NCBI GenBank assembly: GCA_021808525.1
Contig: JAKBBK010000009.1
Coordinates: 1-64,000 of the forward strand
From: Pseudomonadota bacterium
GTDB taxonomy: Bacteria; Pseudomonadota; Gammaproteobacteria; Burkholderiales; Burkholderiaceae_C
Reading direction: 5' to 3'
DNA length: 64,000 bases
A program made the translations under genes and the position numbers. Position 1 is the first letter of the stretch, and the number at the start of each line of letters is the position of its first letter. Positions 1 through 64,000 of this stretch are shown in pieces. The notes under the pieces were generated by a model. The model saw only the letters and a list, made by a program, of their open reading frames with translations. It had not been told where the DNA came from and did no database searches.

Positions 1-7
1 CAGTTAC

Positions 8-122
8 GCCTGATGACCATAGCGAGGTGGAACCACTCCTTCCCATCCCGAACAGGACCGTGAAACGCCTCAGCGCCGATGATAGTGCGCATTCGCGTGT
101 GAAAGTAGGACATCGTCAGGCT
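8..122 (+). rRNA. rrf: 5S ribosomal RNA
   Basis: The stretch carries the conserved 5S core (ATAGCGAGGTGGAACCACTC, CCCGAACAGGACCGTGAAAC, GCCGATGATAGTGC, GTGTGAAAGTAGG). The first bases (GCCTGA) pair with the last (TCAGGC) to close the terminal helix. The sequence is of the betaproteobacterial type. Since 5S is the last gene of a typical rRNA operon, 16S and 23S genes presumably lie just left of the window. The exact ends are uncertain by one or two bases. Confidence 0.95.
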
Positions 123-150
123 CCCCTTTTCCCCCTCTGGGGAAATTCAA

Positions 151-179
151 GCCCGGTTACGCGAGTAACCGGGCTTTTG
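151..179 (+). terminator. rho-independent terminator of the rRNA operon
   Basis: A perfect 10-bp stem, GCCCGGTTAC with GTAACCGGGC, encloses the loop GCGA and is followed directly by TTTTGT. It lies 30 bases after the 5S gene and before the dusA start. Confidence 0.9.
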
Positions 180-252
180 TCTTTGGGCCGTCGCGGGCGT
201 CGCGACCAGGCTCGAATTCGCGTATTGCGCGTATCGCGCGAAAAGATTCTCC

Positions 253-1260
253 GTGCACACCCGAACCGCCTCCGAACCCCCGGGCAGCGCATGGCGCCTG
301 TGCGTGGCGCCGATGCTGGACTGGACCGACCGGCATTGCCGCTATTTCCACCGGCAGCTCAGCCGGGGTGCGCGCCTGTACACCGAAATGGTCACCACCG
401 GCGCGCTGCTGCACGGCGACCAGGCGCGGCATCTGGATTTCGATCCGGCCGAGCATCCCGTGGCCCTGCAGCTCGGGGGCAGCGAGCCCTCCGACCTCGC
501 CGCCTGCGCGCGCCTGGCCCAGCGCTGGGGCTACGCGGAGGTGAACCTGAATTGCGGTTGCCCCAGCCCCCGGGTGCAGCGGGGGGCCTTCGGCGCGTGC
601 CTGATGGGCGAAGCGGCGCTGGTGCGCGACTGCGTGGCCGCCATGCGCGACGCCGTGGGCGATGCGCTGCCCGTGACGGTCAAGCACCGCATCGGCATCG
701 ACCGCATCGAGGACTACGGATTCATGCGGGATTTCGTCGGCACGGTGGCCGAGGGCGGCTGCCGCCTGTTCATCGTGCATGCCCGCAACGCCTGGCTGGA
801 CGGATTGAGCCCGAAGGACAATCGCGAGGTTCCGCCGCTGCGCTATGAACTGGTCTACCAGCTCAAGCGCGAGTTCCCCAGCCTGGGCATCGTGCTCAAC
901 GGCGGAGTGCGCGACGATGCGGCCGTGCGCGAGCATCTCGCGCGGGTCGATGGCGTGATGGTCGGCCGGGAAGCCTATCAGCGCCCCTGGTGGCTGGCCA
1001 GCTGGGACCGCGAACACCTCGGCGCGGCAGAAGGCGGGCCGCGCAGTCCGGAGCAGGTCGAGGCGGCGATGCGCGCCTACTGCGAGCGCATGGCGCAGCT
1101 GGGCGTGCCCCCCTTTGCCGTGGTGCGCCACATGCTGGGCCTGTGGAAGGGGGCCTCCGGGGCGCGTCTGTGGCGCCAGGCGCTGAGCGAGCCCCGGCAT
1201 CGGCGCCTGCCCGCCGACGAGTTGTTCTCCATCGCCTCGCAGGCGCGGCTCGCCGCCTGA
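253..1260 (+). CDS. dusA: tRNA-dihydrouridine synthase A
   Basis: This flavoenzyme reduces uridine to dihydrouridine in the D-loop of tRNAs, using FMN and NADPH in the cytoplasm. The 335-residue protein has the DusA-type motifs APMLDWTDRH (residues 19-28), TEMVTTG (44-50) and NCGCPSPRVQ (100-109), with C103 as the expected catalytic cysteine, then FGACLMG and KHRIGID. These match the DusA branch better than DusB or DusC. The start is a GTG codon at 253 that gives the usual family length. No partner gene follows on this strand. The next gene, a small regulator, is on the opposite strand and ends 24 bp downstream. Confidence 0.93.
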   Translation: MHTRTASEPPGSAWRLCVAPMLDWTDRHCRYFHRQLSRGARLYTEMVTTGALLHGDQARHLDFDPAEHPVALQLGGSEPSDLAACARLAQRWGYAEVNLNCGCPSPRVQRGAFGACLMGEAALVRDCVAAMRDAVGDALPVTVKHRIGIDRIEDYGFMRDFVGTVAEGGCRLFIVHARNAWLDGLSPKDNREVPPLRYELVYQLKREFPSLGIVLNGGVRDDAAVREHLARVDGVMVGREAYQRPWWLASWDREHLGAAEGGPRSPEQVEAAMRAYCERMAQLGVPPFAVVRHMLGLWKGASGARLWRQALSEPRHRRLPADELFSIASQARLAA

Positions 1261-1284
1261 GTCCGCGCGGCGCCGCAGCCTCGT

Positions 1285-1521
1285 TCAGCGCTCGACGTCG
1301 TCGAGGCCGGGCTGCGCGCGCGGCCCGGGCAGGGCGTCGCGCACATGCTCCAGGGATTCGCCGGGTTGCCAGGGCCGCCCCAGGCGCTGCTCGATGTACT
1401 CGCGGATCAGGCGACGCACCACCTGCGAGGGGGTCTGGTCCTCGCGTGCGCACAAATGCTCGAACACCTCCTTCTTGCGAGGGTCGATGAGCACGGTCAG
1501 GCGAGTGGTTCGTTGTTCCAT
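1285..1521 (-). CDS. ribbon-helix-helix (CopG/Arc-type) regulator
   Basis: This is a 78-residue basic protein. Residues 4-10 (RTTRLTV) look like the DNA-contacting beta ribbon, and residues 13-45 (PRKKEVFEHLCAREDQTPSQ onward to YIEQ) look like the two helices of a ribbon-helix-helix repressor; the remaining tail is proline-rich. An in-frame upstream start would run through the intergenic palindrome, so the ATG at 1521 is preferred. It is transcribed away from the hyf-like operon, and a perfect palindrome at 1545-1563 lies between the two starts. This suggests an autoregulator that also controls the operon. A possible -10 hexamer (TACAAT, minus strand, 1529-1534) would give an almost leaderless mRNA. 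The effector and exact target are not visible. It has no toxin partner, so I do not call it an antitoxin. Confidence 0.75.
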   Translation of the reverse strand: MEQRTTRLTVLIDPRKKEVFEHLCAREDQTPSQVVRRLIREYIEQRLGRPWQPGESLEHVRDALPGPRAQPGLDDVER

Positions 1522-1544
1522 GGGCCCAATTGTATTAGCATGAC

Positions 1545-1563
1545 ATGCACATTGCATGTGCAT
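1545..1563. promoter_or_regulatory. 19-bp palindromic operator candidate
   Basis: ATGCACATTGCATGTGCAT is a perfect inverted repeat: 8-bp arms around a TGC centre. It lies in the 64-bp space between the divergent starts of the ribbon-helix-helix gene (1521) and hyfB (1586). Two-fold operators of this size and position are typical for small ribbon-helix-helix repressors. Binding is inferred, not shown. Confidence 0.6.
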
Positions 1564-1585
1564 TGTGTATGCAGCCAACGCCACC

Positions 1586-3631
1586 ATGGGCCCCCTGAAC
1601 TCCGTGCCGCTGCTGGGCCTGGCGCTCGGCATCGCCGGGGCCTGGGTGCTGGTCGGGCTGGCCGCGCTGTGGCGACCTCATTCCACCCGCTGGGTGGCCT
1701 TGCGGGTGTTCCCGCTGGGTGCCTTGCTGTGCGCGGCCATGGCCCTGCTGGGCCTGCTGGGGGTGTTCGCGGCTCCGCGGGAGCTGGCCCTGGCGCTGGG
1801 GGCCAGCGGCCTGGTGCTGCATTGGCGCCTGGATCCGCTGTCGGGATTTTTCCTGCTGCTGCTGGGCACTTCGGGCTTCGGCAGCACGGTGTTCGCCTGC
1901 GGCTATTTCCGCAAGGGCGAAGGGGCGCCTCCGGGGCAGATCGGCCTGCTGTACCACCTGTTCCTGGCCAGCATGACCCTGGTGCTGCTGGCGGCCGACG
2001 CTTTCGGTTTCCTGCTGGCCTGGGAGGCCATGGCCCTGGCTTCCTACCTGCTGGTGCTGACCCGCGACGATCTGCAGGAGGTGCGCGATGCCGGCTTCCT
2101 GTATTTGCTGATGGCCCACCTGGGCGCGCTGTGCCTGGTGGCGATGTTCGTGCTGCTGGCCCAGGCCCCGGGCGCCGCGGCACAGCCCGGGGCCTGGCTG
2201 CAGGGCCTGTCCTTCGCCTCCATGCGCCAGGCCGCGCCGGCGGGCTCCACGCTGGGGCTGGCCATGCTGCTGGCCGTGGTGGGCTTCGGCGCCAAGGCGG
2301 GCCTGCTGCCCCTGCATGCCTGGCTGCCCGAGGCGCACCCGGCGGCACCCTCGCCGGTGTCCGCGCTGATGAGTTCGGTGATGCTCAAGACCGCGCTGTA
2401 CGCCTTGCTGCGCGTGTCGCTGGACCTGCTGCACCTGGACAGCATGGCCTGGGGCGTGGCGCTGCTGCTGCTGGGCCTGGCCGGTGCCCTCATGGGGGTG
2501 CTGCAGGCGGCGGTGCAGGAGGACATGAAGCGCCTGCTGGCCTGGTCCTCGGTGGAGAACATGGGCCTGGCCTTCGCCGCGCTGGGCCTGGCGCTGGTGT
2601 TCCGCGCCGCGGGCATGCCGGCGCTGGCCGCGCTGGCGCTGGCGGCCATGCTGTTCCAGTTGCTGCACCACGCCATGGCCAAGAACCTGCTGTTCCTGGC
2701 CACCGGCTCGGTCATGCACGCCACCAGCCAGCGCAGCCTGGGCATGCTCGGCGGGCTGCTGCACAGCATGCCCTGGGTCGGCTGGAGCGCGCTGGTAGGC
2801 ACGCTGGCGATGGCCGGCCTTCCGCTGCTGGGGGGTTTTGTCGCCGAGTGGCTGCTGCTGCAGGCCTTCGTGCTGTCGCCCCACCTGCCGCAGCCACTGC
2901 TGGGCATGTTCGTCGCCCTGGGCGCGGCCATGCTGGTGCTGGTGGCCGCGCTGGCGGCCTTCGTGATGGTCAAGTTCTACGGCGTGGTGTTCCTGGGTCG
3001 CCCGCGCGAGCCCGCGCTGGCCCGCTCCGGGGCGCATGACGCCGGCCTCGCGCAACGCGCGGGTCTGGTGTTCCTGGCCGTGCTGTGCGTGTTGCCGGGG
3101 CTGTTTCCCGGGGTGGTGCTGCGCCTGGTGGCGCGTGCCGAGCAGCCCCTGCTGGGGCAGGTGGTGGCCTGGGGCGGGGGAATTTCGCGCCTGGCGCCCC
3201 TGTCCCCGCAGCGCGCCAGCTTCGACCCCCTGGCGCTGGTGGTGCTGGGCCTGGCGCTGACGGCCTGCGGCCTGCTGGCCGCGCATGCCTGGCGCGCCGC
3301 GCCGGCCCGCCGTGCGCCGGCCTGGGCCTGCGGGGAGGGGGCGATCAGCGCGCGCATGCAGGACAGCGCCGAGGGCTTCGGCCAGCCGGTACGGCGCCTG
3401 TTCGCGCCGCTATTCGACGTGCACAGCCAGGCCAGCGGGCCGGGGGAGCCTGCGCCACGCTACACCGAGCAGGTGCGCGACCCGCTGCGCACGCGCCTGT
3501 ACCAGCCCCTGGCCCTCGCCGTGCTGGGCCTGGCGCGGCGCGTGGGACGCCTGCAGCAGGTGGGCATGGCGGGCTACCTGCTCTACACCTTCGGCACCCT
3601 GCTGGTGCTGCTGTTGCTGGTGTTGCGCTGA
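1586..3631 (+). CDS. hyfB: HyfB-like proton-translocating antiporter subunit (NuoL family)
   Basis: This very hydrophobic 681-residue membrane protein belongs to the NuoL/M/N (Mrp-type antiporter) family and is close in length to E. coli HyfB (about 670). Family landmarks are the glutamate in LLAWEAMALAS (E147) and the lysine in GFGAKAGLLPLHAWLPEAHP (K237), both essential for proton translocation in complex I. An HAMAKNLLFLATG helix follows further on. ATG 1586 (MGPLNSVPLLG) is chosen. The earlier in-frame ATG at 1556 would lie inside the palindrome and adds a non-family leader. It is the first gene of a six-gene operon. It should form one of the two proton channels of the complex. Confidence 0.85.
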   Translation: MGPLNSVPLLGLALGIAGAWVLVGLAALWRPHSTRWVALRVFPLGALLCAAMALLGLLGVFAAPRELALALGASGLVLHWRLDPLSGFFLLLLGTSGFGSTVFACGYFRKGEGAPPGQIGLLYHLFLASMTLVLLAADAFGFLLAWEAMALASYLLVLTRDDLQEVRDAGFLYLLMAHLGALCLVAMFVLLAQAPGAAAQPGAWLQGLSFASMRQAAPAGSTLGLAMLLAVVGFGAKAGLLPLHAWLPEAHPAAPSPVSALMSSVMLKTALYALLRVSLDLLHLDSMAWGVALLLLGLAGALMGVLQAAVQEDMKRLLAWSSVENMGLAFAALGLALVFRAAGMPALAALALAAMLFQLLHHAMAKNLLFLATGSVMHATSQRSLGMLGGLLHSMPWVGWSALVGTLAMAGLPLLGGFVAEWLLLQAFVLSPHLPQPLLGMFVALGAAMLVLVAALAAFVMVKFYGVVFLGRPREPALARSGAHDAGLAQRAGLVFLAVLCVLPGLFPGVVLRLVARAEQPLLGQVVAWGGGISRLAPLSPQRASFDPLALVVLGLALTACGLLAAHAWRAAPARRAPAWACGEGAISARMQDSAEGFGQPVRRLFAPLFDVHSQASGPGEPAPRYTEQVRDPLRTRLYQPLALAVLGLARRVGRLQQVGMAGYLLYTFGTLLVLLLLVLR

Positions 3632-3647
3632 GCTGGAGCCCGCCGCG

Positions 3648-4610
3648 ATGGATTTCGTGCAATTCGCCGTCGAAGCCGCCACCCAGGTGCTCAGCGTGGC
3701 GGCGGCCTTGGCGCTGGCTCCGCTGCTGCTGGGCTGGGTGGCCCAGTGCAGGGCGTGGCTGTCCAATCGCCACGCGCCGCCGCTGGGCCAGCCTTACTGG
3801 CGCCTGCGCAAGCTGTGGCGCCGCCAGCCGGTGCTTCCCGAGGGTTCCAGCCCCTTGTTCCGGGCCGCGCCCTACGTGGTGCTGGGCTGCATGAGCGCGG
3901 CCGCCGCCATCATCCCCTCGCTGGGCGCGGGCCTGCCGCTGGCCTCGGTGGCCGACGCGATCGCCCTGGTCGGCCTGTTCGCCCTGGCGCGGGTGTTCCA
4001 GGCCCTGGCCGCGATGGACACCGGGACCGCCTTCGCCAGCCTGGGAGCTCGGCGCGAGATGATGCTGGGCTTCCTGGCCGAGCCTGCCTTGCTGATGGTG
4101 CTGTTCACCGCCTCGCAGTTCGCCGGCAGCACCCAGCTGCCGGCGCTGGCGCGGGCGCTGCATGATCACGGCCCGAGCATCCATCCCGGCCTGGCCTTCG
4201 GCGCCGTGGCCTTTGTCATGGTGCTGCTGGCCGAGAACGCGCGCCTGCCGGTGGACAACCCCAGCACCCACCTGGAGCTGACCATGATCCACGAGGCCAT
4301 GGTGCTCGAGTACTCGGGCCGCCACCTGGCGCTGATCGAATGGGCGCAGGCGCTCAAGCTCTACAACTACATGTGCATGGGCTTTGCCATGTTCGCGCCC
4401 TGGGGCATGGCCATGCCGGGGCAGGCGGCGGGCTGGCTGCTGCCCGCGCTGCCCGCGCTGCTGGCCAAGCTGGCCCTGGGCGGGGCGGGGGTGGCGCTGA
4501 TCGAGACCAGCAGCGCCAAGCTGCGCGTGTTCCGCGCGCCCGAATTCCTGGCCACGGCCTTCCTGCTGGCCGTGCTCGGCCTGTGGGTGGGCCTGATGCT
4601 GGAGCCCTGA
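3648..4610 (+). CDS. hyfC: HyfC-like membrane anchor subunit (NuoH family)
   Basis: The 320-residue protein has about eight hydrophobic helices and is the length of E. coli HyfC/HycD. The NuoH/ND1 signature is clear in the stretch starting at E196 (ENARLPVDNPSTHLE), followed by IHEAMVLEYSG. In complex I and group 4 hydrogenases this subunit couples the soluble electron-transfer arm to the membrane pumps. It lies 16 bp after hyfB and 3 bp before hyfE. The ATG at 3648 starts MDFVQFAVEAA, which matches family N termini. An open frame continues further upstream but only as a shadow inside hyfB. Confidence 0.86.
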   Translation: MDFVQFAVEAATQVLSVAAALALAPLLLGWVAQCRAWLSNRHAPPLGQPYWRLRKLWRRQPVLPEGSSPLFRAAPYVVLGCMSAAAAIIPSLGAGLPLASVADAIALVGLFALARVFQALAAMDTGTAFASLGARREMMLGFLAEPALLMVLFTASQFAGSTQLPALARALHDHGPSIHPGLAFGAVAFVMVLLAENARLPVDNPSTHLELTMIHEAMVLEYSGRHLALIEWAQALKLYNYMCMGFAMFAPWGMAMPGQAAGWLLPALPALLAKLALGGAGVALIETSSAKLRVFRAPEFLATAFLLAVLGLWVGLMLEP

Positions 4611-4613
4611 GCC

Positions 4614-5336
4614 ATGCAGCCCCTGGCCCCGATCCTCGCGCTGGCGCAACTGCCCGCGGCCCTGCAGGGCATTCACCTGTTCGCCGCGCTGTTGCTGCTG
4701 CTGTCCTTCGCCATGTTGTCGCAGCGCCGCGTGATGGGCCTGATCTGGCTGTTCGCCTGGCAGGGGGCGCTGCTCGCGGGCAGCTCCGTGCTGGTGGCCT
4801 GGAGCACCGGGCAGTCCGAGCTGTACGGCTCGGCGCTGCTGGCCCTGGTGCTCAAGGTGCTGGTGCTGCCCTGGGTGCTGCTGCGACTGACGCGGCGCCT
4901 GCACGCGCAATGGGACATCGAGCCCTTGCTGAACATCCCGGGCATGCAACTCATCGGCATGGCGCTGGTGCTGTTCGCCTTCGCGCTGGCGCAGCCGCTG
5001 GAGTCCCTGGCCCACGGCGCCACGCGCGGCCTGCTGGGCATCGCCATGGCGGTGGTGTTCCTGGCGCTGCTCATGATGATCAGCCGGCGCAACGCGATCG
5101 CGCAGGTGCTGGGCTTCCTGTCGCTGGAAAACGGCCTGCTGTTCGCCGCCACCGCGGCCACGCGCGGCATGCCCATGGTGGTCGAACTGGGCATCGGCCT
5201 GGACCTGCTGGTGGGGGTGTTCATCCTGGGCGTGTTCGTGCTGCGCATCCGCGAGCAGTTCGACAGCCTGGAGTTGCCCCAGGAAGCCGCGGCGGAGCCC
5301 GCCACCCGCCTGCCCGCCGCGAGCGAGGAGTCCTGA
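4614..5336 (+). CDS. hyfE: HyfE-like membrane subunit (NuoK-related)
   Basis: The 240-residue protein has about six or seven hydrophobic segments. It contains an acidic residue within a membrane stretch (FLSLENGLLFAATAA) and the motif VELGIGLDLLVGVFILGVF, both typical of HyfE/HycP proteins that extend the NuoK fold. It is slightly longer than E. coli HyfE (about 216) because of an alanine- and glutamate-rich cytoplasmic tail. It starts 3 bp after hyfC and ends 2 bp before hyfF, so the genes are almost certainly translated together. Confidence 0.83.
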   Translation: MQPLAPILALAQLPAALQGIHLFAALLLLLSFAMLSQRRVMGLIWLFAWQGALLAGSSVLVAWSTGQSELYGSALLALVLKVLVLPWVLLRLTRRLHAQWDIEPLLNIPGMQLIGMALVLFAFALAQPLESLAHGATRGLLGIAMAVVFLALLMMISRRNAIAQVLGFLSLENGLLFAATAATRGMPMVVELGIGLDLLVGVFILGVFVLRIREQFDSLELPQEAAAEPATRLPAASEES

Positions 5337-5338
5337 GC

Positions 5339-6832
5339 ATGGGAGGGTCTTCCTGGTTCGCCTACCTGCCGGCGGCGGTGCTGGCGCTGCCCCTGGTGGG
5401 GGCGGCCATGCTGGGCTGGCTGGGCCTGCGGCGCGGCGCCGAATACCTGAACCTGGCCTTCAGCGTGCTGGGTTTCGCGCTGGCCTGCCTGCTGGGCCTG
5501 GCGGTCGCGCTGGGCGGGCCGCTGCTGGCGCTGGGCCAGCAGTTGTACGCGGATGCGCTGAACACCTACCTGGTGCTGCTGACCACCTTCGTGGCGGCCG
5601 GCACCGCCGCCTTCTCGGTGCCCTACATGCGCGTGGAGCAGGCCGCCGGCCGTCTGGGCGGGCAGCGCCTTCGCCTGTACCACGGCATGTTCCAGCTGTT
5701 CGTGTTCACCATGCTGCTGGCGCTGCTGAGCAACAACCTGGGTCTGCTGTGGGTGGCGATGGAGGCGGCCACGCTGGCCACCGTGTTGCTGGTGTCGCTG
5801 TACCGCAGTCCCGCCGGCCTGCAGGCGGCGTGGAAGTACTTCATCCTGTGCGGCGTGGGCCTGGCCCTGGCGCTGTTCGGCACCGTGCTGGTCTATGCGG
5901 CGGCCGAGCGCGTGCTGGGCGGGCAGGGCGCGCAGGCGCTGCTGTGGACCCGGCTGGCCGCGGCGCGTGGCGCGCTGGCCCCGGCGGCGATGAGCGTGGC
6001 CTTCGTGTTCGTGCTCGTGGGCTACGGCACCAAGGTGGGACTGGTGCCCCTGCACAGCTGGCTGCCCGACGCCCATGCCGAGGGGCCGACCCCGGTGTCG
6101 GCCGTGCTTTCCGGGCTGTTGCTCAACGTGGCCCTGTACGCGGTGCTGCGCATGCGGGTGCTGGTCGAGGGCAGCGTGCACGCGGCCTGGCCGGGCCTGC
6201 TGCTGCAGGGTTTCGGCCTGCTCTCGGTGTTGACCGCCTCGCTGCTGCTGTGGCGCCAGAAGGACGCCAAGCGGCTGTTCGCCTGGTCGTCCATCGAGCA
6301 CATGGGCCTGGCCAGCTTCGGCTTCGGCCTGGGCACGCCCCTGGCGAGTTTCGCGGCGCTGCTGCACCTGAGCGTGCATGCGCTGACCAAGAGCGCGATC
6401 TTTTTCAGCGTGGGGCATGCGTCGCAAAAGGCCGGCTCGCCGCGCCTGGACGACATCCGCGGCCTGCGCGCCCGCTCGCCCGCGCTGGGATGGCTGTTGC
6501 TGCTGGGGGCGCTGGCCATCGTCGGCCTGCCGCCCTTCGGCGTGTTCACCAGTGAATTCCTGATCCTGGGCAGTGCCTTGCAGACGGCGCCATGGAGCGT
6601 GGCGCCCCTGCTGCTGGGCCTGCTGGTGGCGCTGGCCGCGGTGCTGTGGCGGGTGCAGGCCATGGTGTTCGGGCGCGAGCAGGAGCCTCGTCTGCGCAGC
6701 CTGCCGCAGCGTCCCTGGCTGGCGCCGGCCTGGCTGCACCTGGGCCTGGTGCTGTTGCTGGGCTTGTGGATCCCGGGCCTGCTGGCGCAGGCCTGGCGTG
6801 CCGCGGCCCTGGTGCTGGGGAGCCCGACATGA
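5339..6832 (+). CDS. hyfF: HyfF-like proton-translocating antiporter subunit (NuoM/N family)
   Basis: The 497-residue hydrophobic protein is the second antiporter-like subunit of the operon. It has the conserved glutamate in VAMEAATLATVLLV (E142) and lysine in GYGTKVGLVPLHSWLPDAHA (K232), then RLFAWSSIEHMGL. The ATG at 5339 is 2 bp after the hyfE stop, and its TGA overlaps the hyfG ATG. The third antiporter found in E. coli hydrogenase-4 (HyfD) is absent here. With hyfB this would give two proton channels. Confidence 0.85.
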   Translation: MGGSSWFAYLPAAVLALPLVGAAMLGWLGLRRGAEYLNLAFSVLGFALACLLGLAVALGGPLLALGQQLYADALNTYLVLLTTFVAAGTAAFSVPYMRVEQAAGRLGGQRLRLYHGMFQLFVFTMLLALLSNNLGLLWVAMEAATLATVLLVSLYRSPAGLQAAWKYFILCGVGLALALFGTVLVYAAAERVLGGQGAQALLWTRLAAARGALAPAAMSVAFVFVLVGYGTKVGLVPLHSWLPDAHAEGPTPVSAVLSGLLLNVALYAVLRMRVLVEGSVHAAWPGLLLQGFGLLSVLTASLLLWRQKDAKRLFAWSSIEHMGLASFGFGLGTPLASFAALLHLSVHALTKSAIFFSVGHASQKAGSPRLDDIRGLRARSPALGWLLLLGALAIVGLPPFGVFTSEFLILGSALQTAPWSVAPLLLGLLVALAAVLWRVQAMVFGREQEPRLRSLPQRPWLAPAWLHLGLVLLLGLWIPGLLAQAWRAAALVLGSPT

Positions 6833-8412
6833 GCCGCGGCGCGATCGCCTCGGACGCCCGCGCCTGGGAAGGCCTGGGCCTGCGGCTCGAGGCCGCGGAC
6901 GTGGATGCGCTGCAATGGGCCGAGCTGGCCCGGCGCATGCACGAGCGCGGCGCGCGACTGCTCAGCCTGTGGGGCGAGCAGTGGGGGCCGGCCCTGCCGC
7001 GCGGGCCTGCGCCCGGCTCCGACCAGGCAGCCGCGAGCGGCTTCGCCGTGCTCGCGCTGTGGCTGCACGAGCAGGGCCTGCAACTCGCCGGCTTGCGGCT
7101 TCCACCCAGCCTGCTGTATCCCGGCCTGCACGAGGCCTTCCCCGTGGCGTCGCGCCTGCAGCGCGCCTTGCGCGACCTGCTCGGACCCCAGGCGCAGGGC
7201 ATGGATCCGCGCCCGTGGTTGCGCCACGGCGCCTGGCCCGCCGACTGGCAGCCCCTGCGCGCCGGCGCGGGAGAGCGCCCGCCGGCGCCGCCGCCCGAGG
7301 CCTACGCCTACGTGCCGGTGCAGGGGCGCGGGGTGCACGAGATCGGCGTGGGTCCCGTGCACGCCGGCATCATCGAGCCGGGCCAGTTCCGCTTCTCGGT
7401 GCTGGGCGAACAGGTGCTGCGCCTGGAGCAGCGCCTGGGCTGGACCCACAAGGGCGTGGCAAGGCTGCTGCGCGGGCGCGACGCCGAGGGCACCGTGCGC
7501 CTGGGCGCGCGCCTCAGCGGAGACAGCACGGTGGCCGGGGCCTGGGCCACCTGCATGGCCCTGGAGAGCGCCGCGGGGGTGGAGATTCCGCGCCGGGCGC
7601 TGTGGCTGCGCGCGCTGCTGCTCGAGCGCGAACGCATCGCCAACCACCTGGGGGATATCGGCGCCATCGCGGGCGACACCGGGCTGGCCTTCGGCCTTTC
7701 GCAGTTCTCCCTGCTCAAGGAGCAGGTGCTGCGCGCGAACCTGCGGGCCTTCGGCGCGCGCTGGCCGATGGACGCGCTGTGCCCGGGGGGCGTGCGCTGC
7801 GATCCCGGCGAGCAGGCGCTGCGCGAACTCGACGAACAATGCCTGAGCCTGCGCGCCGACGCGCGGGTGCTGCTGGCGGCCTTCGAACAGCACGCCGGCC
7901 TGCAGGACCGACTGCGCGGCACCGGGCGGGTGGAGCCCGAACTGGCGCGCGGCCTGGGCATGCTGGGGCTGGCCGGGCGCGCCAGCGGGCAGGCGCTGGA
8001 CCTGCGCGCGCGCATGGCGCCCTACGATCGCCTGGAGCTGCGCGTTGCCGTGCACGCGGGCGGCGACGTGGCCGCGCGCGTGGCCCAGCGCTTCGACGAA
8101 CTGTTCGAGTCCTTGCGCCTGTGTCGCGAATGGCTGCGCACCCTGCCCGAGGGAGCCCTGCGCGCGGCCTGGCCGGAACAAGCCACGGCCTGTGCGGGCG
8201 GGTGGGCGCTGGGCCTGGTCGAGGGCTGGCGCGGCCCCGTGCTGGTGGCGCTGCGCATGGGCGGCGACGGAAGGGTCGAGCAGGCGCATGCGCACGATCC
8301 CTCGTGGCAGAACTGGCCGGCGGTGGAATGGGCCGCGGCCCGCGACATCGTGGCCGATTTTCCCTTGATCAACAAGTCCTTCAACCTGTCCTACTCAGGG
8401 CACGACGGTTGA
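6829..8412 (+). CDS. hyfG: HyfG-like large subunit lacking all NiFe-ligand cysteines
   Basis: The 527-residue protein has a degenerate NuoC-like N-terminal part (about 1-155) and a NuoD/[NiFe]-hydrogenase large-subunit part (about 160-527). Real group 4 hydrogenases have RxCGxC near the start of this domain and DPCxxC near its end. Here the matching places read RLSGDS (228-233; cysteines replaced by S230 and S233) and NLSYSG (519-524; replaced by S521 and G524). The surrounding family sequence is well kept (IPRRALWLRALLLERERI, DFPLINKSFN). A NiFe site therefore cannot form as in hydrogenases. This defines the Ehr class of complexes. Its start overlaps the hyfF stop (ATGA). Substrate and electron partner are unknown. 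Confidence 0.88.
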   Translation: MSRGAIASDARAWEGLGLRLEAADVDALQWAELARRMHERGARLLSLWGEQWGPALPRGPAPGSDQAAASGFAVLALWLHEQGLQLAGLRLPPSLLYPGLHEAFPVASRLQRALRDLLGPQAQGMDPRPWLRHGAWPADWQPLRAGAGERPPAPPPEAYAYVPVQGRGVHEIGVGPVHAGIIEPGQFRFSVLGEQVLRLEQRLGWTHKGVARLLRGRDAEGTVRLGARLSGDSTVAGAWATCMALESAAGVEIPRRALWLRALLLERERIANHLGDIGAIAGDTGLAFGLSQFSLLKEQVLRANLRAFGARWPMDALCPGGVRCDPGEQALRELDEQCLSLRADARVLLAAFEQHAGLQDRLRGTGRVEPELARGLGMLGLAGRASGQALDLRARMAPYDRLELRVAVHAGGDVAARVAQRFDELFESLRLCREWLRTLPEGALRAAWPEQATACAGGWALGLVEGWRGPVLVALRMGGDGRVEQAHAHDPSWQNWPAVEWAAARDIVADFPLINKSFNLSYSGHDG

Positions 8413-8439
8413 GGGCTGCGCTTCCCGGGAGCCCCCACC

Positions 8440-8952
8440 ATGTGGCACATTCTTCGCAGGGTCGCACGCGTCGGCCTGGTGCCGACCGAGCCGGTGCCCG
8501 AGCCCGCCGCGACCGCCGCCGCGCGCGAGGACCTGGACGCCGAGCTGCTGCGCCTGCTGGGGCGCGCGCTGGCCGTTCGCCTGGTCGATGCCGGCTCCTG
8601 CAACGGTTGCGAGTTCGAGCTCAACGCTCTGGGCAACGCCCACTACAACCTCGAGGGTCGCGGGGTGCATTTCGTCGCCAGTCCGCGCCATGCCGACTTG
8701 CTGCTGGTGACCGGGCCGGTGAGCCTGCACATGCGCGACGCGCTGCTGCGCACCTACGAGGCCATGCCCGAGCCGCGCCTGGTGGTGGCGGTGGGCGACT
8801 GCGCGGATTGCGGCGGCGAGTTCGCCGGCAGCTACGCGGTATGCGGCGGCGTGGATGCCGTGCTGCCGGTGGACCTGCGCATTCCGGGCTGTCCGCCAAG
8901 CCCGCTGCAGGTGCTGCAGGGCCTGCTGCAGGTGCTGCGCCGAGCGGGTTGA
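8440..8952 (+). CDS. hyfI: HyfI-like [4Fe-4S] subunit (NuoB family)
   Basis: The 170-residue protein belongs to the NuoB/small hydrogenase subunit family. Four cysteines are in the right motifs for one [4Fe-4S] cluster: C54 and C57 (GSCNGCEFEL), C121 (GDCADCGG) and C151 (IPGCPPSPLQ). The CxxC spacing is that of hydrogenases, not the CC pair of complex I. It is shorter than E. coli HyfI (about 250) and ends soon after the last motif. It lies 27 bp after hyfG and closes the operon. The intact cluster beside a NiFe-less large subunit implies electrons still enter or leave here. The convergent mnmH gene ends 25 bp downstream. Confidence 0.86.
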   Translation: MWHILRRVARVGLVPTEPVPEPAATAAAREDLDAELLRLLGRALAVRLVDAGSCNGCEFELNALGNAHYNLEGRGVHFVASPRHADLLLVTGPVSLHMRDALLRTYEAMPEPRLVVAVGDCADCGGEFAGSYAVCGGVDAVLPVDLRIPGCPPSPLQVLQGLLQVLRRAG

Positions 8953-8977
8953 CGCGGGGCTGCGCGCCCCTCGGGGC

Positions 8978-10039
8978 TCAGTCTGGGTCGAATTCCTCGC
9001 GCAGGCGCCGGGCCATCGGCTCGAAGGCCTGCGCCGAAGCGACCTCCCGGTCCGGGCCCTCGGAGTAGCGCTGGTAGTTGCGGCGCATCGAGGCCTCGTA
9101 GCTGGGGTCGTAATGCTGCTCGAGCAATTCGCGGGTCAGTTCGGCGAAGGCCCCCTGGGCGCTGAGCTGCTGCCAGCGCTGCACCGTCTGCGCGCCGCGC
9201 AGCTCGCGCAGCCCATGCAGGCGACGCTGCAGCTCGGCGGGGTCGGAGGTCATGTCGGTGTAGTCGCCGAGCAGTACCTGCACGCGCACGTCGAGGCTCG
9301 CGTGCAGGCGCAGGCATTCGGCGGCGCGCATGCGCTCGATCAGCGCCGGGGGCACCTGCAGGCGTCCGATCTTGCGGCTTTCGCTTTCCACGAACACGGG
9401 GCGGGTCGGATCGAAGCCGCGCAGCTCTTCCCAGAGGCGGGTCTCGAAGGCCTTTTGCGTGGGCTGGGGCTCGGCCGCCATGCCGCCGAGCACGGAGCCG
9501 CGGTGGGCCGCCAGGCGTTCCAGGTCCAGCACCTGCGCGCCTTGGGCCTGCAGCGCCTGCAGCAGGCGGCTCTTGCCGCAGCCGGTGGGCCCGCACAGCA
9601 CGATCAGGCGCTGCGCCTGGGCGAGGGCCTCGAGCTGTTCCACCAGTGCCGCGCGCAAGGCCTTGTAGCCGCCGCGCACCACGCTCACCGGGAAGCCGAT
9701 CTGCGCCAGCACATGGGCCATCGCGCCGGAGCGGTTGCCTCCGCGCCAGCAGTAGGCCAGCACGCGGTGGCGCCGCGGCCAGTCGCCGGCCGAGCGCTCG
9801 ATGTGCAGCGCGATGTTGCGCGCCACCAGCGCCGCGCCCACGCGCTTGGCCTCGAAGGAGCCCTGCTGCTTGTACAGGGTGCCCACGCGCGCGCGCTCGG
9901 CGTCGTCCAGCACCCACCAGTTGGCCGCGCCGGGCAGGTGGTCCAGCACGAACTCGCCGGGGCTGCGCACGTCGAGCACGGCCTCGAAGGCCCGCAGCTC
10001 CCGCAGGGCCTGCGCGGCCTCGATGGGCTGGGGGTTCAC
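8978..10039 (-). CDS. mnmH: tRNA 2-selenouridine synthase
   Basis: The enzyme (SelU/MnmH) replaces sulfur with selenium at the wobble 2-thiouridine of some tRNAs, through geranylated intermediates, using selenophosphate. The 353-residue protein has an N-terminal rhodanese domain with catalytic C97 (VLAYCWRGGNRSG) and a P-loop domain (GPTGCGKS, 150-157). Length fits the family. The start is a GTG at 10039, which overlaps the tesA stop in a GTGA junction, so the two genes are likely translationally coupled. Activity would need selenophosphate synthase (selD), which is not in this window. Confidence 0.9.
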   Translation of the reverse strand: MNPQPIEAAQALRELRAFEAVLDVRSPGEFVLDHLPGAANWWVLDDAERARVGTLYKQQGSFEAKRVGAALVARNIALHIERSAGDWPRRHRVLAYCWRGGNRSGAMAHVLAQIGFPVSVVRGGYKALRAALVEQLEALAQAQRLIVLCGPTGCGKSRLLQALQAQGAQVLDLERLAAHRGSVLGGMAAEPQPTQKAFETRLWEELRGFDPTRPVFVESESRKIGRLQVPPALIERMRAAECLRLHASLDVRVQVLLGDYTDMTSDPAELQRRLHGLRELRGAQTVQRWQQLSAQGAFAELTRELLEQHYDPSYEASMRRNYQRYSEGPDREVASAQAFEPMARRLREEFDPD

Positions 10040-10698
10040 GGTTTGCGCGCCCCCAGGTGGAGCAGGGGCTCGAGCACCGGCCACACGGTGTCGAGCATGG
10101 TCGGCTGCGCGGCAGCGGTGGGGTGGATGTTGTCCGCCTGGAACCAGTCGGGGTGATCGACCACGCCGGACAGCAGGAAGGGCACCAGGGCGGTGTGCTG
10201 CAGGCGCGCCACGCGGGGGAAGATGGCCTCGAATCCGCGGGTGTAGGCCGGCCCGTAGTTCGGCGGGATGCGCATGCCGATGAGCAGCACGCGCGCGCCG
10301 AACATCTGGCAGGCGCTGGCCATGGATCGAAGATTGGACTCGGTGGCGGCCAGCGACAGCCCGCGCAGCGCGTCGTTGCCGCCGAGCTCGATCACCACCA
10401 CCTTCGGCTGGTCGCGCTGCAGCAGCGCGGGCAGGGCGCTCATGCCGCCGGCGGTGGTCTCGCCGCTGATGCTGGCGTTGACCACCCGCCACGGGGCGTG
10501 GCGCTCCCGCAGGCGCTTTTGCAGCAGCGCCACCCAGCCGGCGCCGGTCTCCAGGCCGTAGCCGGCCGAGAGGCTGTCGCCGATGACCAGCAGCACGGGG
10601 TGCGGGTCCGCCTGGCCCGAGCCGGCCGCGAAGGCCTGGGAGCACGCGGCCAGAGCCAGCAGCAGAGTTCCTAGAATGAGGGTCCACTTGTTGCGCAT
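10036..10698 (-). CDS. tesA: SGNH-family arylesterase / TesA-like lysophospholipase
   Basis: The 220-residue protein is a GDSL/SGNH hydrolase. The nucleophile is S42 in GDSLSAGYG, the oxyanion block includes GGNDALRG, and the catalytic Asp-His pair is in DNIHPTAAAQ near the C terminus. Residues 1-25 form an export signal; LAAC at 16-19 could be a lipobox or the cleavage could be at AFA-AG, so lipoprotein status is open. A GAGG ribosome site lies 7 nt upstream of ATG 10698. The start is only 3 bp from the divergent ABC ATPase start, as in the tesA-ybbA pair of E. coli. The likely role is hydrolysis of lysophospholipids or aryl and thioesters in the periplasm. Confidence 0.87.
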   Translation of the reverse strand: MRNKWTLILGTLLLALAACSQAFAAGSGQADPHPVLLVIGDSLSAGYGLETGAGWVALLQKRLRERHAPWRVVNASISGETTAGGMSALPALLQRDQPKVVVIELGGNDALRGLSLAATESNLRSMASACQMFGARVLLIGMRIPPNYGPAYTRGFEAIFPRVARLQHTALVPFLLSGVVDHPDWFQADNIHPTAAAQPTMLDTVWPVLEPLLHLGARKP

Positions 10699-10701
10699 CT
10701 C

Positions 10702-11448
10702 ATGTCCTCGAATTCCGATCAAGACGCCATTGTCGCCCAGCATCTGTGCAAGACGGTGGGCGACGCCGGCGCGCAGCTGGCCGTGCTCGACGACCTGAGC
10801 CTGCGCGTGCCGCGCGGCGGCAGCCTGGCCATCGTCGGGCCCTCGGGTTCCGGCAAGTCGACCTTGCTGGGCCTGCTGGCGGGCCTGGACCTGCCGAGTT
10901 CGGGCAAGGTGTTGCTGGACGGCATCGACCTGTTCTCCCTGGACGAGGACGCGCGCTCGCGCCTGCGGGCCACGCGCCTGGGCTTCGTGTTCCAGAATTT
11001 CCAGCTGATCGGGCACCTGGACGCGTTGCACAACGTGTCCCTGGCGCTGGACATCGCCGGCGGCGCCTCGGCGCCCCTGCGCGAGGCGCGCGACATGCTG
11101 GCGCGCGTGGGCCTGGCTGGGCGCGAGCATCGCAAGCCCGGGGTGCTCTCGGGGGGCGAGCAGCAGCGCGTGGCCCTGGCGCGGGCCTTTGTCACGCGCC
11201 CGGCGCTGCTGCTGGCCGACGAGCCCACCGGCAACCTGGACGCGGCCACCGGCGAGCGCATCATCGATCTGCTGTTCGACCTGCAGCGCCAGCAGGGCAG
11301 CACCCTGGTGCTGGTGACCCACGATGCGCGGCTCGCGGCGCGCTGCGACGAGGTATTGGAGTTGCAGGCCGGGCGCGTGCTGCGTCATGGCCGGGAACAT
11401 CCCGCGCCCACCCTCCCGACTGAAGCGACCGAACCCAGCCCTTCATGA
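10702..11448 (+). CDS. YbbA/LolD-type ABC transporter ATPase
   Basis: The 248-residue nucleotide-binding protein has Walker [10 protein letters not shown] (46-54), the signature [14 protein letters not shown] and Walker [13 protein letters not shown]. It belongs to the MacB/LolD/FtsE family and its place opposite tesA matches E. coli ybbA. In E. coli the partner permease ybbP follows, but here rlmB follows with an ATGA overlap, so the ATPase is an orphan within the window. ATG 10702 has no clear ribosome-binding site, and the upstream region is the tesA start. An internal GTG near codon 19 is possible but would remove part of the first strand. Confidence 0.85.
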
Positions 11449-12185
11449 GTCTCAAACTGCTCTACGGTTTCCATGCGGTCGGCGCGCGCTTGCGCGTGGC
11501 CCCGCAAAGTGTGCGTGAATTGTTGGTGGATGCCGCGCGGCACGACGCGCGGATGCGCCAACTCCAGCACAGGGCGCAGGAGTCCGGCGTGCAGGTGCTG
11601 CCGGTGGATGCCGCTCGCCTGGACGCGCTGGTGGCCGACCGGCGCCATCAGGGCGTGGTGGCCCGGGTGGAGGCCCTGGCCCAGCCCACGACCCTGGACG
11701 CGGTGCTGGATGGCGCCGGCGAGCACCCGCTGCTGCTGGGCCTGGACGGAGTGACCGACCCCCACAATCTGGGGGCCATGCTGCGCAGCGCCGACGCCGC
11801 CGGGGTGCACGCGGTGTTCGCGCCCAAGGATCGGGCGGTGGGGCTCACCCCCACGGTGGCCAAGGTGGCCAGCGGGGCGGCCGACACCGTGCCCTACCTG
11901 ATGGTGACCAACATGGCCCGCGCCCTGGCGGGGCTGCGCGAGCGCGGGGTGTGGGTGGTGGGAGCGGCCGGCGACGCCGAGGCCAGCATCTTCCGCGCCG
12001 AGCTGCGCGGCCCCACGGCGCTGGTGCTGGGCGCCGAGGGAAGCGGGCTGCGACGCCTGGTGCGCGAGAGCTGCGACCAGCTGGTGCATATTCCCATGCT
12101 GGGCAGCGTGGACAGCCTGAATGTGTCGGTGGCGGCCGGCGTGTGCCTGTTCGAGGCGGTGCGCCAGCGCCAGGCGCAGGATTGA
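11445..12185 (+). CDS. rlmB: 23S rRNA (guanosine-2'-O-)-methyltransferase RlmB
   Basis: This SPOUT (TrmH-family) methyltransferase modifies 23S rRNA at the position equivalent to E. coli G2251 with S-adenosylmethionine. The 246-residue protein starts with the small substrate-binding domain (LYGFHAVGARLR) and continues with the knotted domain: LDGVTDPHNLGAMLRSADAA, ALVLGAEGSGLR and the final MLGSVDSLNVSVAAGVCLFE. These three blocks are the family motifs 1-3. Its ATG overlaps the stop of the preceding ABC ATPase gene. Confidence 0.92.
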   Translation: MSLKLLYGFHAVGARLRVAPQSVRELLVDAARHDARMRQLQHRAQESGVQVLPVDAARLDALVADRRHQGVVARVEALAQPTTLDAVLDGAGEHPLLLGLDGVTDPHNLGAMLRSADAAGVHAVFAPKDRAVGLTPTVAKVASGAADTVPYLMVTNMARALAGLRERGVWVVGAAGDAEASIFRAELRGPTALVLGAEGSGLRRLVRESCDQLVHIPMLGSVDSLNVSVAAGVCLFEAVRQRQAQD

Positions 12186-12576
12186 AGCAGCCGCGCCGGC
12201 CCGATCGTCCGGGTGGTTCCCGATCGCCGGAATCGGTGGAATTTCCCCGAAGCCCGCCGCAGGATGCTGCGGTGCGATACCCGATTCGGTCTATAATGCG
12301 AAGGTTTTGTCGGGTGGCGCGTGCAGGCCTTGATTGCGGAACGATGCGGAATTTGCAATCCGCGAGCGAGCCGGGTCGCCCGACCGACCGCTGCCCGCGC
12401 GGGCATGGTCGTTGGCACGGGCGTCCCGAGGGCGCCGGACACCGGCGACGATGGCTGCGAGGTGGCGAAATCCGCGAACCGGTCCTTCCAGGTGCCCGTC
12501 GCGGGGCGGGCTTGCTCGGCAGGCCTGGCTCGCGCGGGTTGAGGACCGGATTCGAGACCCAACCTAGGAACTCATG
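12186..12576 (+). other. 391-bp gene-free leader of the rpsB operon
   Basis: No convincing gene lies here. After about 100 bp comes a consensus -10 box, then about 270 bp of GC-rich leader with several possible hairpins before the rpsB ribosome-binding site. In gammaproteobacteria the rpsB leader is a regulatory target of S2. Whether that applies here is inference. Confidence 0.5.
12292..12297 (+). promoter_or_regulatory. -10 box of the rpsB-tsf promoter
   Basis: TATAAT is an exact consensus -10 hexamer in otherwise GC-rich DNA, about 280 bp before rpsB. I see no good -35 hexamer at 16-18 bp. Transcription would begin near 12304. Confidence 0.6.
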
Positions 12577-13335
12577 ATGTCCGTTTCCATGCGTGAAATG
12601 CTCGAGGCCGGTGTGCACTTCGGGCACCAGACCCGTTTCTGGAACCCGAAGATGGCTCCCTACATCTTCGGCCATCGCAACAAGATCCACATCGTCAACC
12701 TCGAGAAGACGTTGCCGATGTTCCAGGATGCCTGCAAGTACGGTCGCCAGATGGCGGCGCGTCGCGGCACCATCCTGTTCGTGGGCACCAAGCGCCAGGC
12801 CGGCGAACTGGTGCAGGCCGAGGCCCAGCGTTGCGGCATGCCCTACGTGAACTCGCGCTGGCTCGGCGGCATGCTGACCAACTTCAAGACGGTCAAGGGT
12901 TCGATCAAGAAGCTCAAGGACATGCAGACCCAGATCGCCGACGGCGCGCTGGAGCACATGACCAAGAAGGAACAGCTGATGTTCCAGCGCGAGCTGGCCA
13001 AGCTGGAAAAGTCCATTGGCGGCATCCAGGACATGAACGCCCTGCCGGACGCCATGTTCGTGATCGACGTGGGTTATCACAAGATCGCCGTCGAGGAAGC
13101 GCATATGCTGGGCATTCCCATTATCGGCGTGGTGGACACCAACCACTCGCCGGTGGGCATCGACCACGTGATCCCCGGCAACGATGACTCGGGCAAGGCC
13201 GTGGCGCTGTACTGCCGCGGCATCGCCGACGCCATCCTCGAGGGTCGCAACGACGCGCTGAACGAGGTGGTGCAGACGGAAGGCGCAGAAAGCGCCGAAT
13301 TCGTCGAGGTCGCCGACGAGACGCCGGCCGACTGA
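12577..13335 (+). CDS. rpsB: 30S ribosomal protein S2
   Basis: The 252-residue protein matches bacterial S2 throughout ([48 protein letters not shown]), with an acidic C-terminal tail. Two adjacent ATG codons (12574, 12577) are possible. The second gives the common start MSVSMREML and sits 7 nt from AGGA, so I prefer it. It heads the block rpsB-tsf-pyrH-frr-uppS-cdsA-dxr and follows a long leader with a consensus -10 box. Confidence 0.97.
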
Positions 13336-13405
13336 GGCCGCGGAGCCGAAACCGGCGAAGGAATCGGCTCGCACGCGGCGCATGGCGCCGCGAAGCATGG
13401 TCTAC

Positions 13406-13431
13406 GGGGGGCTGTTCGCAGCCCCCTTGTT
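13406..13431 (+). terminator. hairpin between rpsB and tsf (terminator or attenuator)
   Basis: GGGGGCTG pairs with CAGCCCCC around a TTCG tetraloop, followed by TTGTT. A partial terminator between rpsB and tsf is known in E. coli, where it lowers tsf expression relative to rpsB. The short, mixed T-run suggests incomplete termination. Confidence 0.65.
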
Positions 13432-13459
13432 CAATCCAGGATTCAATCAGGAGTGCAAT

Positions 13460-14368
13460 ATGGCGGCAATCACCGCATCCATGGTGGCTGAACTTCGTGG
13501 CAAGACCGACGCGCCCATGATGGAGTGCAAGAAGGCGCTCACCGAGGCCGAAGGCGACATGGCCCGTGCCGAGGAACTGCTGCGCGTGAAGCTGGGCAGC
13601 AAGGCGAGCAAGGCCGCCGCGCGGGTCACGGCCGAAGGCATCGTGGCGGTGCACATCGACGGCGCCCAGGGCGCCATCGTGGAACTCAACTGCGAAACCG
13701 ACTTCGTGGCCAAGAACGACGACTTCCTGGCCTTCGGCAAGAAGCTGGCGCGCCTGGTCGCCGAGCGCAACCCGGCCGACGTGGCCGCGCTGTCGGCGCT
13801 GGAAGTGGATGGCGCCACCATCGAAGCGCAACGCACCACGCTGATCGGCAAGATCGGCGAGAACATGAGCATCCGCCGCTTCAAGCGCTTCGCGGGCGGC
13901 TCCAGGCTGGCCAGCTACCTGCACGGCACGCGCATCGGCGTGGTGGTGGAATTCGACGGCGACGAGGTCGCGGCGAAGGATGTGGCCATGCACGTGGCCG
14001 CGATGAAGCCGGTGGCGCTGTCGGCCGCCGAGGTTCCGGCCAGCCTGATCGAGACCGAGCGCTCGATCGCCACGCAGAAGGCCGCCGAGGACGCCGAGAA
14101 GGCCCGCGCCGAAGGCCGTCCGGTGCAGTCGCCGGAGATCGTGGCCAAGCGCGTCGAGGGTTCGGTGCAGAAGTACCTGAAGGAGGTCTCGCTGTTCAAC
14201 CAGGCCTTCGTCAAGAACGACAAGCAGACGGTCGAGCAGATGCTCGCGGCGGCCAAGACCAGGGTGCTGGGCTTCACCCTGTACGTGGTCGGCGAGGGTA
14301 TCGAGAAAAAGTCGGAGAATTTCGCCGACGAGGTCGCCGCGCAGATGGCCGCCGCCCGCGGTGCCTGA
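13460..14368 (+). CDS. tsf: translation elongation factor Ts
   Basis: EF-Ts recycles EF-Tu by exchanging GDP for GTP. The 302-residue protein has the N-terminal UBA-like module ([20 protein letters not shown]), the core [16 protein letters not shown] and the usual C-terminal dimerisation and coiled-coil part. The [12 protein letters not shown] variant is typical of betaproteobacteria. ATG 13460 follows the ribosome site CAGGAG. It lies 124 bp after rpsB, with a hairpin in between. Confidence 0.97.
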
Positions 14369-14428
14369 GCCCGCGGCGATCCGTCCCGCCCCCCGATCGA
14401 TGCATCCCCTTTCCCGGAGAACCCAGGC

Positions 14429-15139
14429 ATGAGCGGTTACAAGCGCGTGTTGCTCAAACTCTCTGGCGAAGCCCTGATGGGCGAGGATCCCTACGGCATC
14501 AACCGGGCGACCATCGTCAAGATGGTCGAGGACATCGCCCAGGTGGTGCGCAGCGGGGTGCAACTGGCGATTGTCATCGGCGGGGGGAACATCTTCCGGG
14601 GCGTGGCCGGCGGAGCCGTGGGCATGGACCGCGCCACGGCCGACTACATGGGCATGCTGGCGACGGTGATGAACTCGCTGGCGCTGGCCGACGCGATGCG
14701 CCACGCCGGGCTGGTGGCGCGCGTGATGTCGGCCATCAGCATCGACCAGGTGGTCGAGTCCTACGTGCGCCCCAAGGCCCTGCAGTACCTGGAGGAGGGC
14801 AAGTCGGTGATCTTCGCCGGCGGCACCGGCAACCCCTTCTTCACCACGGATACCGCCGCGGCGCTGCGCGCGGCCGAGATCGGCGCCGAGGTGATGCTCA
14901 AGGCCACCAAGGTGGACGGCATCTACACCGCCGATCCGGCGCGCGACCCCCAGGCCACGCGCTTCGACCGCATCAGCTTCGACGAGGCCATCGTCAAGCG
15001 CCTGCAGGTGATGGACGCCACCGCCTTCGCGCTGTGCCGCGACCAGGGCCTGCCCATCCGCGTATTCAGCATCTTCAAGCCGGGAGCGCTGCTGCGCGTG
15101 GTGCAGGGCGAGCCCGAAGGCACGCTGGTACATCTCTGA
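14429..15139 (+). CDS. pyrH: UMP kinase
   Basis: The hexameric bacterial UMP kinase makes UDP from UMP and ATP, is activated by GTP and inhibited by UTP. The 236-residue protein belongs to the amino-acid-kinase fold, with [11 protein letters not shown] at the start, [10 protein letters not shown] for phosphate binding, [16 protein letters not shown], and [13 protein letters not shown]. It sits between tsf and frr in the usual order. Confidence 0.97.
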
Positions 15140-15164
15140 ACCCGAGCCCAACGAGTCCGCAAAC

Positions 15165-15725
15165 ATGACCATCGCCGAGATCCGGAAGAACTGCGAACAG
15201 CGCATGCTCAAGTCCCTCGAGGCCCTGCGCAACGACCTGGCCAAGGTGCGCACCGGGCGCGCCCACGCCGGCCTGCTCGATCACATCACCGTCGACTACT
15301 ACGGCAGCCCGATGCCCATCAACCAGGTGGCCAACGTCAACCTGCTGGATGCGCGCACCATCAGCGTGCAGCCCTGGGAGAAGAAGATGGTCCAGGCGGT
15401 GGAGAAGGCCATTCGCGACTCCGACCTGGGACTCAACCCGATGACCCAGGGCGACCTGATCCGCGTGCCCATGCCGGCGCTGACCGAGGAGCGCCGGCGC
15501 GACCTGGTGAAGGTGATCAAGCAGGAGGGCGAATCGGCCAAGGTGGCCGTGCGCAACCTGCGTCGCGACGCGAACCAGCAGCTCAAGGACCTGGTGAAGG
15601 CCAAGGAGGCCTCCGAGGACGAGGAGCGCCGTGCCCAGGACGAGGTGCAGAAGACCACCGACCGCTTCATCGCCGACATCGAGAAGATGATCGCGCAGAA
15701 GGAGGCGGAGATCATGGCCGTCTGA
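15165..15725 (+). CDS. frr: ribosome recycling factor
   Basis: RRF splits post-termination ribosomes together with EF-G. The 186-residue protein has the normal length and motifs ([38 protein letters not shown]-type centre, then the charged three-helix bundle ending in [14 protein letters not shown]). It starts 25 bp after pyrH. Confidence 0.97.
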
Positions 15726-15746
15726 CGGCCGCAGGCGGCGACCCCG

Positions 15747-16520
15747 ATGTCCGGCAAGAACGCCTCCCGCAAGAACGCCCAGCCGGCGCTCGTGCCTCGC
15801 CACGTGGCCGTGGTCATGGACGGCAACGGCCGCTGGGCCACCCGTCGCCTGCTGCCGCGCACGGCGGGCCACAAGTTCGGGGCCGACGCCCTCAAGCGCC
15901 TGGTGCGCGGATGCGTGCAGCAGGGCGTGCAGTACCTCACGGTGTTCGCGTTCTCGTCCGAGAACTGGAAGCGTCCGGCCGAGGAGGTCTCGGCGCTGAT
16001 GGAACTGTTCGTGCAGGCCCTGCAGCGCGAGACGCCGGAACTTGCCGCGCAGGGCGTGAGCCTGCGCTTTCTCGGCGACCGCGAGCCGCTGAACCCGCGC
16101 ATGCGCGAACTCATGTCCCAGGCCGAGTCGGCGACGGTGGAGCCCATGCGCCTGCGCCTGAACGTGGCGCTGAACTACGGCGGACGCTGGGACATCGTGC
16201 AGGCGGCGCGCGCCGCGCAGGCGGCCGGCGTGGAATTGACCGAGCAGAGCCTGGGGCGCTACATGTGCCTGGCCGACATCCCGGAGCCGGACCTGCTGAT
16301 CCGCACCGGGGGCGAGCACCGGGTGAGCAATTTCCTGCTCTGGCAACTGGCCTACACCGAGTTCTATTTCTGCGAAACCCTCTGGCCGGATTTCGACGAG
16401 CAGACCCTGGCGCACGCGATCGCCGACTTCGCGAGGCGCGAGCGCCGTTTCGGGCGCGTGGCGGACAAGCCGGGCCAGCCTTCCGACCCCTCCGACCCCG
16501 CCGGCTTGCGCGTGGCCTGA
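15747..16520 (+). CDS. uppS: undecaprenyl diphosphate synthase
   Basis: The cis-prenyltransferase adds eight isopentenyl units to farnesyl diphosphate to give the C55 lipid carrier for peptidoglycan and O-antigen. The 257-residue protein has the catalytic aspartate motif VVMDGNGRWA, then FAFSSENWKRP, LNVALNYGGRWDI and the C-terminal RTGGEHRVSNFLLWQLAYTE. A roughly 15-residue basic extension precedes the conserved start, and the C-terminal tail is proline- and aspartate-rich. Confidence 0.95.
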   Translation: MSGKNASRKNAQPALVPRHVAVVMDGNGRWATRRLLPRTAGHKFGADALKRLVRGCVQQGVQYLTVFAFSSENWKRPAEEVSALMELFVQALQRETPELAAQGVSLRFLGDREPLNPRMRELMSQAESATVEPMRLRLNVALNYGGRWDIVQAARAAQAAGVELTEQSLGRYMCLADIPEPDLLIRTGGEHRVSNFLLWQLAYTEFYFCETLWPDFDEQTLAHAIADFARRERRFGRVADKPGQPSDPSDPAGLRVA

Positions 16521-16542
16521 GCCCGGCCGCGTCCGCATCGCG

Positions 16543-17373
16543 ATGCTGCGTACCCGAATCCTCACCGCGCTGGTCCTGCTGGCCGTGCTGCTGCCGCTGT
16601 TGCTGTTCGCCGGCACGCGCAGCTTCGGGGTGGCGATGGGGGTGTTCGCCGCCGCCGGCATGTGGGAATGGGCGCGCCTGGCCGGGCTGCGCGGCTGGCG
16701 GGCGCTGGCCTGGGCGGCCGTCTGGCTGGCCCTGGTCGCGGCGATGTTGTTCAGCCCCGTGGCCGCGCTGGACGCCGACGGCAGCTTCGCCCTGGCCACC
16801 CTGGCCTGGCTGGCCCTGCTGCTGGGCAGCCTGCCCCGGGCCGCGCTGCCGCGCAGCCTGGCGGCGCCCGTGGTGCTGTGCCTGCTGGGCTTCCTGGTGC
16901 TGTTCGCCGCCTGGATGGCGCTGTGGCATGCGCGACGCCTGGGGGTCGGTTACCTGCTGTCGGTGCTCATGCTGGTGTGGGTGGCCGACGTGGCCGCCTA
17001 TTTCGGCGGGCGGGCCATCGGCGGGCCGAAACTTGCGCCGCGCCTGAGCCCGGGGAAGACCCTGTCCGGCGCCCTGTGCGGAGTGCTGGCCGTGCTGGCC
17101 TACACCGCCGCCTGCGCGCTGCTTCCGGGGCTGCAAGGCACGCTGGGCGCCCGGCTGGCCCTGCGCTGGGGCCTGCCCGGCGCGCTGCTCGTGGCGGCGC
17201 TGCTGGCCGTGCTGAGCGTGGCCGGAGACCTGTTCGAGTCCCTGCTCAAGCGCCGCGCCGGGGTGAAGGACAGCAGCGGCCTGCTGCCGGGGCACGGTGG
17301 CGTGCTGGATCGCATCGATGCCTTGCTGCCGGTGCTGCCGGTGGTCATGCTGCTGGTGGGCCTGCGGCCATGA
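16543..17373 (+). CDS. cdsA: phosphatidate cytidylyltransferase
   Basis: This integral membrane enzyme makes CDP-diacylglycerol from phosphatidic acid and CTP, the entry point for phospholipid synthesis. The 276-residue protein has about seven or eight hydrophobic helices and ends with the family signature [20 protein letters not shown] followed by [11 protein letters not shown]. Its stop codon overlaps the dxr ATG (ATGA). Confidence 0.95.
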
Positions 17374-18545
17374 AGCGCATCACCATCCTCGGCAGCACCG
17401 GGTCCATCGGCCGCAGCACCCTGGAGGTGCTGCGCCTGCACCCGGAGGATTTCGAGGTGTTCGCGCTGGCCGCGCGATCCAGCCGCGAGGCCCTGCTCGA
17501 GCAATGCCTGCGCTTCGCGCCGCGCTACGCGGTGCTGGAGGACGCGCGGGCCGCGGGCTTGCTGCGCGCCGAGCTGCAGGGGCAGGGCAGCCGCACCGAG
17601 GTGCTGGCCGGGGCCGAAGCGATGTTGCGCGTGGCCTCCGATCCCGAGGTGCACATGGTGATGGCGGCCATCGTCGGCGCCGCCGGGCTGGATTCGGCGC
17701 TGGCCGCGGCGCGCGCGGGCAAGCGCGTGCTGCTGGCCAACAAGGAATCCCTGGTGGTCGCGGGAGAGCTGTTCATGCGCGCCATGCGCGACGGCGGCGG
17801 TGAGCTGCTGCCCATCGACAGCGAGCACAGCGCGATCCTGCAGAGCCTGCCGGAGCAGCGCGAGCGCTGGGCCCTGGACGTGCGCGAGATCACGCTGACG
17901 GCCTCCGGCGGCCCCTTCCGGCGCAGCGACCCGGCGACCCTGGAGGCCATGACCCCCGCGCAGGCCTGCGCCCATCCCAACTGGAGCATGGGGCGCAAGA
18001 TCTCGGTGGACTCGGCGACCATGATGAACAAGGCGCTGGAGGTGATCGAGGCGCACTATCTGTTCGGCATGCCGGCCTCGCGCATCCGGGTGCTGATCCA
18101 CCCGCAGAGCATCGTGCATTCGATGGTGACCTACCACGACGGCTCGGTGGTGGCGCAGCTGGGCGTGCCCGACATGCGCACGCCCATCGCCTACGGGCTG
18201 TCGTGGCCGCGGCGCATGGCCTCCGGCAGTTCCTGGCTCGACCTGGCCCGCATCGGCCGCCTGGAATTCGAGGATCCCGACGCGGCGCGCTTTCCCGGCC
18301 TGGGCCTGGCCTTCGCGGCGCTGGGCATGGGGGGCGGCGCCTGCGCGGTGCTCAACGCGGCCAACGAGGTGGCGGTCCAGGCCTTTCTCGACGGAGCCTT
18401 GCGCTTCACCGACATCCACCGCGTCAATGCCGCCACGCTGGAGGCGCTGGGCGCCAGCCAGGCGCGCGAGCTCGGCGAGCTGCTGGATCTGGACGCGCGC
18501 GCCCGCGGCCGCGCCGCCGCGCAAGCGCGGGCGCTGGGGCGCTGA
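17370..18545 (+). CDS. dxr: 1-deoxy-D-xylulose 5-phosphate reductoisomerase
   Basis: Dxr (IspC) catalyses the second step of the MEP isoprenoid pathway with NADPH and a divalent metal. The 391-residue protein has the NADPH-binding start [18 protein letters not shown], the block [12 protein letters not shown], the metal-site [10 protein letters not shown] and the flexible-loop region [20 protein letters not shown]. It supplies precursors for UppS encoded two genes upstream. Confidence 0.97.
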
Positions 18546-18548
18546 TCG

Positions 18549-18563
18549 GGGCACAATGTGCCC
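18549..18563. promoter_or_regulatory. 15-bp palindrome between dxr and rseP
   Basis: GGGCACAATGTGCCC is a perfect palindrome (7-bp arms, one-base centre) in the 79-bp gap before rseP. It could be an operator or a small RNA hairpin; no regulator is assignable. Confidence 0.3.
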
Positions 18564-18624
18564 ATGCGCATGACCCTTGCCGGTGGCGAAGCGCCACGGT
18601 AATCCAACAGCCCGCCCGGCCCCG

Positions 18625-20010
18625 ATGCTCACCCTGTTCGCCTTCCTGTTCGCCCTGGCGCTGCTCATCGCCGTGCACGAGGCGGGGCATTACCTGGCGG
18701 CGGTGTCGTGCCGCATCCGGGTGCTCAGGTTTTCCATCGGATTCGGTCGTCCCCTGCTGCGGCGACGCATGGGCGCGGATGGCACCGAATTCGTGCTGGC
18801 GGCCGTGCCCCTGGGCGGCTACGTGCGCATGCTCGATGAGCGCGAGGCGCCGGTGGAGCCGGCGCAGCTGCACCGCGCCTTCAACCGCCAGGGCCCCTGG
18901 AAGCGGGCCTGGGTGGTGTTCGCGGGGCCGGCGGCCAACCTGGTGCTGGCGGTGCTGCTGTTCGCCGCGGTGTCCATGATGGGAGTGCGCGAGCCGCTGC
19001 CCCTGCTGGCCGCGCCCGCGCCGGGCACGCCCGCCGCGGCCGCCGGCGTGCGCGCGGGGCAGCAGGTGCTGGCCACGACGATCGCCGGGGATACCCGTGC
19101 CGTGCGCAGCTGGCCGCAGCTGGCGTTGCGCCTGCAGGAGGCGGCGCTGGACGGGCGTCGCGTGGACCTGCGGGTGCGCGACGCCTCGGGCGAGCACGAC
19201 ATCCTGCTGGATCTTCGCGCCGACGCGGCGCGCGCGGGGCGGGCCGATTTCCTGCGGGGCTTCGGGCTGCGCCTGCAGCCGGCTCCCGTGCTCGTGCAAC
19301 AGGCGCTGCCGGGCCAGGCGGCCGAGCAGGCCGGCCTGCGAGCCGGGGACCGGATCGTCGGCGTGGCCGGCCCGGGAGGCGCGCTCGGCCTGGGCAGCGG
19401 CGCGGGTGGGCCGCTGGATGCCGAGCAACTTCTGCATGCCATCTCGGCCAGCGAAGGGCGGGAACTGCGCCTGAGCGTGCAGCGTGGCGCGCGAACGGTG
19501 TTCGTGTCGCTGCGCCCGCGCCGGGAAATCGATGCCCAGGGCCACCCCCAATGGCGCATCGGAGCGCTGCTGGACGAGCGCCTGCCCAGCACCCTGGTGC
19601 GCCTGGGGCCCACGCAGGCCTTGCGCGAGGGCGCTCGCCGCACCTGGCAACTCAGCATGCTCAGCCTGCGCACGCTGGGGCGCATGGTGCTGGGCCAGGC
19701 CTCGCTGAACGAGCTCAGCGGCCCCGTGACCATCGCCGACTACGCCGGGCGCAGCGCCGCGCTGGGCCTGGCCCCGTACCTGAACTTCCTGGCGGTGGTA
19801 AGCCTCAGCCTGGGGGTGCTCAACCTCTTGCCGATACCGGTCTTGGACGGGGGGCATCTCCTGTATTATGCGTTCGAGATCTTGAGCCGCCGCAAGGTGC
19901 CGCAGCGTGTGCAGGAGCGGCTCCAGCAAGGAGGCCTGGCCCTGATTGCGCTGATGATTGCGGTGGCCTTGTACAACGACATCGCCCGCGTGCTCGGGCC
20001 GTTCCACTGA
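18625..20010 (+). CDS. rseP: RseP-type site-2 zinc metalloprotease
   Basis: This inner-membrane intramembrane protease cleaves anti-sigma factors such as RseA and remnant signal peptides. The 461-residue protein starts with a membrane helix holding the zinc motif HEAGH (18-22) and ends with the second site LDGGH (407-411, NLLPIPVLDGGH). Two PDZ-like domains lie between, roughly residues 125-320. ATG 18625 is chosen because it places HEAGH in the first helix; a longer frame upstream lacks support. It is directly followed by bamA, as in most proteobacteria, consistent with an envelope-stress role. Confidence 0.95.
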   Translation: MLTLFAFLFALALLIAVHEAGHYLAAVSCRIRVLRFSIGFGRPLLRRRMGADGTEFVLAAVPLGGYVRMLDEREAPVEPAQLHRAFNRQGPWKRAWVVFAGPAANLVLAVLLFAAVSMMGVREPLPLLAAPAPGTPAAAAGVRAGQQVLATTIAGDTRAVRSWPQLALRLQEAALDGRRVDLRVRDASGEHDILLDLRADAARAGRADFLRGFGLRLQPAPVLVQQALPGQAAEQAGLRAGDRIVGVAGPGGALGLGSGAGGPLDAEQLLHAISASEGRELRLSVQRGARTVFVSLRPRREIDAQGHPQWRIGALLDERLPSTLVRLGPTQALREGARRTWQLSMLSLRTLGRMVLGQASLNELSGPVTIADYAGRSAALGLAPYLNFLAVVSLSLGVLNLLPIPVLDGGHLLYYAFEILSRRKVPQRVQERLQQGGLALIALMIAVALYNDIARVLGPFH

Positions 20011-20031
20011 ACCATCCACGCCGAGGTTAAT

Positions 20032-22317
20032 TTGAGGCTTCGTCACGCATTGCAGGGTACTGCCGTGGCCATCGTCGCCATGGCCTGCGCCCAGGCCTAC
20101 GCCGCTGACACCTTCGTCATCAAGGACATCCGGGTCGACGGCCTGCAGCGGACCGAGCCGGGAACGGTGTTCACCTACCTGCCGTTTCGCGTGGGCGACC
20201 AGTACACCCCCGAGCTTGGCGCCGCCGCGATCCGCGCGCTGTTCGCCACCGGCCTGTTCAAGAACGTCAGCATCCGCACCGTCGGCGACGTGGTCACGGT
20301 GGTGGTGGAGGAACGTCCGGTCATCGCCAACGTGGACTTCGTCGGCACCAAGGAATTCTCCAAGAAGGACCTGATCGCCTCGCTCAAGCAGGTGGGCCTG
20401 GGCGATGCCCAGCCCTACAACCAGGCCCTGATCGAGCGCGCCGAACAGGAGCTCAAGCAGCAGTACCTGGCCAAGGGCTACTACGCCGCGAAAGTGACCA
20501 CCACGGTCACGCCGCTGGAGCGCAACCGCGTCGACGTGACCTTCAACGTCGAGGAGGGGGGCATCGCGAAGATCCGCGCGCTGCGCATCGTCGGCAACCA
20601 CGCCTTCAGCGAGGGCACGCTGCTGGACCAGTTCTCGCTGTCCACTCCCGGCTGGCTGACCTGGTACACCAAGGCCGACCAGTATTCCCGCGCCAAGCTG
20701 AACGCGGACCTGGAAAGCCTGCGTTCGTACTACCAGGACCGGGGCTACCTGGACTTCCGCATCGAGTCGACCCAGGTCGCGCTGTCGCCGGACAAGAATT
20801 CGATTTCCATCACCATCAATATCCACGAAGGTGAGAAGTACGTGGTCTCGGACTACGAACTCGAAGGCAACTACCTGGGCCTGGACAACGAGTTCCGCGC
20901 GCTGGTCAAGCTCAAGCCCGGCGACACCTACAGCGCCAAGAGGCTCAACGACAGCGTCAAGGCCATGGTCGAGAAGTTCGGCGTGTACGGCTATGCCTTC
21001 GCCCGCGTGCAGCCGTCGCCGCATATCGACCGCAAGACCCACGAGGTCAGCTTCACCATCCAGGCCGATCCGGGGCGGCGCATCTACGTGCGCCACATCA
21101 ACATCGGCGGCAACACCCGCACCAGCGACAAGGTGATCCGACGCGAATTCCGCCAGTTCGAGGATGCCTGGTACGACGCCGACCGCATCAAGCTCTCGCG
21201 CGACCGCGTGGATCGCCTGGGCTTTTTCCAGGACGTGCAGATGGGCACGCAGGAAGTGCCGGGCACCAGCGACGAGGTCGACCTGGACATGCAGGTCAAG
21301 GAAAAGCCCACCGGCCTGCTGGGCCTGGGGGTGGGATTCTCCAGCGCCAACAGTGTGTCCTTCAATGCCTCGGTGAGCCAGGACAACATCTTCGGCAGCG
21401 GCAACAACGTCAGCCTGAGCCTGGATACCTCGCACTACTACCGCACCCTCTCGATCAGCAGTACGAACCCCTATTTCACGCAGGACGGCATCAGCCGCAC
21501 CCTGAACGTCTACTACCGGACCATCCGCCCCTACACCTCGCAGGGCAACAACTACAAGATCGTCACTCCGGGCGTGAACGTGCAGTTCGGCGTTCCCTTC
21601 ACCGAAATCGACCGTGTGTTCTTCGGCGTGGGCTTCGAGGAGTACTCGCTGAACCTGGCGCCGGGGGCCCCGGCCTCCTACATTTCCTACGTCAACGAGT
21701 TCGGCGAGACCGCGCATGGCTTCCCGCTGAGCGTGGGCTGGCAGCGCGACAGCCGCAACAGCGCGCTGGTGCCCACCGACGGGCGCTACCAGCGCGCCAA
21801 CATGGACTACAGCCCCTTCGGCACCCTGCGCTACGTCCGGGCCACCTACCAGTACCAGCAGTTCTTCCCCATCAGCCGCCTGACCGACCTGGCCATCAAC
21901 GGCGAGATCGGCTGGGCCCACGGGCTCAACGGGCGCCCCCTGCCGGTATTCAAGTACCTGTACGCCGGGGGCATCGGCACGGTGCGCGGGTTCCAGCAAA
22001 GTTCCCTGGGCCCGCGTGACGCCCAGGGCAATGCGCTGGGTGGCGCCAAGATGCTGGTCGGCGACGTCGAGTACCAGTTCCCCTTCCCGGGCACCGGGGT
22101 GGACAAGAGCATCCGCATGTCCACCTTCCTGGACAGCGGCTACGTGTGGGGCGAGAACCAGCCCGTGCACCTGGCCGACCTGCGCGCCGCGGTGGGTATC
22201 GGCGTGGCCTGGATCTCGCCGATCGGCCCGCTGAAATTCAGCATCGCCCATCCCATCCGCACCCGGCCGGGCGACCAGACCCAGACCTTCCAGTTCACCG
22301 TCGGCACCGCATTCTGA
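20032..22317 (+). CDS. bamA: outer-membrane protein assembly factor BamA
   Basis: BamA is the Omp85 core of the BAM complex that inserts beta-barrel proteins into the outer membrane. The 761-residue precursor has a signal peptide (cleavage after AQAYA, about residue 24), five POTRA domains to about residue 420 and a C-terminal barrel ending in phenylalanine (FTVGTAF). The VRGF lid-loop motif is present ([15 protein letters not shown]). The start is an unusual TTG at 20032, 6 nt after GAGG; no ATG or GTG gives a complete signal peptide with a better ribosome site. Confidence 0.96.
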
Positions 22318-22328
22318 GACTCCTGCCC

Positions 22329-22886
22329 ATGAAGTTCCTGACATCGTTCCTTCGTCCTGCCGTACTTGCCGGCATGTTCGCGGCCTCGCTGCTCGCCGGC
22401 ACCGCGCAGGCCCAGGGAGCGGCCACCGGCAACGGCATGCCCTCGGGCAAGATCGGTTTCATCAACACCGAGCGCATCCTGAAGGAATCGGCGCCGGCGA
22501 AGGCCGCGCAGCAAAAGCTCGAGGCCGAGTTCTCCAAGCGCGACAAGAACCTGCAGGACATGGCCGCGCGCATCAAGGCCCTGAGCCAGAAGCTGGACAA
22601 GGACGGTCCGGTGATGAGCGACACCGAGCGCAGCAACGCCCAGCAGCAGCTGGCCGACATGAACCGCGACTTCCAGCGCAAGCAGCGCGAGTTCAGCGAA
22701 GACCTGAACGCGCGTCGCAACGCGGCGCTGGCCGCCGTGCTGGACAAGGCCAACAAGGTGGTCAAGCAGGTCGCGGAGCAGGGCAATTACGACATCATCT
22801 TTCAGGAAGCCGTGTACGTGAACCCGCGCATCGACATCACCGACAAGGTCCTGAAGGTCCTCGACGCCCCAGCCGGCAGTCAATGA
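22329..22886 (+). CDS. skp: periplasmic chaperone Skp (OmpH)
   Basis: Skp holds unfolded outer-membrane proteins in the periplasm and delivers them to BAM. The 185-residue precursor has a signal peptide ending at AQAQG (about residue 30), the short body strand [11 protein letters not shown] and a long charged coiled-coil arm (about 55-140), then [22 protein letters not shown]. It lies 11 bp after bamA, and its stop overlaps the lpxD start. Confidence 0.95.
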
Positions 22887-23965
22887 GCCATCGGCCCACG
22901 GGCGCAGGCGAGGGCCTGCCGGTCGCTGACATCGTCGCGCGCCTGGGCGGGACGCTGCGGGGCGACGCGTCGGTACGCGTGCACCGTTTCGCGCCGCTGG
23001 AGCGTGCGGGCGAGGGCGACGTGGCCTTCCTGGCCCGCGCCGGGCAGGGCCGGATGCTGGAGTCCTGCCGCGCTTCCTGCGTGATCGTTCCGGAGGAGGT
23101 GGATCCGGGCGAACACTTCGCCGCGGCCATCCGCACCCGTGACCCCTATCTGTACTACGCCCGCCTGTCCCAGTGGCTGCAGCTGCTGCAGGCGCCGCCG
23201 GCGCCTGCCGGTCGCCACCCCGGCGCCGTGGTGCACGAGAGCGCGCGCGTGGCCCCCGACGCCTGCGTCGACGCCTGCGCGGTGATCGAGCGCGATGCGG
23301 TGATCGGCCCGCGCGCGAGCATCGGCGCGGGGTGTTTCGTCGGGGCCGGCGCGGTGATCGGGGCCGACACCCGCATGTTGCCGCGCAGCGTGGTGATGCA
23401 TGGCTGCCAGGTCGGCGAACGCTGCACCCTCCACCCGGGGGCGGTGATCGGCGCCGACGGATTCGGCTACGCCCGCGACGAGCAGGGCGCCGGGGTGCGC
23501 ATCGCCCAGACCGGGCGCGTGGTGCTGGGCGACGACGTGGACATCGGCGCCAACACCACGGTCGACCGCGGAGCCCTGGACGACACCCGGATCGGCAACG
23601 GCGTGAAAATCGACAACCTCGTGCAAGTGGCGCACAACGTGCAGATCGGCGAACATACGGCACTTGCCGGTTGCGTCGGCATCGCCGGCAGCGCACGCAT
23701 CGGCGCCTACTGCTTCATCGGAGGAGGCGCCGGCATCGCCGGGCATCTGGAGATCGCCGACCGCACGGTGATCGGCGGCATGTCCCTGGTGTCTCGCTCG
23801 GTTCGCCAGCCGGGCCACTACACCGGAGCCTTTCCGCTGGACCGCCACGAGAATTGGTCTGCCAACGCCGCGGCGCTCCGCCACCTGGCGGAGCTGCGCG
23901 AGCGTATCCGGCAGCTGGAGCGCAGGCTCGAACCTCAGAAAAACCCCGCACAAGACTCGTCATGA
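22883..23965 (+). CDS. lpxD: UDP-3-O-(3-hydroxyacyl)glucosamine N-acyltransferase
   Basis: LpxD adds the second acyl chain in lipid A synthesis from an acyl-ACP donor. The 360-residue protein has the N-terminal uridine-binding domain (about 1-110), a left-handed beta helix of hexapeptide repeats (about 112-310), with the signature GADGFGYA and the catalytic-histidine region [15 protein letters not shown], and a C-terminal helix. ATG 22883 overlaps the skp stop and the gene end overlaps fabZ. Confidence 0.96.
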
Positions 23966-24408
23966 CCGTGTTCGACATCAACCAGATCCAGAAACTGCTG
24001 CCGCATCGCTACCCCTTCCTGCTGGTCGATCGCGTGGTCGAGTTCGTCAAGGGCGAGCGCATCCTGGCCTACAAGAACGTGTCGTTCAACGAACCGTATT
24101 TCACCGGGCATTTCCCGCAGAAGCCCATCATGCCCGGAGTGCTGATCCTGGAGGCGCTGGCGCAGGCCGCCGGCATCCTGGCCTTCGGAACCCTGGACGT
24201 GCAGGCCGAGGACGATTCGGTCTACTACCTCGTGGGCGTGGACGGCGCGCGGTTCAAGCGCCCGGTGGAGCCCGGCGACCAGCTGATGCTCGACGTGCGC
24301 CTGAGCCGCCACATGCGCAACATCTACAAGTTCCAGGCCGTGGCGCGGGTGGGCGAGGAAATGGCCGCCGAGGCCGAGCTCATGTGCACCGAGCGGGTGA
24401 TCGACTGA
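23962..24408 (+). CDS. fabZ: 3-hydroxyacyl-ACP dehydratase FabZ
   Basis: FabZ dehydrates 3-hydroxyacyl-ACP in fatty acid elongation and competes with LpxA/LpxD for hydroxyacyl chains. The 148-residue hot-dog-fold protein has [14 protein letters not shown] and the active-site segment [20 protein letters not shown] with H50 and E64. ATG 23962 overlaps the lpxD stop (ATGA). Confidence 0.97.
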
Positions 24409-24430
24409 AGCGCGCGCCGGGAGCCCAGCG

Positions 24431-25225
24431 TTGAGCCTGATTCACCCCACCGCGCTGGTCGAGCGCGGCGCCGAGCTGGCCGACGGCGTGGAAATCGGTC
24501 CGTACTGCACCGTCGGTGCGCAAGTGTGCATCGACGCGGGCACGCGCCTGCTGTCGCACGTGAGCGTGCAGGGGCGCACCCGCATCGGACGGGACAACGT
24601 CATCCACCCCTACTGTTCGGTAGGCGCCGTCCCGCAGGACAAGAAATACGGAGGCGAACCGACCGAGCTGCACATCGGTTCGCGCAACACCATCCGCGAA
24701 TGCTGCACCCTCAACCTGGGCACCGCCCAGGATGTGGGGGTCACGCGAATCGGCGACGACAACTGGATCATGGCCTACGTGCACGTGGCCCACGACTGCC
24801 AGGTGGGCAGCCATGTCACCTTCGCCAATTGCACCCAGCTGGCCGGCCATGTCCACGTGGGGGACTGGGTGACGCTGGGCGGTTTCGCCGGCGTGCATCA
24901 ATTCGTGCATGTGGGTGCGCATGTGATGGCCGGCATCCATTCGGTGCTCACCCAGGACGTGCCGCCCTACATGCTGCTGGGCGGTACGCCCGCGGTGCCC
25001 CACGGCATCAATGCCGAAGGGTTGCGCCGCCGCGGCTTCGGTCCGGATCGTATCGCCGCGCTGCGCCGGGCCTACCGTGTCCTGTACCGGCAGGGCCTGG
25101 CCCTGGAGCAGGCGGTGGAGCAGCTCGGGGCCGAGGCCCGGGCGCAGCCCGGGGAATCCGCCGCCGATCTCGGGCTGCTGCTCGAGTTCCTGGCCGCCAG
25201 TCGCCGCGGCATCGTGCGCCCCTGA
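24431..25225 (+). CDS. lpxA: acyl-ACP--UDP-N-acetylglucosamine O-acyltransferase
   Basis: LpxA catalyses the first committed step of lipid A synthesis. The 264-residue protein has a left-handed beta helix of hexapeptide repeats followed by a helical C-terminal part. The catalytic histidine is expected at H121 (HVAHDCQVG). The start is a TTG at 24431, which gives the conserved N terminus MSLIHPTALVERG; GGGAG lies about 7 nt upstream. No other start codon allows the full first coil. Confidence 0.96.
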   Translation: MSLIHPTALVERGAELADGVEIGPYCTVGAQVCIDAGTRLLSHVSVQGRTRIGRDNVIHPYCSVGAVPQDKKYGGEPTELHIGSRNTIRECCTLNLGTAQDVGVTRIGDDNWIMAYVHVAHDCQVGSHVTFANCTQLAGHVHVGDWVTLGGFAGVHQFVHVGAHVMAGIHSVLTQDVPPYMLLGGTPAVPHGINAEGLRRRGFGPDRIAALRRAYRVLYRQGLALEQAVEQLGAEARAQPGESAADLGLLLEFLAASRRGIVRP

Positions 25226-25238
25226 AGCGCGTGGCCGC

Positions 25239-26402
25239 ATGAACCCGGAGCTGGTCGCGATGGTCGCCGGCGAACCGTCGGGAGACCTGCTCGCCTCGCA
25301 CGTGGTGGCCGAGCTGCATCGCAGCCATCCGCGACTGCGCTGTGCCGGAATCGGCGGCGAGCGCATGCGCGCGGCCGGCTTCGAGGCCTGGTGGAACAGC
25401 GAGCGCCTGGCCGTCAACGGTTTCGCGGCGGTGCTGCCGCGCCTGCCGGAACTGCTGCGCATGCGCGCGCGCCTTCGCCGGCGCCTGCTGGAGCAGCCGC
25501 CGGGGGTATTCGTGGGCGTGGACGCGCCGGATTTCAACCTCGCGCTGGAAGCCCGCCTGCGGGAGCGGGGCATCCCGACCGTGCATTTCGTCAGCCCCTC
25601 GATCTGGGCCTGGCGGCGCGAGCGCATCCATCGCATCGAGGCCGCCGTGGACCACCTGCTGTGCGTGTTTCCCTTCGAGCCCGCGCTCTACGAGGGCACG
25701 CGCGTGCGCGCCACCTACATCGGACACCCCCTGGCCGAGGTCATTCCCCGGCGCCCCGACGCGCACGCGGCGCGGCGCCGACTGGGCCTGGGCGAAGGCG
25801 ATGGCGCGGCGGGGGTGCTGGCGCTGCTGCCCGGAAGCCGCGCGGGCGAAGTGCGGCATATCGCCCCCTCCTTTCTGGATGCCGCCGCGCGCATGCAGCG
25901 CGAGCGCGGCCTGAGGGTGCTGGTGGCCGTGGCCCATGCCGGGCTGCTGCCCCGGCTGCGCCGGCAGGCGCAGGCCTGGCCGGAGCTGGAACCGCGGTGG
26001 GTGGTGGGGGACTCGCACACGGTGCTCGAGGCCTGTGATCTCGCGCTGGTGGCCAGCGGCACCGCGACCCTGGAATGCGCCCTGTTCGGTCGACCCATGG
26101 TCATCGGCTATCGCCTGCCCTGGCTGTCCTGGCGCCTGATGAAGGACCGCGGCTACCTTCCCTGGGTGGGATTGCCCAACATCCTGGCCGGCGAGGGCCT
26201 GGTGGACGAGTTGCTGCAGAACGACTGCGAGGGCCAGGCGCTGGCGCGCCGGGCGCTTGCGCTGCTCGACGACGCTCCGCGGCGCGAGGCGCTGCGCGAG
26301 CGATTCGCGGCCTTGCACGAGGCGCTGTTGCGTCCCACGGCCTCGCTGGCCGCGCAGGCCATCGCCGAGGCGGCGGCCGGCTCGGGCAGGGGTGCTCGAT
26401 GA
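25239..26402 (+). CDS. lpxB: lipid-A-disaccharide synthase
   Basis: LpxB is a family 19 glycosyltransferase that condenses UDP-diacylglucosamine with lipid X at the inner membrane. The 387-residue protein starts with the typical [16 protein letters not shown] and contains [46 protein letters not shown] and LPNILAG. It lies 13 bp after lpxA and its stop overlaps the rnhB ATG. Confidence 0.96.
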
Positions 26403-27019
26403 GCCCGCATGACGGCAGGGCCGGCCTGGTCGCCGGCTGCGACGAGGTAGGGCGTGGTACCTGGGCCGGCCCGGTGGTCAGTTGCGCCCTGATCCTGGAC
26501 CCTGCCCGCGTGCCGCCAGGCCTGGCCGATTCCAAGACCCTGTCGCCCAGGCGTCGCGAGGCCCTGGACATGGCGATCCGCGGCTCCTGCCTGGCCCTGG
26601 CCCTCGGCATCGCCTCGGCCGAGGAAATCGACCGGCTCAACATCCTCCAGGCGACCCTGCTGTCCATGCAGCGCGCGGTGGCCGGGCTGCGTCTGCGACC
26701 CGCGCTGGTGCTGGTGGATGGCAACCGCGCGCCCAGCCTGGAGATGCCCGCGCGCGCGGTAGTGGGGGGCGACGCCACGCAGCCGGCGATCAGCGCCGCC
26801 TCCATCGTCGCCAAGGTATGGCGCGATGCGCATATGGCCGAGCTGGAGCGCCGGTACCCGGGCTACGGCTTCGCGCGGCACTTCGGCTATGGCACCGCGC
26901 AGCACCTGCAGGCGTTGCGGGAGCTCGGCCCCTGCGCCGAGCATCGCCAGAGTTTCGCGCCGCTGCGGCGCCTGCGCGAGGCGGCCGGCGGCGCCGCGCG
27001 GGCTGCGGAGCCCGCATGA
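26399..27019 (+). CDS. rnhB: ribonuclease HII
   Basis: RNase HII removes ribonucleotides from DNA and RNA in RNA-DNA hybrids. The 206-residue protein has the catalytic D15 and E16 in GCDEVGRG, then [13 protein letters not shown]107 in LVLVDGN and the block [14 protein letters not shown]. After GRG it reads TWAGPV where most homologues have PLAGPV or PWAGPV, a small deviation near the active site. Coupled to lpxB and to the next methyltransferase gene by ATGA overlaps. Confidence 0.94.
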
Positions 27020-27801
27020 AACACCTGAGTTCACCCGACAACCCGCTGTTCAGGACCTTGCGCGCGCTGGCGCACGAGGCCGCCGCGGTGCGCAGGCTCG
27101 GGCAGGTCTGGCTGGAGGGCATCCACCTGGCCGCGGCCGCGCTGGATGCCGGGCTGGACCCCACCGCGCTGGTCTGTACGCAGACAGGACTCGCCCACCC
27201 GGAGATCGCCGCCCTGGCGGAGCGCGTGGGCGATGCCCGCGTGGTGCTGCTCGATCCCGCGCTGTGGCGTGGCCTGTCCGCCGTGGCGCACGGTCCCGAG
27301 GTCGGCTTGCTGATGCCTCGCCCGCCGCAGGCCGCGCCGCGCCGCGGGGTGACCGTGGTGCTGGACCGCGTGCAGGATGCCGGCAATGTCGGCACCCTGC
27401 TGCGCACCGCCGCGGCCGCAGGCGCGGCCACCGTGGTCTGCCTGCGCGGCTGCGCGGGAGTGTGGACGCCCAAGGTGCTGCGCGCCGGCATGGGCGCGCA
27501 TTTCGCGCTGGCGCTGGTCGAGGATGTGCGCTGGGAGGACGTCGAGCCTGGCCTGCCACGGCCGCTGTACGCGACCTCCGGGCAGGGCAGCCGCGACCTG
27601 TACCAGCTCGACCTGCGCGGAGATCTGAGCTGGGTGTTCGGCAACGAGGGCACCGGGGTGGACCCTGCCGTGCTGGCGCGCTGCGACGCGGGGGTGCGCA
27701 TACCCCAGCGCGGCGACGTGGAGTCGCTCAACGTCGCCGCCGCCGCGGCCGTGTGCCTGTACGAGGGCCTGCGCCAGCGCATCGCGGCCGGCGGGGCCTG
27801 A
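27016..27801 (+). CDS. TrmH-family RNA 2'-O-methyltransferase
   Basis: The 261-residue protein is a SPOUT methyltransferase of the SpoU/TrmH class. It has an N-terminal substrate-binding domain (about 1-105) and a knotted catalytic domain with [32 protein letters not shown] and [22 protein letters not shown]. It resembles YsgA/TrmH-type rRNA methyltransferases, but the exact RNA target cannot be told from the sequence. It is the last gene of the long envelope block, and its start overlaps the rnhB stop. Confidence 0.88.
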
Positions 27802-27835
27802 GCCAGGGCAGCAGCGCGCCCGGCCCCCGGTCGGC

Positions 27836-28897
27836 TCAGGCGCCCGGAGGCTGGTACAGGGCCATGCTGAGCGAGCCGGCCGAGGCCCAGATGCGCCCGG
27901 CCGGGCTCATGTGGGTCAGGTGCAGCGCGGTGCGGGTGGCCAGGGCCTGCGCGCGCAGGGCCTCGAACTCGGGCCAGGCCTGCATGTCGCGCAATCCGCC
28001 GTCCAGGCTGATCTGCAGCCAGGCCCCGGGCCCCGACTGCGCGCGCATGAGCTCGCCGGCCTGCGCGAACACATGCCCGACGGCGGCACGCCAGGTCTTC
28101 AGCCGGTGGGCGCAGGACAGGCCGCTGGCGTCGGCCTCCAGCACCGGGATGCGTCGCCACAACTGGCCCAGCGGGCTCGAACAGGCCTGCTCCCAGGGCA
28201 CCAGGGTCGGCTGCTGCAGGCGCCGCAGGGATTCCAGGGTGTCGCCGGGATGCTGGGGCACCAGCCAGGTGCGCGTGGTCTCGCGCAAGGCCTGCGCGCG
28301 CCGTGCGGCCTCCGCCGGCGCGATGCCGGCCTCCAGCATGCGCAGCAGCATGCGCGCATGCAGGGCCGTGCCCGCCAGCAGGGTGCCGGTGTCCACCAGT
28401 TGCAGCGGGAGCTGGTCGTCCAGCCCGCGCTGGCGCCGCAGTTCACGGATGTCCTCGGAGTGGCGGGCCAGCAACTGCTGCAGCGGCGGCGCCATGTCGA
28501 CGAAATCGCGCCGCGTGCCCAGGTGGATCAGGTAGTCGGCGTTGATGGCCAGCGGCGGATACAGACGGTATTCCAGGGAGTCCACTTCCGGGGCCGCGAC
28601 CACCGCCCCGCGCAGGCGCTCGCGGCTCAGGCGCCGCAGGCGCGAGCTGGTGCCCTTTTCGACCATGGTGCGCCCCGGCCAGCGAACGGCCAACGGCAGC
28701 AGGCGCAGGCGCGGGCTGGCCTGCATCGACGAGGATGCGTCGGCCGAGGCGTCCACCAGCACGATGGCATAGGGCTGGGAGTAGCGCGTCGGGTCCACCG
28801 GCAGCATGGACTCGCGCTGGTCGCGCTGCTGCTGCGTGGAGGCGTAGCCCAGCAGGTATTCGTTTTTCTCGGGGGACTGGCGGGTTTCGACACTCAT
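27836..28897 (-). CDS. DegV-like (EDD fold) lipid-binding protein
   Basis: The 353-residue protein resembles DegV/FakB proteins that bind a fatty acid. The N terminus YAIVLVDASADASSSM (44-59) followed by LRLLPLAVRW matches the DegV opening (ivtDSsaDl, then vvPl.v.f). The middle stretch LQLVDTGTLLAGTALHARML, followed by a G-I-A-P-A-E-A helix and a dtl-esL segment, matches the rest of the fold. The first 40 residues are a hydrophilic extension. ATG 28897 (MSVETRQSP) is favoured over a GTG three codons earlier. It lies 45 bp after ppsR on the same strand. A kinase partner (FakA) is not in the window, so the biochemical role is open. Confidence 0.65.
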   Translation of the reverse strand: MSVETRQSPEKNEYLLGYASTQQQRDQRESMLPVDPTRYSQPYAIVLVDASADASSSMQASPRLRLLPLAVRWPGRTMVEKGTSSRLRRLSRERLRGAVVAAPEVDSLEYRLYPPLAINADYLIHLGTRRDFVDMAPPLQQLLARHSEDIRELRRQRGLDDQLPLQLVDTGTLLAGTALHARMLLRMLEAGIAPAEAARRAQALRETTRTWLVPQHPGDTLESLRRLQQPTLVPWEQACSSPLGQLWRRIPVLEADASGLSCAHRLKTWRAAVGHVFAQAGELMRAQSGPGAWLQISLDGGLRDMQAWPEFEALRAQALATRTALHLTHMSPAGRIWASAGSLSMALYQPPGA

Positions 28898-28942
28898 CGG
28901 GGGCACCTGCCGCGGGCAAGAGACGGTTTGTAGCGAAGTATC

Positions 28943-29761
28943 TCAGTATTCCAGGCGGTCAGGCCGAATCTGTTGCAGGATGGTCGTGGCGATTTCCTCG
29001 ATCGACTTGTTGGTGGACGACAACCAGCGGATGCCCTCGCGGCGCATCAGGCGCTCGGCCTCGGCCACTTCCTCGGTGCAGTTCTCCAGCGCGGCATAGC
29101 GGCTGCCCGGCTTGCGCTCGTTGCGGATCTCGCTCAGGCGCTCGGGCGCGATGCTCAGGCCGAAAAGCTTGGCGCGATGGGGCACGAGGTCCTGCGGCAG
29201 GGTCATGCGCTCGAAGTCTTCCGGGATCAGCGGGTAGTTGGCCGCGCGCACCCCATGCTGCATGGCCAGGTACAGCGAGGTGGGGGTCTTGCCGCTGCGC
29301 GACACGCCCACCAGGATCACGTCGGCCAGCGCCAGGTTGCGCGAGGACTGGCCGTCGTCGTGCATCAGCGCGAAATTGATCGCGTCGATGCGGTTGTGGT
29401 AGCGCTCGCTTTTCGCGATGTCCGAGAACTGTCCGATGCGGTGGTTGGACTTGACTCCGAAGGCCACCTCCAGAGGCTCGATGAAGGTGGTGACCATGTC
29501 CAGGACCAGGCCGCGGCAGCGCCGGATCACTTCCAGCACTTCCGGTTCCACCAGGGTCGTGAACACCACCGGGGGGTGACCCTCCACGCTGGCGACCTGG
29601 TCGATGCGGGCCACCGCCAGATGGGCCTTGTCCACGCTGTCCACGAAGGGCAGGCGGATGCGGTGGGGCTGCAGGTCGAACTGCGCCAGGATGGAATTGC
29701 CGAAGGTTTCGGCGGTGATGCCGGTGCCATCGGAGACGAAGAAGACGGATCGGTTGGGCAT
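28943..29761 (-). CDS. ppsR: PEP synthase regulatory kinase/phosphorylase
   Basis: PpsR (DUF299 family) switches phosphoenolpyruvate synthase off by ADP-dependent phosphorylation of a threonine next to the catalytic histidine, and on again by Pi-dependent dephosphorylation. The 272-residue protein has the start RSVFFVSDGTGITAETFGNS, the P-loop GVSRSGKT (152-159) and ERKPGSRYAALENC. It is divergent from its target gene ppsA, separated by 164 bp, which confirms the specificity for PpsA rather than PPDK. Confidence 0.95.
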   Translation of the reverse strand: MPNRSVFFVSDGTGITAETFGNSILAQFDLQPHRIRLPFVDSVDKAHLAVARIDQVASVEGHPPVVFTTLVEPEVLEVIRRCRGLVLDMVTTFIEPLEVAFGVKSNHRIGQFSDIAKSERYHNRIDAINFALMHDDGQSSRNLALADVILVGVSRSGKTPTSLYLAMQHGVRAANYPLIPEDFERMTLPQDLVPHRAKLFGLSIAPERLSEIRNERKPGSRYAALENCTEEVAEAERLMRREGIRWLSSTNKSIEEIATTILQQIRPDRLEY

Positions 29762-29925
29762 GCGGGACTGCGGAGTCGGGCCAGTAGAATCCCCACCATC
29801 ATGCCTGCCGCGGAAACTGCGCGCGCCGGGCCCATGCCGGAGAACTCGAACAACATGACCGGCGGTCCCTCGCAATTCCTCGCTGCAGGCGCACGGATTC
29901 TTGTTCATTCTATTGAGGGTATTCC

Positions 29926-32319
<2,394 letters not shown>

Positions 32320-32383
32320 AACCCCGGCCAACCCGACGGAGCTGCCCGGGCGGGCGGCTCCAGGGGCCGGCTTCGCGCGATTT

Positions 32384-32414
32384 TTGCGAATATCGCGCCG
32401 GCTTGCCGTATACT
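32384..32414 (+). promoter_or_regulatory. promoter candidate of the rpsF operon
   Basis: TTGCGA (32384-32389) and TATACT (32409-32414) resemble -35 and -10 boxes with a 19-bp spacer, longer than ideal. They precede a 120-nt leader to rpsF. The -10 box is the more convincing half. Confidence 0.45.
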
Positions 32415-32540
32415 TGAGAGTTTCTTTGCCACACCAGGGCCGAGGCGGTTGCGTCAGCAGCGCATGAGACCGCCGCGCAGCGCCTGGGTGGCTTTATCCG
32501 CAGAGAAACCCCGTGAAACCCGCGGGGGCAAGGAGAAGTC

Positions 32541-32903
32541 ATGCGTCATTACGAAATCGTGCTCATCATCCACCCGGACCAGAGTGAACAGGTCGGGGCG
32601 ATGGTCGAGCGCTACAAGAACGTGGTCACCAGCAAGGGCGGTGTGGTGCACCGCTTCGAGGACTGGGGCCGCCGCCAGATGGCCTACCAGATCCAGAAGC
32701 TGGCCAAGGCCCATTACGTGTGCCTGAACATCGAGGCCGACCAGGAAGTGCTGGCCGAGCTCGAGCACGGCTTCAAGTTCAGCGACGCCGTGCTGCGCCA
32801 CCTGGTGGTGCGCATGGACAAGGCCGAGACCCAGCCGTCGGTGATGATGCGCTCGGTCGAGCGCGAGGAAGCCCGCAAGGCACATCCGGAGCAGGCAGCC
32901 TGA
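32541..32903 (+). CDS. rpsF: 30S ribosomal protein S6
   Basis: The 120-residue protein matches S6 ([50 protein letters not shown]). AGGAG precedes the ATG by 7 nt. It heads the conserved operon rpsF-priB-rpsR-rplI. S6 forms a pair with S18 on the ribosome and in some bacteria the S6:S18 pair regulates this operon. Confidence 0.97.
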
Positions 32904-33229
32904 GCATCAACCGCGTCGAGATTCGCGCCGAGCTGCGCGAGCGTGGAGCCCTTCGCTACACGCCCGCGGGTGTCGAGGCCCTGGACCTGCGGGTCGGGCA
33001 TGCTTCGACCCAGGCCAGCCCGGGCGGTTCGCAACGCATCGAACTCGAGCTGCAGTGCGTGGCCTTCGCCGAGATGGCCAGGCGACTGCAGCAGGCGCAG
33101 GCCGGAGAGGTCCTGCACCTGGTCGGGTTCCTGATGCCCAGCCGCCGCGGAGCGCGAAGCCTCAAGCTCAACATCATCGAATGGATCCAGGAGGGCGATC
33201 ATGGCCTTTTTCAAGAAAACCGACCGTAA
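32900..33229 (+). CDS. priB: primosomal replication protein N (PriB) with a non-standard start
   Basis: PriB is a single-stranded-DNA-binding OB-fold protein that helps PriA restart replication forks. The product reads [20 protein letters not shown] followed by [14 protein letters not shown] and, later, [16 protein letters not shown] and [20 protein letters not shown], which fits the family. There is no in-frame ATG, GTG or TTG near the expected start. The candidates are CTG at 32900, overlapping the rpsF TGA as CTGA, or the ATC codon at 32906 that aligns with the usual MNRV start. I list the CTG. The gene overlaps rpsR by 29 nt. Length is about 107-109 residues, normal for PriB. Confidence 0.82.
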
Positions 33230-33482
33230 GAACAAACCCAAGCGCAACCAGCAGTCTTCGCTGTTCAAGCGCAAGCGCTTCTGCCGCTTCACCGTCGCCG
33301 GTGTCGAGCACATCGACTACAAGGACATCGACGTGCTGCGCGATTTCCTGGCCGAGAACGCCAAGATCATCCCGGCGCGCCTGACCGGCACCCGCGCGAT
33401 CTACCAGCGCCAGCTCAACACGGCGATCAAGCGGGCGCGCTTCCTGGCGCTGCTGCCGTTCTCCGACCAGCACAAGAGCTGA
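33201..33482 (+). CDS. rpsR: 30S ribosomal protein S18
   Basis: The 93-residue basic protein is S18 ([55 protein letters not shown]). A GGAGGGCGATC ribosome site lies inside the end of priB. It pairs with S6 on the small subunit. Confidence 0.97.
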
Positions 33483-33512
33483 TCCCCGGCCGAACCCGCA
33501 AAGGACATTTCC

Positions 33513-33965
33513 ATGCAAGTCATCCTGCTCGAAAAAGTCGCCAACCTGGGCAACCTGGGCGACGTGGTCAAGGTGCGCGACGGCTACGGGCGCAACTTCC
33601 TGATTCCCCAGCGCAAGGCGCGCACCGCGACGCCGCAGGCGATGGCCGAGTTCGAGGCGCGCCGCGCCGAGCTCGAGAAGGCCGCCGCCGACAAGCTGGC
33701 CGCCGCCCAGGCGATGGCCGCCAAGCTCGACGGCCTGACCGTGCAGCTGGTGCAGAAGGCCGGCGTGGACGGGCGCCTGTTCGGCTCCGTCACCACCGCC
33801 GACATCGCCGGCGCGCTGGCCAAGGCCGGCTTCGATCTGCCCAAGTCCGTGGTGCGTCTGCCCGAAGGTCCGCTCAAGACCGTCGGCGACCATGCGGTCA
33901 AGCTCAATCTGGCCACCGACGTGGATGTGTCCGTCACCGTCGCCGTGCTGGGCGAGCACATCTGA
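33513..33965 (+). CDS. rplI: 50S ribosomal protein L9
   Basis: The 150-residue protein has the L9 N-terminal RNA-binding domain ([36 protein letters not shown]), the long connecting helix (about 45-75) and the C-terminal domain. It ends the rpsF operon and is followed by a strong terminator. Confidence 0.97.
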
Positions 33966-33989
33966 TCGCGCTTCGGCCCGAAGCCAGAG

Positions 33990-34015
33990 GCCGCGCCGAG
34001 AGCGCGGCTTTTTTT
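33990..34015 (+). terminator. rho-independent terminator after rplI
   Basis: GCCGCGC and GCGCGGC form a 7-bp stem around CGAGA, followed by seven T residues. It lies 25 bp after the rplI stop and before dnaB. Confidence 0.9.
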
Positions 34016-34079
34016 CGCCTCCACGCATCGCGTGCCGCTGGCTGCGCCCCTTCCCGCCCCGTTTGCTAAGCTTGGATCC

Positions 34080-35444
34080 ATGTCCGCTGCCCTCGACCCC
34101 GCCCTGGAAAACCTGCGCACGCCGCCGCATTCGGCGCAGGCCGAGCAATCGGTGCTCGGCGGCTTGCTGCTGGACAACGAGGCCTTCGACCGCGTCGCCG
34201 ACCTGCTGCATGTCAACTTTTTCTACCGCCACGAACACCGTCTGATCTACCAGGCCACGGCCGACCTGATCCAGGCCGGCAAGCCGGCCGACGTGATCAC
34301 CGTGCTCGAGGGCCTGCGCCTGCACGGGCAGGACGAGGCCTGCGGCGGGCTGCAGTACCTCAACGCCCTGGCGCAAAGCGTGCCCAGCGCGGCCAACATC
34401 CGGCGCTACGCGGAAATCGTGCGCGAGCGCGCGGTGCTGCGCAACCTGGTGACCATCAGCGACGAGATCGCCCAGAGCGCGCTCAACCCCCAGGGCCGCG
34501 CGGTGCAGCAGATCCTGGACGAGGCCGAATCGCGCATTTTCGCCATTTCCGAGGATGGCGCGCGGGGCAAGGCGGGCTTCCAGCCCATGAAGCAGCTGCT
34601 GGGCGAGCTGCTCGACCGCGTGCAGGAACTGTCGGAGATGGGCGGCTCCGAGATCACCGGGGTAGCCACCGGCTTTCTCGACCTGGACCGCATGACCGCC
34701 GGCATGCAGGCCGGCGACCTGATCATCGTGGCCGGACGCCCGTCCATGGGCAAGACCTCCTTCGCGCTGAACATCGCCGAGCACGTCGCCGTCAACGAAC
34801 AGCTGCCTGTGGCGGTGTTCAGCATGGAAATGGGCGCCTCGCAGCTGGTGCTGCGCATCGTCGGCTCGCTGGGGCGCATCGACCAGTCCCATCTGCGCAC
34901 CGGCCAGCTCAGCGAGGAGGAATGGACCCGCCTGCCCGAGACCATCGAGCGCCTGGACGAGGTACAGATCCACATCGACGAGACCCCGGCGCTCAACCCG
35001 CTGGAAGTGCGCGCGCGCGCACGCCGCCTGGCCCGCCAGTGCGGCAAGCTCGGGCTGATCGTCATCGACTACCTGCAGCTGATGACCTCGGCGCGCGACG
35101 GGGAGAACCGCGCCACCGAGATCTCGGAGATCTCCCGCTCCCTCAAGGCCCTGGCCAAGGAGCTGCAATGCCCGCTGATCGCGCTGTCCCAGCTCAACCG
35201 CGACCTGGAAAAGCGCGCCGACCGCCGCCCGGTGATGAGCGACCTGCGGGAATCCGGCGCCATCGAGCAGGATGCCGACGTGATCCTGTTCATCTACCGC
35301 GACGAGGTCTACAACAAGGAAACCAAGGACCAGGGCATCGCCGAGATCATCATCGGCAAGCAGCGTAACGGCCCCATCGGCACCGTCAACGTCGCCTTCC
35401 TGCGCCAGCTCACCCGTTTCGAGAACCTGGCTCGAGAATTTTGA
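34080..35444 (+). CDS. dnaB: replicative DNA helicase DnaB
   Basis: DnaB is the hexameric helicase at the replication fork. The 454-residue protein has the N-terminal DnaG-interacting domain (about 12-115: PPHSAQAEQSVLGGLLLDNE), a linker and the RecA-like domain with Walker A GRPSMGKT (219-226), VFSMEMGASQLV, VIDYLQLM and the arginine-finger block SDLRESGAIEQDADVI. ATG 34080 (MSAALDPALENL) is preferred over a frame start 48 bp upstream inside the promoter region. Its TGA stop is the first bases of an inverted-repeat element. Confidence 0.96.
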   Translation: MSAALDPALENLRTPPHSAQAEQSVLGGLLLDNEAFDRVADLLHVNFFYRHEHRLIYQATADLIQAGKPADVITVLEGLRLHGQDEACGGLQYLNALAQSVPSAANIRRYAEIVRERAVLRNLVTISDEIAQSALNPQGRAVQQILDEAESRIFAISEDGARGKAGFQPMKQLLGELLDRVQELSEMGGSEITGVATGFLDLDRMTAGMQAGDLIIVAGRPSMGKTSFALNIAEHVAVNEQLPVAVFSMEMGASQLVLRIVGSLGRIDQSHLRTGQLSEEEWTRLPETIERLDEVQIHIDETPALNPLEVRARARRLARQCGKLGLIVIDYLQLMTSARDGENRATEISEISRSLKALAKELQCPLIALSQLNRDLEKRADRRPVMSDLRESGAIEQDADVILFIYRDEVYNKETKDQGIAEIIIGKQRNGPIGTVNVAFLRQLTRFENLAREF

Positions 35445-35783
35445 GCCCCCTCCGTCGCCGGGCGCGAGCCCGGCTCCGTCCCCCCGAGGGGGACACCCCC
35501 TTCCTTGGGGCGGCCCTGCGGAAGGTGGGTTCTCGGCATTGGGAGGGCTCGCGTGCAACAGAGACCTCCAGGCGGGCTGCAGAGCCGCCTGTGGCGGCCT
35601 GAAGCCAACCACTCTTGGATTTTGGACCGCCGAAGGCGGCTATGCACCGCCACCTGAAGGCGGCGGCCATCGTGACAGCGCTCCGCTGTCAAGAGCACAC
35701 CCGCCGCAGGGCCGCCCCAAGGCGGGGTGCGTCCCCCTTGGGGGGACGGAGCGGGGGGCGCCCCCCGCGACGGAGGGGGCTCA
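35442..35783. repeat. 342-bp element with ~90-bp terminal inverted repeats between dnaB and phoH
   Basis: Both ends carry the same sequence in opposite orientation, beginning TGAGCCCCCTCCGTCGC and continuing with GCTCCGTCCCCCC, AGGGGGAC and TTGGGGCGGCCCTGCGG, before diverging about 90 bp in. The middle (about 35535-35690) is full of short hairpins (for example GACAGCGCTCCGCTGTC, and CCGCC/GGCGG pairs) and shows no credible gene. The outermost TGA at each end is the stop codon of dnaB (plus strand) and of phoH (minus strand). The arms could act as a bidirectional terminator. It looks like a small non-coding repeat of mobile or REP-like type. No transposase is present. Confidence 0.8.
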
Positions 35784-37688
35784 CAAGATCTCTGTCGCGT
35801 AATCGGCCAGGCGGCTGCGCTCGCCGCGGGCGAGGGTGATGTGCCCGGAGTGCTTCCAGCCCTTGAAGCGGTCCACGGCGTAGGCCAGGCCGGAGCTGCC
35901 TTCGGTGAGGTAGGGCGTGTCGATCTGCGCCAGGTTGCCCATGCAGATGATCTTGGTGCCGGGGCCGGCACGGGTGATCAGGGTCTTCATCTGCTTGGGG
36001 GTGAGGTTCTGCGCCTCGTCGATGATCACGTACTTGTTGAGGAAGGTGCGCCCGCGCATGAAGTTCATGCTCTTGATCTTGACCTTCGAGCGGATCAGCT
36101 CCTGGGTGGCCGCGCGGCCCCATTCGCCGCCGTGGTTGCCGCTGCCGGACTGGTTGAGCACCTCGAGGTTGTCGTCGAGCGCCCCCATCCAGGGCGACAT
36201 CTTCTCTTCCTCGGTGCCGGGCAGGTAGCCGATGTCCTCGCCCACGGGGACCGTGACCCGGGTGATGATGATCTCGTTGTAGCGCCGCTCCTCCAGCACC
36301 TGCTGCAGGCCCGCGGCGAGCGCCAGCAGGGTCTTGCCGGTGCCGGCCTGGCCGCTCAGGGTGACGAAGTCCACCTCCGGGTCGAGCAGCAGGTTGAGCG
36401 CGAAATTCTGTTCGCGGTTGCGCGCGCACACGCCCCAGATGCTGTTTTTCGGATGGGTGTAGTCGCGCACCACCTGCAGCACGGCGGTGGAGGCGCGGAT
36501 CTCCTTGACCCGCGCGTACAGCGGCGTGGCGTTGGGCGCCTCCCAGTACACGGCCTGGTTGACCAGCATGGCGGCCACCAGCGGGCCCTGCAGGCGGTAG
36601 AAGGGCTGGCCGCCCTGCTGCCAGCTCTCCAGCGACTTGGCCTGCTTGTCCCAGAAATCCTCGGGCAGGGCCATCAGGCCGGTGTACAGCAGGTCGGCGT
36701 CGTCGAGGGTCTTGTCGTTGGTGTAGTCCTCGGCGTTCAGGCCCAGCGCGCGGGCCTTGACCCGCATGTTGATGTCCTTGGACACCAGCACCACCGAGCG
36801 CTCCGGGAAGGCCTGGGTGAGCGCCTGCAGCACGCCCAGGATCTGGTTGTCGGCCTTGCCCTGGGGCAGGGCCTCGGGCAGGCGCGCCTCGTGCGCGCGG
36901 GTCTGGAAGAACAGGCGCCCACGGGCCTCGCGATGGCCGCTGTGGTCCAGGCGGATGCCCTGCTCGATGCCGGCCTCGACGCCGGCGACCAGGGCATCGA
37001 GCTCCCGGCTCGCCTGGCGCGCGTTGCGCGCCACCTCGGACATGCCCTTCTTGTGGCCGTCGAGTTCCTCGAGCGTGACCATGGGCAGGTACACGTCGTG
37101 TTCCTCGAAGCGGAACAGCGAGGTGGGGTCGTGCATCAGCACGTTGGTGTCCAGCACGAACAGCTTGCCGGGCTCGACCGGAGCCTGGGCGCCGGCGCGG
37201 GCGGCGCGCCGGGTGGTGGGCGCCGGCGCGCGCGAGGGGGCGGCTGCGCGGGAACTGAGCGGGGGCGTGGCCGCGGATTGCGCCACCGATGCGGCCGGGG
37301 AGGCGGTCGGGGAGGCGGTCGCGGGGAGCGACGCAGCCGCGGCGACGGGCAGGGCCTGCGGCCGCGAGTCGGCGGGCCGCGCCTTGGCGGAACGCGAGGG
37401 CGCGAGCAGGGTGGCCTGCCGGGCGCCCGGGCTGGGGCTCGCGGAGTCGGGCGCCTGCGAGCGAGCGCGCGTCGAGCTCGTGGCGCGAGGGGCCGGGCGC
37501 GCCGGCGCGGCCGCCCCCTGGGCGGTGCGACCGCGGGCGCCGGCCGCGCCGGCCTTGGCCCCGCGGGCGGCTTGCTCGGCGACGCCGGCGGTTTCGAGTT
37601 CAGCTTCGGCCGCCTGCGCGTCCGGGGCGCCTGCCGCTGGCGCCTGGAGCAGGGAACCGAGTTTGGTGGGGGGCTTGGGCAGGGGCAT
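35781..37688 (-). CDS. phoH: PhoH-like ATPase with N-terminal PIN domain
   Basis: The 635-residue protein has three parts. Residues about 1-170 are a low-complexity Ala/Pro/Ser/Arg-rich stretch. Residues about 175-310 form a PIN nuclease-like domain (KLFVLDTNVLMHDPTSLFRF, VVLVSKDINMRVKARALG, acidic pocket). The rest is a PhoH ATPase (GQAGTGKTLLALAAG, YVIIDEAQNLTPKQMKTLIT, TRAGPGTKIICMGN). PIN-PhoH proteins are reported to act as RNA helicase-nucleases. The start MPLPKPPTKLG is typical but lacks a clear ribosome-binding site. The disordered N-terminal linker is much longer than in most homologues. It is convergent with dnaB. Confidence 0.88.
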   Translation of the reverse strand: MPLPKPPTKLGSLLQAPAAGAPDAQAAEAELETAGVAEQAARGAKAGAAGARGRTAQGAAAPARPAPRATSSTRARSQAPDSASPSPGARQATLLAPSRSAKARPADSRPQALPVAAAASLPATASPTASPAASVAQSAATPPLSSRAAAPSRAPAPTTRRAARAGAQAPVEPGKLFVLDTNVLMHDPTSLFRFEEHDVYLPMVTLEELDGHKKGMSEVARNARQASRELDALVAGVEAGIEQGIRLDHSGHREARGRLFFQTRAHEARLPEALPQGKADNQILGVLQALTQAFPERSVVLVSKDINMRVKARALGLNAEDYTNDKTLDDADLLYTGLMALPEDFWDKQAKSLESWQQGGQPFYRLQGPLVAAMLVNQAVYWEAPNATPLYARVKEIRASTAVLQVVRDYTHPKNSIWGVCARNREQNFALNLLLDPEVDFVTLSGQAGTGKTLLALAAGLQQVLEERRYNEIIITRVTVPVGEDIGYLPGTEEEKMSPWMGALDDNLEVLNQSGSGNHGGEWGRAATQELIRSKVKIKSMNFMRGRTFLNKYVIIDEAQNLTPKQMKTLITRAGPGTKIICMGNLAQIDTPYLTEGSSGLAYAVDRFKGWKHSGHITLARGERSRLADYATEIL

Positions 37689-37832
37689 GGCGGCGGCTGG
37701 GTGCGTGGCTAGATGGGATGCTCGCGCTCGACGCGGGGCGGTGCCGGCGCGGCGTGCCCGGCACAAGCGCGAAAGCCCGCGCAGGCCGGGGCCTGGCGGG
37801 TGGGGCGGAGAACGTTGCGGGGCAAGGGCGGC

Positions 37833-38297
37833 TCAGAGCTTGCGCACGGCCTCGAGCACTTCCTGCACGTGACCGGCGACCTTCACGCCGCGCCATTCCT
37901 GGCGCAGCACGCCTTCGGCATCGACCAGGAAGGTGCTGCGCTCGATGCCCTTGACCTTCTTGCCGTACATGATCTTGTTCTTGACCACGCCGAACATGTG
38001 GCAGAGCTTTTCCTCGGTGTCGGCGATCAGGTCGAAAGGCAGTTCGAGCTGGGTGCGGAACTTGTCGTGCGACGCCAGGTTGTCCCGCGAGACACCGAAG
38101 ATCATCGCCCCGGCGCCTTCGAATTCCGCGTACAGATCCCGGAACTGCTGGGCCTCGGTGGTGCAGCCGGGGGTCATGTCCTTGGGGTAGAAGTACAGGA
38201 TCAGCTTCTTGCCCAGGTAGTTCTTCGGGTTGAATTTGATTTCGCTGGTTGCGATCGCCTCGAAATCGGGTACCACTTTGTTCAGAACCAAAGCCAT
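37833..38297 (-). CDS. bcp: peroxiredoxin Q/BCP
   Basis: This thioredoxin-dependent peroxidase reduces hydrogen peroxide and organic peroxides in the cytoplasm. The 154-residue protein has the peroxidatic C45 in YPKDMTPGCTTEA. The resolving cysteine that lies five residues later in E. coli Bcp (C50) is absent here; another cysteine, C99 (EEKLCHMFG), is kept. It may act as a 1-Cys enzyme or use C99. It lies 144 bp before the phoH start on the same strand. Confidence 0.93.
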   Translation of the reverse strand: MALVLNKVVPDFEAIATSEIKFNPKNYLGKKLILYFYPKDMTPGCTTEAQQFRDLYAEFEGAGAMIFGVSRDNLASHDKFRTQLELPFDLIADTEEKLCHMFGVVKNKIMYGKKVKGIERSTFLVDAEGVLRQEWRGVKVAGHVQEVLEAVRKL

Positions 38298-38399
38298 GAA
38301 GTCTCCTGTTAGCGTCGGCCGGGCCGCGAGGCCTCGCGTCGAGTCACAATCGCCATTTTACCGAATCGCGTTACAAATCATCCGGATCTCGCTGCCGGC

Positions 38400-38786
38400 T
38401 CATGCCTGCCCGGGGGCTTCGACCACCAGCGCGGCCAGCGCGCGCCGGCCTTCGCCGACCAGGATGTTGTAGGTGCGGCAGGCCGCCGCGGTGTTCATGA
38501 CCTCGAAGCCGATGCCGCGCTGGATCAGCGCGCGCATCAGGGCCGGTGCGGCGAAGCGCTGCGTGACGCCGGTGCCCACGATCACCAGCTCGGGCGCGCG
38601 CTCGGCCAGTCGGGCGAAGTCCTGTTCGGTGAGCGCGGCGAAACCCTGTTCGCCCCAGGGCTCCGGCGCGGCATCGCTGGCCACGCACACGCCGGTCTCG
38701 AAACGTACCCGGTTGATTTCCACGAAACCGGGACCGTGGGCGCTCACCGTGTAGGCGGCCTGGTTGTCTTCTGCCTGGAATTTCAT
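38400..38786 (-). CDS. Mth938-like domain protein
   Basis: The 128-residue protein belongs to the Mth938/DUF498 family: NQAAYTVSAHGPGFVEINRVRF opening, then PELVIVGTGVTQRFA and an MNTAAACRTYNILVGEGR end. Homologues in mitochondria (NDUFAF3) help assemble complex I; the bacterial function is not established. It ends 103 bp from the bcp start and is divergent from alaA. Confidence 0.8.
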   Translation of the reverse strand: MKFQAEDNQAAYTVSAHGPGFVEINRVRFETGVCVASDAAPEPWGEQGFAALTEQDFARLAERAPELVIVGTGVTQRFAAPALMRALIQRGIGFEVMNTAAACRTYNILVGEGRRALAALVVEAPGQA

Positions 38787-38925
38787 CGCGCGGTGGGACG
38801 GGAGTTCGCCGGGGCCGGGAACCGGCCGCGCCGGCGCGGCGCACGGGGTACGCCTGCAGGTACATTATAGGGTTCACCCCCCATCGAAAGACGCGGCTGC
38901 GGCCGCGGCAAGGCAGGAAGAGTTC

Positions 38926-40164
38926 ATGGCGACCCGGGAATTTCGCAAGTCGGACAAGCTGGCGGACGTGTGCTACGACATCCGCGGACCGGTGCTCGAC
39001 AAGGCGCGGCAGATGGAAGAGGACGGCCAGCGCATCATCAAGCTCAACATCGGCAACCTGGCGGTGTTCGGCTTCGACCCGCCCGACGAGATCGTGCAGG
39101 ACATGATCCGCAACCTGGCGGGTGCCGCCGGCTACACCGATTCCAAGGGCCTGTTCGCGCCGCGCAAGGCGGTGCAGCACTACACCCAGGAAAAAGGCAT
39201 CTCCGGGGTGGAGATCGATGACGTGTACATCGGCAACGGCGCCTCCGAACTGATCGCCATGAGCATGAACGCCCTGCTCAACAATGGCGACGAGGTGTTG
39301 CTGCCGGCGCCCGACTACCCGCTGTACACCGCCGCGGTGTCGCTGTCGGGCGGGCGCCCCGTGCACTACATCTGCGACGAGCAGAGCGACTGGCTGCCCG
39401 ACCTGGACGACATCCGGCGCAAGATCACCCCGAACACCAAGGCGCTGGTGGTGATCAACCCGAACAACCCCACGGGGGCCCTGTATCCCCGCGAATTCCT
39501 GCTGGAACTGGTGGAGATCGCGCGGCGTCACCAGCTGATCGTGTTCGCCGACGAGATCTACGACAAGACCCTGTACGACGGCAACGTGCACACCAGCATC
39601 GCCTCGCTGGCCGACGACGTGCTGTTCATCACCTTCAACGGCCTGTCCAAGAACTACCGGTCCTGCGGTTACCGCGCCGGCTGGATGGTGGTGTCCGGGG
39701 ACAAGCGCCACGCGCGGGACTACATCGAGGGCTTGGGCATGCTGGCCTCCATGCGCCTGTGCGCCAACACGCCGGGCCAGCTGGCCATCCAGACCGCGCT
39801 GGGCGGCTACCAGAGCATCAAGGACCTGGTGGCCCCGGGTGGGCGGCTGACCCGTCAGCGCGACCTGGCCTACGAACTGCTGAGCCAGATCCCCGGGGTG
39901 AGCGTGGTCAAGCCCAAGGCGGCGCTGTACATGTTCCCCCGCCTGGACCCCAAGATCTACCCCATCGTCGACGACCAGCAGTTCGCCTTCGACCTGCTGG
40001 CCCAGGAACGCGTGCTGATCGTGCAGGGCAGCGGCTTCAACTGGCCGCGGCCGGATCATTTCCGGCTGGTGTTCCTGCCCAACGCGGACGACCTGGGCGA
40101 CGCCATCGGGCGCATCGCCCGCTTTCTCGACCGCATGCGCCGCCAGCAGGTGAGCGCGGCCTGA
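38926..40164 (+). CDS. alaA: glutamate--pyruvate aminotransferase AlaA
   Basis: This fold-type I PLP enzyme makes alanine from pyruvate and glutamate. The 412-residue protein aligns along its length with E. coli AlaA (KLADVCYDIRGPVL, LNIGNLAVFGFD, YIGNGASELI, VINPNNPTGALY, FADEIYDKTLYD), with the PLP lysine at K242 (GLSKNYRSCGYRAGW). ATG 38926 follows AGGAAGAG. A hairpin with 9-bp arms (GCCTTCGCC, 40188-40196, with GGCGAAGGC, 40220-40228) lies in the gap before hom. Confidence 0.94.
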   Translation: MATREFRKSDKLADVCYDIRGPVLDKARQMEEDGQRIIKLNIGNLAVFGFDPPDEIVQDMIRNLAGAAGYTDSKGLFAPRKAVQHYTQEKGISGVEIDDVYIGNGASELIAMSMNALLNNGDEVLLPAPDYPLYTAAVSLSGGRPVHYICDEQSDWLPDLDDIRRKITPNTKALVVINPNNPTGALYPREFLLELVEIARRHQLIVFADEIYDKTLYDGNVHTSIASLADDVLFITFNGLSKNYRSCGYRAGWMVVSGDKRHARDYIEGLGMLASMRLCANTPGQLAIQTALGGYQSIKDLVAPGGRLTRQRDLAYELLSQIPGVSVVKPKAALYMFPRLDPKIYPIVDDQQFAFDLLAQERVLIVQGSGFNWPRPDHFRLVFLPNADDLGDAIGRIARFLDRMRRQQVSAA

Positions 40165-40254
40165 ATCCCCGAACCCCATCGGCCGGCGCCTTCGCCTGCC
40201 CGCTGCGCGGCTGCGCACGGGCGAAGGCCGCGGTCGCCACTTGAAGCCCTGCCC

Positions 40255-41565
40255 ATGAAAGCCATGCGAATCGCACTGCTCGGCGCCGGCACCGTCGCCT
40301 CGGGCGTGGTGCGCGTGCTGCAACGCAACCAGGACGAACTCTGCCGCCGCGCCGGGCGCGGCATCGAGGTGGTGGCCGTGGCCGCGCGCAATGCCGAGAA
40401 GGCGCGCCGCGCCGTCGGCGACCAGCTGCCCCTGACCGAGGATTTCATGGGCCTGGCCACGCGCGAGGACGTGGACATCGTCGCCGAGCTGATGGGCGGC
40501 ATCGAGCCGGCGCGCGAGCTGGTGCTGGCGGCCATTCGCGCCGGCAAGCACGTGGTCACCGCGAACAAGGCTCTGCTGGCCCTGCATGGCAACGAGATCT
40601 TCGCGGCGGCGCAACAGCATGGCGTGATGGTCGCCTTCGAGGCGGCGGTGGCCGGGGGCATTCCCATCATCAAGGCGGTGCGCGAGGGGCTGGCGGCCAA
40701 CCGCATCGAGTGGGTGGCCGGCATCATCAACGGCACGACCAATTTCATCCTGTCCTCGATGCGCGACAAGGGCGTGGATTTCGCCACCGCGCTGGCCGAG
40801 GCGCAACGCCTGGGCTACGCCGAGGCCGACCCCAGCTTCGACATCGACGGCGTCGACGCCGCGCACAAGATCACCATCCTGTGCGCCATCGCCTTCGGCG
40901 TGCCGGTGCAGTTCGACCGCGTGCACGTGCAGGGCATCCGCGACCTGGAAACCGCCGACATCCGCTACGCCGAGCAGCTGGGCTATCGCATCAAGCTGCT
41001 GGGCATCACGCGGCGCGCCGAGGACGGCATCGAGCTGCGCGTGCACCCCACGCTGATTCCCGCCACGCGCCTGGTGGCCAACGTGGAAGGCGCGATGAAC
41101 GCCGTGGTGGTGCAGGGCGACGCGGTGGGCTCGACGCTGTTCTACGGCAAGGGCGCGGGCTCCGAGCCCACGGCTTCCAGCGTGATCGCCGACCTGGTCG
41201 ACATCACGCGCCTGCACACGGCCGACCCCGAGCACCGCGTGCCGCACCTGGCCTTCCAGCCGGGCGCGCTGTCCGACACGCCCATCCTGGCCATGCCCCA
41301 GGTGCGTACGTCGTATTACCTGCGCATCCACGTGCGCGACGAGGCCGGGGTGCTGGCCGAGATCACCCACATCCTGGCCGAGCATGGCATGTCCATCGAC
41401 GCGCTGCTGCAGCGCCCCTCCGGCGAGGACGACCAGCACACCGACGTGATCCTGCTCACCCACGAGACCCTGGAGCAGCGCATGGACCAGGCGCTGGCGC
41501 GCATCCAGGCGCTGGATACCGTGCTGGCGCCGGTGGTGCGCCTGCGCAAGGAGGAGTTGCGCTGA
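40255..41565 (+). CDS. hom: homoserine dehydrogenase
   Basis: Hom reduces aspartate semialdehyde to homoserine for threonine and methionine synthesis. The 436-residue protein has the NAD(P)-binding start RIALLGAGTVASGVVRVL, the catalytic domain (ELMGGIEPARELVLAAI, GIINGTTNFILS, AEADPSFDIDGVDAAHK) and a C-terminal ACT domain (YYLRIHVRDEAGVLAEITHI) for feedback inhibition by threonine. It overlaps thrC by one base (TGATG). Confidence 0.97.
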   Translation: MKAMRIALLGAGTVASGVVRVLQRNQDELCRRAGRGIEVVAVAARNAEKARRAVGDQLPLTEDFMGLATREDVDIVAELMGGIEPARELVLAAIRAGKHVVTANKALLALHGNEIFAAAQQHGVMVAFEAAVAGGIPIIKAVREGLAANRIEWVAGIINGTTNFILSSMRDKGVDFATALAEAQRLGYAEADPSFDIDGVDAAHKITILCAIAFGVPVQFDRVHVQGIRDLETADIRYAEQLGYRIKLLGITRRAEDGIELRVHPTLIPATRLVANVEGAMNAVVVQGDAVGSTLFYGKGAGSEPTASSVIADLVDITRLHTADPEHRVPHLAFQPGALSDTPILAMPQVRTSYYLRIHVRDEAGVLAEITHILAEHGMSIDALLQRPSGEDDQHTDVILLTHETLEQRMDQALARIQALDTVLAPVVRLRKEELR

Positions 41566-42971
41566 TGAACTACCTGAGCACCCGCGGCCTGGCGCCGCAA
41601 GCCGGATTCGACGACATCCTGCTCGAGGGCCTGGCCCCCGACGGAGGCCTGTACCTGCCGGTGCACTACCCGCGCATCGACTCCGCCGCGCTGCGACGCA
41701 TGCAGCCCATGGCCTACGCGGACATCGCCTTCGAAGTGCTGCATCCGCTGCTGGCTCCCATGCCGGCCGAGGAACTGCGCGCCCTGCTGCGCGGCACCTA
41801 TACCGCCCAGGTCTTCGGCAGCCCCGAGATCATTCGGCTGCAGCGCCTGGACGCGAACATCGGCCTGCTCGGCGTGTCCCAGGGGCCGACCCTGGCCTTC
41901 AAGGACATGGCCATGCAGTTGCTGGGCGGGCTGTTCGAGCGCGCGCTGGCGGCCGCCGGCGCCGAGCTCAACATCCTGGGCGCCACCTCGGGCGACACCG
42001 GCAGCGCGGCCGAGTACGCGATGCGCGGGCGGCGCGGCATCCGCGTGTTCATGCTCTCGCCCTTCGGGCGCATGAGCCCGTTCCAGACGGCGCAGATGTA
42101 CAGCCTGGACGAGCCGAACATCCACAACATCGCCGTGCAGGACGTGTTCGACACCTGCCAGGACATGGTCAAGGCCGTGTCCTCCGACCTGGAGTTCAAG
42201 CGCCGCTGGAAAATCGGCACCATCAATTCCATCAACTGGGCGCGCGTGGCCGCGCAGGTGGTGTACTACTTCGCCGGCTACCTGCGCAGCGTGCGCGAGG
42301 TGGGCGAGCCGCTGGACGTGACGGTGCCCTCGGGGAATTTCGGGAACATCCTGGCCGCCCACGTGGCGCGCGAGATGGGCCTGCCGTTGCGCCGCCTGGT
42401 GCTGGCCACGAACGAGAACAACGTGCTGGACGAGTTCCTGCGCACGGGGGTGTACCGGCCGCGCGGGCCCGAGCAGACCCACCAGACCTCCAGCCCGTCG
42501 ATGGACATCTCCAAGGCCTCGAATTTCGAGCGCTTCGTGTTCGATCTGCTCGGACGCGACGGCGCGCGCACGCGCGATCTGTTCGAGCGCCAGCTGGCGC
42601 AGCAAGGGCGCTTCGACCTGTCGGCCGACCCCGCCTTCGCGCGCATGCGCGAGGGCATGGCCTCGGGCAGCAGCGACCACGCCACGCGCGTGCGCACCAT
42701 CCGCGAGACCTTCGAGGCCAGCGGGGTGGTGATCGACCCGCATACCGCCGACGGCGTCGCCGTGGCACGGCGACACCTGGAGTCCGGCGTGCCCATGCTG
42801 GTGGTGGAGACCGCGCTGCCGGCCAAGTTCGAGGCCACCATCCGCGAGGCCATCGGGCGCGACCCGCAGCGCCCCGAATCGGCGCGGGACCTGGAATCCC
42901 TGCCCCAGCGCTTCGTGGTCATGAAACCCGACGTGGATGCCTTGAAAACCTATATCGCCGAGCACTGCTGA
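41565..42971 (+). CDS. thrC: threonine synthase
   Basis: ThrC converts O-phosphohomoserine to threonine with PLP. The 468-residue protein starts MNYLSTRGLAPQAGFDDILL and has the PLP lysine K113 in LAFKDMAMQLLGGLF, LGATSGDTGSAAEYA and TVPSGNFGNILAAHVA. Translationally coupled to hom. Confidence 0.97.
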   Translation: MNYLSTRGLAPQAGFDDILLEGLAPDGGLYLPVHYPRIDSAALRRMQPMAYADIAFEVLHPLLAPMPAEELRALLRGTYTAQVFGSPEIIRLQRLDANIGLLGVSQGPTLAFKDMAMQLLGGLFERALAAAGAELNILGATSGDTGSAAEYAMRGRRGIRVFMLSPFGRMSPFQTAQMYSLDEPNIHNIAVQDVFDTCQDMVKAVSSDLEFKRRWKIGTINSINWARVAAQVVYYFAGYLRSVREVGEPLDVTVPSGNFGNILAAHVAREMGLPLRRLVLATNENNVLDEFLRTGVYRPRGPEQTHQTSSPSMDISKASNFERFVFDLLGRDGARTRDLFERQLAQQGRFDLSADPAFARMREGMASGSSDHATRVRTIRETFEASGVVIDPHTADGVAVARRHLESGVPMLVVETALPAKFEATIREAIGRDPQRPESARDLESLPQRFVVMKPDVDALKTYIAEHC

Positions 42972-42991
42972 TTCCGGGAAAAGGGCAGGCC

Positions 42992-43561
42992 ATGTTCGTC
43001 GCGGGATTCGTGGGATTTTCGGGCAGCGGGAAAACCACGCTGATCGAATATCTGCTGCGGGAATTCGCGGCGCGCGGACTGCGCTGCTCGGTCATCAAGC
43101 ATGCCCACCACGGCTTCGAGCTGGACCGGCAGGGAAAGGATTCGTGGCGCCACCGCAAGGCCGGCGCCCATGAAGTGCTGGTCGCCTCTCCGCATCTGCT
43201 GGCCCTGCAGCGGGAAACCCAGGAACCCAGGGAATATGAGCTGGGGGATCTGCTGCGACGACTCGATGCGGTGGATTGGGTGTTTGTCGAGGGTTTTCGG
43301 AATGCGCCGATTCCCAAGATCGAGGTCTGGCGAGCCGATGCCGGCAAGCCCCTGGCCCTGCCCGAGGACCCCAGGGTGCTGGCACTGGCCACGGATGCGC
43401 CGCCGCCGTCGTGGCGTCCTGGTGCTCGCCAGGCAGGCGCAGCGGACGAGACCGGCGCCGCGCCAGACTCCAGGCCCCGGGTGTTGCTGGATTTGCAGCG
43501 CCCGGGTTCCATCGCCGACTGGTTGATGGAAAATCGTCAGTTGTTCGTTTCCGGCCAATAA
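42992..43561 (+). CDS. mobB: molybdopterin-guanine dinucleotide biosynthesis protein MobB
   Basis: MobB is a GTP-binding accessory protein for attachment of GMP to molybdopterin by MobA. The 189-residue protein has a P-loop GFSGSGKT (8-15), CSVIKHAHHGFELDRQGKDS, the block RHRKAGAHEVLVASP and VFVEGFRNAPIPKIEVWR. The C-terminal 50 residues are not conserved. It lies 20 bp after thrC. MobA itself is not in the window, and the moeA-moaD-moaE genes are separated from it by the autotransporter. Confidence 0.92.
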   Translation: MFVAGFVGFSGSGKTTLIEYLLREFAARGLRCSVIKHAHHGFELDRQGKDSWRHRKAGAHEVLVASPHLLALQRETQEPREYELGDLLRRLDAVDWVFVEGFRNAPIPKIEVWRADAGKPLALPEDPRVLALATDAPPPSWRPGARQAGAADETGAAPDSRPRVLLDLQRPGSIADWLMENRQLFVSGQ

Positions 43562-43747
43562 TCGTTCGTTTCGCGATTCGGCGAATGCTCCGGTGGCGAT
43601 TCTGGAACGATTTCTGAATGGTCCTTTGTTCGTTCGTTCATAACAGAATGTGGAGGTCTGACTAATAATTCGATGACTCGCCGTGCACAGCGATGTTTTC
43701 GTGCCGGCTGTTTGTCGAGTCATTGCAAAAAAAACAGGGGCCATCAC
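43562..43747 (+). promoter_or_regulatory. lower-GC upstream region of the autotransporter gene
   Basis: This 186-bp stretch is clearly richer in A and T than its surroundings. It contains GTTCGTTCGTTC (from about 43629), a similar TCGTTCGTTTCG near 43562, and ACTAATAATT (43661-43670), which may serve as a -10 region. An eight-A run precedes the ribosome site AGGGG. Precise promoter elements cannot be fixed. Confidence 0.4.
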
Positions 43748-46700
43748 ATGAACGGTACGCAGAGCTCGACTCTGGCGCCGCCCCAAGGCGTCTTCGGCGC
43801 CGGGACCCTCGGCGGTCGTTCGCCGTGCCCCGCGAAAGCCCGACGGCATGCCGTCGCCGACCTGAACAGGACCGCGCGTGCGCTGGCGGCCGCCTCCCTG
43901 CTGGCGTGCGCGGCCCCTTGGGCGCAGGCCGCGAGCAGCAGCCCCCTGGTCGTGGCTCCCGGGGTCGCGCTGGATATCACTTCCCTCTACACGGTTCCGG
44001 CGGGCACCCTGGTGGAGCTCGAGGGCACGGGCACGCTGTCGGATTCCGCGCTGCGATTCCTGGTCAACTCGAACTTCCAGGCCGGGCTCACCGCGCTGGG
44101 CACGGGAACCAGCGTCCTCGACACCCAGACCAATGCGGTCACACTCGCCGCCGGGGTGAGCTGGAGCGCGGGCCAGAGTGCCAGCACCCTGGAGGTCCAG
44201 GGCGGCGGGGCATTGACGGTGGACAACGGCATGAGCCTGGGCGCCGGGCTGCTGGTGGATACGAGCACCAGCCTGGCCCTCAGCGGGAGTGCACTGTCGG
44301 CCCTGGGCACGGCGGAGATCGACGGCACGCTGGACCTGAGCGCCACGAGCGCGGCGTCGACCGTGGCTTCGCTGAGCGGATCTGCCGCCGGGGTGCTCAA
44401 TCTGGGCAGTTCGGGCCTGCTGGACATCAGCAACGCCAGCACCAGCTACGCCGGCAGCATCGAAGGCAGCGGCGGCGGCCTGACCGTGCAGGGCGGCACG
44501 CAGACCCTCGCCGGGAGCAACACCTCTACGGGAACGACCACCATCGACAGCGGCGCCACCCTGGCCTTGACGGGCAGCGCCACCCTGGCGAGTTCGCCCA
44601 TCGCCGACAACGGTACCCTGGACATCTCGGGTGCCACGGCCCCGGTCAGCGTGGTCGACGTGAGCGGTTCGGGCAATCTTGCGCTGGGCACCGGAACGCT
44701 GGTCATCAACAACGCCAGCGGAGCCCTGGGTGGCACGATCAGCGGAAGCGGCAACGTGTATATCGAGGGTGGGAGCTCCCTGTCGCTGAGCGGGCAGAGT
44801 GGGTTCACCGGGGTCATCGACCCCTTCGTCGGGGTCACGCTGTCCATGGTCGGCTCGGCCTCGCTGAGCAAGGCCACGCTGGAGATCGGCGGCACGCTGG
44901 ACATTTCCCAGACCAGCGCCGGTGCGTCGGTGGGCAGCGTCGATGGCCCTGGAAACGTCACGCTGGGCTCGCAGACCTTGACCATCACCGAGGGCACTGG
45001 GAGCTACCTGGAGGGAGCGATCTCGGGCAACGGCGGAGTGCACGTCACCGGAGGCGCCCAGGGCTTTTACGGTCCCCAGACCTACCTCGGGACCACCACC
45101 ATCGACAGCGGTGCCGAGATCTTGCTGGCCGGTACCGCCACGCTTGCGTCCCCGCTGGTGGACAACGGCACCCTGGCCTTTGTCGGCGACACCTCCACCT
45201 ATGCGCTGCCCATCGAGGGCAGCGGCAACGTCGATGTGCGAGTCGGCACCGCCACGTTGAGCGCGCCCAGCACCTACAGTGGCAGCACCCTCATCGAGTC
45301 GGGCGCGACCCTGGCCCTGACCGGGGCCGGCTCGCTGAGCGATTCCGCGGTGAGCGACCTCGGCACGCTGAACATTTCCGGCGCCAGCTACGCAGTCAGC
45401 GTGGCCAGCCTGGGCGGCAGCGGCGCGGTGAGCCTCGGCAACAACACGCTGAACCTGGCCAACGCCGCCGGCACCATGAGCGGCACCATTTCGGGCGCCG
45501 GCGGGCTGAGCCTGCTGGCCGGCCAGGAGATCCTCGCCGGCGTGCAAAGCTACCTGGGTGCGACGACCATCCAGGGCGGCACCCTGGGCCTGCAGGCGGG
45601 CGCGAACCTGGCTTCCGAGGTGCTGGTGCAGGGGGCGGGCACCCTGCAGAGCGCTTCGGCCTCCATCGCCGGCGCGCTCAACAACCAGGGCACCGTGGCC
45701 GTCGGCTCCAGCGCCAGTCCGGGCGCGGTCCTGAACGTGGGGGGAAGCTACGCGCAAGGCGCCTCCGGCGTGCTCCGTCTGAGCATGGCTCCGGGCAGCA
45801 ACGGGCAACTGGTGGTGCAGGGCAGCACCCTGAGCCTGAACGGGACCCTGCAACTGGTCGCGGTGCCCGGCAACTACCAGAAAAACCAGTACATCCTGGT
45901 GCAGGCCCCTTCCACGACCACCCTGTCGGGCACCTTCAGCAAGGTGCAACTCGTGGGCCTGGGCAGCCTGTACGGCTACCGCTTGACCTATCTGAGCGAT
46001 CCGCAGGTGTTGCTGAGCCTGTACCCCCAGGGCAACTTCACGGCCAACGCCCGGACGCCGAACACCGCGGGTCCGGCGAGCGCGCTGACCGGGGCCATCG
46101 GCGGCGCCACCGGCGCCCTGTACACCGGACTCGCCAACCTGAACAACCTGGCCCCCACGCAACTGGCGCGGGCCCTGGACCAGATGGACGGGCAGATGTA
46201 CGCGCAAAGCCCGGGCTGGCTGCTCCATGACGTGAACTGGTCGTGGCAGCAGGTGTTTTCCCGCATGAATCTTTCGCAACAGCTGGACCCCCGCGGGGTG
46301 CACAGCCTGTTCCTGATCAGCGGCGCGCGCGCGAGTCATCTGCTGGGAGACGGCAATGCCGACTCGACCCGCGAGGGGGTGCAGAGCTTCATGCTGGGGG
46401 ACCAGGGACGGCGCGGCCCCTGGCACATGGGGGCGCTGGCCGGGGTCACGCACCTGGGCGCCATCCGCAGCGGTGCCGGCGACAGCCTGAGTGCCACTCT
46501 GTGGCATGGCGGCGCCTTCGCCTTTCGCGACCTGGGGCCCGTGCGCCTGGGTACCGTGCTGGGCTACACCCAGGGCCCGGTGCAGACCATCGGCGCATCG
46601 CGCGAGGCCTATGTGCTGAGCTCGCAGACTCGCGTGGGCCGCAGCTTTCGCCTGCCCGGACGCAAGCTCTCGCTCACCCCGCTGCTGGGCCTGAACCTGC

Positions 46701-47092
46701 AGTACCTGGCGCTGCAATCGGTGAGCGAGACCAACGCCCAGCTGGGCCTGAACGTGCCTTCGCAATGCCAATACGCCAGCAGCGCGCTCGCCGCGCTGCG
46801 CCTGGACAGGAAATGGGAGCGCTGGGGAGTGCACTGGACCTTCAGCGCCGGACTCGGCGTGCGGCATGCCCTCAAGGAGCCCGTGGATCACGTGAGCCTG
46901 CAATTCAACGGCATCCCGGGCTCCTCCTTCACCACCTACGGCGTCGCCCCGGATCGCAATGTGTACCAGGGCACCCTGGGATTGAATGCCCGCGTGGGCA
47001 GGCATGTACGCGTGGGCCTGGCCTACGAAGGCAGCACGGGGCAGAGCTATCGCGCCAATGCCTTCACCCTGCGAGCCGTATGGCACTTCTGA
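43748..47092 (+). CDS. autotransporter (type Va secretion) with repeat-rich passenger
   Basis: The 1114-residue protein has a long signal peptide (about 61 residues, extended basic N region, cleavage near WAQA-AS), a passenger of about 62-770 and a C-terminal beta barrel (about 830-1114) ending in phenylalanine (RAVWHF). The passenger carries repeats of the autotransporter-associated beta-strand type, such as STGTTTIDSGATLALTGSA, YLGTTTIDSGAEILLAGTA and YSGSTLIESGATLALTGAG, and should form a right-handed beta helix. No protease, lipase or RGD motif is evident, so it may be an adhesin or surface protein. It lies between mobB and moeA, with an unusual low-GC upstream region, suggesting insertion into the molybdenum-cofactor cluster. 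Confidence 0.9.
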   Translation: MNGTQSSTLAPPQGVFGAGTLGGRSPCPAKARRHAVADLNRTARALAAASLLACAAPWAQAASSSPLVVAPGVALDITSLYTVPAGTLVELEGTGTLSDSALRFLVNSNFQAGLTALGTGTSVLDTQTNAVTLAAGVSWSAGQSASTLEVQGGGALTVDNGMSLGAGLLVDTSTSLALSGSALSALGTAEIDGTLDLSATSAASTVASLSGSAAGVLNLGSSGLLDISNASTSYAGSIEGSGGGLTVQGGTQTLAGSNTSTGTTTIDSGATLALTGSATLASSPIADNGTLDISGATAPVSVVDVSGSGNLALGTGTLVINNASGALGGTISGSGNVYIEGGSSLSLSGQSGFTGVIDPFVGVTLSMVGSASLSKATLEIGGTLDISQTSAGASVGSVDGPGNVTLGSQTLTITEGTGSYLEGAISGNGGVHVTGGAQGFYGPQTYLGTTTIDSGAEILLAGTATLASPLVDNGTLAFVGDTSTYALPIEGSGNVDVRVGTATLSAPSTYSGSTLIESGATLALTGAGSLSDSAVSDLGTLNISGASYAVSVASLGGSGAVSLGNNTLNLANAAGTMSGTISGAGGLSLLAGQEILAGVQSYLGATTIQGGTLGLQAGANLASEVLVQGAGTLQSASASIAGALNNQGTVAVGSSASPGAVLNVGGSYAQGASGVLRLSMAPGSNGQLVVQGSTLSLNGTLQLVAVPGNYQKNQYILVQAPSTTTLSGTFSKVQLVGLGSLYGYRLTYLSDPQVLLSLYPQGNFTANARTPNTAGPASALTGAIGGATGALYTGLANLNNLAPTQLARALDQMDGQMYAQSPGWLLHDVNWSWQQVFSRMNLSQQLDPRGVHSLFLISGARASHLLGDGNADSTREGVQSFMLGDQGRRGPWHMGALAGVTHLGAIRSGAGDSLSATLWHGGAFAFRDLGPVRLGTVLGYTQGPVQTIGASREAYVLSSQTRVGRSFRLPGRKLSLTPLLGLNLQYLALQSVSETNAQLGLNVPSQCQYASSALAALRLDRKWERWGVHWTFSAGLGVRHALKEPVDHVSLQFNGIPGSSFTTYGVAPDRNVYQGTLGLNARVGRHVRVGLAYEGSTGQSYRANAFTLRAVWHF

Positions 47093-47210
47093 AGCCTCCC
47101 GCGCGCCGCCGGTGCGCGCGCGCCGGCGCATCGAGGCGCTCGCTCCCTCGTATCATCGACCCGGAGGGCGGCGTGGGGCTGCTCGTTGGCAGGAAGGGCT
47201 GGCTTCACAG

Positions 47211-48440
47211 ATGTCTGATGCAGTTTCCGAGGTTCTGGATGTCGATTCCGCGCTGAGCCTGTTGCTGGCGCAGGCCCGACCCGTGGGGCCGGCGCAGGTG
47301 GTGCCCCTGGAGCAGGCGCTGGGGCGCGTGCTGGCGCAGGACGTGTGCAGCGCCATCGACGTGCCGGGCCTGGACAACAGCCAGATGGACGGCTACGCCT
47401 TGCGCAGCGCCGACCTGGGCGCGCCTGGCGGACGCCTGCGCGTGGCCCAGCGCATCGCGGCGGGGCAGCTCGGCAGGCCCTTGCAGCCGGGCGAGGCCGC
47501 ACGCATTTTCACCGGCGCGCCGATTCCCCCGGGGGCCGACGCGGTGGTCATGCAGGAGCAATGCCGCGTCGAAGGCACCGAGGTCCTGGTGGATCACCTG
47601 CCGCGGGCCGGGGAGTGGATACGGCCCCGCGGCTTCGACGTACGCGCCGGCAGCGTGGTGTTGCGCCACGGACAGCGCCTGCGCCCACAGGACCTGGGGC
47701 AGGCCGCCTCGGTGGGAGTGGCCAGCCTGTCGGTGGCGGCGCGCCCGCGCGTGGCCTTGCTGTGCACCGGCGACGAACTTGCGCAGCCCGGGCAGGCGCT
47801 GCGCCCTGGCGGCGTGTACAACAGCAACCGCAGCATGTTGCGGGCCATGCTCGAGGCGCTGGGGTGCGAGGTCAGCGACCTCGGCCAGGTGGCCGATACC
47901 CTGCAGGCCACGCGCGAGGCCCTGCGCGGCGCCGCTTGCGGGCACGACCTGGTGCTCAGTTCCGGCGGCATGTCGGTGGGTGGCGAGGATCACGTGCGCC
48001 CGGCGGTGGAGTCGCAGGGGCGTCTTGCGCACTGGCGCATCGCGATGAAACCCGGCAAGCCCCTGGCCTTCGGCGCCCTGCATCGCGAGGCAGGCGGCAC
48101 GGCGCACTTCATCGGCCTGCCGGGAAATCCGGTGTCGAGTTTCGTCACCTTCGTGCTGTTCGTGCGGCCTTTCGTGCTGGCTCTGCAGGGCGCCTCGCGC
48201 TTGCAGCCGGTGGCGCTGGTGCTGCCCAGCGCCAGCGACTGGCCGCGCGCCGACCGGCGACGCGAATTCCTGCGCGCGCGCCTGGACGAGCAGGGCAGGG
48301 TGGAGCTGTATCCGGAACAGAACTCGGCCGTGCTCAGCTCCACGGTATGGGGCGACGGCCTGGTGGACAACCCCGCCGGGCAGAGCTTCGTCGCCGGCGA
48401 CAAGGTACGATTCCTGCCGTTTTCCAGCTTGTTGTCCTGA
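47211..48440 (+). CDS. moeA: molybdopterin molybdenumtransferase MoeA
   Basis: MoeA inserts molybdate into adenylated molybdopterin. The 409-residue protein has the family blocks DVPGLDNSQMDGYALR, RIFTGAPIPPGADAVVMQE, LLCTGDEL, SSGGMSVGGEDHV and GLPGNPVSSFVTF, and a C-terminal domain IV. The ATG at 47211 opens MSDAVSEVLDV, the usual start. It precedes moaD by 18 bp. Confidence 0.96.
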   Translation: MSDAVSEVLDVDSALSLLLAQARPVGPAQVVPLEQALGRVLAQDVCSAIDVPGLDNSQMDGYALRSADLGAPGGRLRVAQRIAAGQLGRPLQPGEAARIFTGAPIPPGADAVVMQEQCRVEGTEVLVDHLPRAGEWIRPRGFDVRAGSVVLRHGQRLRPQDLGQAASVGVASLSVAARPRVALLCTGDELAQPGQALRPGGVYNSNRSMLRAMLEALGCEVSDLGQVADTLQATREALRGAACGHDLVLSSGGMSVGGEDHVRPAVESQGRLAHWRIAMKPGKPLAFGALHREAGGTAHFIGLPGNPVSSFVTFVLFVRPFVLALQGASRLQPVALVLPSASDWPRADRRREFLRARLDEQGRVELYPEQNSAVLSSTVWGDGLVDNPAGQSFVAGDKVRFLPFSSLLS

Positions 48441-48458
48441 ATCCGGACCCGCGCGGCA

Positions 48459-48716
48459 ATGCAGACCACCATTCGTTATTTCGCCAGCGTGCGCGAAGCC
48501 CTGGGCACCTCCAGCGAAACCCTGGACCTGCCCGACACCCTGCGCACGCTGGGAGAGGCTCGCGCCTGGCTGGCACAGCGCAGCGAGCGACATGCCGAAG
48601 CCCTGGGCCCGCAGCGCAGCCTGCGCATGGCCTGCGACCATGTGATGGCCCCCGCCGAGGCCAGCCTGGTGCCCGGGCGCGAGCTGGCCTTCTTTCCGCC
48701 GGTGACGGGCGGCTGA
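48459..48716 (+). CDS. moaD: molybdopterin synthase small subunit MoaD
   Basis: The 85-residue ubiquitin-like protein carries the sulfur for molybdopterin as a C-terminal thiocarboxylate. It starts IRYFASVREALG and ends in the required Gly-Gly (FFPPVTGG). It sits between moeA and moaE, its enzyme partner. Confidence 0.95.
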   Translation: MQTTIRYFASVREALGTSSETLDLPDTLRTLGEARAWLAQRSERHAEALGPQRSLRMACDHVMAPAEASLVPGRELAFFPPVTGG

Positions 48717-48774
48717 GCCGCCCCCCTGCTTTCGGCGCCGGCTTCAGGCCCCACTCCTTTCAGGCCCGTGCACC

Positions 48775-49263
48775 ATGTTCGAAGTCCGCATCCAGACCGA
48801 GGCCTTTGACGGGGCCGAGGAATCGCGCCGCCTGCGTGCCGGGCGGCGCGATATCGGGGCGCTGGTCCTGTTCGAGGGAATCTGCCGCGACCACGTCGCG
48901 CAGCCCGGGGAATGTCCCGTGCAATCCCTGGAGCTGGAGCATTACCCGGAGATGACCCGCGCAAGCATCGAGCGCATGGTCGAGCAGGCGCGCGCGCGCT
49001 GGCCCCTGCAGGGCGCCGTGGTGGTGCACCGAGTGGGTCTGCTCCAGCCTGGGGACCCGATCGTGCTGGTGGCGGTGGCCAGCAGCCACCGCCACGACGC
49101 ATTCGAGGCCTGCGCCTTTCTCATGGATTATCTGAAAACCCAGGCTCCCCTCTGGAAAAAGGAATCGACCTCGCAAGGCGCGCAGTGGGTGGATGCGCGC
49201 GAATCGGATGATGCCGCGCTGGCTCGATGGGGTATCGAGTCGGGCAACAGCAAGCTTTCCTGA
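48775..49263 (+). CDS. moaE: molybdopterin synthase large subunit MoaE
   Basis: MoaE forms the heterotetramer with MoaD that converts precursor Z (cPMP) to molybdopterin. The 162-residue protein has LELEHYPEMTRASIE, VVHRVGLLQPGD, ASSHRHDAFEACAFLMDYLK and the lysine-rich active-site block KTQAPLWKKE (121-130). It closes the moeA-moaD-moaE group. Confidence 0.95.
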   Translation: MFEVRIQTEAFDGAEESRRLRAGRRDIGALVLFEGICRDHVAQPGECPVQSLELEHYPEMTRASIERMVEQARARWPLQGAVVVHRVGLLQPGDPIVLVAVASSHRHDAFEACAFLMDYLKTQAPLWKKESTSQGAQWVDARESDDAALARWGIESGNSKLS

Positions 49264-49297
49264 GCCACGGCAGACCTCGGCGAGGCCCGCCGCCCGA

Positions 49298-49633
49298 TCA
49301 GATTCCCGCGAGTCGGCCCAGCAGGCGCGCCCAGGTCTGCAGGCGCCCGCGCCCGCGGCGCAGGCCCAGCCACAGCATCCAGCCCCTGCGCAGCCAGCGC
49401 AGCGCGCCGCGCGGGCGCCACAGCAGGAACAGCGCTCCCAGCGCGGCCCCCAGCGCCGACGAATGCCCGCGCAGCAGCTCGGCGAGCCGCGCGCCCAGGC
49501 CGCGCAGGCGCTGCCCCGTGGACAGCAGGCCCTCCACTTCCTCGATCAGGCCGATGCAGGCCGCGCGCTGCTGCGCGATGCGCAGCTGCAGGCGCTGCTT
49601 GCGCAGCAGGAGCTGTACCTGCTCAGGGGGCAC
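49298..49633 (-). CDS. small basic hypothetical protein (YqjK-like)
   Basis: The 111-residue, strongly basic (Arg/Leu-rich) protein has one weak hydrophobic stretch (about 60-72). It is the third gene of a yqjD-yqjE-like set, the place held by yqjK in E. coli. It starts with GTG at 49633, 11 nt inside the end of the preceding gene. Function is unknown, and similarity to YqjK is judged mainly from position and composition. Confidence 0.6.
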   Translation of the reverse strand: MPPEQVQLLLRKQRLQLRIAQQRAACIGLIEEVEGLLSTGQRLRGLGARLAELLRGHSSALGAALGALFLLWRPRGALRWLRRGWMLWLGLRRGRGRLQTWARLLGRLAGI

Positions 49634-50006
49634 GGCGCTGCTCCAGCGCGGCGCGGTCGCGTTCGAGCTCGGCCAGGCTGGCGGCGAACAGGTTGCTGCC
49701 GGCCGCCCAGGCCCTTGCGGCCACGCCGGCCGCGCCCAGGCCCAGCGCGAGGGTGATGAGGGTGGCCAGGCCCAGCCCGAGCTGCCGGTGGGTGTCCCAC
49801 AGCGCCACGGTGAGCCAGATCAGCGCGAACACCACGGCGAAGCCCAGCAGCACGGCAGCCAGCACGGTGCCGAGCAGCAGGCGGGCCAGGCGCAGCTTTT
49901 CCTCCTGCAGCTCCAGGCCCAGCAGCTCCAGGCGGGTCTGCGCGGTCTGCAGCAGAAGGTCCAGGCGCCCGCGCAGCCCGGCGCTGCCGCCAAACAGGGT
50001 TTTCAC
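49623..50006 (-). CDS. YqjE-family inner-membrane protein
   Basis: The 127-residue protein has an amphipathic N-terminal helix (RLDLLLQTAQTRLELLGLEL) and two hydrophobic helices (about 45-68 and 75-100), typical of the phage holin-like YqjE family. GTG 50006 is preferred; an upstream frame reaches into the previous gene. Role unknown, associated with stationary phase in E. coli. Confidence 0.75.
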   Translation of the reverse strand: MKTLFGGSAGLRGRLDLLLQTAQTRLELLGLELQEEKLRLARLLLGTVLAAVLLGFAVVFALIWLTVALWDTHRQLGLGLATLITLALGLGAAGVAARAWAAGSNLFAASLAELERDRAALEQRRAP

Positions 50007-50019
50007 CTGCGCCTGCCGC

Positions 50020-50358
50020 TCAACGCCGGCCGATGAGCAGGCCGAGCAGGAAGGCCACGCCGGCGGTGGCACCGATGGACTTCCAGGGGTTGTCGTGCAC
50101 GTAGTCGTCGGTGGCGCGGGCCACCTGCTTGCCGCGCTCGACCATCTCGGCCTCGAGGTCGAACAGCTGGTCCTTCAGGGTCGACAGGCGTTCACCCAGG
50201 CGCGCGCGCACGTCGGCCAGGCGTTCGCCCGCCTGGCCGGCGGTCAGGCTGAGCAGTTCCTCGGCGTCGGAGGCGACCTCGCGCAGGTCGGCCACCAGCC
50301 TGTCGGTCGCCTGGATACCTTCGGCTGCGGCGGCTGCCTTGCTTGCGATCTTGGCCAT
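50020..50358 (-). CDS. DUF883 (YqjD/ElaB-like) membrane-anchored protein
   Basis: The 112-residue protein is mostly helical and charged (about 15-85) and ends with a short hydrophobic tail and the motif SIGATAGVAFLLGLLIGRR, the C-tail anchor of the DUF883 family. E. coli relatives bind ribosomes at the inner membrane in stationary phase. It is the first gene of the set and is divergent from clpB. Confidence 0.85.
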   Translation of the reverse strand: MAKIASKAAAAAEGIQATDRLVADLREVASDAEELLSLTAGQAGERLADVRARLGERLSTLKDQLFDLEAEMVERGKQVARATDDYVHDNPWKSIGATAGVAFLLGLLIGRR

Positions 50359-50520
50359 GGTGCATTCTCCCGGTGGTGGTTGCTGGGTGCTGGACAGCTT
50401 AGTCCCACGCTCAAACACTGCGCAGGAACAGGTCCTTTCGCACGATTGGAATGGCTCCATGATGCCACTTCCGGCGCCGCGCGTCGTGCATCCAGATCAA
50501 CAGCCCGCACGGCGCCGGGA

Positions 50521-50548
50521 CTTGAAAATCCGTCGGGGCTCCGCATCT
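50521..50548 (+). promoter_or_regulatory. heat-shock (sigma-32) promoter of clpB
   Basis: CTTGAA (50521-50526) is an exact sigma-32 -35 box. After 14 bp comes CCGCATCT (50541-50548), one mismatch from CCCCATNT. It lies 25 bp upstream of the clpB start codon. This is what is expected for a disaggregase gene. Confidence 0.85.
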
Positions 50549-50573
50549 GTGCGGGGTACCCACGGAGAAATCC

Positions 50574-53171
<2,598 letters not shown>

Positions 53172-53198
53172 CGCCGTTCCATGCGCCGGTGGCGCGGG

Positions 53199-53249
53199 AC
53201 CCCATGCTGGCGACGCTGGCTCGCTGCCAGGCGCTAGCATGGGGTTTTC
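53199..53249 (+). terminator. terminator after clpB
   Basis: ACCCCATGCT (53199-53208) pairs with AGCATGGGGT (53236-53245), with additional inner pairing, followed by TTTTC. It separates clpB from sco. Confidence 0.8.
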
Positions 53250-53294
53250 GCCAGCCCGATGCGCGGGCGGCGCGACTCGAACCCCGACCCGACG

Positions 53295-53894
53295 ATGACA
53301 TCCTGGAAAGGCCGCCTGCTGCGCGCCGCGCTGGCAGGCCTCGCGACGCTGCTGTTGCTCGGCGCCTGCGGCAAGAAACTGCATTGGGACCTGGACGACG
53401 TCGGCAGCGTGCTGCCCGACCTGAAGTTCCAGCTGGTGAACGACGAAGGCAAGCCGGTGACGGCGGCCGATTACGCCGGCAAGGTGGTGATCCTGTACTT
53501 CGGCTACACCCATTGCCCCGACGTGTGCCCGCTGACCATGTCCCACCTGGCCGACGCGGTGCAGGCCCTGGGCCCCAGGGCCGCAGACGTGCGCATCCTG
53601 TTCGTCTCGGTCGATCCGGCGCGCGACACCCTGCCCATCCTCAAGGCCTACACCCGGGCCTTCAGCCCCGAGGCGGTGGGCCTGAGCGGCAGCATGGCGC
53701 AGATCCAGGCCACCGCCAAGCGTTTCCACGTGGCCTTCAACTACGGCCAGAAGGACGCATCGGGCAACTACGTGGTCAACCACAGCGCGGCGATCTACGT
53801 GTTCGACAAGCACGGCCGCGGGCGCCTGATCGGTTCGGAGAACTCGCCGCCGGCGCAGATCACCCATGACCTGCGTCAACTGATCGACAACTGA
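53295..53894 (+). CDS. SCO1/SenC copper chaperone lipoprotein
   Basis: Sco proteins deliver copper to the CuA centre of cytochrome c oxidase. The 199-residue protein has a lipoprotein signal with lipobox LGAC (C25), then a thioredoxin fold with copper ligands C74 and C78 (GYTHCPDVCP) and H163 (VVNHSAAIYVF). ATG 53295 places the signal correctly; the longer frame upstream does not. Convergent with the CtaG-like gene, which has a related role. Confidence 0.94.
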   Translation: MTSWKGRLLRAALAGLATLLLLGACGKKLHWDLDDVGSVLPDLKFQLVNDEGKPVTAADYAGKVVILYFGYTHCPDVCPLTMSHLADAVQALGPRAADVRILFVSVDPARDTLPILKAYTRAFSPEAVGLSGSMAQIQATAKRFHVAFNYGQKDASGNYVVNHSAAIYVFDKHGRGRLIGSENSPPAQITHDLRQLIDN

Positions 53895-53926
53895 TCGACA
53901 ACGCAGCGACAGCCGCGCGTCGATGC

Positions 53927-54796
53927 TCAGGCGTGGCGCGGTGCCCCGGCGGCGTGCCCGGGCGCGGCCGAGGGCGCAGGCCGCGGCACGGCGGGCCTGC
54001 GCTCGGACAGGCGCATCCAGCGCCGCAGGGCCGCCATCGCGGCCAGCACGTTGATGGCCGAGGCGGGAATCCACAGGATCAGGCCGCCCAGGTGCTGGTC
54101 GCTCATGGCGCTCAGCCCCTGCACGGCGCGCCCGCACAGCGAGTAGATGGGATACCAGTCGGTGCTGTTGAGCGCCAGGACCGCGCCCAGCAGCATCTGC
54201 GGCAGCATGCCGATGACCGGCAGGAAAATGCGCCAGCCCGGGCGCAGGTGCGCCGGCGGAGCAGGGCGCGGATCGAGCACCAGCCACCAGAACAGCAGGC
54301 CGTCGAACACCATGGTCCAGTTCATCAACTGGTACAGATGGGTGTTGAGCATGACCCCGACATGCACCGCGGGCACCAGCCAGAACACCACCAGCCCGGA
54401 AAACAGCGCCACCGCGACCGCCGCGTTGAGCAGCAGGGCGGTGGCCCAGCGCACCGGCGCCAGGCGCAGCAAGGGCAGCAGCCAGCGCTGGCGCCAGCGT
54501 GCCGGCAGCCCGGAGCGCCACGTGGGCCCCGGCCAGGCGGCGATGACCAGCAAGGGCCCGAGGTCGTGCAAGGCCGTCTGCTGCAGCATGTGCACGAAGA
54601 ATTCGTGCTCGGCCAGGTAGTCCCACTGGGTCTGCAGCCCCTGCCAGATCAGGATCCAGCCGGCCCAGAACAGCGCCTGGCGCCAGGCCGGGGTGCGCCG
54701 CCGCAGGCTGCCGCGCAGGTAGAGCAGGGCCCCCAGCGCCAGGAAGACGGCCATGGGCCAGGAGGGATACCAGGGGACGAACCAGTTCAACGACAT
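53927..54796 (-). CDS. CtaG (Caa3-type) cytochrome c oxidase assembly membrane protein
   Basis: The 289-residue protein has about seven or eight membrane helices and the histidine-rich signature EHEFFVHMLQQTALHDLGPL, then AVHVGVMLNTHLYQLMNWTM, of the caa3_CtaG family, thought to help copper insertion into cytochrome oxidase. The C-terminal tail is proline- and alanine-rich. It is convergent with the SCO gene, so both fit a copper-oxidase assembly pair; the oxidase itself is not in the window. Confidence 0.85.
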   Translation of the reverse strand: MSLNWFVPWYPSWPMAVFLALGALLYLRGSLRRRTPAWRQALFWAGWILIWQGLQTQWDYLAEHEFFVHMLQQTALHDLGPLLVIAAWPGPTWRSGLPARWRQRWLLPLLRLAPVRWATALLLNAAVAVALFSGLVVFWLVPAVHVGVMLNTHLYQLMNWTMVFDGLLFWWLVLDPRPAPPAHLRPGWRIFLPVIGMLPQMLLGAVLALNSTDWYPIYSLCGRAVQGLSAMSDQHLGGLILWIPASAINVLAAMAALRRWMRLSERRPAVPRPAPSAAPGHAAGAPRHA

Positions 54797-55020
54797 GCGG
54801 CGAGCTTCGGCGGGCGCCGCGATGCGGCGCAGCAGCGAGCATAGCGCGATGCGTGCCCTGCCGGCCCTCGCCGCCGCCCCGCGGGCCGTTCCTGCGACGG
54901 GATTTGACTTGGAGCATTACGCTGTGGGTCGCGAGGCCGTGCAATCAGGGGCATGCCGCACACCAGGGCTCTCAAGCAATCGCGGGCCGTCCCAGGATTC
55001 CTCGACCCCCTCGGGGGGGC

Positions 55021-55041
55021 GGGCCGGGCAAGGCCCGGCCC
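55021..55041. other. strong hairpin upstream of rraA
   Basis: GGGCCGGGC pairs perfectly with GCCCGGCCC around AAG. There is no T-run on either side, so it is not a standard terminator; it may lie in the rraA leader. Confidence 0.4.
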
Positions 55042-55075
55042 TGGCAGCGCTCAGAACTTTCCGGAGACTCTTTCC

Positions 55076-55624
55076 ATGCCGTTGTCGAATTCCGCCGCCA
55101 CCTGTGCGATCAACACCTGCGACTTCTGCGACCTGCATGGCGAGGCGATCGAGCGGGGGGAACTGCGCGTGCTGCCCCCGGTGTTCCGCCACTACGGCCG
55201 CCAGGGCGTGTTCTTCGGCGAGGTCGTCACCTTGCGCTGCCTGGAGGACAACGCATTGTTGCGCGCCACCCTGGAGCAGGCCGGCATGCAGCGCGTGCTG
55301 GTGGTGGACGGCGGTGCGTCGATGGCCCGCGCGCTGTTCGGCGGCAAGCTCTCGGAACTGGCGGTGCGCAACGGCTGGGCCGGCGTGGTGATCGACGGCT
55401 GCGTGCGCGACGTGCAGGAATTGCAGGCCTGCGCCATCGGCGTGCGAGCACTGGCCTGCGTTCCGGTGCCGCCGCGCAAGCTGGGCACCGGAGAGCGCGA
55501 CCAGCCGGTGCGCATCCAGGGCGTGCCGGTACGCCCCGGCGAGTGGTTGTACGCCGACGCCGACGGCATCCTGGTGAGCGCGCAGGCCTTGCACCGGCCC
55601 GGGGCGGCCGCCGCGGCAGGCTGA
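55076..55624 (+). CDS. rraA: RraA-family protein (RNase E regulator / 4-hydroxy-4-methyl-2-oxoglutarate aldolase)
   Basis: The 182-residue protein has the family fold with DGGASMARALFGGKLSELAV and the active-site block GVVIDGCVRDVQELQ. Members either inhibit RNase E or act as HMG/CHA aldolases with a divalent metal; the retained Arg-Asp in GCVRD fits the aldolase site, so activity cannot be decided. ATG 55076 (MPLSNSAATCAIN) follows GGAGA by 9 nt. Cysteines in the N terminus (ATCAINTCDFCDLHG) are more numerous than usual. Confidence 0.87.
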   Translation: MPLSNSAATCAINTCDFCDLHGEAIERGELRVLPPVFRHYGRQGVFFGEVVTLRCLEDNALLRATLEQAGMQRVLVVDGGASMARALFGGKLSELAVRNGWAGVVIDGCVRDVQELQACAIGVRALACVPVPPRKLGTGERDQPVRIQGVPVRPGEWLYADADGILVSAQALHRPGAAAAAG

Positions 55625-55702
55625 GGGGCCCGCCGCGCAGCCGCGAGCGCGCCGTGCGCCCTGGCAGGCCGGGGGGCGCTGCGGGCCAGCCCCGCGTGGC
55701 GC

Positions 55703-59652
<3,950 letters not shown>

Positions 59653-59660
59653 ACGCGACC

Positions 59661-61253
59661 ATGCACGAGAAGATCCTGATCCTGGACTTCGGATCCCAGG
59701 TCACGCAGCTCATCGCGCGGCGCGTGCGCGAGGCGCAGGTGTACTGCGAGATCCACCCCAACGACGTCGGCGACCAGTTCATCCGCGACATGGTGGCCCA
59801 GGGGCTCAAGGGCATCATCCTGTCGGGCAGCCACGCCAGCACCTACGAGGAGCATGACCTGCGCGCGCCACAGGCCGTGTGGGACTGCGGTCTGCCGGTG
59901 CTGGGCATCTGCTACGGCATGCAGACCATGGCCGCGCAGCTGGGCGGCAAGGTGGAATGGAGCGAGCACCGCGAGTTCGGCTACGCCGAGGTGCGCGCGC
60001 GCGGCCACACCCGCCTGCTCGAGGGCATCGAGGACTTCCGCACCCCGGAGGGCCACGGCATGCTCAAGGTCTGGATGAGCCACGGCGACAAGGTCACCGA
60101 GCTGCCTCCGGGCTTCAAGCTGCTGGCCAGCACGCCCAGCTGCCCCATCGCCGGCATGGCCGACGAGACGCGGGGCTACTACGCGGTGCAGTTCCACCCC
60201 GAGGTCACCCACACCCTGCAGGGCACGCCCCTGCTGCGGCGCTTCGTGCGCGACATCTGCGGCTGCTCGGGCGACTGGATCATGGGCGACTACATCGCCG
60301 AGGCCACGCAGCGCATCCGCGAGCAGGTGGGCGACGAGCAGGTGATCCTGGGCCTGTCCGGCGGCGTGGATTCGAGCGTGGCCGCGGCGCTGATCCACCG
60401 CGCCATCGGCGACCAGCTCACCTGCGTGTTCGTCGACCACGGGCTGCTGCGCCAGGACGAGGGCCGCATGGTCATGGACATGTTCGCCGGGCGCCTGCAC
60501 GCCAGGGTGGTGCATGTGGACGCCAGCGAGCAGTTCCTGCGGGCGCTGGCGGGGGTGTCGGATCCGGAGCACAAGCGCCGCATCATCGGGCGCGAATTCG
60601 TCGAGGTGTTCCAGCGCGAGGCGCGCAAGCTCGAGCGCGCGCGCTGGCTCGCGCAGGGCACCATCTACCCCGACGTGATCGAGTCCGGCGGCGCCAAGAC
60701 CAAGAAGGCCAGCACCATCAAGAGCCATCACAACGTGGGCGGGCTCCCCGAGACCCTGGGCCTGAAGCTGCTGGAGCCCCTGCGCGAACTGTTCAAGGAC
60801 GAGGTGCGCGAGCTGGGCAAGGCCCTGGGCCTGCCGGCCGAGATGGTCGACCGCCACCCCTTCCCGGGGCCGGGCCTGGGGGTGCGCATCCTGGGCGAGG
60901 TCAAGCGCGAGTATGCCGAGCTGCTGCGAAGGGCGGACGCGATTTTCATCGAGGAACTGCGCGGCACGCGCGACGCCGCCAGCGGCAGGACCTGGTACGA
61001 GCTGACCTCGCAGGCCTTCGCGGTGTTCCTGCCGGTCAAGAGCGTGGGGGTGATGGGCGACGGGCGCACCTACGACTACGTGGTGGCGCTGCGCGCGGTC
61101 AACACCAGCGACTTCATGACGGCCGACTGGGCCGAGCTTCCCTACGCGCTGCTCAAGCGCGCCTCCAGCCGCATCATCAACGAGGTGCGGGGCATCAACC
61201 GCGTGACCTACGACATCTCCTCCAAGCCCCCGGCGACCATCGAGTGGGAGTGA
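59661..61253 (+). CDS. guaA: GMP synthase (glutamine-hydrolysing)
   Basis: GuaA aminates XMP to GMP. The 530-residue protein has an N-terminal class I glutamine amidotransferase (C84 in [18 protein letters not shown]), an ATP pyrophosphatase domain ([14 protein letters not shown]) and a C-terminal dimerisation domain ending [18 protein letters not shown]. Its 3' end is a known attachment site for integrative elements, and an integrase remnant lies about 310 bp downstream. Confidence 0.98.
61236..61246. other. candidate attachment-site core at the guaA 3' end
   Basis: ACCATCGAGTG lies in the last codons of guaA. A 10-of-11 match, ACCCTCGAGTG, lies at 63662-63672 where the accessory segment ends. 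The pair could be eroded attL and attR repeats of the lost island, but the match is short. Confidence 0.35.
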
Positions 61254-61563
61254 ATTTACGTCCTTCGAGGACGATCGCCAGCTATCGAAAAATCGCTGTA
61301 ACGTGTTGATCGAGAAAGAAATACGTCGCGGAAGCTATCGGTGGCTAGCGCCGGCCCGCAGAAAAAGTTGGCGGTAGAGCTGACGGTAAAAATCGAGGCC
61401 GGATTAAGACGCTCTCGTTCACTATTCAGGCTTTTACCGTCTTTGACGGTAAAAGCCTTCTCGGGAATGCTTGTTTTATGCGGCTTTCCGGGCATCAGCG
61501 GGTCTCCAGGTCCTTGACGGTAAAGCCTGACGGCAAAGCCGTCACAAGCCGGAGGAAACCTCG
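61254..61563. repeat. 310-bp repeat-rich leader upstream of the integrase remnant
   Basis: No gene is seen. GACGGTAAA occurs at 61382-61390, 61445-61453 and 61516-61524, and inverted as TTTACCGTC at 61433-61441. Two of these form an inverted repeat with 14-bp arms (AGGCTTTTACCGTC, TTT, GACGGTAAAAGCCT; 61428-61458). A further hairpin TGACGGCAAAGCCGTCA is at 61528-61544. GC content is visibly lower than in guaA. Likely the control region of the integrase and perhaps its arm-type sites. A ribosome site GGAGGA precedes the integrase ATG. Confidence 0.7.
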
Positions 61564-61919
61564 ATGCTTATTGACGCCGCACTACGAAATCTGAAGCCTA
61601 AGTCCAAGATTTATAAGGCTTCTGACCGGGACGGGATGTACGTGACGGTATCGCCCAGCGGTACTGTCACCTTCCGCTACGACTACCGCCTCAACGGACG
61701 CCGTGAGACGCTGACCCTCGGGCGCTACGGCCCTGGGGGCATCTCAATGGCGATGATGGCAAGAGCGAACTGATCCAGGCCACCTGGGATGAGGTTGATT
61801 TCGAGAGCAAGACCTGGACGATCCCGAAGCAGCGGATGAAGGGGCGCAACCCGCACGTGGTCTATCTGTCGCGCCAGGCGCTCGACATCTTCGTGACGCT
61901 GCACGCCACCAGGCATTGA
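61564..61919 (+). pseudogene. tyrosine integrase remnant (P4 type, internal deletion)
   Basis: The first about 60 codons encode the arm-DNA-binding (DUF4102-like) domain of phage P4-type integrases (MLIDAALRNLKPKSKIYKAS, DRDGMYVTVSPSG, TLTLGRYGPGGIS). At about 61748 the frame shifts and the DNA jumps to the catalytic domain: KSELIQATWDEVDFESKTW then RMKGRNPHVVYLSRQALDIF, followed by a stop. The central core-binding part, most of the catalytic domain and the active-site tyrosine are gone. It marks an island that integrated at guaA. Confidence 0.85.
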
Positions 61920-61940
61920 GCGCGGTGTCCTAAAACAGCG

Positions 61941-61966
61941 GCAAGGTTGTCACTTGACAACCTTGC
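61941..61966. promoter_or_regulatory. 26-bp perfect inverted repeat overlapping the -35 box of the HicA-like/HTH pair
   Basis: The arms GCAAGGTTGTCA and TGACAACCTTGC flank a CT centre without a mismatch. The right arm contains TTGACA (61954-61959), a consensus -35 box. It is a strong operator candidate for an autoregulator, most simply the HTH protein encoded as the second gene. Confidence 0.75.
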
Positions 61967-61982
61967 AGATCATCCTCATACT
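61954..61982 (+). promoter_or_regulatory. promoter of the HicA-like/HTH pair
   Basis: TTGACA, a 17-bp spacer, and CATACT (61977-61982). Transcription should start near 61989, only about 5 nt before the first ATG (61994), so the mRNA may be nearly leaderless. Confidence 0.7.
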
Positions 61983-61993
61983 GGAGACCGCTG

Positions 61994-62269
61994 ATGGCTC
62001 GTTCCCCTCATCCGAAGAAAGAGGTCGAGGAAGCTCTCAGGTATGCCGAAGGGCAAGGCTGGCGCATCGAACTCGGCGGCAGCCACGCCTGGGGGCGGAT
62101 TTATTGCCCGTACAACGACGAGGAATGCCGCTGCGGGGAGTTCTGCATCACTAGCGTATGGAGCACACCGAAGAACCCCGGCAACCACGCACGCGCCCTG
62201 CGGCGCGTCGTGGACAACTGCACCACGCACCGCAAGCAGCGCGAGGCCGACGGCGATGCCAAGGAGTAG
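61994..62269 (+). CDS. HicA-like small protein (candidate toxin)
   Basis: The 91-residue protein has an N-terminal helix (KKEVEEALRYAEGQGWRIEL), then GGSHAWGRIYC with a GSH (29-31) that recalls the catalytic His of HicA mRNA interferases, and a C-terminal TPKNPGNHARALRRVV helix. Five cysteines (38, 45, 47, 51, 76) may bind a metal, unlike classical HicA. It is the first gene of a pair; the second gene has an HTH domain and begins 4 bp after its stop. The toxin role is inferred from fold-like motifs, size and gene order, not proven. Confidence 0.6.
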   Translation: MARSPHPKKEVEEALRYAEGQGWRIELGGSHAWGRIYCPYNDEECRCGEFCITSVWSTPKNPGNHARALRRVVDNCTTHRKQREADGDAKE

Positions 62270-62273
62270 CGCG

Positions 62274-62798
62274 ATGGAATACACGTTCACCCTGAAGTAC
62301 CAGCTCGCCGACGACGACCGCGATGCGGATGCGTTGGTCGAGCGCCTGGGCGAAGCCGGCTGCGACGATGCCTTGGTCGGCATCGGGCAGCCGGGGCGCC
62401 TGGCGCTGGAGTTCACCCGCGAAGCGGCCGACGCCGGTGCCGCCGTGCGCAGCGCATTGGCGGACGTTCGCCGCGCGGCGCCGTCGGCCAAGCTGATCGA
62501 GGTGGCACCGGATTTGGTCGGCCTGACCGACGTGGCCGAGATCGTGGGCGTGTCGCGGCAGAACATGCGCAAGCTGATGCTGGCCCATCCGGGCAGCTTT
62601 CCGGCGCCGGTGCATGAGGGCAGTGCGTCGATCTGGCACTTGGCGGACGTGCTGGCCTGGTTGCAGGCCAAGGGCAGCTATGCGCTGGCCAAGGATGTGC
62701 TGGACGTGGCGCGGGTGGCCTTGCAGGTCAACGTAGCGAAGGAAAGCCAGCGCTTGCCGCGCTCGGCGTCCAAGGAACTGCAAGCCTTGGTTGGATGA
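62274..62798 (+). CDS. HTH DNA-binding protein, candidate antitoxin/autoregulator
   Basis: The 174-residue protein has an N-terminal alpha-beta domain (about 1-78; strands YTFTLKYQL and GRLALEFTRE, helices between) and a helix-turn-helix of AlpA/MerR type (84-131: LTDVAEIVGVSRQNMRKLML, then the wing SASIWHLADVLAWLQ). AAGGAG lies 7 nt before ATG 62274. Second gene of the pair and the most likely binder of the palindrome at 61941-61966. The N-terminal domain may bind the small partner. Confidence 0.7.
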   Translation: MEYTFTLKYQLADDDRDADALVERLGEAGCDDALVGIGQPGRLALEFTREAADAGAAVRSALADVRRAAPSAKLIEVAPDLVGLTDVAEIVGVSRQNMRKLMLAHPGSFPAPVHEGSASIWHLADVLAWLQAKGSYALAKDVLDVARVALQVNVAKESQRLPRSASKELQALVG

Positions 62799-62828
62799 GC
62801 GCCGTTGCCCGGCGTCATTCCGCACTTG

Positions 62829-62853
62829 AACCCGCCCGAACAGGGCGGGTTTT
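62829..62853 (+). terminator. rho-independent terminator after the HicA-like/HTH pair
   Basis: AACCCGCCC and GGGCGGGTT form a 9-bp stem around GAACA and are followed by TTCC. It lies 30 bp after the HTH gene stop and borders the broken abiEii remnant. Confidence 0.85.
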
Positions 62854-62861
62854 CCGTTGGT

Positions 62862-62969
62862 GCACACGTCCTTTTCGAGCAGGTGGGCGGGGCGGCCGGT
62901 TTCCGCCCGCCCGTATTCCAGCGCCTCGCGTTGGTCTTCTTGGCTCAGGTCGAAGAAATACTCAGCCAC
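62862..62969 (-). pseudogene. abiEii toxin gene remnant (first ~36 codons)
   Basis: On the minus strand a GTG at 62969 opens VAEYFFDLSQEDQREALEYG followed by RAETGRPAHLLEKDV, which matches the N terminus of AbiEii-family nucleotidyltransferase toxins. After about residue 36 the similarity stops and the DNA runs into the terminator of the neighbouring pair. The catalytic nucleotidyltransferase domain is absent. The GTG overlaps the abiEi stop by 8 nt (GTGGCTGA), the usual coupling of this module. Confidence 0.7.
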
Positions 62970-63558
62970 GCGCGGCTTCCTCGCCGATGGCTCGTGCCAT
63001 CCAGCCGGGCAGCGTCGCGCGTACTGAGGCCAGCGCCTGCCACTCGGAGCGGGGAAGGGTGCGGCGCAGCGATGCGAGCGAGGGGCCGGCGTGCGTCGGG
63101 CCGATCCAAGCCAGCGCGCGCACGGCCTCGCCGGCGGGTCGCGCGCCCAGCGCCAGCATCCAGCGCGGCGCGTGCTTTACCAGCACTTCCGAACGGCCGA
63201 GCTTGAGCTTGCGGGTGCGGCCGGATGTCAGATAGACCTCGCGGATGGGTACTTGCTGCGTCAGGCCCAAGGCATTGGCCGCGCTGGCACCGTGCGGCAC
63301 GACGATTTCGCCGCTTTGCTCGGCCAGTGCCTGGACGACCTTCTCGGGTGCGGGAGCGCGCGAGCCGAAGCGGCTGGAAACCGGGGCAGAGTAGACGCCC
63401 CGCGCCACGCGGAGCAGCTTGCCGGCCTGTGCCAGTCGGGAGAACGCCTGATCCACCGCCGACCGGCTTCCCAGGTGCAGAAACTCCTTGGGCGACAGCA
63501 CGCCCCCCTCAGGAAGCGAATGGGCTTGTTGCAGGATGGTTTCGGGCAGCGTATTCAC
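62962..63558 (-). CDS. AbiEi-family antitoxin
   Basis: The 198-residue protein matches type IV AbiEi antitoxins/regulators: an N-terminal winged helix (about 5-60: VLSPKEFLHLGSRSAVDQAF, SRLAQAGKLLRVARGVYSAP), then IVVPHGASAANALGLTQQVP and YLTSGRTRKLKLGRSEVLVK. A GTG start at 63558 follows GAGGTG. Its partner toxin gene is cut to a stub, so it is an orphan. AbiEi normally represses its own operon by binding inverted repeats. Confidence 0.85.
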   Translation of the reverse strand: MNTLPETILQQAHSLPEGGVLSPKEFLHLGSRSAVDQAFSRLAQAGKLLRVARGVYSAPVSSRFGSRAPAPEKVVQALAEQSGEIVVPHGASAANALGLTQQVPIREVYLTSGRTRKLKLGRSEVLVKHAPRWMLALGARPAGEAVRALAWIGPTHAGPSLASLRRTLPRSEWQALASVRATLPGWMARAIGEEAARG

Positions 63559-63676
63559 GGGGCACCTCTCGGACAGAGAAATGATACACCAGTTTCTGAC
63601 ATCCTGGCCCGCCTTGTGGCAGACCGACCTCAGCAACGGCCATGATTCGCTGGCCGCGCAAACCCTCGAGTGAACG

Positions 63677-64000
63677 TCAGAGACCCAGCTCCAGCAATGC
63701 CTGGCGCATCACCGTCGGATCGGCGTCCAGCCCGGTCCAGTGGCGGATGCCGATCACGCCCTGGTTGACCAGCATGCCCAGGCCGTCGGCGGTCCTGCAG
63801 CCGCGCGCCGTGGCGGCGCGCAGCAGGCGGGTCAGCGGCGGGTTGTGGATGCCGTCGGCCACCACCATGTGTGGCTGCAGGGAATCGGGGTCGATGTCGG
63901 GCATGGCCTCGACGTCCGGGTAGAGCCCCACCGAGCTCGCGTGCACCACCAGCCCGGTCTCCGGGTGGATGCGGAAGTTTGCGCTCCAGGGCAGGAAACG
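63677..64000 (-). CDS. shikimate dehydrogenase-family protein, C-terminal part
   Basis: The frame runs off the right end of the window (its start lies outside). The visible 108 residues read FRIHPETGLVVHASSVGLYP, then VVADGIHNPPLTRLLRAATA, GCRTADGLGMLVNQGVIGIR and HWTGLDADP. This is the C-terminal NADP-domain and tail of AroE/YdiB-type shikimate or quinate dehydrogenases (TPxG, DxxYNPxxT, GxxMLxxQ motifs, in variant form). Which substrate it uses cannot be told from this half. Confidence 0.82.
   Translation of the reverse strand, partial: RFLPWSANFRIHPETGLVVHASSVGLYPDVEAMPDIDPDSLQPHMVVADGIHNPPLTRLLRAATARGCRTADGLGMLVNQGVIGIRHWTGLDADPTVMRQALLELGL

Follow-up and report, generated by a model that had tools for sequence, protein, structure and literature searches.

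A hyf-like operon for an Ehr-type complex related to complex I and hydrogenase-4, of the same kind as Hyq of Azorhizobium

The window, a stretch of 64,000 nucleotides, carries a six-gene hyf-like operon. Judging from the sequence, the encoded complex is of the Ehr type, which is a known kind, and the operon is the same as that of Hyq from Azorhizobium caulinodans. The complex is a relative of complex I and hydrogenase-4 and not a [NiFe] hydrogenase; a ferredoxin:quinone mechanism is proposed for it tentatively, at somewhat short of an even chance. Ehr complexes are defined by group 4-type subunits without the NiFe ligands (PMC6349859, PMC10284858), which is what was found here, and published descriptions present them as widespread and of unknown function. 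The assignment is made because the ligands, the maturation tail and the quinone pair are gone, with the genes intact and the pump and [4Fe-4S] residues kept.

All six genes lie on the plus strand. The hyfB-like gene for an antiporter-like membrane subunit (681 aa) is at 1586..3631, in a frame open from 1556 and more likely started at ATG 1586 than at 1556, and its product matches NCBIfam hydrogenase 4 subunit B with 702.7 bits (cut-off 667). It is followed by genes for a hyfC-like (NuoH-like) membrane subunit of 320 aa at 3648..4610 (Pfam NADHdh, 5.4e-28), a hyfE-like small membrane subunit of 240 aa at 4614..5336, and a hyfF-like, antiporter-like membrane subunit of 497 aa at 5339..6832 (NCBIfam hydrogenase 4 subunit F, 3.1e-206); 3648 and 5339 are likewise the more likely starts. 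The hyfE-like protein matched the NCBIfam hydrogenase 4 membrane subunit at 1.1e-23 with 84.2 bits, below the curated cut-off of 136, and had no Pfam match. The hyfG-like gene for the large subunit of hydrogenase/NuoCD type is at 6829..8412, where its start shares 4 bases with the end of hyfF (6832), and translates into 527 aa with no internal stop. The last gene, at 8440..8952, encodes a hyfI-like (NuoB-like) small subunit of 170 aa (Pfam Oxidored_q6, 7.5e-29).

The Glu and Lys pump residues are retained in HyfB (E157, K247, K325 and E431 in 68 of 68 rows, numbering from 1556) and HyfF (E143, K233, K312 and E407 in 134-135 of 135 rows, numbering from 5336). A loop of HyfC, the membrane subunit adjoining the large subunit, has family-specific H209, H216, R226, H227 and E232 in all 71 rows (numbering from 3645). 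HyfI keeps the four cysteines of a single [4Fe-4S] cluster (C54, C57, C121 and C151, in 134-135 of 135 rows); it is an N2-type [4Fe-4S] subunit as in complex I, and its first two cysteines form a CxxC as in E. coli HyfI. By the Nei-Gojobori estimate with five relatives, dN/dS is low in all six genes, indicating purifying selection. Each of the five subunits besides HyfG is a single open frame, so the initial annotation was right that they are well kept, and the frameshifts or stops that it named as signs of decay were not found in them. Single stops in the HyfB alignments of two loci (L034 and L035) were rejected as a decay signal, being at alignment position 2, before the likely start. Of 80 loci, 72 gave matches to all six genes, and 69 of these hold them in the order found here, on one strand; in the other three the HyfB label was placed on another ORF because the contig starts too close upstream for hyfB.

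When HyfG was aligned with HycE and HyfG of E. coli K-12, S230, S233, S521 and G524 fell in the columns of HycE C241, C244, C531 and C534. The motifs read RLSGDS and NLSYSG, as the initial annotation had reported, and not the two CxxC motifs of group 4 [NiFe] hydrogenases. Exactly S/S/S/G was found in 114 of 141 HyfG homologues, one ligand cysteine in 11 and two or more in none; this set has one protein per locus, of which 127 are mutually below 90% identity, is non-independent and may include one organism repeatedly. The same replacement was seen in an earlier alignment of 111 homologous ORFs. A sequencing error hiding the cysteines, the other ground for doubt named at the outset, is ruled out because the identical replacement stands in other genomes. 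Across the alignments, the ligand loss is a trait of the whole HyfG-like family, beyond the single window protein. The C-terminal tail of group 4 [NiFe] hydrogenases (HycE, HyfG) is cleaved off during maturation; in the window protein and all other homologues (141/141) 3 residues follow the last ligand column, versus 35 more in HycE. The complex thus differs from E. coli hydrogenase-3 and -4 (HycE, HyfG; formate hydrogenlyase) by the missing ligands and 35-residue tail, and also because no HyfA, HyfD, HyfH or HyfJ gene is present within the window operon.

Likeness to complex I is seen in the NuoCD-like fusion, the NuoB-like cluster subunit, the antiporter-like arm and the equal C-terminal length of 3 residues past the ligand column. 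Complex I has seven membrane subunits, whereas the window operon encodes four and lacks both NuoI and an NADH module. In the 49-kDa subunit of complex I, a His and a Tyr bind the quinone head group; HyfG has I182 and G231 in the corresponding NuoCD columns. D232, D276, D490 and K516 of HyfG are invariant in the 141 homologues, and in the alignment the invariant polar set is unlike that of hydrogenase and also unlike that of complex I. By the alignment, the invariant residues would meet in one pocket; the structural model of HyfG has weak stretches within 158-206 and at 523-527, and the structural comparison drew on the best 1000 Foldseek chains.

Compared by their descriptions, the Ehr complexes of Geobacter (cluster described as GSU0739-45), comammox Nitrospira, ammonia-oxidising archaea, Riflemargulisbacteria and mycobacteria are likewise group 4 hydrogenase-like sets without the NiFe ligands; the literature drawn on also includes PMC7894505 and PMC10432482. 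A passage of PMC6728331 describes Rv0081-Rv0087 as a possible operon of hyc-family genes homologous to EHR complexes, called non-hydrogenase because assembly genes are missing, which backs the earlier remark on this Mycobacterium region. A relative on a Rhodococcus plasmid has the order I-B-C-E-F-G and the ligand motifs RISGDTT and TNKSFNLSYAGNDL.

The closest experimentally studied relative of the window complex, missed by the initial annotation, is Hyq of A. caulinodans, described with its rhizobial orthologues as an 'endo-hydrogenase' (hyqRBCEFGI; PMC2650096, PMC3357923). The six subunits and their order B-C-E-F-G-I, without A, D and H, are those of the window and of the 69 collinear loci. 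The absence of HyfA and HyfD is stated in the papers. The copy of R. johnstonii 3841 also lacks a gene for HyfH; its 504-aa large subunit reads S/S/S/G at the ligand columns and ends with NKSFNCSYSGHDL. The 2012 Hyq paper already noted that both CxxC motifs are missing (PMC3357923). HyqG of Azorhizobium differs in its extra conserved C258, C491 and C497, where the window protein reads A, I and L and which the window clade as a whole lacks; none of the three cysteines is present in 113 of the 141 homologues, all are in 20 and two in 8. Hyq is reported as NifA/sigma54-controlled, with hyqR, whereas the window operon has an RHH_9 neighbour, no sigma54 site upstream and no nifH in its genome. In a quick tree search with SH-aLRT support only, the window clade is apart from the Hyq-like rows (99%), and this split alone is used because the NuoCD branch is very long.

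Hyq-like matches were found in 21 genomes, of which 7 have nifH over the cut-off and 10 have HypD, so such copies are not limited to diazotrophs. Two of these genomes (G435 and G247) are without the three Hyq cysteines, and G435 is placed in the window clade. Among the open-licence papers searched, none joining Hyq and Ehr was found; 'hyq' and 'ehr' in PMC6950771 are entries of a tripeptide list. Tying the window clade to Hyq joins two literatures and makes the functional question testable: Ehr gains a mutant phenotype, and Hyq gains a sequence-based objection.

HypD, which serves Fe(CN)2CO assembly in group 4 [NiFe] hydrogenases, was not found in the source genome (90% complete), nor was any hydrogenase above cut-off. 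Among 200 genomes of the order, 57 carry the complex (G190 among them, with a match at only 31% identity that could be a genuine group 4 enzyme), and 25 of them are without HypD. With the lost ligands and tail and the low dN/dS, this upholds the initial description of the complex as maintained, related to complex I and no hydrogenase. In counts that ignore kinship among the genomes, HypD is present in 32/57 carriers and 31/143 non-carriers, nifH above cut-off in 19 and 8, RuBisCO in 41 and 44 (strong matches only, 37 and 35), and rnfC in 32 and 33, respectively, and 17 of the carriers have none of the four. No partner is singled out, since all four markers are enriched. The source genome has no nifH match to TIGR01287 at E <= 1e-30. 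Two weak PF00142 matches (38.6 and 31.8 bits, above the Pfam cut-off) were not counted as nifH because in NCBIfam both proteins score highest with MinD/ParA models (below the curated cut-offs) and reach 38 and 32 bits with the nifH model, against a cut-off of 394.

Conserved in many bacteria with new fixed residues, the complex must therefore do another, putatively energy-related job. The best guess is a ferredoxin:quinone oxidoreductase. Ferredoxin or flavodoxin, as a soluble one-electron carrier of low potential, would dock on HyfI; such a carrier is invoked because the operon comes without NuoI/HyfH, HyfA or an NADH module. Through the single [4Fe-4S] cluster, electrons would reach an organic acceptor, most probably ubiquinone, bound by D232, D276, D490, N515, K516 and N519 in the former Ni-Fe pocket, and a conformational change would drive H+ (or Na+) through HyfC, HyfE, HyfF and HyfB. 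The reaction might also run in reverse, from quinol to ferredoxin, paid by the proton-motive force. Against this reading, the His/Tyr pair of complex I is replaced by I182 and G231, the operon includes no gene for ferredoxin or another electron donor, no partner stands out among the four markers, and published Hyq mutants behave as if Hyq both makes and uses H2 (PMC3357923). If it is true, many bacteria have a small second complex I that handles low-potential electrons. It is possible, though doubtful, that Hyq and the window complex form one family with a third, metal-free kind of active site (the same six residues), working reversibly as a proton-coupled ferredoxin:quinone oxidoreductase; the Azorhizobium 'endo-hydrogenase' would then be an electron-balancing complex with an indirect H2 phenotype, through nitrogenase or another NifA-dependent source.

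The polar pocket might instead bind some other small molecule for oxidation or reduction (a sulfur species, formate/CO2 or a metabolite, for instance). This is unlikely but the best placed of the alternatives; in its favour, the invariant polar residues match neither the hydrogenase set nor that of complex I. Pyrococcus Mbx is a sulfur reductase. It is also cited as a ferredoxin:NADP oxidoreductase (PMC6349859), and a formate dehydrogenase link has been proposed for other Ehr complexes; however, no conserved dehydrogenase or sulfur gene neighbour was seen in 80 loci with genes named by eye, and the spread of carriers points to no common substrate. A redox-inactive ion transporter or antiporter, with the peripheral subunits kept as a structural or sensory part, would suit the complete and conserved membrane arm and the missing electron-input module, but the invariant Fe-S cysteines of HyfI and pocket residues would be needless without redox chemistry, which makes it quite improbable.

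Slightly less probable still is that H2 is handled at a non-NiFe site, as proposed for Hyq as a reversible H2:quinone oxidoreductase. Subunits and gene order are those of Hyq, HypD and nifH are commoner among carriers, and Hyq deletion phenotypes touch H2 and N2 metabolism: delta-hyq cultures evolved about 15-fold more H2 at 20 uM O2, and high microaerobic H2 evolution was hyq-dependent and was seen in a nifK mutant (PMC3357923). Against it, the window protein has no cysteine at seven candidate positions (four [NiFe] ligand columns plus the places of the three Hyq cysteines), the source genome is without HypD, nifH or an above-cut-off hydrogenase, and the diazotrophic growth deficit of the hyq deletion persisted under saturating H2. 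The Hyq effect on H2 may be indirect, because a nifK delta-hyq strain is absent from the published strain list and the deletion also took the regulator hyqR. Decay of a hydrogenase operon or a sequencing artefact is most improbable, although the ligands are lost and a 2026 paper deems the Geobacter Ehr nonfunctional and expects drift (PMC13194489), given the open frames, the low dN/dS of six genes, the same replacement in 141 homologues and the new invariant residues.

No seventh operon gene emerged among the neighbours in an all-against-all comparison of 80 loci with a rough gene caller. Recurrent neighbours, named by eye, are of housekeeping type: scpA (13 loci), a rhodanese/selenouridine-synthase-like gene (12), metG (10), dusA (9), rpsB (7) and mrp/apbC (7).

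Beyond the initial annotation, a probable dedicated regulator adjoins hyfB. A ribbon-helix-helix DNA-binding protein of 78 aa (RHH_9, Pfam PF19839, E=1.1e-23) is encoded at 1285..1521 on the minus strand, divergent from hyfB, and probably controls the operon. Its gene surfaced in only 7 loci of the rough comparison. Of the 57 loci in which a hyfB start was called and 650 bp or more lie upstream of it, 27 have a homologue at most 600 bp away or overlapping the start by at most 120 bp (23 divergent, 4 codirectional), and 3 further matches were found in the 1.04 Mb of the same loci. In 58 sequences, the window among them, the 400 bases before hyfB contain no sigma54 site of at least 9 of 10, and scores match those of shuffles. 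Fnr-type boxes of 9 of 10 occur in 3 of the 58 upstream regions (0.4% in shuffled sequence), too few for Fnr-type control as a general feature. Between the regulator gene and hyfB, a perfect inverted repeat, ATGCACAT-TGC-ATGTGCAT, at 1545..1563 is the probable operator; the window holds a single copy of its core CACATNNNATGTG (0.04 expected). The core is present once each in 10 of 151 loci, in all ten 27-59 bp from the ribbon-helix-helix start codon on the hyfB side, and the putative regulator and operator offer a handle on when the complex is made.

The window opens with a 5S rRNA gene (9-121), and no tRNA genes were found across all 64 kb of it. Downstream are dusA (253-1260; Pfam, NCBIfam) and, on the minus strand, a gene for a 78-aa protein of the ribbon-helix-helix family RHH_9 (1285-1521), located upstream of hyfB and divergent from it. 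The gap between the latter gene and hyfB contains a perfect inverted repeat (1545-1563). The plus strand then carries hyfB (1586-3631), hyfC (3648-4610), hyfE (4614-5336), hyfF (5339-6832), hyfG (6829-8412), and hyfI (8440-8952). The family assignment of hyfE is below the curated cut-off; the other five match hydrogenase-4/complex I families of Pfam/NCBIfam.

In alignment with HycE and HyfG of E. coli K-12, the four [NiFe] ligand columns of HyfG are occupied by S230, S233, S521, and G524, which upholds the claim of the initial annotation that all four ligands are replaced. Among 141 homologues (one per locus, the window's own copy counted in), these columns read S/S/S/G in 114; a single ligand cysteine of the four is kept in 11, and two in none. 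All 141 proteins terminate exactly three residues past the fourth ligand column, as does NuoCD, whereas E. coli HycE and HyfG have 35 more residues at the C-terminus. In hydrogenases, this C-terminal tail is removed by cleavage once nickel is inserted. With the ligand cysteines replaced and the tail missing, both metal ligands and maturation signal are thus gone. One odd ligand-motif row, VETIVGDSSIA / CNKSFDLSYCGNDL, probably belongs to a second, divergent hyfG-like ORF (199 bits; L063:1836-3962) of Ramlibacter sp. WS9, upstream of the first at the same locus.

The complex had also been described as maintained, with frameshifts or stops in other subunits as the sign of decay. All six hyf genes are single open frames, with dN/dS of 0.06 to 0.37 against five relatives. 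The order B-C-E-F-G-I on one strand was found in 69 of the 72 loci with matches to all six genes, the contigs of the remaining three leaving no space for hyfB. Conservation extends to antiporter-type residues of HyfB (E157/K247/K325/E431) and HyfF (E143/K233/K312/E407) and to all four cysteines of HyfI, and maintenance is thus supported. An actinobacterial six-gene version, ordered I-B-C-E-F-G, is present on plasmid pRZP3 of Rhodococcus sp. ZPP; after it comes an IS110 transposase gene on the opposite strand, with integrase genes farther along.

In the window's own genome (G000, 90% complete), HypD, nifH (TIGR01287), RuBisCO, and rnfC were not found, and PF00374 gave no match above cut-off. 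Two weak PF00142 matches, candidates for nifH, are both MinD/ParA-like. Carriers, i.e., genomes with a HyfG homologue at E <= 1e-40, are 57 out of 200 genomes of the order; HypD is missing from 25 of them, and from 15 of the 43 with completeness of 95% or more. The same type of maturation-gene argument was already published for mycobacteria (PMC6728331). In raw counts, with kinship ignored, nifH, HypD, RuBisCO, and rnfC are each enriched in carriers versus the rest of the 200 genomes, which suggests lithotrophic or microaerobic lineages; 17 of the 57 carriers, G000 among these, have none of the four, and co-occurrence singles out no partner. In five genomes (G045 C96, G033 C79, G078 C59, G050 C5, and G095 C1), hyfG and rnfC share a contig at a distance of about 14-20 kb; this may reflect gene order retained by descent or a clustering of complexes for electron transfer.

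The Azorhizobium caulinodans operon hyqRBCEFGI, described as an endo-hydrogenase operon of the nif regulon (PMC2650096), has six structural genes alike in types and order and is without hyfA and hyfD. According to PMC3357923 (2012), HyqG from eight genera has neither CxxC motif, three cysteines are conserved in their place, and a Ni,Fe site is judged 'uncertain, if not unlikely'; missing ligands were therefore already published for the Hyq/HyfG family. The pRL11 copy of R. johnstonii 3841 (L116) is 43.6% identical to residues 25-526 of the window HyfG and terminates in NKSFNCSYSGHDL; its cysteines 259, 491, and 497 align with A, I, and L of the window protein. All three Hyq cysteines are present in 20 of the 141 homologues, two in 8, and none in 113. 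In a quick tree search, a branch of 99% SH-aLRT splits 113 rows, including the window and its own copy, from Hyq-like rows. A mechanism based on the three cysteines therefore cannot hold in the window clade. Two of the three (C-N-C, once C-V-C) are kept at loci L139-L145 and L147 (families f76 and f96), which branch as a clade of their own; their genomes belong to the same phylum and measure 1.5-3 Mb.

The conclusion of PMC3357923 is that Hyq works as a bidirectional hydrogenase, and its H2 data of hyq mutants stand against a non-hydrogenase reading. At 20 uM O2, H2 evolution was 175 in delta-hyqRI versus 12 pmol per 10^9 cells per min in the parent (~15x). At <1 uM O2, it was, in the same unit, 7,100 in the parent, 61,000 in delta-hupSL, 2,600 in delta-hyqRI, 14,000 in the double mutant, 56,600 in nifK delta-hupSL, and 1,100 in a nifA strain. 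However, a nifK delta-hyq strain is absent from the published list, the deletion also takes out hyqR, no cell-free assay was at hand, and a further NifA-dependent H2 source is reported. Moreover, the N2 growth deficit of the hyq mutant (8.8 vs 7.2 h) remains under 20% H2 (5.0 vs 4.2 h) (PMC2650096). On these grounds, the H2 effect may be indirect.

As used in PMC6349859, PMC10284858, PMC7894505, PMC10432482, and PMC6728331, Ehr (energy-converting hydrogenase related) denotes group 4-type subunits without NiFe ligands and with function not known. The window complex fits this usage, and its initial designation as Ehr-type is retained. No paper treating both Hyq and Ehr was found among the open-licence PMC papers searched, the only one with both words giving them in a list of tripeptides, and within these papers the link of Hyq to Ehr-type complexes is therefore not in print. 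The points of interest are this link, the clade free of the cysteines, and the probable regulator (the RHH_9 protein). In the likeliest mechanism, put at somewhat less than an even chance, a soluble low-potential carrier would exchange electrons via a single cluster with an organic acceptor, probably ubiquinone; the transfer would be coupled to ion movement, and its direction governed by proton-motive force. The sequence shows the cluster ligands and pump residues, and the operon has neither an NADH or ferredoxin-like module nor a NiFe site; carrier, acceptor, and direction are what we infer.

Upstream of hyfB, neither a sigma54 site (58 sequences, window included) nor a general Fnr site (58 regions) was found. 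In 27 of 57 usable loci, hyfB has an RHH_9 homologue no farther than 600 bp away (divergent in 23, codirectional in 4); elsewhere, there are 3 matches in 1.04 Mb of locus sequence. The palindrome core (within 1545-1563) occurs once in the window and in one copy apiece in 10 of 151 loci, always in the RHH_9-hyfB gap. Thiomonas-like relatives have both gene and core in common, and more distant relatives have the gene without that exact core.
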